DNA of 37,250 bases from Lachnospiraceae bacterium (GTDB taxonomy: Bacteria > Bacillota > Clostridia > Lachnospirales > Lachnospiraceae), in NCBI GenBank assembly GCA_017484135.1, contig JAFUTQ010000001.1:1-37250 (forward strand), given 5' to 3'. A program made the position numbers and the translations under genes. Below the pieces are notes generated by a model. The model had not been told where the DNA came from. It was given only the letters and a program-made list of their open reading frames with translations, and searched no databases. Below are positions 1 to 37,250 of this stretch, piece after piece (the first letter of the stretch is position 1; every line of letters begins with the position of its first letter).

Positions 1-2
1 CT

Positions 3-3000
3 TATTATTACAATGATGCGGAGTATCAGGATGAGAATAAGGTTGATGCGCCTACCAAGGTAGGAACCTATTACCTGAAGATTGAAGGAAAAGACAATTA
101 TGACGGGACTTTGCAGGGAGAGGAGTACAAATTCTCCATTGTCAAGCAGGGCTTCGCGAATTGTAAGGTTTTTCTGACTTATGGCAGCGTAGAAGATCGG
201 CAGTTGTCAACCGGAAATACAATTTCGATAGACTATCGAACAGGTGGGATAAAACTGCGGGTAACGAAGGTTCAGGATCCAAAAGGGAATGACCTGTCGT
301 GGGCCACGGATTATACATATCAGATCTTTACAGATGAGGCCTGTGCAAATGAGGCAACGTATGATAGCCCCTTTTATGTGGCGGAGAATGCCGGCACCTA
401 CTATATTCGGGTGGAACCGACAGAAACCAGTAATTATGAGGGTGTAGTGATCTTCCAGTTTGTAGTGAACCCGGCAACGGTTAAGCCGAGTGATCTGAAA
501 ATTGTCATTCCGGATCAGACCTATACGGGCAGTGAAATCATTCCGAATCAGGACACGATGACTGTGACCTACGCCGGAAATACGATTTCGAAAGATTCCT
601 ACGACATCGTGTCTGTGGAGAATAATATTGCAATCCAAAGCAAGGACGATACCGGAGCCAAACGTCCTACCGTGAAGATCCGGCTGAAGGGAAATTACCA
701 GCTGAGCGGTGGAAGCGACACCGTGGCAGAGGGCTATTTCAGTATTGTTCCGAAAAAAATCACAGAGTGCCAGTGCAACCTGGTGGAAGGGTCTTCCATA
801 TACGATGAAAAGGAAGCAAAAAAAACCTATACCGGCGCAGTGCTGAAACCGACGATCATTCTCAGTGATGGAAGCAGAACGCTGGTTGCGGGAACGGACT
901 ATCAGATCGACGGCTATTATTCGGATGCTGGCTGCACGGTAAAGATCGATGGAGAACCGAAGAATGCAGGCAACTATTATGTTAAGATTACCGGATTGGG
1001 GAACTATGCAGATTCCAATTCGAGCATAAAAGCCCTCTATGTCATTGCACAGAAATCCCTTGATGACAGTGAAATCAGCTGCAGCGTGAACAATCCGTCC
1101 TATACGGGAGAGTCCGTGGTAAACCGCGCAGAGGATCCGCTGGTGCTGGTATTACGGGATCAGGATACCGAGTTAGTTGAGGGAACAGACTATCAGATTG
1201 TCGACTATTACCAGGATGCGAATTGTACACAGACGAGAGATACGATAAATTCCGGCGCTGTATATGTCAAAATTACCGGAAAAGGAAATTATATCGGTAA
1301 CAGGGTACAGTGCTTCTATATCGGAACAAGTCTCACAGATAAGGTGGCAGCCTTTGATGTATCCGGGTGGACCTATGAGGTAAATTCGAACGGGGAGGAC
1401 GTATCGTATTACGAGGATATTCATGCAGAGATACTCGCTACCGTACGGGCAAATCTTCCGACGGAAGATGAGGATTCTTTCCGGATCACATATTACAAGG
1501 ATGCTGCGAGAACCGTTGCGGCAACGGACAGTGATCCGATTTTTTCCAGTGCCGGGACTATTTATTACCGTATTTCGGGCAAGGACGGCTATTATGACAG
1601 TGTCGACGGAACAGCGGTCATTGCGCAGAAGGATTTGTCAAAGCTTACCGGAGAGATTCTCGGTACCTATATCTATAATTATCAAGGTGCAGCGCAGACC
1701 GTAGCTGACTATGATAGCGGATTACAAAAGGGTGTCAAGCTGTATTCCTATGCAGAGGGAGACACCAAGTGGTTGCTGGACAATACCGGACAGAAGCAGT
1801 ATACGATCACAAACGGAACCGCATACACAGATGTGGGAACCTATAATGTTATTCTGCGGGCTACGTCAGACGGAAACTATACCGGCACAAAAACCCTCCA
1901 ATTCAACATTGAGCCGGAGGAATTAAAGAAAGTGCCGAATCTTAAGGTCGCAGTCACACCGGCTACCTACGCAAACATGGCGCAGACACCGACGGTCACG
2001 CTGACCTATGGCACCTCCGGTAAGGTGCTGGATTCCTCGAATTATATCGTGGAGCTGTATCGGGATGCGGCTTATACGCAGAAAGCGGACGATGAGGACT
2101 GTATCGATGCGGGCACACTCTATGTGAAGCTGACCGGACGGGGAAATTATATCGGCACGATTGATACTGCGGATTATCCGGCAACGGTGCAGGGCGATAA
2201 TCAGTTTGTCATTAAACCGAAGGATATCTCCACAGCGAAGGTCGATATTGAGGGCAAGGATTATGTGTACAGCAATGGGCTGCTGGAGTTTGTGGTAACA
2301 CAGGATTTCACTTCGACCAGTACTACCTATACCAAGAAGCTGACCGAGGGAACGGATTATACATATGAGGCATTGCAGTCCGGCTTTAAGGTAGGGGAGC
2401 AGCTGATTACCCTGACCGGACAGGGCAATTACACCGGCTCCAGAACCTTCAAATTCTATTATGCCGGCAATATCAATGATGCAAGTCATGCCACAGTGAA
2501 GCTGGGAGATGGCAGTGGTTCTGTTCAAAAGAGCTTTTCGGGAAGTGCAGTGACTCTGGCGGACAACGAGATTGTAGTCACGGATAAGAACGGAAACGTA
2601 CTGCGTACGGGAACCGAGTACAGTGTTACTTATACGGATAATGTGGAGCCGGGAGAGGCAACCGTAGCGATTACCGGAATCAAGTCCGCGCACTGGACGG
2701 GAACCTATTACGGACATTTTGATATCATCGGGGATCTCAGTGACTCGCGCTATACGACGATCACACTTCCGGATCAGGCCTATACCGGAAAGGCATACAA
2801 CACGACCGATCAGCCGCTGCAGAATCTGGAAGTAAAGTTTAACGGAAAAACCCTGACGCAGGGCAAGGATTATGAGATTGTCCAGTTTGATAATGCGACC
2901 AATATGTCGACCAACGGAGCGAAGGTTACGATTCATGGAATCGGCTATTTTAAGGGCTATGCAGAGAAGAATTTTTCCATTAAATACAATACCGCGAATC

Positions 3001-6000
3001 TCATCGTGAGTCTGGATCCGCTGGTATGCGATTACGATGACGGCAGAGAGATCAAACCGGAGGTAACCCTTCGTTATCCCACCGGAACCACCTATGACAC
3101 CTCCTTTACAGAGGGAGTCGATTATACGATCAGCTATCACAACAATGTGAATGTGTGCGCAGCAAACGGACTGGAAGGTCCTTATGTACTGATTACCCCG
3201 GTGGCAGGCGGAAAGCTTGCGGGCGGAAGTGTAACCAAGGCATTTACGATTCGAAAGATTGATATTTCCCAGTGTGTGATTTCGGGGGTAAGGAGTACCT
3301 ATACCTACACCGGAGATTTGATTCGACCGGATACCCTGCAGGTAATGAAGTCAGACGGAACGATCATCGATCCGATCAACTATGACATTGCATATTCTAC
3401 CGATGCAAGCAATCCGACGACGGCTCCGGCGGGATCGGTGGAGACCATTACGGTAAAGGGAAAAGGAAATTACTCCGGATCGGTGACAAAGGAGCTGACG
3501 ATTACCAAGCGGAATCTTTCGACAGCGGAGTGCACGATTGCCGATCAGTTGTACAGCGCAAGGGCGCTTACGCCGAATGTGAATGTTACCATAACGGATG
3601 AAAACGGAGAGGAACGGACGCTGACGGCCGGAACGGATTTTGTGGTAGAGACGTACGCGAACAATGTGGCTGCGGCCAATAAAGGCAGTGCGAATGCGCC
3701 GTATGCGCTGATCAGTGGAACGGGAAGCTGTACCGGGCAGGTTCAGGTAGAATTTAATATTAAAAAGAGAGCGATGAGTGAGCTGGTATATCAGCCGGTA
3801 ACAGATCCTCAGTATGTGCCGGGCAAATTGAGTTATACGCCGGAGGTGAAGGTTTACTTTACATCCGCAGATACAGAGCCGCTGACTGCAGGGGTGGATT
3901 ATCGGATTACCTATTACAACAACTCGGCAGTGTTGGCTGAGGATGGTATGAACGGTCCGTATCTTGTGATTGAGCCCACCGATACCTCCAATTTTGAGGG
4001 CAGTCATGTGATTACCTTCTCGATTTTGCCGAAGGATGTCAGCTCGGAGGACATCAAGGTGTCCTTGTCCGACACACTGGACACAGGCTTTGATTCGGCA
4101 AACCGCAATTATGTCTATAACAGAGACAAGGTGCCGTATACACCGACTGCTACGCTGACCTTTGATGACGGAAGTACCGGAACCAGACTGACCGCAGCGG
4201 ATTATGATATCAGCTATGAGAATAATGAGGAAATCGGCACTGCGTATGTGGTCATTACCGGACGGGGCAATTACTCCGGAGAGCGCCGGGAAGCGTTTAC
4301 CATCGGTACACTGATTGCCAATGATACGATTACGGTTACAGGAATCAGCAACAAAGTATATAACGGACAGGATACGACACCTACAGATATCCGGGTAAAA
4401 TTCAATGCAAAGGACGAATACCTTACCGAGGACGTAGATTATACCGTAGGTTTTTATCTGGATGAGACGTGTCAGAGTCCGGCAAGCCTTTCTGATATGC
4501 AGAACGCAGGTCGCATTTATGTTGCGATTACCGGAACGGCGGATGCCAATGCCGGCGGATATGTGGGAGCGGCAGTGATTCCGTACACAATTTTGCAAAA
4601 ATCGTTGACTTCTTCAGATATTGTGATCAGCGGCAACGATGATGTGAACTACACCGGAGAGGAGGTATATCCGAAGAATCTGCGGCTGACAGATACGACC
4701 ACAGGACGTGTCATTGATGCATCCCAGTATACGGTGCGTTATGAGAATAACGTGGATATCGGCACGGCATCGGCAACGGTGACAGCGACGGAAACCGGAA
4801 ATTATAAGGACAGTATCACGGTCTATTACCGTGTGACAAAGTATGATATCTCTGCAGTGGTAGCAGAGGCAATTCCCGATCAGATCTATACGGGGGACTA
4901 TATCATTCCCGAGATGACCATTTATGATAATGGCGTTGAGCTTGTGAAGGGACAGGATTATGAGGTGGTAAACGGAAATAACCTGCGGGCAGGCGAGTCC
5001 TGGGTAATTATTCAGGGAATCGGAAACTATGACCAGACAAAGCGCGTATACTTTAACATCATCGCCAACATGGAGGATGCGATTGTCGACGACATCCCGG
5101 ATCAGCTGTATACCGGAAAACCGGTTACGCCGGTTGAGCGGGTGGCATGCGGCGGAAATACGTTGCAGAGAGGTGTGGATTATACGGTAGCCTATGCAAA
5201 CAATACGGCGGTGGGAGATGCTTCGATTACGATTACGCCGATTTCGAAATACTATACGGGAACCATCGTGAAGAAATTTACGATTACCAACAGTATAGCG
5301 GGTGCCCAGATCAGCGTGACTCCAAATTCTTATCGTTATACCGGAGAGGCATATACGCCGGAGCCGATTGTGACACTTGGAGGCGTACGGCTGACGAAAA
5401 ATGTGGACTATACAGTGGTTTACAGAAACAATGTGAATGTCGGCACGGCATCTGTGATTGTCATAGGTATTGGCAAATATTCGTCCTCTAAGACGGCGAA
5501 CTTCAGCATTGTAGAGAGAAACATTGAAAATTGCAGTATTTACATGGTTTCCAGTCAGAGCTTTACCGGAAAGCGGATTACGCCGCCCGTGGTAGTGAAG
5601 GATGGAAATACAGCGCTGGAGCAGGGCAAGGACTATACGGTATCCTACAGCAATAATCTGGATATCGGTACAGGAACGGCCACGATTACCGGAAGCGGAG
5701 ACTATGACGGAACGGTGGAGAGGGAATTTACCATTGTAGCGGAAAATCCGATTAAGACGGTACTGGTACAGAATAAGAACGAATCGGCAGGAACCTTTGA
5801 TGTGCTGGTGGATGGTGCCGCGGAATATGTCGATCTGGTAAAGGTTCGGGTTTGGTCAAAGGGAGATCGGTCCGATGCTTATACCTATGAGGCATTGCGT
5901 GTGGACGGGGATACGTTTATCGCACATGTGAATGCGCAAAATCATGGTTACACGTCGGGCGCTTATCAGATTTTGGTATTGGCAAGCGGGCAGAACTACT

Positions 6001-6632
6001 CGGAGCATGAGGTCTATCAGACGGCTACAACCTTCAGCCCACAGGCACATGCGACAGGGTCGTCATCGGGAAATGCCCAGACGAACGGTGTGTGGCAGGT
6101 ATCCGCTGCAGGCTGGTGGTATCAGTACACAGATGGCACCTATGCAGCAAATGAGTGGAAAAATATCGACGGTACCTGGTACTGGTTTGACGGCAGCGGG
6201 TATATGGTGACCAGCTGGCAGCAGATCAATGGAAGCTGGTACTATTTCGGAAATGACGGTTGTATGAGAACCGGATGGGTGAAGCTGGGCGATGTGTGGT
6301 ATTATTTGCAAGGCAGCGGAGCAATGGCCACCGGCTGGCAGATGGTTGACGGAAACTGGTATTGGTTTGACGGCAGCGGAGCAATGGCTACTGGCTGGCA
6401 GCTGATTGACGGGGTATGGTACTATCTGAAGAGCAGCGGAGAGATGGTGACCGGCTGGCTGAAAATCGGAAACCGCTGGTACTACATGAAGGACAGCGGA
6501 GCAATGGCCACCGGCTGGCAAAAGATTGCAGGAAGCTGGTATTACATGTACGGAAGCGGTGTTATGGCAGCCGATACATGGATCGGAAGTGATTATGTAA
6601 ACGGATCGGGGCAGTGGACGCGCTCGCGTTGA
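3..6632 (+). CDS. Giant repetitive cell-surface protein, 5'-truncated by window edge
   Basis: The frame is open from the first bases, so the true start lies upstream; the TTG at 111 is an internal codon. About 2,200 residues are visible. I count 22 tandem modules of roughly 75-100 residues, each with the pattern Y(T)G...P...L..G.DY.V.Y.NN...G.A.VTI.G.GNY.G....F.I, which resembles MBG/YDG-type bacterial Ig-like modules. A unique stretch of ~90 residues follows, then 8-9 CW_binding_1 (choline-binding-like) repeats of the form GAMATGWQ-DG-WYYL to the C-terminus. The protein is therefore probably exported and held non-covalently on wall polymers; there is no LPXTG motif. The modules are diverged from one another, so they are old duplications. 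The Ig-like modules suggest an extended stalk or adhesin. The ligand cannot be told from sequence. Confidence 0.9.
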   Translation, partial: YYYNDAEYQDENKVDAPTKVGTYYLKIEGKDNYDGTLQGEEYKFSIVKQGFANCKVFLTYGSVEDRQLSTGNTISIDYRTGGIKLRVTKVQDPKGNDLSWATDYTYQIFTDEACANEATYDSPFYVAENAGTYYIRVEPTETSNYEGVVIFQFVVNPATVKPSDLKIVIPDQTYTGSEIIPNQDTMTVTYAGNTISKDSYDIVSVENNIAIQSKDDTGAKRPTVKIRLKGNYQLSGGSDTVAEGYFSIVPKKITECQCNLVEGSSIYDEKEAKKTYTGAVLKPTIILSDGSRTLVAGTDYQIDGYYSDAGCTVKIDGEPKNAGNYYVKITGLGNYADSNSSIKALYVIAQKSLDDSEISCSVNNPSYTGESVVNRAEDPLVLVLRDQDTELVEGTDYQIVDYYQDANCTQTRDTINSGAVYVKITGKGNYIGNRVQCFYIGTSLTDKVAAFDVSGWTYEVNSNGEDVSYYEDIHAEILATVRANLPTEDEDSFRITYYKDAARTVAATDSDPIFSSAGTIYYRISGKDGYYDSVDGTAVIAQKDLSKLTGEILGTYIYNYQGAAQTVADYDSGLQKGVKLYSYAEGDTKWLLDNTGQKQYTITNGTAYTDVGTYNVILRATSDGNYTGTKTLQFNIEPEELKKVPNLKVAVTPATYANMAQTPTVTLTYGTSGKVLDSSNYIVELYRDAAYTQKADDEDCIDAGTLYVKLTGRGNYIGTIDTADYPATVQGDNQFVIKPKDISTAKVDIEGKDYVYSNGLLEFVVTQDFTSTSTTYTKKLTEGTDYTYEALQSGFKVGEQLITLTGQGNYTGSRTFKFYYAGNINDASHATVKLGDGSGSVQKSFSGSAVTLADNEIVVTDKNGNVLRTGTEYSVTYTDNVEPGEATVAITGIKSAHWTGTYYGHFDIIGDLSDSRYTTITLPDQAYTGKAYNTTDQPLQNLEVKFNGKTLTQGKDYEIVQFDNATNMSTNGAKVTIHGIGYFKGYAEKNFSIKYNTANLIVSLDPLVCDYDDGREIKPEVTLRYPTGTTYDTSFTEGVDYTISYHNNVNVCAANGLEGPYVLITPVAGGKLAGGSVTKAFTIRKIDISQCVISGVRSTYTYTGDLIRPDTLQVMKSDGTIIDPINYDIAYSTDASNPTTAPAGSVETITVKGKGNYSGSVTKELTITKRNLSTAECTIADQLYSARALTPNVNVTITDENGEERTLTAGTDFVVETYANNVAAANKGSANAPYALISGTGSCTGQVQVEFNIKKRAMSELVYQPVTDPQYVPGKLSYTPEVKVYFTSADTEPLTAGVDYRITYYNNSAVLAEDGMNGPYLVIEPTDTSNFEGSHVITFSILPKDVSSEDIKVSLSDTLDTGFDSANRNYVYNRDKVPYTPTATLTFDDGSTGTRLTAADYDISYENNEEIGTAYVVITGRGNYSGERREAFTIGTLIANDTITVTGISNKVYNGQDTTPTDIRVKFNAKDEYLTEDVDYTVGFYLDETCQSPASLSDMQNAGRIYVAITGTADANAGGYVGAAVIPYTILQKSLTSSDIVISGNDDVNYTGEEVYPKNLRLTDTTTGRVIDASQYTVRYENNVDIGTASATVTATETGNYKDSITVYYRVTKYDISAVVAEAIPDQIYTGDYIIPEMTIYDNGVELVKGQDYEVVNGNNLRAGESWVIIQGIGNYDQTKRVYFNIIANMEDAIVDDIPDQLYTGKPVTPVERVACGGNTLQRGVDYTVAYANNTAVGDASITITPISKYYTGTIVKKFTITNSIAGAQISVTPNSYRYTGEAYTPEPIVTLGGVRLTKNVDYTVVYRNNVNVGTASVIVIGIGKYSSSKTANFSIVERNIENCSIYMVSSQSFTGKRITPPVVVKDGNTALEQGKDYTVSYSNNLDIGTGTATITGSGDYDGTVEREFTIVAENPIKTVLVQNKNESAGTFDVLVDGAAEYVDLVKVRVWSKGDRSDAYTYEALRVDGDTFIAHVNAQNHGYTSGAYQILVLASGQNYSEHEVYQTATTFSPQAHATGSSSGNAQTNGVWQVSAAGWWYQYTDGTYAANEWKNIDGTWYWFDGSGYMVTSWQQINGSWYYFGNDGCMRTGWVKLGDVWYYLQGSGAMATGWQMVDGNWYWFDGSGAMATGWQLIDGVWYYLKSSGEMVTGWLKIGNRWYYMKDSGAMATGWQKIAGSWYYMYGSGVMAADTWIGSDYVNGSGQWTRSR

Positions 6633-6667
6633 TCTGTAAGAGGTTAGAAAGATAAGGAAAGATAAAG

Positions 6668-6702
6668 AAAAGCTCGAAAGTGCAGTGCATTTTCGAGCTT
6701 TT
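6668..6702. terminator. Bidirectional intrinsic terminator
   Basis: A near-perfect palindrome: AGCTCGAAA at 6671-6679 pairs with TTTCGAGCT at 6691-6699, with further pairing (TGCA/TGCA) inside. A's precede it and T's follow it, so it can work on both strands. It sits between the convergent surface-protein and leuA-like genes and probably ends both. Confidence 0.85.
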
Positions 6703-6712
6703 CAAATATCGG

Positions 6713-8707
6713 TTAATTTGCTTTGGAATTGCGGTATTGTACCGGAGTCATATCGTATTTTTTCTTAAACATCCGGTTGAAATTTTCGACATTCTGATAA
6801 CCTACGGCATAGGCAATCTTTTCTACGGTCATGTTGCCGTTTTTCAGCAGGGTTTTTGCCTTTTTCATGCGGATGTTCTGCACCAGTTCTACAAAGGTCT
6901 TTCCCGATTTGTCCTTGATATATTTGGAAATATAGGGCTCGGACAGGTGGAACTCCTTGGCAAGATCTTCCAGGGTCACGGTCTGGTAGTTGGCCTGAAT
7001 GTAGTTTTGCATGGCGGTCAGCCGTTCGTCCTGTACATGTTCCTCTGTCTGGATTTCGGGGAGCTGGTTCACAGCGACTACCAATGCATCAATGGATGCC
7101 TTGATGATATCGTCGTCGATGCCGACACCCCAGTACATTTTCTCCTTATGGGTAATGCCCACATATGCCATGGCCTTCGAGGAAGAACCGTGGGACAGCG
7201 CGTGCTCCTCATAGACAGACAGTTCATAGCTGACATCAAAGTATTGCTTGATAATATTGCTGACAGCATCCAGGCGTCCGTTGCCGTTTGCGTGCACATC
7301 TGCCGAGCGTTCGCCCTGCGTAATCGTCGCTTCTGCTATGATACCGTCCACCTGTTTAAAATGACACTCCGAAATATAGAAATATGGGTGATAGTTCACA
7401 TATTTATCGGAGAAAATGTCATAAATCCATTGCGGCGATAACTCTTTGTGTTCCTCATCCGATACATGCTTGATCAGATATCCGACCTCCTCCCGCATTT
7501 TATCGGGAAGCGAGATGCCGAAATTCTGCTTCAGGATATAGTTAACACCTCCCTTGCCGGATTGGCTGTTGATCCGGATTACGTCAGAATCATAGGTTCT
7601 GCCCACATCTACCGGATCCACCGGCAGATAGGGAACTGTCCATTTGTTCAGTTTCTTTTCTTCACGCCATGCCATACCCTTTGCAATCGCATCCTGATGG
7701 GAACCGGAGAAAGCGGTAAACACCAGATCACCGGCATAGGGCTGGCGCTCATACACATGCATGCGTGTAAATTTTTCGTAATTGGCACGGATTTCCGGCA
7801 TATTGGAGAAATCCAGCTTTGGATCCACACCGTGTGAAAACATGTTCATGGCAAGTGTAACGATATCGACATTTCCGGTACGTTCGCCGTTGCCGAACAG
7901 AGTGCCTTCGATACGGTCTGCGCCTGCCAAAAGTCCCAGCTCGGCGTCACTGACACCAGTGCCGCGGTCGTTGTGTGGATGCAGGGAAAGAACCACAGCA
8001 GAGCGGTATTTGATATTTTTGTTCAGGTACTCAATCTGTGTGGCAAATACATGGGGCATAGCGGCCTCTACGGTGGCGGGAATGTTGATGATCGCCTTGT
8101 GATCTTCCGTCGGCTGCCATACATCCAGTACAGCGTTGCACACCTCCAGTGCATAATCCACCTCTGTGCCGTGGAAGCTTTCCGGGCTGTATTCAAAGGA
8201 GAAGTTCCCCTCTGTCTCAGCCGCCAGATCCCTGAGCAGAACGGCGCCGTCTATGGCGATCTGCTTGATTTGCTCTTTGTTTTTCTTAAACACCTGTTCC
8301 CGCTGCGCCACGGATGTAGAATTGTAGAGATGGATGACTGCGTGGGGAGCACCCTTTACCGCTTCAAAGGTCTTTTTGATGATATGCTCCCGCGCCTGCG
8401 TCAGCACCTGTACCGTCACATCCTCCGGAATCATGTTGCGTTCAATCAATGCCCGCATGAAATTATATTCGGTCTCGGAAGCAGCAGGAAAGCCGACCTC
8501 AATTTCCTTAAATCCTATTTTAACAAGCATTTCAAAAAATTGCAGCTTTTCTTCCAGACTCATCGGTTCGATCAATGCCTGATTTCCATCCCGCAGATCC
8601 ACCGAGCACCAGATGGGTGGTTTGTCAATATAGTCTTTTTTTACCCAGTCATAAGAACACACAGGTGGCAAAAAATAACCACGTTCATACTTTTCATAGC
8701 CTTTCAT
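6713..8707 (-). CDS. leuA: 2-isopropylmalate synthase fused to a C-terminal AraC-type HTH domain
   Basis: Catalyses condensation of 2-oxoisovalerate with acetyl-CoA, the first committed step of leucine synthesis. The HMGL-like TIM barrel spans residues ~30-310, with DLRDGNQ (37-43), the metal-binding HPHNDRGTG (243-251) and GNGERTGN (272-279). The sequence resembles the longer yeast-type LeuA class. A LeuA regulatory (leucine-binding) domain covers ~435-550. Residues ~562-660 are an AraC/XylS double helix-turn-helix ([20 protein letters not shown] and [29 protein letters not shown]), which normal LeuA (~510-560 aa) lacks. Start: an ATG at 8722 is possible, but GGAGG at 8716-8720 lies 8 nt before the ATG at 8707, giving 664 aa. 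It stands alone, with no other leu genes nearby. The HTH may let it act as a leucine-sensing regulator; that is inference. Confidence 0.93.
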
Positions 8708-8763
8708 AGTATCTACCTCCATTAACTAAGGTTATGCTAACATAGAAAGAATGATTTGTGTAG

Positions 8764-8799
8764 GATTAAATTTAATCATTTTGGTTGATAAAATTTAAT
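8764..8799. promoter_or_regulatory. Paired 13-bp direct repeat, candidate operator
   Basis: GATTAAATTTAAT at 8764-8776 and GATAAAATTTAAT at 8787-8799 match at 12 of 13 positions, with their starts 23 bp apart (about two helical turns). The first is also part of a 14-bp perfect palindrome at 8764-8777. They lie between the divergent leuA-AraC and GNAT genes. AraC-family proteins usually bind direct repeats of about this spacing, so this is a candidate site for the HTH fused to LeuA. The region is AT-rich, which weakens the call. Confidence 0.45.
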
Positions 8800-8811
8800 A
8801 TAGCAAATCCC

Positions 8812-8840
8812 TTGTGTTTTTGTTTGGGAGGGAATATAAT
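8812..8840 (+). promoter_or_regulatory. Promoter of GNAT gene
   Basis: TTGTGT at 8812-8817, a 17-bp spacer, then TATAAT at 8835-8840. Transcription would begin near 8847, which rules out the upstream GTG (8814) as a start and supports the ATG at 8874. Confidence 0.7.
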
Positions 8841-8873
8841 ATTGGAAACGAAATACAGAGGAATGGAAAGCTC

Positions 8874-9368
8874 ATGAATGGAATGATACGTCGTGCAAGA
8901 GAAGAAGACATCGGGCAGCTGATGGATATCTATAATGAAGCAATTCTGCATACGAGCGCTACGTTTGATATGCAGGAGAAGACATTGGAGGACAGACGAA
9001 ACTGGTTCTTTGCACATAGGGGAAAGTATCTGCTCTATGTGGCAGCCGAGGGGAAGCGGATTTTAGGATATGCGGCATTGTCCCCTTACAGCGAGCGGTC
9101 TGCCTATGACGGGACGGTAGAGCTATCGGTCTACATATTAGAGGAATATCATAGACAGGGGCTGGGCACAGCATTGGCGAAGAAGGTACTGGAGGAGGCC
9201 AGGCAGTCAGTGGAAATCCACAATGTGGTTTCACTGGTTACCGCAGAAAATGAAGCCAGCGTCAAGCTTCATGAGAAACTGGGATTTGCCTTTTGCGGGA
9301 AGATCAAGGAGGCAGGATATAAATTCGGACGCTATCTGGATGTAGATATTTATCAAATCGTAATTTAA
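8874..9368 (+). CDS. GNAT family N-acetyltransferase (phosphinothricin acetyltransferase-like)
   Basis: A single GNAT domain of ~164 aa that transfers an acetyl group from acetyl-CoA to an amine. The opening MIRRAREEDIGQLMDIYNEAI, the LSVYILEEYHRQGLGTAL acetyl-CoA loop (RQGLGTA) and ENEASVKLHEKLGF near the end are typical of the PAT/YncA-type subfamily. The substrate is unknown; relatives acetylate phosphinothricin-like compounds or methionine derivatives. The frame extends up to a GTG at 8814, but the -10 box at 8835-8840 lies inside that extension, so the start is the ATG at 8874 (or 8883). Transcribed divergently from leuA and closed by its own terminator. Confidence 0.87.
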   Translation: MNGMIRRAREEDIGQLMDIYNEAILHTSATFDMQEKTLEDRRNWFFAHRGKYLLYVAAEGKRILGYAALSPYSERSAYDGTVELSVYILEEYHRQGLGTALAKKVLEEARQSVEIHNVVSLVTAENEASVKLHEKLGFAFCGKIKEAGYKFGRYLDVDIYQIVI

Positions 9369-9379
9369 CACAAAGGGTC

Positions 9380-9416
9380 AAAACGGACACAGGATTTCAT
9401 CCTTTGTCCGTTTTTT
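9380..9416 (+). terminator. Intrinsic terminator after GNAT gene
   Basis: AAAACGGACA (9380-9389) pairs with TGTCCGTTTT (9405-9414), and AGGAT pairs with ATCCT inside. A run of six T's starts at 9411. Confidence 0.88.
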
Positions 9417-9423
9417 GAACAGG

Positions 9424-9459
9424 GAACCAATCCGGCAAACTGGTTTGCCGAGTCGGTTC
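9424..9459. other. Hairpin of unknown role
   Basis: GAACC (9424-9428) pairs with GGTTC (9455-9459), and CGGCAAAC pairs with GTTTGCCG inside. No T-run follows on either strand. It lies between two terminators in a 164-bp gene-free gap. Confidence 0.5.
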
Positions 9460-9476
9460 TCTGCTAAAATTGAAAG

Positions 9477-9511
9477 AAATTACCTCGACAAAATTATTGT
9501 CGAGGTAATTT
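9477..9511. terminator. Terminator hairpin, end of the VTC/DUF4353 operon
   Basis: A perfect 15-bp stem (9477-9491 with 9497-9511) and a 5-nt loop, just past the stop of the minus-strand lipoprotein gene. The stem's 3' side is T-rich on both strands, so it may act in both directions. Confidence 0.75.
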
Positions 9512-9532
9512 TCGCACATCTTTGTTTATATC

Positions 9533-11332
9533 CTATAAACTCGTCTGCCCATTATCAGAGCCATTCGATTCCGAGCCATCCGACTGACCAGGCATCCGAT
9601 CCGGCTTGTTACCTTGTCGAAAACCTCTTGCTTCACCGTCCGTTGTACTGCCGGTGCCGCCATCCGGAGGAGTTCCCATATCACCGTCCGGCATACCGTC
9701 CGTACCACCCGGGAAATTGCCGTCATTTCCATCCTGCATACCGTCTCTGCCGCCCGGGCCGCCGAAGCCTCCGCCCATTCCCATGCCGTTTCCGCTGCCG
9801 TAGATGAGGCTGGTCATCTCAATGGTGGTGTCCGTGCCGTTGGCTGTCAGGGTATAGGTGTTGCCGGTGGTAATCTCAGGACAACTGATGACTACCGAGC
9901 TGTAGCTCTTTTCCGGTGTGTAGCTGACCAGTACATTACCGTCACTGTCTGTCAAAATGACCTCTCCGCTGCTGTTTGAAGTGGCAGTATTTACCAATAT
10001 GGAACCCTGCGTGGAGTTTTCTCCGAAATTCACAGCCATTCCGCTGGAACCTACTGCTACCACGATGCCACCGGTGATTTGTGCATCGCCTTCATAGTCC
10101 AGTGCCCCGTCTCCATCGCTGGTAGGACCGGAAACATAGGTGGCACCGCCGGAAACATAGAGGTTGCCGTTGGAATCCAATCCGTCGCCGCCGGCATTGA
10201 CATAGAGCGTGCCGCCGGAAATACTGATGTAGACATCGTCTCCGGCAGAACCATTGCCGCCAAAGCCCATCGCAGAGGAACCGGAGCCGTCGGTGGCATT
10301 CAGGCCATCGTCGCTGGCTGTTACATGAATCTCGCCGCCCGCAATCTCAATCGTCTTTCCCTCAAGACCTTCGTAGCTTTCGGTAATCTGAATCGTGCCG
10401 TCCGCGATTCGAAGTGCGCCGTCGGAATGCATCCCGTCATCTCCGGCCTGTATGGTAAAGCTGCCGCCGAGAATTTGTATATCGGAGGTTGCGTCCAGAC
10501 CATCGCTGTCACAGGTAATGGTGAAGGTACCGTCTGCAATATAGATGAAGCCCTTTGACTCGTCATCTTCATTGTCGGCATGAATGCCATCCTTTCCTGT
10601 GGTTAAGGTAAAGGTACCGTCTGCAATCCGCACACTGTCTTTTCCCTCCAGGGCATGACTTTTGGCTGTGATATTGTAGGTGCCGCTGGTAATGACCAGA
10701 TCGTCCTTGCTGACAATTCCGTGACCGGCTGCGCAGCTGATCGTCAAACTGCCGTTTCCGTTCAAAGTTAAATCGTCTTTTGAGAAAATAACGCCGTCTA
10801 TGTTGTTGTCATCGATGGCAACAAACTCGCCTGTGGTGGATAATGTGTTTTCACTGTCCGGTGCCAGGGTAATAAATACCTTGTCGGCCTGTTTTACATA
10901 GATGGCAGCGCTGCTTTCGTTGGTAATCGTTACATTGTCTAAGACGAGCTGCACCTTTTCGCTGTCTGCATCGACAATGATCTGACCGTTCGAGAGACTT
11001 CCCCGGAGAATGTAGGTTCCTTCCTCGGTAATGGTGATCGTATCTCCGGAGATGGTAACTCTATCCGAGGAGCTGCTGCTGTTCCCGTCCGAAAGTGTGA
11101 TAATCGTGGCGGTCGTTTCATCATAACCGATTTCCTTATCACGATTGGTAAACATAGAGTCATCGCTATAGTCTGTATCGGTATCCGAGCCGGTGTCCGC
11201 ATCGGATTCCGATTCTTCGGATATGACGGTTTCGGTGGATGAATTCTGATTGGATGATACCTTGCCGCAGGCTGTCATGCTGACAGTCAGGGCGGCTGTT
11301 AATAATAATAAAGATACTTTCTTAAAGCTCAT
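9533..11332 (-). CDS. Carbohydrate-binding beta-helix lipoprotein (DUF4353, Cthe_2159-like)
   Basis: The N-terminus MSFKKVSLLLLTAALTVSMTAC is a lipoprotein signal peptide with the lipobox Cys in MTACG, so the protein should be anchored to the outer face of the membrane. An acidic Ser/Asp-rich linker follows. Then come many short beta-strand repeats (IADGTFTIT, GGSFTIQAGDDGMHSD, ISGGTLYVNAGGDGLDS), the signature of the DUF4353 carbohydrate-binding domain, a right-handed beta-helix whose family member Cthe_2159 binds acidic polysaccharides. The last ~100 residues are a Gly/Asp/Pro-rich low-complexity tail. An upstream in-frame ATG (11395) exists, but GGAGGTG at 11341-11347 and the signal peptide fix the start at 11332. 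The start overlaps the end of the DUF4956 gene by 11 bp, implying translational coupling. Confidence 0.9.
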   Translation of the reverse strand: MSFKKVSLLLLTAALTVSMTACGKVSSNQNSSTETVISEESESDADTGSDTDTDYSDDSMFTNRDKEIGYDETTATIITLSDGNSSSSSDRVTISGDTITITEEGTYILRGSLSNGQIIVDADSEKVQLVLDNVTITNESSAAIYVKQADKVFITLAPDSENTLSTTGEFVAIDDNNIDGVIFSKDDLTLNGNGSLTISCAAGHGIVSKDDLVITSGTYNITAKSHALEGKDSVRIADGTFTLTTGKDGIHADNEDDESKGFIYIADGTFTITCDSDGLDATSDIQILGGSFTIQAGDDGMHSDGALRIADGTIQITESYEGLEGKTIEIAGGEIHVTASDDGLNATDGSGSSAMGFGGNGSAGDDVYISISGGTLYVNAGGDGLDSNGNLYVSGGATYVSGPTSDGDGALDYEGDAQITGGIVVAVGSSGMAVNFGENSTQGSILVNTATSNSSGEVILTDSDGNVLVSYTPEKSYSSVVISCPEITTGNTYTLTANGTDTTIEMTSLIYGSGNGMGMGGGFGGPGGRDGMQDGNDGNFPGGTDGMPDGDMGTPPDGGTGSTTDGEARGFRQGNKPDRMPGQSDGSESNGSDNGQTSL

Positions 11333-12014
11333 AAGCTGACACCTCCTGATTCGATAAGCTGATTTCCAGATTTCCGTTACGGCACCGAAGTGCATCGATA
11401 AATTCCTTCTCCTTCAAAGGATCGGTTAATGTGATTTCATAGGTCAATTTGAACATACTTCCCATATTGGTTGTTTTGACGCTCTTGATTTCGCTGTGGG
11501 TCGTGTACTGCTTCAGGAGATCATCAAAAACACCGGTGTAATCCAGGTCTTCTGGTATGGTAATGCGAAGGATTTTATCCTGCAAAGGTTTCTTGGATGC
11601 GCCAAAACCGATCAGTTCATATAAAAACATCACGCCGCCCAGAATCAGAGCAAACAAAACGGCAAAGCCGAGATAACCCATACCTGCGATCAATCCGGCT
11701 CCCATAGCCAGAAAGATGGAAATAATTTCCTTTGCGGTACCGGGTGCGGAGCGAAACCGGACCAGACTAAAGGCTCCGGCTACGGCGACACCGGCGCCAA
11801 TGTTGCCGTTTACCATCATGATTACCACGCATACGGCGGCGGGCAGCAGAGCCAGTGCGGTGAGAAAGCTTCTGGAACAGCGGCTTTTATAGGTAAACAC
11901 TGCCGCCAGAAAGACTCCGATCAAAAGCGATATGGCAATGCACAGTAAAAACTGTGAAACAGGGATTACGGTTGTAGTGGAATCAAAGATTCCCTGAAAA
12001 ATTGTATCAAGCAT
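11322..12014 (-). CDS. DUF4956 integral membrane protein
   Basis: 230 aa with about four to five hydrophobic helices in residues 15-140 (for example FLLCIAISLLIGVFLAAVF and FLTALALLPAAVCVVIMMV), followed by a soluble C-terminal domain of ~85 residues. The core GNIGAGVAVAGAFSLVRFRSAPGTAKEI is the DUF4956 signature. Function is unknown. In Firmicutes this family regularly sits beside VTC-domain polyphosphate polymerases and CotH or DUF4353 proteins, as here. Its start overlaps the VTC stop by 8 bp and has its own GGAGG site. A role in moving or handling polyphosphate or a surface polymer is inference from context. Confidence 0.88.
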   Translation of the reverse strand: MLDTIFQGIFDSTTTVIPVSQFLLCIAISLLIGVFLAAVFTYKSRCSRSFLTALALLPAAVCVVIMMVNGNIGAGVAVAGAFSLVRFRSAPGTAKEIISIFLAMGAGLIAGMGYLGFAVLFALILGGVMFLYELIGFGASKKPLQDKILRITIPEDLDYTGVFDDLLKQYTTHSEIKSVKTTNMGSMFKLTYEITLTDPLKEKEFIDALRCRNGNLEISLSNQEVSAYEL

Positions 12015-12723
12015 AGCAAGTACCTCCTAATTGTGATTTCATAAGTATTGATTTATATGCAGCTCCGTATTTGGAGAAGGATGTTTTGTAGATCTGCTCC
12101 CCTGACAGGATTGTGGTAAGCCAGAGGGGAATTGCTGCTGCTGTTTTTACTTCCATCAGCACCTGCCCTGCACCCAGAACCGGCTGTCCGTATACACTGG
12201 AGCGAAGCGTCAGATCGGTGTTTCGCCACAGGATGTTCTGGTCAAAGGTGATCCGGAAATCGGGATCATCCTTTCCGTAAAAAGCCTCTCTCTCATAAGA
12301 AATGTAAACGGAAGGCTGCAACCCCTGATATTGCTGAAGGAAATAGTCGATTTCCCGACCGATCTGTGTATTCGGGGTATCTGCTTCGTGGTTCAGATAA
12401 TTCACGGCATCCTGCTCCTTCATGAGAATGCGGCGTTTGTATACAACGGAGTGATATTTTTTCTTGATTTCGATAAAGGTATCGCTGTCGTCCGTTGCCT
12501 TTCCGTAGCTGCGAAGCCTTAATTTTTCCTTGTAAACCGGTTTTTCCAGCGAACGGCGGATCAATAGATAGTCCGGTGTATCGAAATAGATGTTGCATAT
12601 GGTGCTTTTGCCATGCGCGTCCTCCGTCATATGCTCCTCCATAGCAGCTTTGATGAGCCGATACTGCTCCTGCGTGAGAAGATACTTTATTTCATATCGT
12701 TTGAAAACAGTTTGATTATTCAT
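12007..12723 (-). CDS. VTC-domain polyphosphate polymerase
   Basis: 238 aa consisting of one VTC/CYTH-type tunnel domain, the class that makes polyphosphate from ATP in yeast Vtc4. Visible motifs are FKRYEIKYLLT at the N-terminus, the basic substrate strands EKLRLRSYG and EIKKKYHSVVYKRR, SYEREAF, and the metal-binding glutamate in VLMEVK near the end. There is no transmembrane segment, so it probably works with the membrane protein encoded next (DUF4956, 8-bp overlap). The start has GGAGG 8 nt upstream. Bacterial VTC homologues are less studied than yeast Vtc4, and a different triphosphate substrate is possible. Confidence 0.88.
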   Translation of the reverse strand: MNNQTVFKRYEIKYLLTQEQYRLIKAAMEEHMTEDAHGKSTICNIYFDTPDYLLIRRSLEKPVYKEKLRLRSYGKATDDSDTFIEIKKKYHSVVYKRRILMKEQDAVNYLNHEADTPNTQIGREIDYFLQQYQGLQPSVYISYEREAFYGKDDPDFRITFDQNILWRNTDLTLRSSVYGQPVLGAGQVLMEVKTAAAIPLWLTTILSGEQIYKTSFSKYGAAYKSILMKSQLGGTCYA

Positions 12724-12774
12724 AAGTGATGCCTCCTTTTATGTCAATTTGGATTGATTTCCTTTGATGAGGTT

Positions 12775-12807
12775 ATCATAACAGGTGAAACTTAAACGAA
12801 CTTTAAA
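12775..12807 (-). promoter_or_regulatory. Candidate response-regulator-controlled promoter of VTC operon
   Basis: On the minus strand a -10 TATGAT (12775-12780) preceded by TGT makes an extended -10. The expected -35 is poor; in its place are two TTTAA motifs (12792-12796 and 12803-12807) 11 bp apart. That layout is typical of promoters activated by OmpR/PhoB-type regulators, and such a regulator is encoded just upstream. Confidence 0.45.
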
Positions 12808-12822
12808 GTATAAAAATTTTTT

Positions 12823-14046
12823 TTAGAAAGAAATGGTAAAGCAGATTGAGTGTCCGTCCTCGCTTTTGGCATGAATTTTTCCGTGGTGAGCATGGACGAT
12901 CGCCTGTGCGACCGACAGACCGATGCCGGAGCCGCCTGTGCCGGAATTGCGGGAGCCGTCCCGTCGGTAGAAGCGTTCAAATAACACATCATGGCTGCCG
13001 ATTTCAATATCGGTGACGGTATTATAGGCGGTCAACACAATATTTTTTCCTGTTTTTTTCAGGGAGAGCGAGATTGTGCCATGTTCATTGGTATATTTCA
13101 TGGCATTGTCAAGCAGCAGGGATATCAATTGCCGGATGGCCGTCTCATCTCCATGATAGGTAATGCCCTCTGTGATATCCAGGGTCAGAGCTTTGTCCTT
13201 GGCAATGGCAAGCGCCTCATAGGGCTGGGCAGTGTCATATACTGCATCAGACAGTGAAAAATCCAGCATGGTAAGCGTGTTCTGCTCCTCGTCCATGCGG
13301 GAGAGAAAGACAAGCTTCTCCGTCAGCGCACTGAGACGCGCAACCTGATTGCGGATGCTTTTCGTCCATTCGTCCTCGCCATGAATCATTTCGATTACCT
13401 CGATATTGGCGTCAATAATCGTAAGTGGAGTTTTGATATCATGACTGGCATCGGTAATAAAGCGTTTTTGTTTTTCATAGCTTTCCCCAATGGGTAAAAA
13501 GACGATGCGGGAAAATAATACCACCGGAATGAGAACCAGAAGGATACCGGACAGGCTGAACAGGATGCTTGCCCGCAAAAAGCTGTGAAAAGAGGAAAGC
13601 TCCCGGCTGCAGTCCAAAAAGATATACATGGTTTCGTCCTCTGAGGAGAGCGTTGTAAACTTATAGCTGCCGATAAAACCGGAGGCTTTTCCGGAATGAA
13701 AAAGCTCCCGGGTATAATCCGCTGCCGTCTCATAGCTGACGGCGGCAATGCGTCCGGTGTCGGTGGAGCGAACCGTTCCGTCTGCATCGATAGTTACGGT
13801 AAAGTATCTGGTATCAAAGGGTGCCTCTGCTGAAAGAGTGCGTGTCCCTTTGGGAAAATCATCGTCCATTTCGGAAAACATGGGAAAACGTCCCCCGTTC
13901 TCTGATAAAACGAGCAGCCTTTCATCTGCGGTGTGCACGACGTTTCGATAGTTGACAATATTGATTCCGCCGATCAGCAAAAGCAGAACTGCGATGACAG
14001 AACTCATGGCGATGACAATGAATTTACGACGAAGGGATTTAATCAT
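12823..14046 (-). CDS. Sensor histidine kinase
   Basis: Membrane sensor kinase of ~407 aa that autophosphorylates on His and passes phosphate to the adjacent regulator. TM1 is at ~12-33, an extracellular sensor region of ~115 residues follows, and TM2 is at ~150-172. Then come the HisKA H-box (FITDASHDIKTPLTII) and HATPase_c with N-box (LLLDNAMKYTNEHG) and G-box (GTGGSGIGLSVAQAIVHAHHG). There is no clear HAMP between TM2 and HisKA. The frame runs up to 14106, but GGAGG 9 nt before the ATG at 14046 marks the start. This overlaps the regulator's stop by 8 bp, so the two are co-translated. The signal is unknown; control of the downstream VTC cluster is likely from position. Confidence 0.92.
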   Translation of the reverse strand: MIKSLRRKFIVIAMSSVIAVLLLLIGGINIVNYRNVVHTADERLLVLSENGGRFPMFSEMDDDFPKGTRTLSAEAPFDTRYFTVTIDADGTVRSTDTGRIAAVSYETAADYTRELFHSGKASGFIGSYKFTTLSSEDETMYIFLDCSRELSSFHSFLRASILFSLSGILLVLIPVVLFSRIVFLPIGESYEKQKRFITDASHDIKTPLTIIDANIEVIEMIHGEDEWTKSIRNQVARLSALTEKLVFLSRMDEEQNTLTMLDFSLSDAVYDTAQPYEALAIAKDKALTLDITEGITYHGDETAIRQLISLLLDNAMKYTNEHGTISLSLKKTGKNIVLTAYNTVTDIEIGSHDVLFERFYRRDGSRNSGTGGSGIGLSVAQAIVHAHHGKIHAKSEDGHSICFTISF

Positions 14047-14722
14047 GCTTTGCTTCCTCCAGTGAATACCCCAGATTGCGGGTTGCCTTGATGGTAACTC
14101 CGGCATCGATCGAGGTCAGTTTTTTGCGCAGATAGGAGATATAGACCCATACCACATTCAGCTCTGCCTCGCTGTCGTAGCCCCATATTTTGTCCATAAA
14201 GCGCTCGGTGGGTATGACATGACCGGGATTGGTCAAAAGCATTTCCAGCATCTGAAACTCCTTGTTGGCCAGACGCAGAGAGCCGTTTGGCCCGGACAGC
14301 TCATAGGTCGAGCGGTTCAGACTGATATCCGCAAAGGTCAGAATGGAATCGGTGGCATCCCCCTGCCGTCTGGTCATGGCGCGAATGCGCGCCAGAAGCT
14401 CTTTGGCGGCGAAAGGCTTTGTCAGATAATCATCTGCGCCGCTGTCAAGCCCCGATACCCGGTCGTCAATCTCGGATTTGGCAGTGAGCAGCAGGATCGG
14501 AACCGTATTTCCCGAGGCGCGTACCTTTTTCAATACTGTGATTCCGTCCATTTTCGGCATCATGATATCCAGAATGACACCATCGTACAGGTCGTCTCCC
14601 ATCAGGTAGTCCAATGCTTCCTGTCCGTCGTATACCGCATCCACGGAGTAATTGCTGTGCTTTAATATTGTAACCAGAGCATTGGACAGCTCTTTTTCGT
14701 CCTCTGCTAATAAAAGGCGCAT
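14039..14722 (-). CDS. OmpR/PhoB-family response regulator
   Basis: 227 aa. The receiver domain spans residues 1-~115, with the acidic pair at the start (LLLAEDEKE), the phospho-acceptor Asp in VILDIMMPKMDG, Thr in LLLTAKSE and Lys in YLTKPF. A winged-helix Trans_reg_C domain covers ~130-222, ending IKATRNLGYSLEE. An AAGGAGG site precedes the ATG. It is the first gene of a minus-strand unit with its partner kinase (8-bp overlap), under a consensus promoter at 14758-14786. Likely targets are this operon and the VTC promoter region at 12775-12807. Confidence 0.94.
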   Translation of the reverse strand: MRLLLAEDEKELSNALVTILKHSNYSVDAVYDGQEALDYLMGDDLYDGVILDIMMPKMDGITVLKKVRASGNTVPILLLTAKSEIDDRVSGLDSGADDYLTKPFAAKELLARIRAMTRRQGDATDSILTFADISLNRSTYELSGPNGSLRLANKEFQMLEMLLTNPGHVIPTERFMDKIWGYDSEAELNVVWVYISYLRKKLTSIDAGVTIKATRNLGYSLEEAKHD

Positions 14723-14757
14723 AGAAAATCCTCCTTTGCAAATTTAGACTTTTCCCC

Positions 14758-14786
14758 ATTGTATTATGGCTTGAAACAGATGTCAA
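14758..14786 (-). promoter_or_regulatory. Consensus promoter of the two-component operon
   Basis: Minus strand: TTGACA (14786-14781), exactly 17 bp, then TACAAT (14763-14758). Transcription would begin near 14751, about 30 nt before the regulator's ATG. Confidence 0.8.
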
Positions 14787-14798
14787 ACAAGATGAATC

Positions 14799-14827
14799 TT
14801 GAATTTTGCTTCTATATGTAGTACATT
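14799..14827 (+). promoter_or_regulatory. Candidate promoter of small membrane protein/MCP unit
   Basis: TTGAAT (14799-14804), 17 bp, TACATT (14822-14827). It lies in the divergent gap and is the best plus-strand match I see, though neither box is perfect. Confidence 0.4.
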
Positions 14828-14883
14828 AAAAGTAGTTGCTGCATTTATACATATCGAAAAAATATTCGAGGAATATATTATAT

Positions 14884-15183
14884 ATGAAAGAAAAGATAAA
14901 ACACAGGATCGAAGAGAAGAAGACCTATCATAAATACATGCGTCTGATGGCAGGCAGCTTTTTTTATCTTGCATTTACGGTGCTGGCGATCTATGTGGGA
15001 GGCTGGCTGATGCTGATATCGCCCATTAAAGAGGCGATTGCGGCGTATTTTGCGGGAGAGCTGACGGTAAAGGGTATTCTGTTTACCCTGATCAAATGTC
15101 TGTTGTCCACTACGGTTGCGGGGGCAATCTGGAGCGCAGGATATATCACAAGACAGAAATTTATCGGACATCCGGAGTATTGA
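14884..15183 (+). CDS. Small two-helix membrane protein, unknown function
   Basis: About 99 aa. A charged N-terminus (MKEKIKHRIEEKKTYHKYMR) precedes a hydrophobic helix (FFYLAFTVLAIYVGGWLMLI), an amphipathic stretch, and a second helix (GILFTLIKCLLSTTVAGAIWSAGYI). I do not recognise a family. The frame opens at 14836, but the ATG at 14884 has a GAGGAA site and the predicted transcript would start near 14834, so the shorter form is preferred. It ends 34 bp before the chemotaxis receptor gene and is probably co-transcribed with it. Confidence 0.65.
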   Translation: MKEKIKHRIEEKKTYHKYMRLMAGSFFYLAFTVLAIYVGGWLMLISPIKEAIAAYFAGELTVKGILFTLIKCLLSTTVAGAIWSAGYITRQKFIGHPEY

Positions 15184-15217
15184 TATAAAAAATAGGAAGA
15201 TATACAAAAGGAGAGCC

Positions 15218-16921
15218 ATGAAGACAAGGAAAATGAGTATCAGGAGAAAATTGCAGATCGCAATCTCTCTCATGTGTATTGTCTGCTGCTGTCTGGTGGG
15301 GATCGCGGCATACATACAGGTAGAAAATATGGTCATCCGACAGACAAAAGAGGATGCGATGGGGTTGGCATCGGTGGCTGCAGGGGAGATAGACGGCGCG
15401 GCCTATGCGGCCATGGAGGATTCGTCCGATGAATATTTTCAGGAAGTTTATGATATTCTGGCAAAATACAAGGGAAGCGGGATTTTAGATTACATCTACT
15501 CCATGCGTATGGATGGAGACCAGCTGGTGTTTGTGGTGGATACCGATGATGATGAGCCGGCAGAGCTTGGCGATGCATATGAGCTGATAGATGATATGCT
15601 TCCGGTCTTTGACGGGGAGGTGTGCTGTGATTCCGAGATCAGCAGTGATGAGTGGGGCAGTTATTTCAGCGCCTATGCGCCGATCGTGGATCAGGACGGC
15701 AATGTGACCGGACTGGTAGGCTGCGATGTCAGCATCGACAGCTTCCATGCGCAGATGAGATCGCTCCAGATTATTTTTGTGGTGATTCTTGTGGTTGTGA
15801 TTCTGCTGTCTGTATTGCTGAGTCTTTGGCTGAGCAATAATATCGGAAAAAATCTGGCTTCTTTGTATCGAAAGGTGAAAGACCTCAACAGCGGGGACGG
15901 AAACCTGACACAGCAGCTGGAGATTCGCAGCGGCGATGAGCTGGAGGCGATTGCGGAGGAGTTTAACGTATTTATCAGACAAATCAGGGCTTTGGTTGCC
16001 CAGGTGGCATCTACTTCCGGTGTCGTAGAGGGGAACAGTCAGAATGTGAACAGCTCTGTGGCAGTATGTAATCAGGAGCTGAGTGAAATTACGGATTTGC
16101 TGGAGGGATTAAGTGCAAGGATGGAGGAGACCTCCGCCAGCACGGAAACGATATCCTCCGAGTTGTCCAATGCGAGTGATACAGTGGACGGACTCAATGA
16201 CGAGGCGCTTCAGGCGAGCCGGAAGGCAAGACTGATCAGCAAGAAGGCATTGAAAACGAAAAAAGATACCGAACGTGTGGAATTGGAAGCAGAGAATATG
16301 GTCATGGATATCCGGCAGAGACTGGAAAGGGCAATGGAGGAGTGCAAAGCCATTGAGCAGATTGACCGGATCACGGAGGAAATTCTGGAGGTGGCAGGTA
16401 CCACCGAAATCCTTTCCCTGAATGCCAGTATTGAGGCTGCCAGAGCGGGAGAGTATGGCAGTGGATTCGCAATTATTGCGGGAGATATCAACAAATTGAG
16501 CCAGCAGATCGGGACACTGATTACGCGCATTCAGGATACCAACCAACAGGTAAAGGAGGCGGTCAATGATCTGATCGGAAATGTGAATGGCACCTCGGAT
16601 TATCTGAATCAGAATGTGATGGATGATTATAAACGCTTTGTTCAGATCGGCGGAGATTACAGCACGAATATGAGCAGCATCGCGCAGTTGATGAATCGGT
16701 TCTGTGAGATGACGCAGGGGATCAATGACCGGATTGCCCATATCGAGGAAGAACTGCGGGAAATGGATCGCGTGATTGGAGAGGGAGCGCAGGGAATTAC
16801 CAACGTGCATGAAAACGGCGTGACCTTAAAGAACGAGGTGGGGCAGCTGCTGAAGCTGGCCGAGGACAGCAGCGAGGAAAGCAAAAAAATGAACGAGCAG
16901 GTAAATCGATATACATTCTAA
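15218..16921 (+). CDS. Methyl-accepting chemotaxis protein
   Basis: 567 aa. TM1 is at ~12-33 and a periplasm-facing Cache-like sensor covers ~34-180 (LDYIYSMRMDGDQLVFVVDTD...YFSAYAPIVDQDGNVTGLVGCDVSID is PAS/Cache-like). TM2 is at ~184-207, HAMP at ~208-262, then a coiled-coil signalling domain. The hairpin tip reads TTEILSLNASIEAARAGEYGSGFAIIAGDINKLS, close to the MCP consensus, with ILS in place of the usual NLLA. There is no C-terminal CheR-binding pentapeptide. Start: AGGAGA lies 6 nt before the ATG at 15218; an in-frame ATG at 15116 would overlap the previous gene. The ligand is unknown, and no chemotaxis genes are nearby. Confidence 0.92.
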   Translation: MKTRKMSIRRKLQIAISLMCIVCCCLVGIAAYIQVENMVIRQTKEDAMGLASVAAGEIDGAAYAAMEDSSDEYFQEVYDILAKYKGSGILDYIYSMRMDGDQLVFVVDTDDDEPAELGDAYELIDDMLPVFDGEVCCDSEISSDEWGSYFSAYAPIVDQDGNVTGLVGCDVSIDSFHAQMRSLQIIFVVILVVVILLSVLLSLWLSNNIGKNLASLYRKVKDLNSGDGNLTQQLEIRSGDELEAIAEEFNVFIRQIRALVAQVASTSGVVEGNSQNVNSSVAVCNQELSEITDLLEGLSARMEETSASTETISSELSNASDTVDGLNDEALQASRKARLISKKALKTKKDTERVELEAENMVMDIRQRLERAMEECKAIEQIDRITEEILEVAGTTEILSLNASIEAARAGEYGSGFAIIAGDINKLSQQIGTLITRIQDTNQQVKEAVNDLIGNVNGTSDYLNQNVMDDYKRFVQIGGDYSTNMSSIAQLMNRFCEMTQGINDRIAHIEEELREMDRVIGEGAQGITNVHENGVTLKNEVGQLLKLAEDSSEESKKMNEQVNRYTF

Positions 16922-16948
16922 GTAAGTAGAAGGCAAGGAGGATTGGAT

Positions 16949-17380
16949 ATGGATTCAACGATGATATTTATCTGGATTGCATTAATTATCGTGTTTCTGA
17001 TCATTGAGATCGCGACGGTGGGTCTCGCCACGATCTGGTTTGCGGGAGGTGCAGTGGTGGCATTGCTCGTTGGACTGATCGGAGGGCCCATATGGCTGCA
17101 GGTACTGCTGTTTTTTGTCGTGTCGGTTCTGCTACTGGTCTTTACCAGACCGTGGGCGGTGAAATATATTACACCGCACAAGACGAAAACCAATTATGAG
17201 AGTGCAGTCGGGAAAACGGTTCGTGTGACGGAAAAAATTGACAATGTGGCAGGAACGGGAACGGTGCTTCTGGGAGGACAGGAATGGACTGCGAGAAGCG
17301 AACGTGATGACGTTACCTTTGAGGTAGACAGTCTGCCCCGGGTCATGGCCGTTTCCGGAGTAAAGTTGATCGTGCGTTAA
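16949..17380 (+). CDS. NfeD-like membrane protein
   Basis: 143 aa. Two or three hydrophobic helices (FIWIALIIVFLIIEIATVGL, TIWFAGGAVVALLVGLIG, LQVLLFFVVSVLLLVFT) are followed by an OB-fold C-terminal domain (VGKTVRVTEKIDNVAGTGTVLLGGQEWTARSE), the layout of short NfeD proteins. These usually accompany an SPFH/flotillin gene and act in membrane organisation; no flotillin gene follows here. AAGGAGG at 16935-16941 is 7 nt from the ATG at 16949, whereas the upstream in-frame TTG (16943) is only 1 nt away, so ATG is the start. A hairpin terminator lies just downstream. Confidence 0.85.
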   Translation: MDSTMIFIWIALIIVFLIIEIATVGLATIWFAGGAVVALLVGLIGGPIWLQVLLFFVVSVLLLVFTRPWAVKYITPHKTKTNYESAVGKTVRVTEKIDNVAGTGTVLLGGQEWTARSERDDVTFEVDSLPRVMAVSGVKLIVR

Positions 17381-17398
17381 ACAGGAACATGCATTTTT

Positions 17399-17438
17399 AC
17401 AAAATCTCTATAGCGCGTGTGCGTGGTAGAGATTTTGT
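17399..17438. terminator. Long-stem hairpin, probable terminator
   Basis: ACAAAATCTCTA (17399-17410) pairs perfectly with TAGAGATTTTGT (17427-17438) across a 16-nt loop. The 3' side is T-rich and lies 19 bp past the NfeD stop. The large loop and weak T-run make it a moderate terminator. Confidence 0.6.
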
Positions 17439-17450
17439 CTGTTATGCGCA

Positions 17451-17513
17451 GGGCTGCATAGAGAAGCAGCCCGCGCGGCGAGTAGGGAGCCCCCTGCTCA
17501 ATCAGAGAAAGAC
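17451..17513 (+). promoter_or_regulatory. Two-hairpin leader ahead of tetrapyrrole operon
   Basis: GGGCTGC...GCAGCCC (around 17451-17472) and GAGTAGGG-agcc-CCCTGCTC (around 17480-17500) form two stable adjacent stems between the NfeD terminator and the first tetrapyrrole gene. I find no cobalamin-riboswitch box, so the role is unknown. Confidence 0.35.
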
Positions 17514-17531
17514 GGCGGAAGGAAGAAAGAG

Positions 17532-18149
17532 ATGGCATACTTTCCCATGTTTGTGGAGCTGGAGAAAAGACCCTGCCTGGTAGCGGGGGGCGGACGGGTA
17601 GCGTACCGCAAGGTAAAGGTATTGCAGGATTTTGGGGCGAGGGTGTATGTGGCTGCACCTGTGATCTGTGCGGAGATCTATGCCTCTGAACCGGTCGCAT
17701 GCATAGAAAGGGAATTTGCACCTGCCGATGCAGAGGGCATGGCGCTGGTTGTCGCGGCTACGGACGATGCCGCAGAGAATCACAGAATTGCCGGGATCTG
17801 CGCGGAGAAAGGGATTCCGGTCAATGCGGTAGATCAGATGCAGGACTGCAGCTTTATTTTTCCTTCCTACATCAGGCAGAAGGATGTGGTGGCTGCATTT
17901 TCCAGCGCAGGAAACAGCCCGGTCATTACGCAGTATCTGAAACGGCAGGCGGCAGAGCTTTTGACGGAACAGATCGGAGATCTGGCGGAATATCTGGGAA
18001 GCATACGGCAACAGGTAAAGGAGCTTGTGCCTGCGGAAGGACAGCGGAAAAGAGTGTATGAGCAGCTGCTGCAGATTGGACTGGAGACGGGCAGAATCCC
18101 AAATGAAGGGGAGCTGCATCAATTCATAAACAGCACAAATTGTGAGTGA
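17532..18149 (+). CDS. sirC: Precorrin-2 dehydrogenase (siroheme synthase N-terminal type)
   Basis: 205 aa. NAD-dependent oxidation of precorrin-2 to sirohydrochlorin, possibly also iron chelation as in Met8/CysG. The Rossmann fold opens with MAYFPMFVELEKRPCLVAGGGRVAYRKVKVLQDFGA. VVAATDDAAENHRIAGICAEKGIPVNAVDQMQDCSFIFPS and VVAAFSSAGNSPVITQYLKRQ are signature segments of the CysG_N family. Residues ~150-200 match the helical C-terminal part. It is the first gene of the tetrapyrrole operon, and its stop lies 16 bp before the hemB ATG. Whether it also carries ferrochelatase activity cannot be told from the sequence. Confidence 0.88.
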   Translation: MAYFPMFVELEKRPCLVAGGGRVAYRKVKVLQDFGARVYVAAPVICAEIYASEPVACIEREFAPADAEGMALVVAATDDAAENHRIAGICAEKGIPVNAVDQMQDCSFIFPSYIRQKDVVAAFSSAGNSPVITQYLKRQAAELLTEQIGDLAEYLGSIRQQVKELVPAEGQRKRVYEQLLQIGLETGRIPNEGELHQFINSTNCE

Positions 18150-18165
18150 CAGGAGAGGAGAGACG

Positions 18166-19140
18166 ATGGAACGCATGCGCAGACTCCGGGCAACGCCCGA
18201 ATTGAGAGCAATGGTCAGGGAGAATCATGTCCGGGTAGAGGAGCTGATCTACCCGGTGTTTGTCATAGAGGGAGAGGATATTTCTCATCCGGTGGATTCC
18301 ATGCCGGGAATCTGCCAGTATTCCATAGATCGTCTCCCGGAAGAGCTGGATCGCGTGGCAGCTGCCGGGATCCGGGCGATCCTGCTGTTTGGCATACCGC
18401 AGCATAAGGATGAGGTGGGAAGCGCGGCCTATGATGAAAACGGCATTATTCCGCAGGCCATTCGTGCGATCAAACAGAATTATCCGCAGTTGGTTGTGAT
18501 CGCCGATGTGTGTCTGTGCGAATACACCTCACATGGGCATTGCGGACTGGTGCGGGACGGAATCATTCTAAACGATGAAACGCTGCCGCTTTTGGCAAAA
18601 ACTTCAGTCAGCTATGCAAAGGCAGGGGCAGACATCATCGCACCCAGTGATATGATGGACAAGCGGGTAGGGGCAATCCGGACGGCTCTGGATGCAAACG
18701 GATTTGTCGACATCCCGATTATGGCATACAGTGCCAAATTTGCGTCGGCATACTATGGTCCGTTCAGGGATGCGGCACACTCGGCGCCGGGCTTTGGCGA
18801 CCGGAAAACCTACCAGATGGATCCGGCTAATGGCAGAGAGGCGCTGCGCGAGGTGGAGGAGGATATTGCCGAGGGAGCCGATCTGATTATCGCCAAGCCT
18901 GCCATGGCATATATGGACATCATCCGCGAGATTGCCGGAAACTATAATATTCCCATCGTGGCATACAACGTCAGCGGAGAGTATGCGATGGTAAAAGCGG
19001 CAGCACAGAAGGGCTGGATTGACGAACGGCGGATCGTGATGGAAAATATGGTAGGCTTTAAGCGTGCCGGAGCAAAGATGATCATTACCTATCATGCATT
19101 GGACGTGGCAGGCTGGATCAAAGATGAGGAGAATGCGTGA
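18166..19140 (+). CDS. hemB: Delta-aminolevulinic acid dehydratase (porphobilinogen synthase)
   Basis: 324 aa, full length. Joins two 5-aminolevulinates to form porphobilinogen. Active-site lysines are visible in YSAKFASAYYGPFRDA and IIAKPAMAYMDIIRE (most relatives have VKPG here). The cysteine cluster DVCLCEYTSHGHCGL marks the zinc-dependent class. A GTG at 18142 is in frame, but AGGAGAGGAG directly precedes the ATG at 18166. The stop TGA shares its A with the hemL ATG, giving tight coupling. Confidence 0.96.
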   Translation: MERMRRLRATPELRAMVRENHVRVEELIYPVFVIEGEDISHPVDSMPGICQYSIDRLPEELDRVAAAGIRAILLFGIPQHKDEVGSAAYDENGIIPQAIRAIKQNYPQLVVIADVCLCEYTSHGHCGLVRDGIILNDETLPLLAKTSVSYAKAGADIIAPSDMMDKRVGAIRTALDANGFVDIPIMAYSAKFASAYYGPFRDAAHSAPGFGDRKTYQMDPANGREALREVEEDIAEGADLIIAKPAMAYMDIIREIAGNYNIPIVAYNVSGEYAMVKAAAQKGWIDERRIVMENMVGFKRAGAKMIITYHALDVAGWIKDEENA

Positions 19141-20435
19141 TGGATGTGATATCAACGAAATTATTTGAACGGGCAAAACAGCACATTCCGGGCGGGGTAA
19201 ACAGTCCCGTGCGGGCATTCGGCTCTGTGGGACTTACACCACGGTTTATTGCCGCCGCCCAGGGGGATCGCATCGTAGATGTGGACGGCAACGAGCTGAT
19301 CGATTATGTGTGCTCGTGGGGACCGGGCATTCTGGGACATGCGCATCCCCGTGTGATCGAAAAAGTGAAGGAGGCGTGCGACCGGGGGCTTACCTATGGC
19401 GCGCCCACGGAGAAGGAAGTGGTGCTGGCGGAGCTGATTGCGGAGCTCGTGCCCTCTATGGAGGTCAGCAGGCTGGTAAGCTCCGGCACGGAGGCTGTGA
19501 TGAGCGCCATCCGTGCGGCCAGGGGCTATACAGGCAGGGATAAGATCGTCAAATTTAAGGGCTGCTATCATGGACATTCCGACGGACTTTTAGTCAAGGC
19601 GGGCTCCGCAGCGTTGACCACCTCTGTGCCGGACAGCGCGGGAGTTCCGGCGGATTATACAAAAAACACGCTGGTGGCGCATTACAATGATGAGGCATCG
19701 GTAAAGGCATTGTTTGAGGAATGCGGAAAGGAGATTGCCGCAGTGATTGTGGAGCCGGTGGCGGCGAATATGGGCGTGGTACTGCCAAAGGAGGGTTTTC
19801 TGGAATTTCTGCGGGACATCACCGGGCAGTATGGCGCACTTTTGATCTTTGATGAGGTAATCACCGGATTCCGGCTGGCATTGGGCGGCGCGCAGGAATA
19901 TTTTCAGATCCGCCCCGATCTGACGACACTTGGAAAGATCGTGGGTGGCGGAATGCCCATCGGTGCATATGGCGGGAAAAGGGAAATCATGAAATGTATT
20001 TCTCCGGACGGACCGGTGTATCAGGCGGGAACCCTGTCGGGCAACCCCATCGCAACCACCGCGGGAATCGAGACCTTACAGATACTAAAGGAGAATCCCC
20101 GGATCTACGGACAGCTGGCGGAGCGAACCGCGATGATTGCGGACTGTGCGAGAGAGGCAGGCGGGGCACATGTTGCAGTGAATCAGATCGGCTCTCTGAT
20201 GAGCATCTTTTTTACCGATCAGCAGGTCACGGATTACGAGAGCGCGTTGTCCGCCGACACCCGGCGCTATGCCGCGTACTTTCAGTTTTTGCTGGAGCAT
20301 GATATTTATGTGGCACCGTCGCAGTTCGAGGCCATGTTTGTGTCAACGGCACATACGAAGGAGGATATTTTGAGAACCTGTGAGCTCATCAAGACATATA
20401 TCAGGAGTATGGCAGTATGCAGTTCGGTTTCTTAG
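19140..20435 (+). CDS. hemL: Glutamate-1-semialdehyde 2,1-aminomutase
   Basis: 431 aa PLP enzyme (class III aminotransferase fold) converting glutamate-1-semialdehyde to 5-aminolevulinate. PGGVNSPVRAF at the N-terminus, SSGTEAVMSAIRAARGYTGRDKIVKFKGCYHGHSD, FDEVITGFR and the PLP-binding Lys266 in TLGKIVGGGMPIGAYGG are all present. The ATG at 19140 (GAGGAG 8 nt upstream) is preferred to the GTG at 19137. Its last 19 bp overlap the start of hemA, so this pair, which acts in sequence on an unstable intermediate, is translationally coupled. Confidence 0.96.
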   Translation: MDVISTKLFERAKQHIPGGVNSPVRAFGSVGLTPRFIAAAQGDRIVDVDGNELIDYVCSWGPGILGHAHPRVIEKVKEACDRGLTYGAPTEKEVVLAELIAELVPSMEVSRLVSSGTEAVMSAIRAARGYTGRDKIVKFKGCYHGHSDGLLVKAGSAALTTSVPDSAGVPADYTKNTLVAHYNDEASVKALFEECGKEIAAVIVEPVAANMGVVLPKEGFLEFLRDITGQYGALLIFDEVITGFRLALGGAQEYFQIRPDLTTLGKIVGGGMPIGAYGGKREIMKCISPDGPVYQAGTLSGNPIATTAGIETLQILKENPRIYGQLAERTAMIADCAREAGGAHVAVNQIGSLMSIFFTDQQVTDYESALSADTRRYAAYFQFLLEHDIYVAPSQFEAMFVSTAHTKEDILRTCELIKTYIRSMAVCSSVS

Positions 20436-21643
20436 GAATTAATTATAACAAGGCAAGCTTAGATATTCGGGACCAGGTAGCATTTACGGAAACGATGAAG
20501 ATGGAATTTCTGTCCGCGGCTGAGACCCTGGGCGTGGAACAGTGTATGGTGCTGTCTACCTGCAACCGCAGTGAAATCTATTTTTTTTATGAGGAGGAGG
20601 AACAGTTCTCCCAAATGAGAGCGCTGTATGAGCGCACGTTTGAGGAGGCTTCACCGGGGCAGTACCTGATCTCCTATATCGGGGAGGCTGCCATCTCTTA
20701 TCTGTTCCGCATTGCGGCGGGACTGGAATCCCTGGTACTGGGGGAGGATCAGATTCTGGGACAGGTAAAGGAGGCGTTGGATTTCTCCCGAACCATGGGA
20801 CACAGCAAGAAGGAACTGAACAAGGTGGTGCGGGATGCGATCACATGCGCCAAGCGGATCAAGACAGAGCTGAAAATCAGTGAAAAACCGCTGTCTGTAA
20901 GTTATATCGGGATTTTACAATTGGATAAAATTGCAGGGATTAAAGGGAAACAAGTGCTGGTAATCGGGAGTGGCAAGACTGCGGTGCTTGCGATCCGCTA
21001 TCTCCATGAGTACGGGGCGAAACATGTGACGGTGTGCAGCAGAACATTGGCACATGCGAAAGCGCTGCGGCAGGAGTTTCCCGATATGAGAGTTGTTCCT
21101 TATGAGCAGCGTTATGAGGCGTTAGAAACATGTGAAATTGCAGTTTCTGCCACGTCATCACCGCATCTGGTAGTAAAAAAAGAAAAGTTAAAGCATAAGG
21201 GGACAATTACGTTTTTAGACTTGGCATCACCGAGAGATATTGACACCGGAGTCGCTGAGCTGGAGGGGGTTGCCCTGATCAATCTGGATTCTCTGCTTGT
21301 CATGGTGGAGGAGAACAAACGAGAGCGTCAGCGGCTGGTGGAGGAAAGTCGGCAGCTGATAGAGGAAGGGGTACGGGAGACTCTGGACTGGCTGAAGGTC
21401 AGTCGGATGGATGCCACCATAGAATCCCTGCAGCAGCGATGCAGTGAGATCGTGGAGGACAGCTATGATTACCTGAACCGGAGGATTGCGCTGAATACGA
21501 GAGAGCAGAAGATTTTGCGGAAGGTGCTCAACGCGTCCCTGCAGCGGCTGCTGCATGAACCCATCCGGGAGCTCAAGCAGCTGGAGACGCAGGAGGAGCA
21601 GGACACCTATAAAGCGTTGATTGAGCGGCTGTTTCAGATGTAA
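20417..21643 (+). CDS. hemA: Glutamyl-tRNA reductase
   Basis: 408 aa. NADPH-dependent reduction of glutamyl-tRNA(Glu) to glutamate-1-semialdehyde, the first step of C5-pathway tetrapyrrole synthesis. The catalytic Cys49 lies in MVLSTCNRSEIY; LESLVLGEDQILGQVKEA follows. The NADPH-binding domain contains VLVIGSGKTAVLAIRYL, and the C-terminal dimerisation helices contain ILRKVLNASLQRLLHEPI. The middle (YGAKHVTVCSRTLAHA...AVSATSSPHLVV) matches the family. It starts inside the hemL gene, and a 34-bp gap leads to the hemC fusion. Confidence 0.96.
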   Translation: MQFGFLGINYNKASLDIRDQVAFTETMKMEFLSAAETLGVEQCMVLSTCNRSEIYFFYEEEEQFSQMRALYERTFEEASPGQYLISYIGEAAISYLFRIAAGLESLVLGEDQILGQVKEALDFSRTMGHSKKELNKVVRDAITCAKRIKTELKISEKPLSVSYIGILQLDKIAGIKGKQVLVIGSGKTAVLAIRYLHEYGAKHVTVCSRTLAHAKALRQEFPDMRVVPYEQRYEALETCEIAVSATSSPHLVVKKEKLKHKGTITFLDLASPRDIDTGVAELEGVALINLDSLLVMVEENKRERQRLVEESRQLIEEGVRETLDWLKVSRMDATIESLQQRCSEIVEDSYDYLNRRIALNTREQKILRKVLNASLQRLLHEPIRELKQLETQEEQDTYKALIERLFQM

Positions 21644-21677
21644 TCGCATGAAATATAGGTAGAAGGCAGGAAGAGGG

Positions 21678-24029
21678 ATGGAATATAAGATAGGAACAAG
21701 GGGCTCAAAGCTGGCACTGGTACAGGCGGAGTATGTCTGCCGGAGACTGCAGGAGGCATACCCGGAGAGCAGCTTTCGCATAGAGGTAATCCGTACCAGG
21801 GGTGATCTGGTACAGAACAAGCCCCTGGATCAAATCGGCTCCAAGGGTGTGTTTGTAAAAGAAATTGAGGAGGCGTTGCTGGCAGGGGAGGTACAGATCG
21901 GAGTGCACAGTATGAAGGATATGCCCGCCATGCCCGCAAAGGGACTGATATTTGCCAGGGCATGGGGCAGAGAGGATGCCAGAGATGTATTGATTTTGAG
22001 AGAAAAACATGCCTTGAGCGAGCTCCCCGGGGGAGCGGTCATCGGTACCGGGAGCAAACGCAGACAGTATCAGCTGCAAAGGCTTCGTCCGGACATCCAG
22101 GTGGTGGACATCCGGGGAAATGTGGACACCAGACTGCGGAAAATGGAGGAACAGAAGCTGGACGGGATTGTGCTGGCGGCGGCGGGGCTTCATCGGCTGG
22201 GCCTGGCGGAGCGGATTACCCAATATCTGGAGCCGGAGGAGATGATTCCTGCTCCGGCGCAGGGGATTCTTGCACTGGAAATTCGGGCGGAGGATGAAAA
22301 CCTATGCCGGATGCTGGATTCTCTCAGTGATGAAAGCGCAGAATTTATGGCACAGGCAGAGCGCGAATATCTGAGGGGTATGGGAGGAGATTGCCATGTG
22401 CCGGTGGGCGCGCTCTGCAGGGCGCAGGAGGATGGCAGCTATCAGCTCTCGGTCATGTATGGGAGCGTGGACGGCAGCAGGCTGGCCTTTCATGCGGAAT
22501 ATGGAGAGAAGGGGGAGAAGCCTGCAGCTATTGCACAAAGGGCTGTGCGAGCGATCAGGGGACAGCTGGCAGGGAGGGTGTCTTTGGTGGGAGCCGGACC
22601 GGGAGATGCAGGGCTGATTACCGTAAAGGGACTTCGCGCAATCCGGCAGGCGGACTGTATCCTGTATGACCGGCTCATCGCGCCGGAGCTTTTACAGGAG
22701 GCGAAAAGGGACTGCGAACAGATTTATGTGGGGAAAGCAAACCGTCATCACGCCATGAAGCAGGAGGAAATCAATCGTCTTTTGGTCGAAAAGAGCATGG
22801 AATACCGACATGTGGTACGGCTGAAGGGCGGAGATGTGTATGTATTCGGGCGCGGTGGCGAGGAGGGGCTGGCGCTTTCTGATGCCGGTGTGCCCTTTGA
22901 AGTGATACCGGGCATCAGTTCGTCCTATGCGGGGCTTGCCTGCGCAGGAATCCCCATTACCCATCGGGGAATTGCGGATGGATTTCATGTTGTGACGGCG
23001 CACAATCGGCAGGATCAGTTGGCGGATATTGATTTCGCGTCTATGGCAAAGGGAGACGATACCTGCGTGTTTCTGATGGGACTGTCCCGATTGGAAGAGA
23101 TTGCAGAGGGGCTGAGACAGGTCGGCATGAGCGGAACAAAACCGGTCGCAGTCATATCTCAGGCGACCACGCCGCGTCAGGTATGTATCTGCGGAACCTT
23201 GGAAGACATTGTCGAGAGAGTGCGGCAGGCACAGGTGGAATCCCCGGCGCTTATTGTGGTGGGAGAAGTGGTAAATCTTCGAGAAAAATTATATGCAGAT
23301 ATAATAAAACCAAGGAAGCCTTATCTTTTGCCGAGCATCGGAAATGAACCAAACCGACTGGCCGAGCTTCTGGAAAACCGGGGCATTCCCACAGACACGC
23401 TGCAGGTGGGAGAAATTCACTACCAAAACGGCGGGATTCGGGCGGAGCTTCTGGAGCAGGCAGACTGGCTGCTCTTTACCAGTCAGCATGGCGTGGAGGG
23501 ATTTTGGCGGGCATTGCAGGAACAGCGGCTGGATGTGCGCAGTCTTGGCTCCTGTAAAATCGGAGTGATCGGAAAAAAGACAGAAGCTCTGCTCAATCAC
23601 TACGGACTGCAGGCGGATCTGGTTCCGGACCGACATGACAGTGACGCGCTGGCGGAGCTGCTGGGTCAGCGTTTGCAGGGAGACGAACAGATTTTATATG
23701 TCGGAGCTGCCCATACAGACCAGCGGCTGGAACAGCGGCTGGAGCCGTATGGCAGGGTGCAGGGGATTCCGGTGTATGAAAACGCAGAAACGGAACAGAC
23801 ACAGCCTGTGGAGCTGAAGGGATATACCGGGGTGCTGTTTACCTGTGCATCCAACGCAGAACGGCTGATCAGGCGTCTGGACGCGGACAATCTGGAGTAC
23901 TTAAAGGCACAGATGAACTGCTGCAGTATCGGAGCGAGGACGACGGCGGCACTGGAACGCTTCGGCGTTGTCCATGTGATTGAAGCAGCGAACGCCACCT
24001 ATGAAGACCTGGCACAGCTGGTGTATTGA
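21678..24029 (+). CDS. HemC-CobA-HemD triple fusion
   Basis: 783 aa joining three enzymes that take porphobilinogen to precorrin-2. Residues 1-~295 are hydroxymethylbilane synthase (GTRGSKLALVQA; dipyrromethane-cofactor Cys239 in GMGGDCHVPVGA). Residues ~298-540 are uroporphyrinogen-III C-methyltransferase (VGAGPGDAGLITVKG at 304-318, LKGGDVYVFGRGGEE at 382-396, PGISSSYAGLACAGIPITHRG at 411-431). Residues ~548-783 are uroporphyrinogen-III synthase (LLFTSQHGVEGF, a late IGARTTAALERFG). Each part has about the length of the free enzyme, and there is no frameshift, so it is a true fusion. CobA-HemD fusions are common in Firmicutes; having HemC attached as well is less usual. All three parts look catalytically complete. 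Confidence 0.94.
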   Translation: MEYKIGTRGSKLALVQAEYVCRRLQEAYPESSFRIEVIRTRGDLVQNKPLDQIGSKGVFVKEIEEALLAGEVQIGVHSMKDMPAMPAKGLIFARAWGREDARDVLILREKHALSELPGGAVIGTGSKRRQYQLQRLRPDIQVVDIRGNVDTRLRKMEEQKLDGIVLAAAGLHRLGLAERITQYLEPEEMIPAPAQGILALEIRAEDENLCRMLDSLSDESAEFMAQAEREYLRGMGGDCHVPVGALCRAQEDGSYQLSVMYGSVDGSRLAFHAEYGEKGEKPAAIAQRAVRAIRGQLAGRVSLVGAGPGDAGLITVKGLRAIRQADCILYDRLIAPELLQEAKRDCEQIYVGKANRHHAMKQEEINRLLVEKSMEYRHVVRLKGGDVYVFGRGGEEGLALSDAGVPFEVIPGISSSYAGLACAGIPITHRGIADGFHVVTAHNRQDQLADIDFASMAKGDDTCVFLMGLSRLEEIAEGLRQVGMSGTKPVAVISQATTPRQVCICGTLEDIVERVRQAQVESPALIVVGEVVNLREKLYADIIKPRKPYLLPSIGNEPNRLAELLENRGIPTDTLQVGEIHYQNGGIRAELLEQADWLLFTSQHGVEGFWRALQEQRLDVRSLGSCKIGVIGKKTEALLNHYGLQADLVPDRHDSDALAELLGQRLQGDEQILYVGAAHTDQRLEQRLEPYGRVQGIPVYENAETEQTQPVELKGYTGVLFTCASNAERLIRRLDADNLEYLKAQMNCCSIGARTTAALERFGVVHVIEAANATYEDLAQLVY

Positions 24030-24050
24030 GACAGAAACGGAGAGGGAACG

Positions 24051-24986
24051 ATGAAGATTGTATTTTTGGATGCCAAAACCATAGGAGATGACATTGATCT
24101 GTCAGAGTTTGATACATTAGGGGAAGTGGTAAAGTACGATTTCAGCGCCCCGGAGGAGGTGCCGGCGCGGGTTGTGGATGCAGACGTGATCGTGCTGAAC
24201 AAGGTAGAAATCGGCGAAGCCTCGGTAGGGAAGGCGAAGAATTTGAAGCTGGTGTGCGTCACCGCGACCGGAACCAACAATCTCGATAAGGAATATCTGG
24301 AAAGCAGAGGCATTGCATGGCGCAACGTGGCGGGCTATTCCACGGAGAGCGTGGCACAACACACCTTTGCCATGCTGTTTTACCTTTACGAGAAGCTGCG
24401 GTATTACGATGATTATGTGAAGGAAGAACGGTATGTGGAGGATCGGATGTTTACGCATTTTGAGAAGCGCTTCTGCCAGATATCCGGCAAGACATGGGGG
24501 ATTATCGGTCTGGGAAACATCGGCAGACGGGTGGCAGACATCGCCAAAGCCTTCGGCTGCAGGATCATCTACTATTCCACCTCGGGAAAGCATGACGATC
24601 CGGCATACGAGAGAGTGGGATTTTCGGAGCTTTTGAAGCGGTCAGACATTCTTTCGGTTCATGCGCCCCTGAATGAGAACACGAAGGGACTGATGAACGG
24701 AGCGGCCTTTGAGCAGATGAAACGTGAGGCAGTCTTTTTGAATGTGGGAAGAGGACCGATCGTGGTTGAGGAGGATTTGCTCGTCGCGTTGGAAGAGCAT
24801 AAAATCGCGGCTGCGGGACTGGACGTACTGTCCGCAGAGCCTATGAGCAGGGAAAACCCGCTGATACGAATCAAGGACAGCGGTCGCTTGCTGATTACCC
24901 CCCATATCGGGTGGGCTAGCGTGGAAGCCCGTACCAGTCTCATGCGTATCATATGCGGGCAGATCCGGGAATTCTTTGCGAATTAA
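24051..24986 (+). CDS. D-2-hydroxyacid dehydrogenase
   Basis: 311 aa NAD-dependent enzyme of the D-isomer 2-hydroxyacid dehydrogenase family, which reduces a 2-oxoacid to the D-hydroxyacid or the reverse. The Rossmann motif GLGNIGRRVADIAKAFG is at 153-169. Catalytic residues are Arg234 (NVGRGP), Glu263 (DVLSAEP) and His285 (TPHIGWAS). The layout resembles hydroxypyruvate/glycerate dehydrogenases, but the substrate cannot be set. It begins 21 bp after the triple fusion, so it is probably co-transcribed with the tetrapyrrole genes, with no obvious metabolic link. Confidence 0.9.
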   Translation: MKIVFLDAKTIGDDIDLSEFDTLGEVVKYDFSAPEEVPARVVDADVIVLNKVEIGEASVGKAKNLKLVCVTATGTNNLDKEYLESRGIAWRNVAGYSTESVAQHTFAMLFYLYEKLRYYDDYVKEERYVEDRMFTHFEKRFCQISGKTWGIIGLGNIGRRVADIAKAFGCRIIYYSTSGKHDDPAYERVGFSELLKRSDILSVHAPLNENTKGLMNGAAFEQMKREAVFLNVGRGPIVVEEDLLVALEEHKIAAAGLDVLSAEPMSRENPLIRIKDSGRLLITPHIGWASVEARTSLMRIICGQIREFFAN

Positions 24987-25013
24987 GCGTCTGCGGTTGA
25001 AAAACGGCGGCAA

Positions 25014-25973
25014 TCAGGACTCCAGTGGAAGACCGCTGTGGAAGGAACGATTACCCAGTGTGCGGTACAAAAGAGCGAGCTGTTTTTCATAGGTCGCTGT
25101 GCGGGGTGGAAGGGAGAACAGCACATCCGTCTGCTCAATCACTTCGCGATAGGAAGCTCTGGCCTGATCCAACAGTTCAAAAAAGGACTGGTGTGAGGAA
25201 AGCTCCGGCTTCCACGGATTCCGCCACCGGAAGTGCCGCAGATTCAGCGGATCAACGGTAAAGGAGTAATGGTCGCTGGGAATCAGAACCGAGATCCGGG
25301 GACCACGGAAGAAAAGCTGTTCCAGAGAACGAACCAGAATCTTTTTTTTGCCGGTATTGTCGTGCAGGAAGGCAAGATTCCGATAAAACGCCCTCAGCGT
25401 GCGACGCATTCCGTGGTAGGAAAAATGGCGGTCTGTGAAGGTTTTGCGGAATGCATGGTATAAAATTTTGGCAATCACATGCTGTTCCTGTTTGGACAGG
25501 GAAACCGCCTGATGCTGGAAAAATTCAGAAGGTGCAAGCTCTTTATAATAGGAAAGCAGCTCGGTGTCGATATCTGTTTCCAGATACATGTGATGAGAAT
25601 AGTAGTTCTTGCGGTAGGTTCCGTAGTGGGACTTCGCGTAAATGTAGGGATGGCAGGTGGCATCTAAGAGGTAGTGCCCCAGAAATCCCACAATATAGGC
25701 GGCAGCAATGGAACGGTCTGTTTCGTTGGAAAAAAGCTGCCTGCTGTCAAGCAGATGGTACAAAAGCCGCCCGGTGGAGGCTTTGTGTGCCTTGGAGCCG
25801 ATATTTCCCTTCGGATGCAGATAGTTTGTCAGTTGGAAAAAAAATACATCCGGTCCCTGAAGCCCTATGGCATAAGCATGCGGATGCTGCTGAATGTAGG
25901 AAATTGTCTGATTATCTTTTGCATTGTGGAATGTGGACATGCCAAATAAATAATGTGTGGTAAAGCCCGGCAT
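25014..25973 (-). CDS. Zinc-dependent phospholipase C family protein
   Basis: 319 aa. MPGFTTHYLFGMSTF followed by HPHAYAIGLQGPDVFFF and AAYIVGFLGHYLLDATCHPYIYAKSHYG are the His/Asp metal-ligand segments of the clostridial alpha-toxin/PLC-like fold. Unlike secreted phospholipases it has no signal peptide and begins directly with the mature-like segment, so it is probably cytoplasmic. The ~120-residue C-terminal part is not recognised. GGAGG lies 7 nt before the ATG. It is convergent with the dehydrogenase gene (27-bp gap, no clear terminator). Enzymatic activity and substrate are not established for this cytoplasmic group. Confidence 0.82.
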   Translation of the reverse strand: MPGFTTHYLFGMSTFHNAKDNQTISYIQQHPHAYAIGLQGPDVFFFQLTNYLHPKGNIGSKAHKASTGRLLYHLLDSRQLFSNETDRSIAAAYIVGFLGHYLLDATCHPYIYAKSHYGTYRKNYYSHHMYLETDIDTELLSYYKELAPSEFFQHQAVSLSKQEQHVIAKILYHAFRKTFTDRHFSYHGMRRTLRAFYRNLAFLHDNTGKKKILVRSLEQLFFRGPRISVLIPSDHYSFTVDPLNLRHFRWRNPWKPELSSHQSFFELLDQARASYREVIEQTDVLFSLPPRTATYEKQLALLYRTLGNRSFHSGLPLES

Positions 25974-26018
25974 AGGTGTGCCTCCTTATATATGGTAAAT
26001 TCTTTTGAATATGTTTTC

Positions 26019-26176
26019 ATGACATGATTTGAGGGGCAAAAGGTCATGCCGACCATGTCGGCATAGACTTTTAGCACAAAAATCGTTTTGGAAAGCTCGC
26101 TTTCCAAAGCGATTTCTTGTGCAAAGTGTTCACATCGTTTCACGATGTGAACCTTTTGCCCCTCAAATCATGACAT
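26019..26176 (+). repeat. Structured three-hairpin repeat element, copy 1
   Basis: 158 bp. Terminal inverted repeats of 26 bp (26019-26044 with 26151-26176, 25/26 paired) share the core CATGATTTGAGGGGCAAAAG. Inside are three hairpins: 26046-26064 (8-bp stem, 3-nt loop), 26074-26122 (22-bp stem with one bulge and a G-T pair) and 26128-26152 (10-bp stem, 5-nt loop). The element lies between divergent genes, so it is not simply a terminator. The same family appears reversed at 30103-30255. Confidence 0.85.
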
Positions 26177-26233
26177 ACCATTTATTATATCACAGTTCCC
26201 GCAAAAAATAATCAAATTTTCACACATTTGCAA

Positions 26234-26262
26234 TTGACGTTTCATTTTCCGGTGTATATAGT
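26234..26262 (+). promoter_or_regulatory. Promoter of flippase-like/TraX/sulfatase operon
   Basis: TTGACG (26234-26239), 17-bp spacer, TATAGT (26257-26262). Transcription would start at about 26269, almost on top of the ATG at 26272. Confidence 0.65.
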
Positions 26263-26271
26263 GAATAAGAG

Positions 26272-27309
26272 ATGGGTAATGGGAACGTTTTCATACAGCG
26301 GGAGGTGATTTTTATTCAGAAGAAAAAGGGACAACTACTTCGATGGATCTTTGTCATTGCGCTGATTGCAGTGATTGTATATACGTTTCGGGATTCCGCA
26401 GGTCCTATTCTGAGGGAGCTTTTACAGACACCGGCATGGGTCGTGGCAGGCATCAGTGCCGCGGCGGTTTGCTATCATCTGGCGGAGGGCTGGATTACAC
26501 GCTCCTTTGCCCGGGTCTATCAGCCGGATTTTACCTATGCGGCAGGAGTGGAGAGCGCTTTTTACTGCTCGTTTTACCGGGTGGCAACCCTCGGCAGCGG
26601 TGCGGGGGTGGCAGCCGTGTATTACTTCAACGAAAAGGGCATCGCACCCAGCAAGGGAACCGGCATGTATATGATGGAATATGTAGTGCATAAGCTGTCG
26701 TTGGCATTATTTTCGATTCTCTTTTTTCTGCTGGACTTTTCCTTTATGAGACAGCATTTTTCTGAGTATTTGGTATACCTTGTGGGTGGCTATGTGCTTA
26801 CGCTTCTGGTAGCTGCGGGACTGATTTTAAGCTGCTGTTCTAAGAAGCTTCATAAAGGTGTTTTGTGGCTTGCGGCAAGATTCAACCGCAGAGGAAGGCT
26901 GGACGAGAAAATTGCAAAGCTGCAGGAACAGTGTCAGATCCTGGAGGGGGCAACCGCAGATTTTATGAAAAACAAACGGCTGCTGATTGCTTCCGTTGGA
27001 AAAAATCTCTTGAAATTTGCCTGTTACTACGGAATACCGTATTTGATTTTGCATCGGGAAACCGAACTGTCCCTGATTCATGTGTGGGCGGTAACCTCCG
27101 TGGCGATTATGCTGGCGGCGGTAATGCCTGCACCGGCGGGAATCGGCTCATCGGAGTTTATGTTTACCGCGATGTACACGGTACTGACAGATACCGCAGA
27201 GGCAGGATCGGCAGCCCTGCTGTACCGATTCGCAACCTTTGTGCTTCCGTTTCTTATCGGATCGGTGGTTGTGGTTGCAGGTCGTTTCAAAAAAAGGAGG
27301 ATCACATGA
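26272..27309 (+). CDS. Lysylphosphatidylglycerol synthase TM-domain/flippase-like membrane protein (UPF0104)
   Basis: Up to 345 aa with about eight transmembrane helices (for example LRWIFVIALIAVIVYTF, LVYLVGGYVLTLLVAAGLIL, ATFVLPFLIGSVVVVAG). The pattern YRVATLGSGAGVAAVYYFNEKGIAPSKGTGMYMMEYVVHK...MPAPAGIGSSEFMFTAMY fits the MprF-flippase-like family. It lacks the cytosolic synthase domain of MprF, so a lipid or polymer carrier role is inferred. Start is uncertain: ATG 26272 would be nearly leaderless, while the only strong ribosome site (GGAGG, 26301-26305) is 8 nt before an in-frame ATT at 26314 and overlaps an in-frame GTG at 26305. Its stop overlaps the traX ATG (ATGA). Confidence 0.8.
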   Translation: MGNGNVFIQREVIFIQKKKGQLLRWIFVIALIAVIVYTFRDSAGPILRELLQTPAWVVAGISAAAVCYHLAEGWITRSFARVYQPDFTYAAGVESAFYCSFYRVATLGSGAGVAAVYYFNEKGIAPSKGTGMYMMEYVVHKLSLALFSILFFLLDFSFMRQHFSEYLVYLVGGYVLTLLVAAGLILSCCSKKLHKGVLWLAARFNRRGRLDEKIAKLQEQCQILEGATADFMKNKRLLIASVGKNLLKFACYYGIPYLILHRETELSLIHVWAVTSVAIMLAAVMPAPAGIGSSEFMFTAMYTVLTDTAEAGSAALLYRFATFVLPFLIGSVVVVAGRFKKRRIT

Positions 27310-28070
27310 GCGAGACAATATCAGGGAGAAAAAAAGGAATCAGCGGCAGTACACTCGAGATGATTGCGGTGGTTACCATGTTGATTGACCACACGGCTGC
27401 GGGAGTGCTGAGCCGGTATCTTACCATGTACGGGATGCAGTCGGTCGGGGATTCCAATCCGTATGATACACTGTATATCGGTTATATGATTATGCGCATG
27501 ATCGGAAGACTTGCATTTCCGATCTATTGTTTTCTGTTGGTGGAGGGCTTTGTCCATACAAAAAGTGTTCCGAAATATGCATGCCGTCTGCTGATTTTTG
27601 CGATCCTTTCGGAGGTGCCCTTCGATCTGCTTTTTAACGGGACCGTGCTGGAATTTGAATACCAGAACGTGTTTTTTACGCTTTGGATCGGACTCATGGT
27701 GATGTGGGCATACCGCTGGATTCAGGAAAAGCTTCTTATGGGAAAGGTTTTGAAGCTGTTTCTGTATGCGCTTGTCCTTTTGGCGGGCATGGTTCTGGCA
27801 AGAGTCCTGCGTACGGATTATGATGCGGTCGGTGTCCTCGCGATTCTGGTTTTGTATCTGCTGCGGTACAAAAAGTCGTTTCAGATTATCGGCGGCTGTG
27901 CTATGTTCCTATGGGAGGTCACAGCACCGCTGGCCTTTCTTCCGATTGCGTTTTACAACGGAAAGCGGGGCTGGAAACTGAAATATTTCTTCTATCTGTT
28001 TTATCCGGTGCATTTAGCGCTTTTGTATCTGCTGTGTATGGCACTCGGAATCAGCGGATATGAAGTATAG
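27306..28070 (+). CDS. TraX family membrane protein
   Basis: 254 aa, polytopic. STLEMIAVVTMLIDHTAAGV near the start, GRLAFPIYCFLLVEGFVHTKSVPKYACRLLIFAILSEVPFDLLF in the middle and FYLFYPVHLALLYLL at the end are the conserved parts of the TraX family, named for the F-plasmid pilin acetyltransferase TraX and related to membrane acyltransferases. In Firmicutes chromosomes these genes have no link to conjugation; acylation of a surface polymer is a plausible but unproven role. AAGGAGG precedes the ATG at 27306, which overlaps the previous stop. Confidence 0.88.
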   Translation: MSETISGRKKGISGSTLEMIAVVTMLIDHTAAGVLSRYLTMYGMQSVGDSNPYDTLYIGYMIMRMIGRLAFPIYCFLLVEGFVHTKSVPKYACRLLIFAILSEVPFDLLFNGTVLEFEYQNVFFTLWIGLMVMWAYRWIQEKLLMGKVLKLFLYALVLLAGMVLARVLRTDYDAVGVLAILVLYLLRYKKSFQIIGGCAMFLWEVTAPLAFLPIAFYNGKRGWKLKYFFYLFYPVHLALLYLLCMALGISGYEV

Positions 28071-28093
28071 GACTTTTGAGAAAAAGAGTGAAA

Positions 28094-30100
28094 ATGAGTG
28101 GATTGCAGAAAAATGAAAAACAGAAACGGGAAAAGAGATGCCGACAGCATACAGAGCATGAGATCATAAAATTCGGCGTTACCCTTCGATGGGAGCATAA
28201 AACAGGATATGTGGCAGCCGGAGCAGCGGCATTGGCGGTCATGCTGTTTCTGTGCATCTATGGAGGGGTAAATGCAGGGTACGCACTGGGAGCTGCCGCG
28301 GTCTTTTTTCTGCTGCTGCATGTTTCTATCAGTCTCCCGCAGCAGGCGGACGGGCCGTGTGCGGCAGTTCTGGTGGCGCTCAGCGCGTGGATGACGGAAA
28401 CACTGATACAGTACCTGCTGCTGGAGGAGGAATTGCGGGATAAAATCAGCACGAACCATCAGAAGCTCAATGTTCTCTGCTGTCTGGCAGTCTATCTGAC
28501 CGTTCTGGCGGCAAGCGCAAGACCCTTTGTTGCCTGCAGCGTCAGTCATGTATTTTTGATGCTTTTTGCGGGAATTGATTACTTCGTGTATCAATTTCGG
28601 GGAAATGAATTTTCCTTTGCGGATGTGAAAGCTGCATTGACCGGCATATCTGTGGCCTCCAATTACCGGTTTGTCATAGAGGACAGGGCGGTCTATGCGG
28701 TGCTTTTGAGTGTTCTGTATCTTGCGCTGGTCAGAGGCATTCATTTGCCCTTGAAGCATAAGGGGTTTGCCCGCATTTTGTCCTTTAGTGTGGCAGTGCT
28801 CTGCTGTATTCTGGTGGGACAGAAAAGCGTCGGAACGGCCGTCGAATCATGGGAGCAGAAGGGAACCTATCGAAACGGCTATGTGTTAAATTTTGTGCTG
28901 GGAATTCGGGATTCCTTTGTGTCAAAGCCGGAAGGGTATTCTGAAGCGGCGGTGCAGGAGCTGGAGCGGGAGTACCCGGCGATAGAAAACCGGGGGGAGA
29001 AGGATGATCCCACGATTATCGTGATTATGAACGAATCCTTTGCGGATCTGAGTGTTTTATCCGATGGGAAGCTGTCTCCTTCCCAGCCGGTAACACCGTT
29101 TTTGGACTCCATGAATGAGAATATCATCAAGGGGTATGCGCTTTCTTCGGTTTTTGGGGCGAAAACACCGGATTCCGAGTGGGAATTTCTCACGGGAAAT
29201 TCTATGGCGTTTCTGCCGGAGGGCTCTGTGCCGTATCAGCAGTATATGCGAAAAACCCCGTATTCTCTGGTAAGCACGCTGCAGGAGCGGGGCTACACCT
29301 GTATGGCGGTGCACCCGTATTACGCAACGGGATGGAGCAGAAACAAGGTATATCCGCGGCTCGGCTTTACGGAAATGTATTTTTTGGATTCTTTTGACGA
29401 GGATCAGCTGATACGCAAATACATTTCAGACCGTCAGATGTATGAGAAAATCATTGAGCGATATGAAGAAAAGGACGAGGGAGAGAAGCTGTTTGTCATG
29501 GGCGTTACCATGCAGAATCACGGCGGCTATCAGGAGATCTATGAGGATTTTTCCAACAGCGTGGTATGGCGCGGAGGGTATTTTCCGGATGTGGATCAGT
29601 ATCTGAGCCTGATTCGTGAGAGTGATGCCGCTCTGGAGTATCTGATTCACTATTTTGAACAGACCGACGAGAGGGTGGAAATCGTATTTTTCGGGGATCA
29701 TCAGCCCAGCTTAAACAGATTGTTTTATCGTACACAGAATGGAAAGGGACTTTCGGGATTGACGCTGGAGGAACTGGAGGAACTGTTTACGGTGCCGTTT
29801 TTTTTCTGGACAAATTACGAAAGCGAGACGGAGCGGGCAGCGTTTACCAGCTTAAATTATCTGTCCGTTGTGACGCTGGAGCGGGCAGGAATCTCTCTGC
29901 CTCCCTATCAACAGTTCCTAAAGGAGCTGCAGCAGGAGATTCCTGCCATGAATGCCAGAGCTTATTATTCCAATGCGGAGGGCGGATTCCTTCATTATGA
30001 GGATGCTGCTTCGACCGATCGGGAGTGGCTCGACAAATACCGGATTTTGGAATATAATAATATGTTTGAAAAGGATAAGAGCAGTGTGTTTTTCCCATGA
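28094..30100 (+). CDS. LTA synthase family sulfatase-like membrane enzyme
   Basis: About 668 aa. A basic N-terminus is followed by about five to six transmembrane helices (residues ~40-260), then an extracellular sulfatase-fold domain. Signature elements are DPTIIVIMNESFADLS (metal-binding Asn/Glu), the catalytic Thr in GAKTPDSEWEFLTGNS, TMQNHGGYQ and the metal site FFGDHQPSL. This is the layout of lipoteichoic-acid synthases and related phosphoglycerol transferases, which move glycerol-phosphate from phosphatidylglycerol onto a surface polymer. No ribosome site is strong; the ATG at 28094 is preferred to a TTG at 28076 or a GTG at 28088. It follows traX by 23 bp, so these envelope genes form one unit. 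Confidence 0.88.
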   Translation: MSGLQKNEKQKREKRCRQHTEHEIIKFGVTLRWEHKTGYVAAGAAALAVMLFLCIYGGVNAGYALGAAAVFFLLLHVSISLPQQADGPCAAVLVALSAWMTETLIQYLLLEEELRDKISTNHQKLNVLCCLAVYLTVLAASARPFVACSVSHVFLMLFAGIDYFVYQFRGNEFSFADVKAALTGISVASNYRFVIEDRAVYAVLLSVLYLALVRGIHLPLKHKGFARILSFSVAVLCCILVGQKSVGTAVESWEQKGTYRNGYVLNFVLGIRDSFVSKPEGYSEAAVQELEREYPAIENRGEKDDPTIIVIMNESFADLSVLSDGKLSPSQPVTPFLDSMNENIIKGYALSSVFGAKTPDSEWEFLTGNSMAFLPEGSVPYQQYMRKTPYSLVSTLQERGYTCMAVHPYYATGWSRNKVYPRLGFTEMYFLDSFDEDQLIRKYISDRQMYEKIIERYEEKDEGEKLFVMGVTMQNHGGYQEIYEDFSNSVVWRGGYFPDVDQYLSLIRESDAALEYLIHYFEQTDERVEIVFFGDHQPSLNRLFYRTQNGKGLSGLTLEELEELFTVPFFFWTNYESETERAAFTSLNYLSVVTLERAGISLPPYQQFLKELQQEIPAMNARAYYSNAEGGFLHYEDAASTDREWLDKYRILEYNNMFEKDKSSVFFP

Positions 30101-30102
30101 TA

Positions 30103-30255
30103 CATGATTTGAGGGGCAAAAGGTTCCCAGCGCAACGCGATGGGAACACTTTGCACAGGAAATCTCCGCGGAAAAGCCGGCTTTTTCGCGAAGATTTCCC
30201 GTGCAAAGCGTCTGTGTCGGCTCCGCCGACAGGATCTTTTGCCCCTCAAATCATG
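30103..30255 (-). repeat. Structured three-hairpin repeat element, copy 2 (inverted)
   Basis: 153 bp. The 20-bp ends are perfect inverted repeats: CATGATTTGAGGGGCAAAAG at 30103-30122 and its complement at 30236-30255. Three hairpins lie inside: 30123-30147 (7-bp stem plus 3 bp), 30149-30208 (8+8+4+6 bp stem with single mismatches) and 30215-30231 (7-bp stem, 3-nt loop). Read on the minus strand it lines up with copy 1, including TGTGCAAAGTGTTC and GAACCTTTTGCCCC. It begins 2 bp after the sulfatase stop and ends 9 bp before the Nudix ribosome site. Confidence 0.85.
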
Positions 30256-30276
30256 AAAAAAGAAGGAGGCAGTCAG

Positions 30277-30795
30277 ATGGAACAATGGGATTTGTATACA
30301 AAAGACCGGATTCCCACAGGCGAGGTAATGGTTCGGGGGGATGCCGTGCCGGAAAACCGATACCGCATGGTCATTCATGTCTGTATTTTTAACAGCAGGG
30401 GACAGATGCTGATTCAGCAGAGACAGGTGGACAAGCAGGGCTGGTCCAATCTCTGGGATGTCAGCGTGGGCGGACATGCACTGGCGGGAGAATCCAGCAG
30501 TGAAGCCGCGGAGCGGGAGGTGGCGGAGGAGATTGGTCTGAAGATCTCCTTAGATCAGGTAAGACCTGCCCTTACCATTGATTTTGTCAACGGCTTTGAT
30601 GATATGTATACCATGATTCAGGAGGTCGATTTGGACAGTCTGATCCTTCAGGAGGAGGAAGTGCAGGCGGTCAAATGGGCGACACTGGACGAAATCTGTC
30701 AGATGATAGATGACAAAACCTTCATTCCCTATCACAAGAGTCTGCTGGAGCTTCTGTTTTTTCTGAGTAAACACAAGGATGCTCATACCACATAG
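30277..30795 (+). CDS. Nudix hydrolase
   Basis: 172 aa. A perfect Nudix box, GHALAGESSSEAAEREVAEEIGL (G-x5-E-x7-RE-x-x-EE-x-G), coordinates Mg2+ for cleavage of nucleoside diphosphates linked to another group. N-terminal WDLYTKDRIPTGEVMVRGDAVPENRYRMVIHVCIFNSRGQMLIQQRQ resembles the subgroup related to isopentenyl-diphosphate isomerase and YfcD, so the substrate is open. GGAGG at 30265-30269 sets the ATG at 30277; an ATG at 30253 lies inside the repeat element and has no ribosome site. Confidence 0.9.
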   Translation: MEQWDLYTKDRIPTGEVMVRGDAVPENRYRMVIHVCIFNSRGQMLIQQRQVDKQGWSNLWDVSVGGHALAGESSSEAAEREVAEEIGLKISLDQVRPALTIDFVNGFDDMYTMIQEVDLDSLILQEEEVQAVKWATLDEICQMIDDKTFIPYHKSLLELLFFLSKHKDAHTT

Positions 30796-30825
30796 ACTGG
30801 CGCAGCCCTGCGCATAAAAAAGAGG

Positions 30826-30849
30826 AGCCGGTGCATCGCTGCACCGGCT
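30826..30849. other. Strong hairpin after Nudix gene
   Basis: AGCCGGTGCA (30826-30835), loop TCGC, TGCACCGGCT (30840-30849). On the plus strand no T-run follows; on the minus strand CCTCTTTTTT follows. It may still end Nudix transcripts. Confidence 0.6.
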
Positions 30850-31135
30850 ATTCATATGAAAAAGATTTTGGAAGTATGAAAATCTAGTTGCCAGGAGGAA
30901 CCTTGCACACTACGCAAGGCTTTGAAAAATGAAAAATGTATCATTGATTACATAAATCAGTATACGAAGGGAATATGAAAAGAATATGATAAAAATGTAA
31001 GAATGCTGTAAATAAAATATGAACAAATTGTAACGTTCTGAATGCCCGAATCCAAGGGTCAAAAGGTTCCCATCGCTGCACATGTGGCGGAAAGCTTAAG
31101 ACTTTCTTAGGATTCCTTTTGGAATTGAAAAAGGG
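30850..31135. other. Gene-free stretch, AT-rich
   Basis: I see no gene here. It contains a short hairpin (CCTTGC...GCAAGG near 30900-30920) and, at 31055-31076, a 22-bp segment matching 20 of 22 bases with one end of the structured repeats (see findings). Confidence 0.5.
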
Positions 31136-31165
31136 TTGGAAAACCTGGACGATTGTGGGTATAAT
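31136..31165 (+). promoter_or_regulatory. Promoter of glycosyltransferase gene
   Basis: TTGGAA (31136-31141), 18-bp spacer, TATAAT (31160-31165), 23 bp before the ATG. AAAGGGG serves as the ribosome site. Confidence 0.6.
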
Positions 31166-31188
31166 AAAATTCAGAAAGGGGCCACAGC

Positions 31189-32205
31189 ATGAAACTACTC
31201 AGCATTGCAATACCAAGCTATAATTCACAGGATTATCTGGAACACTGTGTAAACTCACTCCTGTCAGGCGGCAGCGAGGTAGAGATTCTGATCATAGACG
31301 ATGGCTCAGAGGATGCCACCGGGCAGATTGCCGATCGGTACGAAAAGAAATTTCCGGGTATTGTCCGGGCGATTCATCAGGAGAACGGGGGACACGGGGC
31401 AGCCGTAAATACGGGCATAGCAAACGCTACCGGGCTTTATTTCAAGGTTGTGGACAGTGATGACTGGGTGGACGAGGACAGCTACAAAAAGATTCTGACA
31501 AAGCTGCGGGAGCTGACAGACCGGCAGCAGCAGCCGGATATGCTGATCAGCAACTTTGTCTACGAAAAACAGGGAGCCAGACATAAAAAAGTGATGCGGT
31601 ATACGGTGGAATTTCCGAAAAACCAACTGTTTGGCTGGGACGAGGTCAGACACCTGCGGAAGGGAAAGTATATTCTGATGCACTCGGTCATTTATCGTAC
31701 AAAGCTGCTGCGTGACTGCGGGCTGAAGCTGCCGGAACATACCTTTTATGTGGACAACCTCTTTGTGTATACCCCGCTGCCCTATGTCAGGACAATGTAC
31801 TACATGGACGTGAACTTTTACCGCTACTTCATCGGAAGGGCAGACCAGTCGGTCAATGAAACCGTCATGATCAGCCGGATTGACCAGCAGATCAAGGTTA
31901 ATAAGCTGATGGCAGAGCAGGTGGATTTGTGGAAGGTGCCGGACAAAAAGCTTCGCCGATATATGTTTAACTATCTGGAAATCATTACGGTAATCTCTAC
32001 GGTACTGTGCCTGCGCTCCGGCACAGAGGAGAACCTTCGCAAGAAAAGGGAACTGTGGAAATGGATCCGGGAGAAGGACGAGCGGTTGTATCATCGTCTG
32101 CGCCGGGGAATTATGGGACAGTCGATGAATCTGCCGGGAAAACAGGGACGGAAAATTTCGGTGGCGGCTTATAAGCTGGCACAGAAGATTGTGGGATTTA
32201 ATTGA
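31189..32205 (+). CDS. Family 2 glycosyltransferase
   Basis: 338 aa. The GT-A fold opens with LLSIAIPSYNSQDYLEHCVNSLL; EILIIDDGSEDATGQIADRYE binds nucleotide-sugar, and VVDSDDWVDEDSY carries the DXD-type metal site. There are no transmembrane segments. The C-terminal half (YRYFIGRADQSVNETVMISRIDQQIKVNKLM) is typical of cytosolic GT2 enzymes that build surface glycans. It has its own promoter, so it need not share a pathway with the nearby envelope genes. Donor and acceptor sugars cannot be told. Confidence 0.92.
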   Translation: MKLLSIAIPSYNSQDYLEHCVNSLLSGGSEVEILIIDDGSEDATGQIADRYEKKFPGIVRAIHQENGGHGAAVNTGIANATGLYFKVVDSDDWVDEDSYKKILTKLRELTDRQQQPDMLISNFVYEKQGARHKKVMRYTVEFPKNQLFGWDEVRHLRKGKYILMHSVIYRTKLLRDCGLKLPEHTFYVDNLFVYTPLPYVRTMYYMDVNFYRYFIGRADQSVNETVMISRIDQQIKVNKLMAEQVDLWKVPDKKLRRYMFNYLEIITVISTVLCLRSGTEENLRKKRELWKWIREKDERLYHRLRRGIMGQSMNLPGKQGRKISVAAYKLAQKIVGFN

Positions 32206-32225
32206 CCCAAGTTGAAATCGAAAAT

Positions 32226-32257
32226 GTATTGCATCATGCGATACAAAATTGTATAAT
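32226..32257 (+). promoter_or_regulatory. Promoter with palindromic operators of toxin-antitoxin operon
   Basis: TTGCAT (32229-32234), 17-bp spacer, TATAAT (32252-32257). Two palindromes overlap it: a 19-bp imperfect one centred on GCATCATGC (32226-32244) and ATACAAAATTGTAT (32241-32254). This suits autorepression by the antitoxin. Confidence 0.7.
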
Positions 32258-32281
32258 AAAAGTGAAAGGTGGTGCAAGGCT

Positions 32282-32578
32282 ATGGCAGTAAAAACAGCAA
32301 ATGTATCCGTTCGTGTAGAGCCGACCATTAAGGAGGAGGCTGAGCGCGTTCTTGACAGGCTTGGGATTTCTTCTTCGACTGTAATTAATATGCTCTACCG
32401 CCAGATTATTATGATGCAGGGCATCCCGTTCCAAGCGATCATTCCTGGTCCGATTGCTCGTGACGAGATGGATGAGGATGCCTTTGATGCGATCATGCAG
32501 CGTGGACTTGATGAGGTAAAAGTTGGAAAAGGTCGTCCGGCAGCAGATGTAATTGCTGATCTTCGTAAGGGGCTTTGA
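32282..32578 (+). CDS. RelB/DinJ family antitoxin
   Basis: 98 aa. The N-terminal ribbon-helix-helix segment KTANVSVRVEPTIKEEAERVLDRLGISSSTVINMLYRQIIM binds DNA and is diagnostic of RelB/DinJ antitoxins. The C-terminal half would wrap the toxin. The ATG at 32282 is preferred to one at 32249, which overlaps the -10 box. It ends 1 bp before the toxin ATG, so the pair is made from one transcript. Confidence 0.9.
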   Translation: MAVKTANVSVRVEPTIKEEAERVLDRLGISSSTVINMLYRQIIMMQGIPFQAIIPGPIARDEMDEDAFDAIMQRGLDEVKVGKGRPAADVIADLRKGL

Positions 32579-32579
32579 T

Positions 32580-32915
32580 ATGGAAAAGAGATATATCGTT
32601 ATCGTGACCAACCAAGCGCAGGAGCAGCTTGAAGCGACCAAGCAATACTATGTTTACAAGCTCCACGCCAAGGATGCAGCGCATGATTTTCTCGATTTGA
32701 TGGAAGAAACCTTTGCAGATCTTGAAGTCTATCCGAAGCGAGGGCGATTGACCGAGGAAGAACCATGGCGTAGTCAGGGGATTCGCATTAGACCGATAAA
32801 AACGCATAATGTTTACTATTGGATAGATGAGGTGGAAATGACTGTGTGGGTAACGGCGGTCATTGCCACACGGATGGATCAGCAGGAGCAGCTGAAAAAA
32901 ATAAAAATGAAGTGA
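32580..32915 (+). CDS. RelE/ParE family toxin
   Basis: 111 aa. Small RelE/ParE-fold protein: VTNQAQEQLEATKQYYVYKLHAKDAAHDFLDLMEETFADLEVYPKRGRL...RSQGIRIRPIKTHNVYYWIDEVEMTVWVTAVIATRMD. The pattern (helix pair, then beta-sheet with IRPIKTHNVYYWID) is typical. RelE members cut mRNA on the ribosome and ParE members poison gyrase; the sequence does not decide which. It is paired with the preceding antitoxin and followed by a terminator hairpin. Confidence 0.87.
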   Translation: MEKRYIVIVTNQAQEQLEATKQYYVYKLHAKDAAHDFLDLMEETFADLEVYPKRGRLTEEEPWRSQGIRIRPIKTHNVYYWIDEVEMTVWVTAVIATRMDQQEQLKKIKMK

Positions 32916-32938
32916 ATCTTTTGAATAAAAACAGTGAG

Positions 32939-32966
32939 ACGGCAGGTCCTTTTTCGGACTTGCCGT
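32939..32966 (+). terminator. Terminator between toxin gene and LRR gene
   Basis: ACGGCA-GTCC (32939-32949) pairs with GGAC-TGCCGT (32956-32966), with one mismatched pair, and T-rich sequence follows on the plus strand. It may serve the convergent LRR gene too. Confidence 0.65.
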
Positions 32967-33015
32967 TTCCTGTTGTTGCTGTTTTATGTTCGGGTATCGG
33001 CAGAAGCCATTCCTT

Positions 33016-35027
33016 CTACCGAACCCATTCTCCGTTCGCATTGACGCGGCAACTGCCGATTTTGGTGTTGACCGCCATCTTGCCGGACTCATAGCTGTAG
33101 TAGTACTTTCCGCCTACGCTGTACCAGCCGGTTCTCATTGCGCCGTCGGTACCAAGATAATACCATGCACCGCCGTCACTGAGCCAGCCCGTCTGCATTG
33201 CGCCGCTTGCATCCATGTAGTACCATTTACCTCCGTCATTGACCCATCCGGTCTGCATTGCACCGCTGGCGTTGGTGTAATACCATGCGCCACCGACATT
33301 GATCCAACCGATCTGCATTGCACCACTGGCATTCATGTAGTACCAGGTGCCGCCATCGTTGACCCATCCGGTCTGCATCGCGCCGCTGCCGCTGGTGTAG
33401 TACCAGGTGCCGCCGTCGTTGACCCATCCGGTCTGCATCACGCCGCTTCCGCTGGTGTAGTACCAGGTGCCGCCGTCGTTGATCCAGCCCGTCTGCATTG
33501 CGCCGCTCGCGTCGGTGTAATACCATCCGGTTCCGTCATTGATCCATCCGGTCTCTGCCACACCGTTTGCATCGTTGTAATGCCAGGTTCCGCCCTCCTG
33601 TACCCAGCCGGTCTGTTTTGTGCCTGATGTGGTCTGGGTTGAGGTCTGGTTATTGGTTGAGGTCTGTCCTGCGCTCTGGTTGCTGCCTGAGGTCTGACTT
33701 GAGTTCTGGTTCGCGCTCTGGCCAGGCTGCTCCGGGGAATCGGAGCCTGAGGGGGCATCTGGGTTCCATGTATTGATGTCTGCAAAGGTGAAGCCATGCT
33801 TCTTGGCATATGCTTCTGCTGTAGAGCCGGGGTGTCCGACGATGGTCAAACCTGTATATTCTGTTATTCCCGGTCCGTCATCGCCATAACCTACAGCCAA
33901 TTTTCCAATTTCTGTCGTACTGTTCGATATGATAATGCTAGTTAAACTGCTGCCGCCATACAATGCACCATCGCCGATTGATGTCACACTATCCGGTATG
34001 GTAATGCTGGTTAGACTGCTACAGCCAGAAAATGCATACGAGCCGATTGATGTCACACTATCCGGTATGGTAATGCTGGTTAAGCTGCTACAGCCTACAA
34101 ATGCAATATAGCCGATTGATGTCACAGTATTTGGTATCGCATAGGAGCCTGTTTTTCCCACCGGACATTTTATAAGCGTGGTTTTATCTTTCTTCAACAA
34201 TACCCCATCATCAGATACATAGTTGTGATTGCCGGAATCTACCTCGATAGTGGTTAAACTACTACAGTCCCAAAATGTACTCTCGCTGATTGATATCACA
34301 CTATCCGGTATGGTAATGTTGGTTAGACTTCTACAGCCATAAAATGCACCATCGCCGATTGATGTCACACTATTTCCTATGGTCACGCTTCTTAGATTCG
34401 TACATCCCCCAAATGCGAAGTCGCCGATTGATGTCACACTATTCGGTATGGTAATGCTGGTTAAACTACTACAGCCATTAATGCATCCCAGCCGATTGAT
34501 GTCACACTATTCGGTATGGTAATGCTGGCTAAACTGCTACAGCCATTAAATGCACCATCGCCGATTGATGTCACGCTATTCCCTATGGTTACGCTTCTTA
34601 GATTCGTACATCCCCCAAATGCCCAATTGCCGATTTCTTTCACACTATCCGGTATGGTAATGCTGGTTAGACTGCTGCAAACAGAAAATGCATCCCAGCC
34701 GATTGATGTCACACCACCTGTTATTTCAACAGTTTCCACCTTCTCTCTATGATCCTTAGACCATGGAGATGCCTTACTATAATCGTAAGTATCAGTATCA
34801 CTATCAAAAAAAACATCGTAGTCCGCCATCTTCCCCTCCCCGCTGATTGTCAGCTTGCCGTCCGAATCCAGCGTCCAGGTTACGTCAGCTCCTTCCGCTC
34901 CGCAGTCACCCGAATCGACAGTCGTTGCCGCATACGCCGTAAGCCCCCGCGCTCCAAACAGCAGGATCCCGACCAAAGCCATAAATGTCAGATATTTTGC
35001 TACACTTTTTTGTGTTATTTGTTTCAT
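33016..35027 (-). pseudogene. BspA-like leucine-rich-repeat, cell-wall-binding surface protein, frameshifted
   Basis: The intact product would be ~670 aa: signal peptide ([26 protein letters not shown]), a short beta-rich domain ([20 protein letters not shown]), about ten 23-residue LRR_5 repeats of the type [23 protein letters not shown], a Gly/Ser/Gln/Thr linker, then about nine CW_binding_1 repeats ([16 protein letters not shown]). The 5' frame (35027-34461) meets a stop after DALMAVVV; the rest continues in another frame (to 33016). A repeat copy reads cattaatgc at 34476-34484 where the neighbour at 34544 has cattaaatgc, so one base is missing. AAGGAGG precedes the ATG. No good promoter lies in the 190 bp up to the inverted repeat at 35217. 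Probably an adhesin; a sequencing slip is possible. Confidence 0.85.
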
Positions 35028-35216
35028 TTCAATCCTCCTTAATAAGATGTTTCGGCACGCGCCGTTTGCGCTGCCTGATGTGTATACTCCTTTTCCCCTC
35101 TTTCATTGGTAGTGTGTTTTGTGCTCCCCGTTGCCTGGATTTTTTCCCGCGCGCCCTGTCCCACAGCCATTTTTGCATGTTTTTTTGCGTCCCCTCCTCC
35201 GACTGTGAATAAATTG

Positions 35217-35249
35217 ACCCCTTTTCGCAGATATCTATAATCTACGAAA
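35217..35249 (+). repeat. Left 33-bp inverted repeat, recombinase core-type site
   Basis: Arms TTTCGCAGAT (35223-35232) and ATCTACGAAA (35240-35249) are inverted to each other (9/10) around the 7-bp spacer ATCTATA. The whole 33 bp matches the complement of 36724-36756 at 29 positions. Confidence 0.8.
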
Positions 35250-35293
35250 AAATCCCTGCGAACGGCTGAAATTCGGACTTTCGGAAAATTCAC

Positions 35294-36477
35294 TCACGCC
35301 GTCTGACCCACATTTTGACCCCTTATAGCTTCTAATGAGTTTGATAAATTGTTGAGAAGAGCACGCTTGATCTCCATCGAGGGATGCACATACCGGTTCA
35401 GTGTGATATTGACATTGGAATGTCCCAGAAGCTCACTTAAGCTCTTGGCGTCAAACCCGCTGTTCATGCAGTTGGTGGCAAAGGTATGCCGGAGAATATG
35501 CGCGTTGTGCTTTTTGATTCCGGCAGAGGACAGCACCTTCTGAAACTGATACTGGAAGGTTCTCGGGTCCGCGGCTCTCGAATCCGAAATGACATAGCCG
35601 TCCTTCCTTTGAAATGCAGTCAGATACGGGATCATGCGATCCGGCAGCGGGATGACCCGTTTGGAAAAGCTGCTCTTCGGCGATCCTTCCATCAGCATGG
35701 TCCTGGTCTGCTGTCCCTCTACCGGGAGTCTCTGAACCGTACGGTTCACACACAGAAGCTTATTTTCCAGATCAATATCACTCCACTTGAGCGCGCAGAC
35801 TTCTCCCAGCCGAAGCCCGGTGCTTAAGCACAGCAAGATCCCGAATTTGTTTCGATCCATCTTCCTGCCCAGCTCAGTGAAAAGCAGCGACTGTTCGGCA
35901 CTTGTCAGGGATTCCACGGGCTTTTTGCGGGAATTCTTTTTGATGGATTTTGCAAGTCTGATATTTGTGTGATACTGTGCATTGTAATATTCCAGAATGT
36001 GGTTCATGACCACGTAAATGCTCCCTCTCACGCTGTCTGACAGCTTTTCCCCGGATAACTCCATAACCTCCCGGAGATCGATTTCCTGCCAGCCGGATAT
36101 GTCGCTCACGGATAATTGGCTGATTTTGGGCATCAGAAACGATTCATAGATGCGCTTGTACTTGCTGTAGGTGCTTGGTTTTTTGGATTCTGACACCTCA
36201 CCAAGCCACGCCTGCGCTGCATCCGCGAGCGGATGGCACATCCATCGGTGCAGCCTTCGAAATCTGCGGGAGCGCTTATTTCGCTGCTCGCAGTGTTTTC
36301 TGAAAGGTTCGCGCGGTGGATGGACAGCTCGTCCAAACGCTTTTGTTTGGCTGCGGCATAGGTTTTTGCATACAGTGATCTGCTCTTTCTTTTGCCTGTG
36401 ACCGGATCGGTAACACGGTATCTTGCCTCCCATCTTCCATCTTTCCGGTAGCGGATATTTTCTCCTCGTCTTGCCAT
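35294..36477 (-). pseudogene. Tyrosine recombinase/integrase, frameshifted
   Basis: The N-terminal frame starts at the ATG 36477 (GGAGG 7 nt upstream): MARRGENIRYRKDGRWEARYRVTDPVTGKRKSRSLYAKTY is an arm-type DNA-binding domain like those of Tn916-type integrases. Around 36240 the coding switches to the -1 frame, which then encodes the core-binding domain (ADAAQAWLGEVSESKKPSTYSKYKRIYESFL) and the catalytic domain with all key residues: Arg in STGLRLGEVCALKW, HILRHTFATN (H-x-x-R), LGHSNVNIT and the nucleophilic Tyr in LNRYVHP. The stop is at 35294. The most likely cause is a 1-bp deletion or consensus error; a -1 slip is discussed in findings. It lies inside the inverted-repeat segment and should act on those repeats. 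Confidence 0.85.
35304..35332 (+). repeat. 29-bp direct repeat, left copy (arm-type site candidate)
   Basis: 28 of 29 bases match 36507-36535. It contains TGACCC twice, 12 bp apart (35304 and 35316), and lies at the 3' end of the recombinase gene. Another TTGACCCC is at 35215-35222, beside the left core site. Confidence 0.75.
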
Positions 36478-36506
36478 GAAATTTCCTCCTTTTCCTGCTG
36501 GATTTT

Positions 36507-36535
36507 TGACCCACATTTTGACCCCTTATCGCTTC
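36507..36535 (+). repeat. 29-bp direct repeat, right copy (arm-type site candidate)
   Basis: Matches 35304-35332 with one difference and the same TGACCC pair 12 bp apart. It sits 30 bp upstream of the recombinase start codon, so binding here could also regulate that gene. Confidence 0.75.
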
Positions 36536-36628
36536 GGATCTCCTGCGAAACATGCAAATTTGCGCTACAATTGCACTGAATTTATGGATAATTCTATACA
36601 ATTCCATTCCGATTGTGGCGGAATTCTG

Positions 36629-36657
36629 TTGACATTTGTCGAATAATTGAGTAAAAT
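36629..36657 (+). promoter_or_regulatory. Outward promoter inside the invertible segment
   Basis: TTGACA (36629-36634), exactly 17 bp, TAAAAT (36652-36657); start near 36664. A run of 11 T's follows at 36693-36703. In the present orientation the transcript would cross the right inverted repeat and stop at the terminator at 36770-36814, giving ~150 nt. Confidence 0.75.
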
Positions 36658-36723
36658 TAAAAAATATTGAATGAAAAGGTTGTTTTGAATGGTTTTTTTT
36701 TTTATTTTGAGCGCGAAAAATTG

Positions 36724-36756
36724 TTTCGTAGATTATAGTTATCTATGAAAAAGGGT
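36724..36756 (-). repeat. Right 33-bp inverted repeat, recombinase core-type site
   Basis: Arms TTTCGTAGAT (36724-36733) and ATCTATGAAA (36741-36750) flank the 7-bp spacer TATAGTT, which on the minus strand reads AACTATA and differs from the left spacer by one base. Confidence 0.8.
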
Positions 36757-36769
36757 GCAGTCAAAAAGA

Positions 36770-36814
36770 CGCTTGTCGAATCCCCTGCGGGAGGGTTCGA
36801 CAAGCGCCTTTTTT
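36770..36814 (+). terminator. Intrinsic terminator just outside the invertible segment
   Basis: CGCTTGTCGAA (36770-36780) pairs perfectly with TTCGACAAGCG (36796-36806), with CCC/GGG pairing inside, followed by CC and six T's. Confidence 0.9.
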
Positions 36815-36993
36815 GGCGGATATTAATTAATAAAAATTTAAGAAAGATTAACAGAGTTTCATTTGTTAAGAGCCCTCCTCCTGTGTTACACTGGTTGTAG
36901 TTTCATCTTGGTCTGAATTCACTGGCGATTCGCCGCATTTTCCAAGTATGCCAAAACTTTTTATCTTTTTTCAAATCACGAGGAGGACAATCT

Positions 36994-37250
36994 ATGACAC
37001 AAAAAAACATTTCTGCTGATTTCCGGCAAACCTTACAGGATGCCACCGGAGCTATCGATTACAATTATCTCAATGACTACATGTTCCGCGCTGTCCTGCA
37101 GACCGACCAGACCGCACTCAAGGGGCTGGTCAGCGCAGTTCTACACTTACCAATGGATGAGATCTCATCTCTTGAGATTATGAATCCCATCGAGTTGGGC
37201 AAGTCCATCGACAACAAGACGTTCATCCTCGACATCCGGGTAAGTCTGAA
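36994..37250 (+). CDS. Rpn/PD-(D/E)XK nuclease family transposase, 3'-truncated by window edge
   Basis: The first 85 residues are visible: MTQKNISADFRQTLQDATGA, then NDYMFRAVLQTDQTALKGLVSAVLHLPMDEISSLEIMNPIELG and FILDIRV. NDYMF near the start and the FILDI(R/K)V strand carrying the catalytic Asp are hallmarks of the Rpn family of recombination-promoting nucleases (PD-(D/E)XK fold), often labelled transposases and common in many copies in Lachnospiraceae. GAGGAGG lies about 9 nt before the ATG. It runs off the window, so completeness is unknown. Confidence 0.85.
   Translation, partial: MTQKNISADFRQTLQDATGAIDYNYLNDYMFRAVLQTDQTALKGLVSAVLHLPMDEISSLEIMNPIELGKSIDNKTFILDIRVSL

What the first reader, a model, noticed from the sequence alone, without database searches (positions are those of the whole stretch)
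35028..36814. Candidate phase-variation switch: invertible promoter/recombinase segment next to a surface-protein gene
Seen: a 33-bp inverted repeat pair bounds 1.54 kb with a tyrosine recombinase and a TTGACA-17-TAAAAT promoter aimed at the right end. A strong terminator sits directly beyond the right end, and an LRR surface-protein gene without an evident promoter of its own starts 190 bp beyond the left end. If inverted, the promoter's -10 would fall near 35316 pointing left, giving a ~280-nt leader to the surface-protein ATG. In the present state the promoter fires only into the terminator. Known: invertible promoters driven by tyrosine recombinases control surface proteins in gut bacteria. 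Inference: this is such a switch, shown OFF, with the unusual feature that the recombinase rides inside the inverting segment.
Basis: partly seen in the sequence, partly recalled or inferred. Interest (0 to 1): 0.88.

Follow-up and report, generated by a model that had tools for sequence, protein, structure and literature searches.

The report
Self-carried invertible promoter switch, probably decaying
A bacterium carries a small DNA segment that seems built to flip over and so turn a neighbouring surface-protein gene on or off, with the flipping enzyme encoded inside it; relatives share the design, but this particular copy looks damaged.

Summary
Imperfect inverted repeats (35217-35253 / 36720-36756) bound a 1.54-kb segment with a tyrosine recombinase and an outward TTGACA-17-TAAAAT promoter, between a terminator-like hairpin and a BspA-type LRR surface gene. 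Each repeat looks like a recombinase core: 10-nt arms round a 7-nt spacer.

Relatives decide what it is. Of 44 loci with homologous recombinases (window included), 36 have a repeat pair around the gene, against 2 of 30 other integrase loci and 0 of 132 shuffles. Left and right spacers agree in inverted orientation in 33 of 36 loci, although 35 loci show 34 different spacers: the signature of inversion. The outward promoter recurs (strong outward 24 of 35, inward 0 of 35, shuffled 2.1%). Homologous targets occur beside either orientation. So this belongs to a family of invertible promoter modules that carry their own tyrosine recombinase.

The window copy is probably impaired: a spacer mismatch, a frame break in the recombinase and one in the surface gene. 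Near a second surface gene of the genome the right part recurs without recombinase or left repeat. Inversion itself was never observed: no reads were available, and the one same-species comparison showed the same orientation.

The parts
35217..35253 (+). Left inverted repeat; core TTTCGCAGAT (35223-35232) - spacer ATCTATA (35233-35239) - ATCTACGAAA (35240-35249)
36720..36756 (-). Right inverted repeat; read on the minus strand: TTTCATAGAT - AACTATA - ATCTACGAAA (inner arm at 36724-36733)
35294..36477 (-). Tyrosine recombinase gene, likely start ATG at 36477; N-terminal domain and catalytic domain lie in different frames, the change falling between about 36325 and 36235; catalytic part matches PF00589
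36629..36657 (+). Outward promoter-like site TTGACA-17-TAAAAT, its -10 ending 62 nt inside the right repeat
36763..36813 (+). Terminator-like hairpin with T-run, directly beyond the right repeat
35304..35332 (-). Direct repeat copy 1, inside the last codons of the recombinase gene; probable arm-type site (tandem GGTCA motifs; inference)
36507..36535 (-). Direct repeat copy 2, just upstream of the recombinase ribosome-binding site; probable arm-type site (inference)
33016..35027 (-). Target gene: BspA-type LRR protein with choline-binding/cell-wall-binding repeats; reads in two frames (34461-35027, 33016-34437)
36484..36848 (.). Stretch (promoter, right repeat, terminator) duplicated at 95% identity upstream of a second LRR surface gene, genome contig C100:3437-3796

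Best explanation
The locus is an invertible promoter switch whose tyrosine recombinase is encoded inside the inverting segment. Mechanism (inferred): the recombinase binds two core sites (10-nt arms, 7-nt spacer) placed in inverted orientation, probably helped by its N-terminal domain on GGTCA-type arm sites just inside each end, exchanges strands in the matching spacers and flips about 1.5 kb. In one state the outward sigma-A promoter crosses the core site into the LRR surface gene (leader about 280 nt); in the other, the state of this assembly, it fires into the terminator beyond the right repeat. Shown: the parts, their recurrence in relatives, matched spacers, both orientations beside homologous targets in different species. 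Inferred: the strand exchange, arm-site binding and the expression change. The window copy is probably a decaying or locked member. (The confidence is for membership in this kind of switch, not for present activity.)
For: Repeat pair around the recombinase in 36 of 44 family loci versus 2 of 30 other Phage_integrase loci and 0 of 132 shuffles. Spacers equal in inverted orientation in 33 of 36 pairs, while 35 pairs show 34 different spacers. Best outward promoter score at least 17 in 24 of 35 loci, inward in 0 of 35, shuffled in 29 of 1400 (per-locus values). Homologous targets with opposite orientations: TnpB-like genes (4 loci one way, 1 the other) and DUF4379-type genes (1 and 2). Terminator-like hairpin on the side away from the target in 13 of 28 assigned loci and on the target's side in 0 of 28; in shuffled flanks 8 of 350. 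An independent locus, L015, pairs the module with another BspA-type LRR protein. Direct repeats near both ends, score at least 11 in 9 of 35 loci (8 with a GTCA core) versus 3.4% of 350 shuffles. A repeat pair also around the relative on named plasmids of Ruminococcus albus 7 and Vescimonas fastidiosa.
Against: No inversion was seen directly. The one same-species pair met (L125 and L068, 98.9% identical) has the same orientation; searches in three other genera (a fourth held no second genome that differed) gave no flipped sister locus. Window recombinase and target are broken in frame; spacers differ by one base. 8 of 44 family loci gave no pair of score 18 or more, two of them (L066, L118) cut short by contig ends, and two further full-length relatives that I did not fetch wide (L039, L047) also showed none. 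One of the 30 controls (L093) has a core-like pair of its own, so paired cores are not confined to this family. The own genome shows no contig with the flipped junction. No close DNA copy of the segment was found in the 7 other genomes of the genus.
Confidence: 0.88

Rival explanations
1. A miniature Tn916-like integrative element: recombinase plus ends, inserted beside the surface gene; the repeats are element ends with target-derived outer halves.
For: Nearest solved structures include the 'Int protein' of 6emy/6emz/6en0 (that these are Tn1549 Int is recalled); arm sites in direct and cores in inverted orientation resemble Tn916 ends (recalled); outer arms vary more than inner arms (45 versus 30 mismatches over 35 loci); the window's own spacers differ by one base; modules sit beside different genes in related genomes.
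Against: In such elements the two coupling sequences come from donor and target and need not match in inverted orientation (recalled), yet spacers match in 33 of 36 loci and in 6 of 7 positions in the window. No cargo, constant layout with an outward promoter and usually a gene reading away directly outside.
Confidence: 0.05
2. The switch design is right, but this copy is a dead remnant: recombinase lost by frameshift, sites diverging, target a pseudogene, orientation fixed. (A refinement of the best explanation, not exclusive of it.)
For: Frame breaks in recombinase and surface gene, spacer mismatch unlike the other family loci, second locus C100 without recombinase and with a single core.
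Against: The assembly is a draft (83% complete, 116 contigs), so single-base errors are possible; inner core arms are identical, promoter and the 29-nt repeats are well kept; imperfect repeats are inverted in C. difficile (PMC2784873 and PMC5386303, passages); a recombinase encoded elsewhere might act in trans.
Confidence: 0.55
3. The segment controls its target mainly by recombinase read-through: in the present orientation the surface gene is co-transcribed with the recombinase, and inversion uncouples them.
For: Recombinase and target codirectional with no terminator found beyond the recombinase-side repeat in 19 of 19 loci of this orientation.
Against: No inward promoter better than shuffled sequence upstream of the recombinase; the conserved strong promoter points outward.
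Confidence: 0.15

Closest known systems
Salmonella Hin (flagellar phase variation)
   Same: Recombinase encoded within the inverting segment (passages of PMC5903667 and PMC2784873); outward promoter inside it (recalled).
   Different: Hin is a serine recombinase of another family (recalled); sites and targets differ.
C. difficile RecV switches (cwpV, flg)
   Same: Tyrosine recombinase inverts segments with imperfect 21-bp repeats upstream of a cell-wall protein gene or the flagellar operon (passages of PMC2784873, PMC5386303).
   Different: recV is not near cwpV; segments are 195 and 154 bp; the cwpV promoter lies outside the inverting DNA.
Inverton group 139 / invertase group 35 of gut Clostridia
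   Same: Inverton group (32 of 33 from Clostridia) statistically linked to nearby tyrosine recombinases (PMC11892184, section 8 and passages).
   Different: The two example invertons of that group whose coordinates I saw span about 255 bp; whether any contains its recombinase, or belongs to this family, was not stated in what I read.
Tn916/Tn1549-type integrases
   Same: Closest solved structures by sequence for the window protein are Int proteins 6en0/6emy/6emz (Tn1549 recalled); core plus arm sites (recalled).
   Different: Those move elements; here cores with matching inverted spacers imply inversion.
hin next to csrA-tldR loci
   Same: Invertible promoter beside a TnpB-derived regulator in gut bacteria (passages of PMC13418256).
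   Different: Serine invertase, about 120-bp inversion; here a tyrosine recombinase inside the segment (a lead from relatives, not from the window).

Membership tests
Invertible promoter (inverton) switch | Inverted repeats that bound the segment | tested here: met
   family control
Invertible promoter (inverton) switch | Promoter inside the segment pointing out | tested here: met
   (consensus match only, no transcript data)
Invertible promoter (inverton) switch | Crossover spacers identical in inverted orientation | tested here: inconclusive
   Window: one mismatch in 7; 33 of 36 family pairs identical
Invertible promoter (inverton) switch | Both orientations observed at one locus | tested here: inconclusive
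   No read data. Assemblies: only one orientation in the own genome and in the one same-species pair; across species opposite orientations beside homologous targets
Invertible promoter (inverton) switch | Expression of target depends on orientation | not testable with these tools
   needs RNA data
Tyrosine recombinase (phage integrase family) | Phage_integrase catalytic domain | tested here: met
   PF00589, E 4.2e-25; solved Int and XerA relatives
Active, self-sufficient switch | Recombinase readable in one frame | tested here: not met
   two frames in this draft assembly; so I file it as a member of the kind, not as an active switch
Tn916-like mobile element | Differing coupling sequences at the two ends; mobility | tested here: not met
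   spacers match in inverted orientation in 33 of 36 loci, 6 of 7 positions in the window; no second copy of the whole segment in the genome

The most novel reading that the evidence does not exclude
Clostridia hold a large, apparently undescribed family of self-carried inversion modules (tyrosine recombinase, two cores, arm sites and outward promoter, mostly in 1.3-1.6 kb) that has been reused in front of surface proteins, exopolysaccharide genes and even TnpB-derived, probably nuclease-dead RNA-guided proteins; the window is a decaying case, and at a second locus a surface gene has been fused to the recombinase's leader.
Probability: 0.6. Interest if true: 0.75.

Novelty: new variant of a known kind. 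Interest (0 to 1): 0.6.

Why it matters
A module that carries its own recombinase, sites and promoter can be recognised from sequence alone and could be placed in front of any gene, so it makes phase-variable genes of poorly cultured Clostridia predictable. The family shows many natural pairs of enzyme and spacer, useful for finding out what sets the crossover specificity. It also points to a possible coupling of DNA inversion with TnpB-derived regulators.

Tried and rejected
Direct repeats flanking the recombinase (35304-35332, 36507-36535) were first taken as marks of insertion or deletion of the gene; similar GTCA repeats at both ends in several relatives make arm-type sites more likely. 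A Tn916-like element was considered and set aside because of matching spacers. A flipped copy was sought in the own genome, in the genus, in sister species of relatives (the genus held only the query's own genome) and in IMG/VR (no relative found with the patterns used): none found. Phage and plasmid collections gave relatives; of the 5 hits I opened 4 have a repeat pair, two of these on unverified faecal 'phage' scaffolds that may be bacterial, one of them (L125) 98.9% identical to a relative's chromosome. No tRNA in the window; no Rfam match at the locus (one search lists only two sub-threshold microRNA matches near 30142-30215). The taxon is unnamed in the data; Lachnospiraceae-like is my inference. 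Papers: 10 listing searches; passages read in PMC11892184 (and its section 8), PMC5903667, PMC2784873, PMC5386303, PMC13418256; the 2019 invertible-promoter paper (PMC6543533) is not held. None of what I saw described a tyrosine recombinase inside the inverting segment in Clostridia, but most subscription papers and all supplements were out of reach.

Choices that affect counts: of the hits, 36 of 63 non-self, 4 of 5 and 3 of 3 were fetched for the main tables, in rank order except that four (G171, G261, G248, G023) were skipped; one search had shown no pair for two of these (L039, L047) and two were cut by contig ends. The control was first run with wrong coordinates for 7 truncated loci and rerun with right ones; both give 2 of 30. 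L120 was dropped because its repeat pair looked spurious. In one search orientation was assigned to 28 of 36 loci; for L055 and L065 I overrode the automatic label after looking at the genes, L102 was left open, and 7 others (L068, L105, L110, L111, L112, L114, L120) were not assigned although one search had labelled L068, L111 and L120. The L103 spacer mismatch comes from an off-by-one centre. The promoter threshold of 17 was chosen after seeing the scores; one search gives 16 to 19.

Full report
What is there. The right-hand part of the window holds, left to right, a minus-strand surface-protein gene (BspA-type LRRs and choline-binding repeats), 189 bp of leader, an inverted repeat (35217-35253), a minus-strand tyrosine recombinase gene (PF00589), a promoter-like site TTGACA-17-TAAAAT pointing right (36629-36657), the second inverted repeat (36720-36756) and a terminator-like hairpin (36763-36813). 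Both repeats look like tyrosine-recombinase cores: TTTCGCAGAT-ATCTATA-ATCTACGAAA on the left, and TTTCATAGAT-AACTATA-ATCTACGAAA on the right read on the minus strand.

The recombinase is interrupted: relatives' N-terminal domains match the window in one frame down to about 36325 and their catalytic parts in another from about 36235, while 57 of the 63 non-self matches have no stop inside. The surface gene too is spread over two frames. A 29-nt direct repeat lies at both ends of the recombinase gene. A 365-nt stretch (36484-36848) recurs at 95% identity on contig C100, directly in front of a second LRR surface gene, without recombinase and with a single core, whereas the two surface genes themselves are about 75-82% alike in their main aligned stretches. 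The junction there falls at a sequence shared by the ribosome-binding sites of recombinase and surface gene, which suggests a deletion that fused the second surface gene to the recombinase's leader (inference from the sequence).

Test by relatives. Recombinase homologues at E 1e-45 or better occur in 50 of 299 genomes sampled from the family, the window's own included. I fetched 43 loci with such recombinases and added the window. Around 36 of 44 there is an inverted repeat pair of score 18 or more; around 30 other Phage_integrase genes from related genomes there are 2, of which one (L093) looks like a core pair of its own; in 132 shuffled flank pairs there is none. Centring the 36 pairs on the core shows equal spacers on both sides, in inverted orientation, in 33; the exceptions are L103 (off by one in register), L120 (pair probably spurious) and the window (one real mismatch). 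Among 35 pairs there are 34 different spacers. Equal within a locus and different between loci is what strand exchange between the two sites demands, and is not expected of an inserted element whose two ends hold unrelated coupling sequences.

The promoter is conserved in place and direction. In the 270 nt next to the repeat on the recombinase's 5' side, the best outward sigma-A-like site scores at least 17 in 24 of 35 loci, the best inward one in 0 of 35, shuffled sequence in 29 of 1400; means are 17.2, 14.0 and 14.05. The -10 of the best outward site ends 10-64 nt from the repeat. Direct repeats occur near both ends in a number of loci (score at least 11 in 9 of 35, 8 of them with a GTCA core, versus 3.4% of 350 shuffles; the same test for inverted repeats gives 3 of 35); I read the window's 29-nt pair as such arm-type sites for the N-terminal domain (inference).

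Both orientations occur. A gene reading away from the segment was assigned in 28 of 36 loci: in 9 on the promoter side, in 19, the window included, on the other side (two labels set by hand). Homologous targets occur in both classes: five TnpB-like genes (L052, L057, L060, L071 one way, L059 the other) and three DUF4379-type genes (L056 one way, L054 and L055 the other). A terminator-like hairpin was found on the side away from the target in 9 of 19 and 4 of 9 loci, and on the target's side in 0 of 28 (8 of 350 in shuffled flanks). Since a terminator is unlikely just before any gene, this last point is only moderate support. The simplest reading is that terminator, segment and target keep their order and the segment turns between them.

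Targets. Besides the window's LRR protein there is another BspA-type LRR protein (L015), a glycosyltransferase (L062), an Ig-like repeat protein (L064), a LoaP-like antiterminator (L058, just under its cut-off), PP2C proteins (L069, L070), a YARHG protein (L067) and others without a named family. Many of these fit cell-surface or envelope functions, as is usual for phase variation.

How it most likely works, and in what state it is. The recombinase inside the segment inverts it between the two cores; when the promoter faces left the LRR gene is transcribed with a leader of about 280 nt; in the assembled state the promoter meets the terminator. This is inferred from anatomy and relatives. For this copy three things speak for decay: the spacer mismatch, the broken recombinase and the broken target. 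Against finality: the genome is a draft of 83% completeness in 116 contigs, inner arms, promoter and the 29-nt repeats are well kept, and imperfect repeats are inverted in C. difficile (PMC2784873, PMC5386303; passages). I put continuing inversion of this copy at about one in three.

Results against. No flipped junction was found in the own genome; the one same-species pair has one orientation; sister-species searches found same-orientation or partial matches only; 8 of 44 family loci lack a pair, as do two relatives seen only. Reads were not available, so inversion itself is unobserved.

Known or new. A recombinase inside inverting DNA is known from Hin (passages of PMC5903667 and PMC2784873); tyrosine recombinases inverting segments in front of cell-wall and flagellar genes are known from C. 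difficile (passages of PMC2784873, PMC5386303); a Clostridia inverton group linked to nearby tyrosine recombinases has been reported (PMC11892184, section 8). The combination, self-carried, with arm and core sites, matched but ever-changing spacers and reuse before many targets, I did not meet in the ten paper searches listed under Tried and rejected; I rate it a new variant of a known kind.

Noticed in passing
L052:7513-8844, L057:9033-10406, L059:10123-11562, L060:7682-9040, L071:10076-11428: In five relatives the gene next to the switch is TnpB/Cas12f-like (PF07282; for the two tested, NCBIfam guided_TnpB end to end but below its curated cut-off). In the alignment the five lack the acidic residues at the three RuvC positions as I recall them, so they may be nuclease-dead RNA-guided regulators; a partly conserved stretch (around GGCATTAG...GGTATGCC...GAGCGAAG) follows the gene and matches no Rfam family at gathering score.
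   Followed up: partly
genome contig C100 (L011:485-3796): Second LRR surface gene placed directly behind the recombinase's leader, with promoter, right repeat and terminator kept but recombinase and left repeat missing.
   Followed up: partly
36994-37248; L103:8945-9898: A gene like the Rpn-family (PDDEXK) nuclease/transposases lies next to the switch in the window (cut by the window's end, just under the Pfam cut-off) and, 62% identical over 68 aa, next to the switch of L103.
   Followed up: no
32249-32915: RelB/ParE-type toxin-antitoxin pair next to the surface gene.
   Followed up: no
3-6632: Very long open frame (2209 aa, runs off the window) of repeated domains ending, by eye, in cell-wall-binding-like repeats: probably another large surface protein.
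   Followed up: no
L062, L064, L104, L113: Four modules are short (1.08-1.16 kb) with recombinases that match the window only in the catalytic part, yet keep paired cores and, in L064 and L113, a strong outward promoter.
   Followed up: no
L093 (G008:C90), around 1501-2004: A control integrase proved to have a core-like inverted pair with equal inner part: possibly an inverting recombinase of another branch.
   Followed up: no
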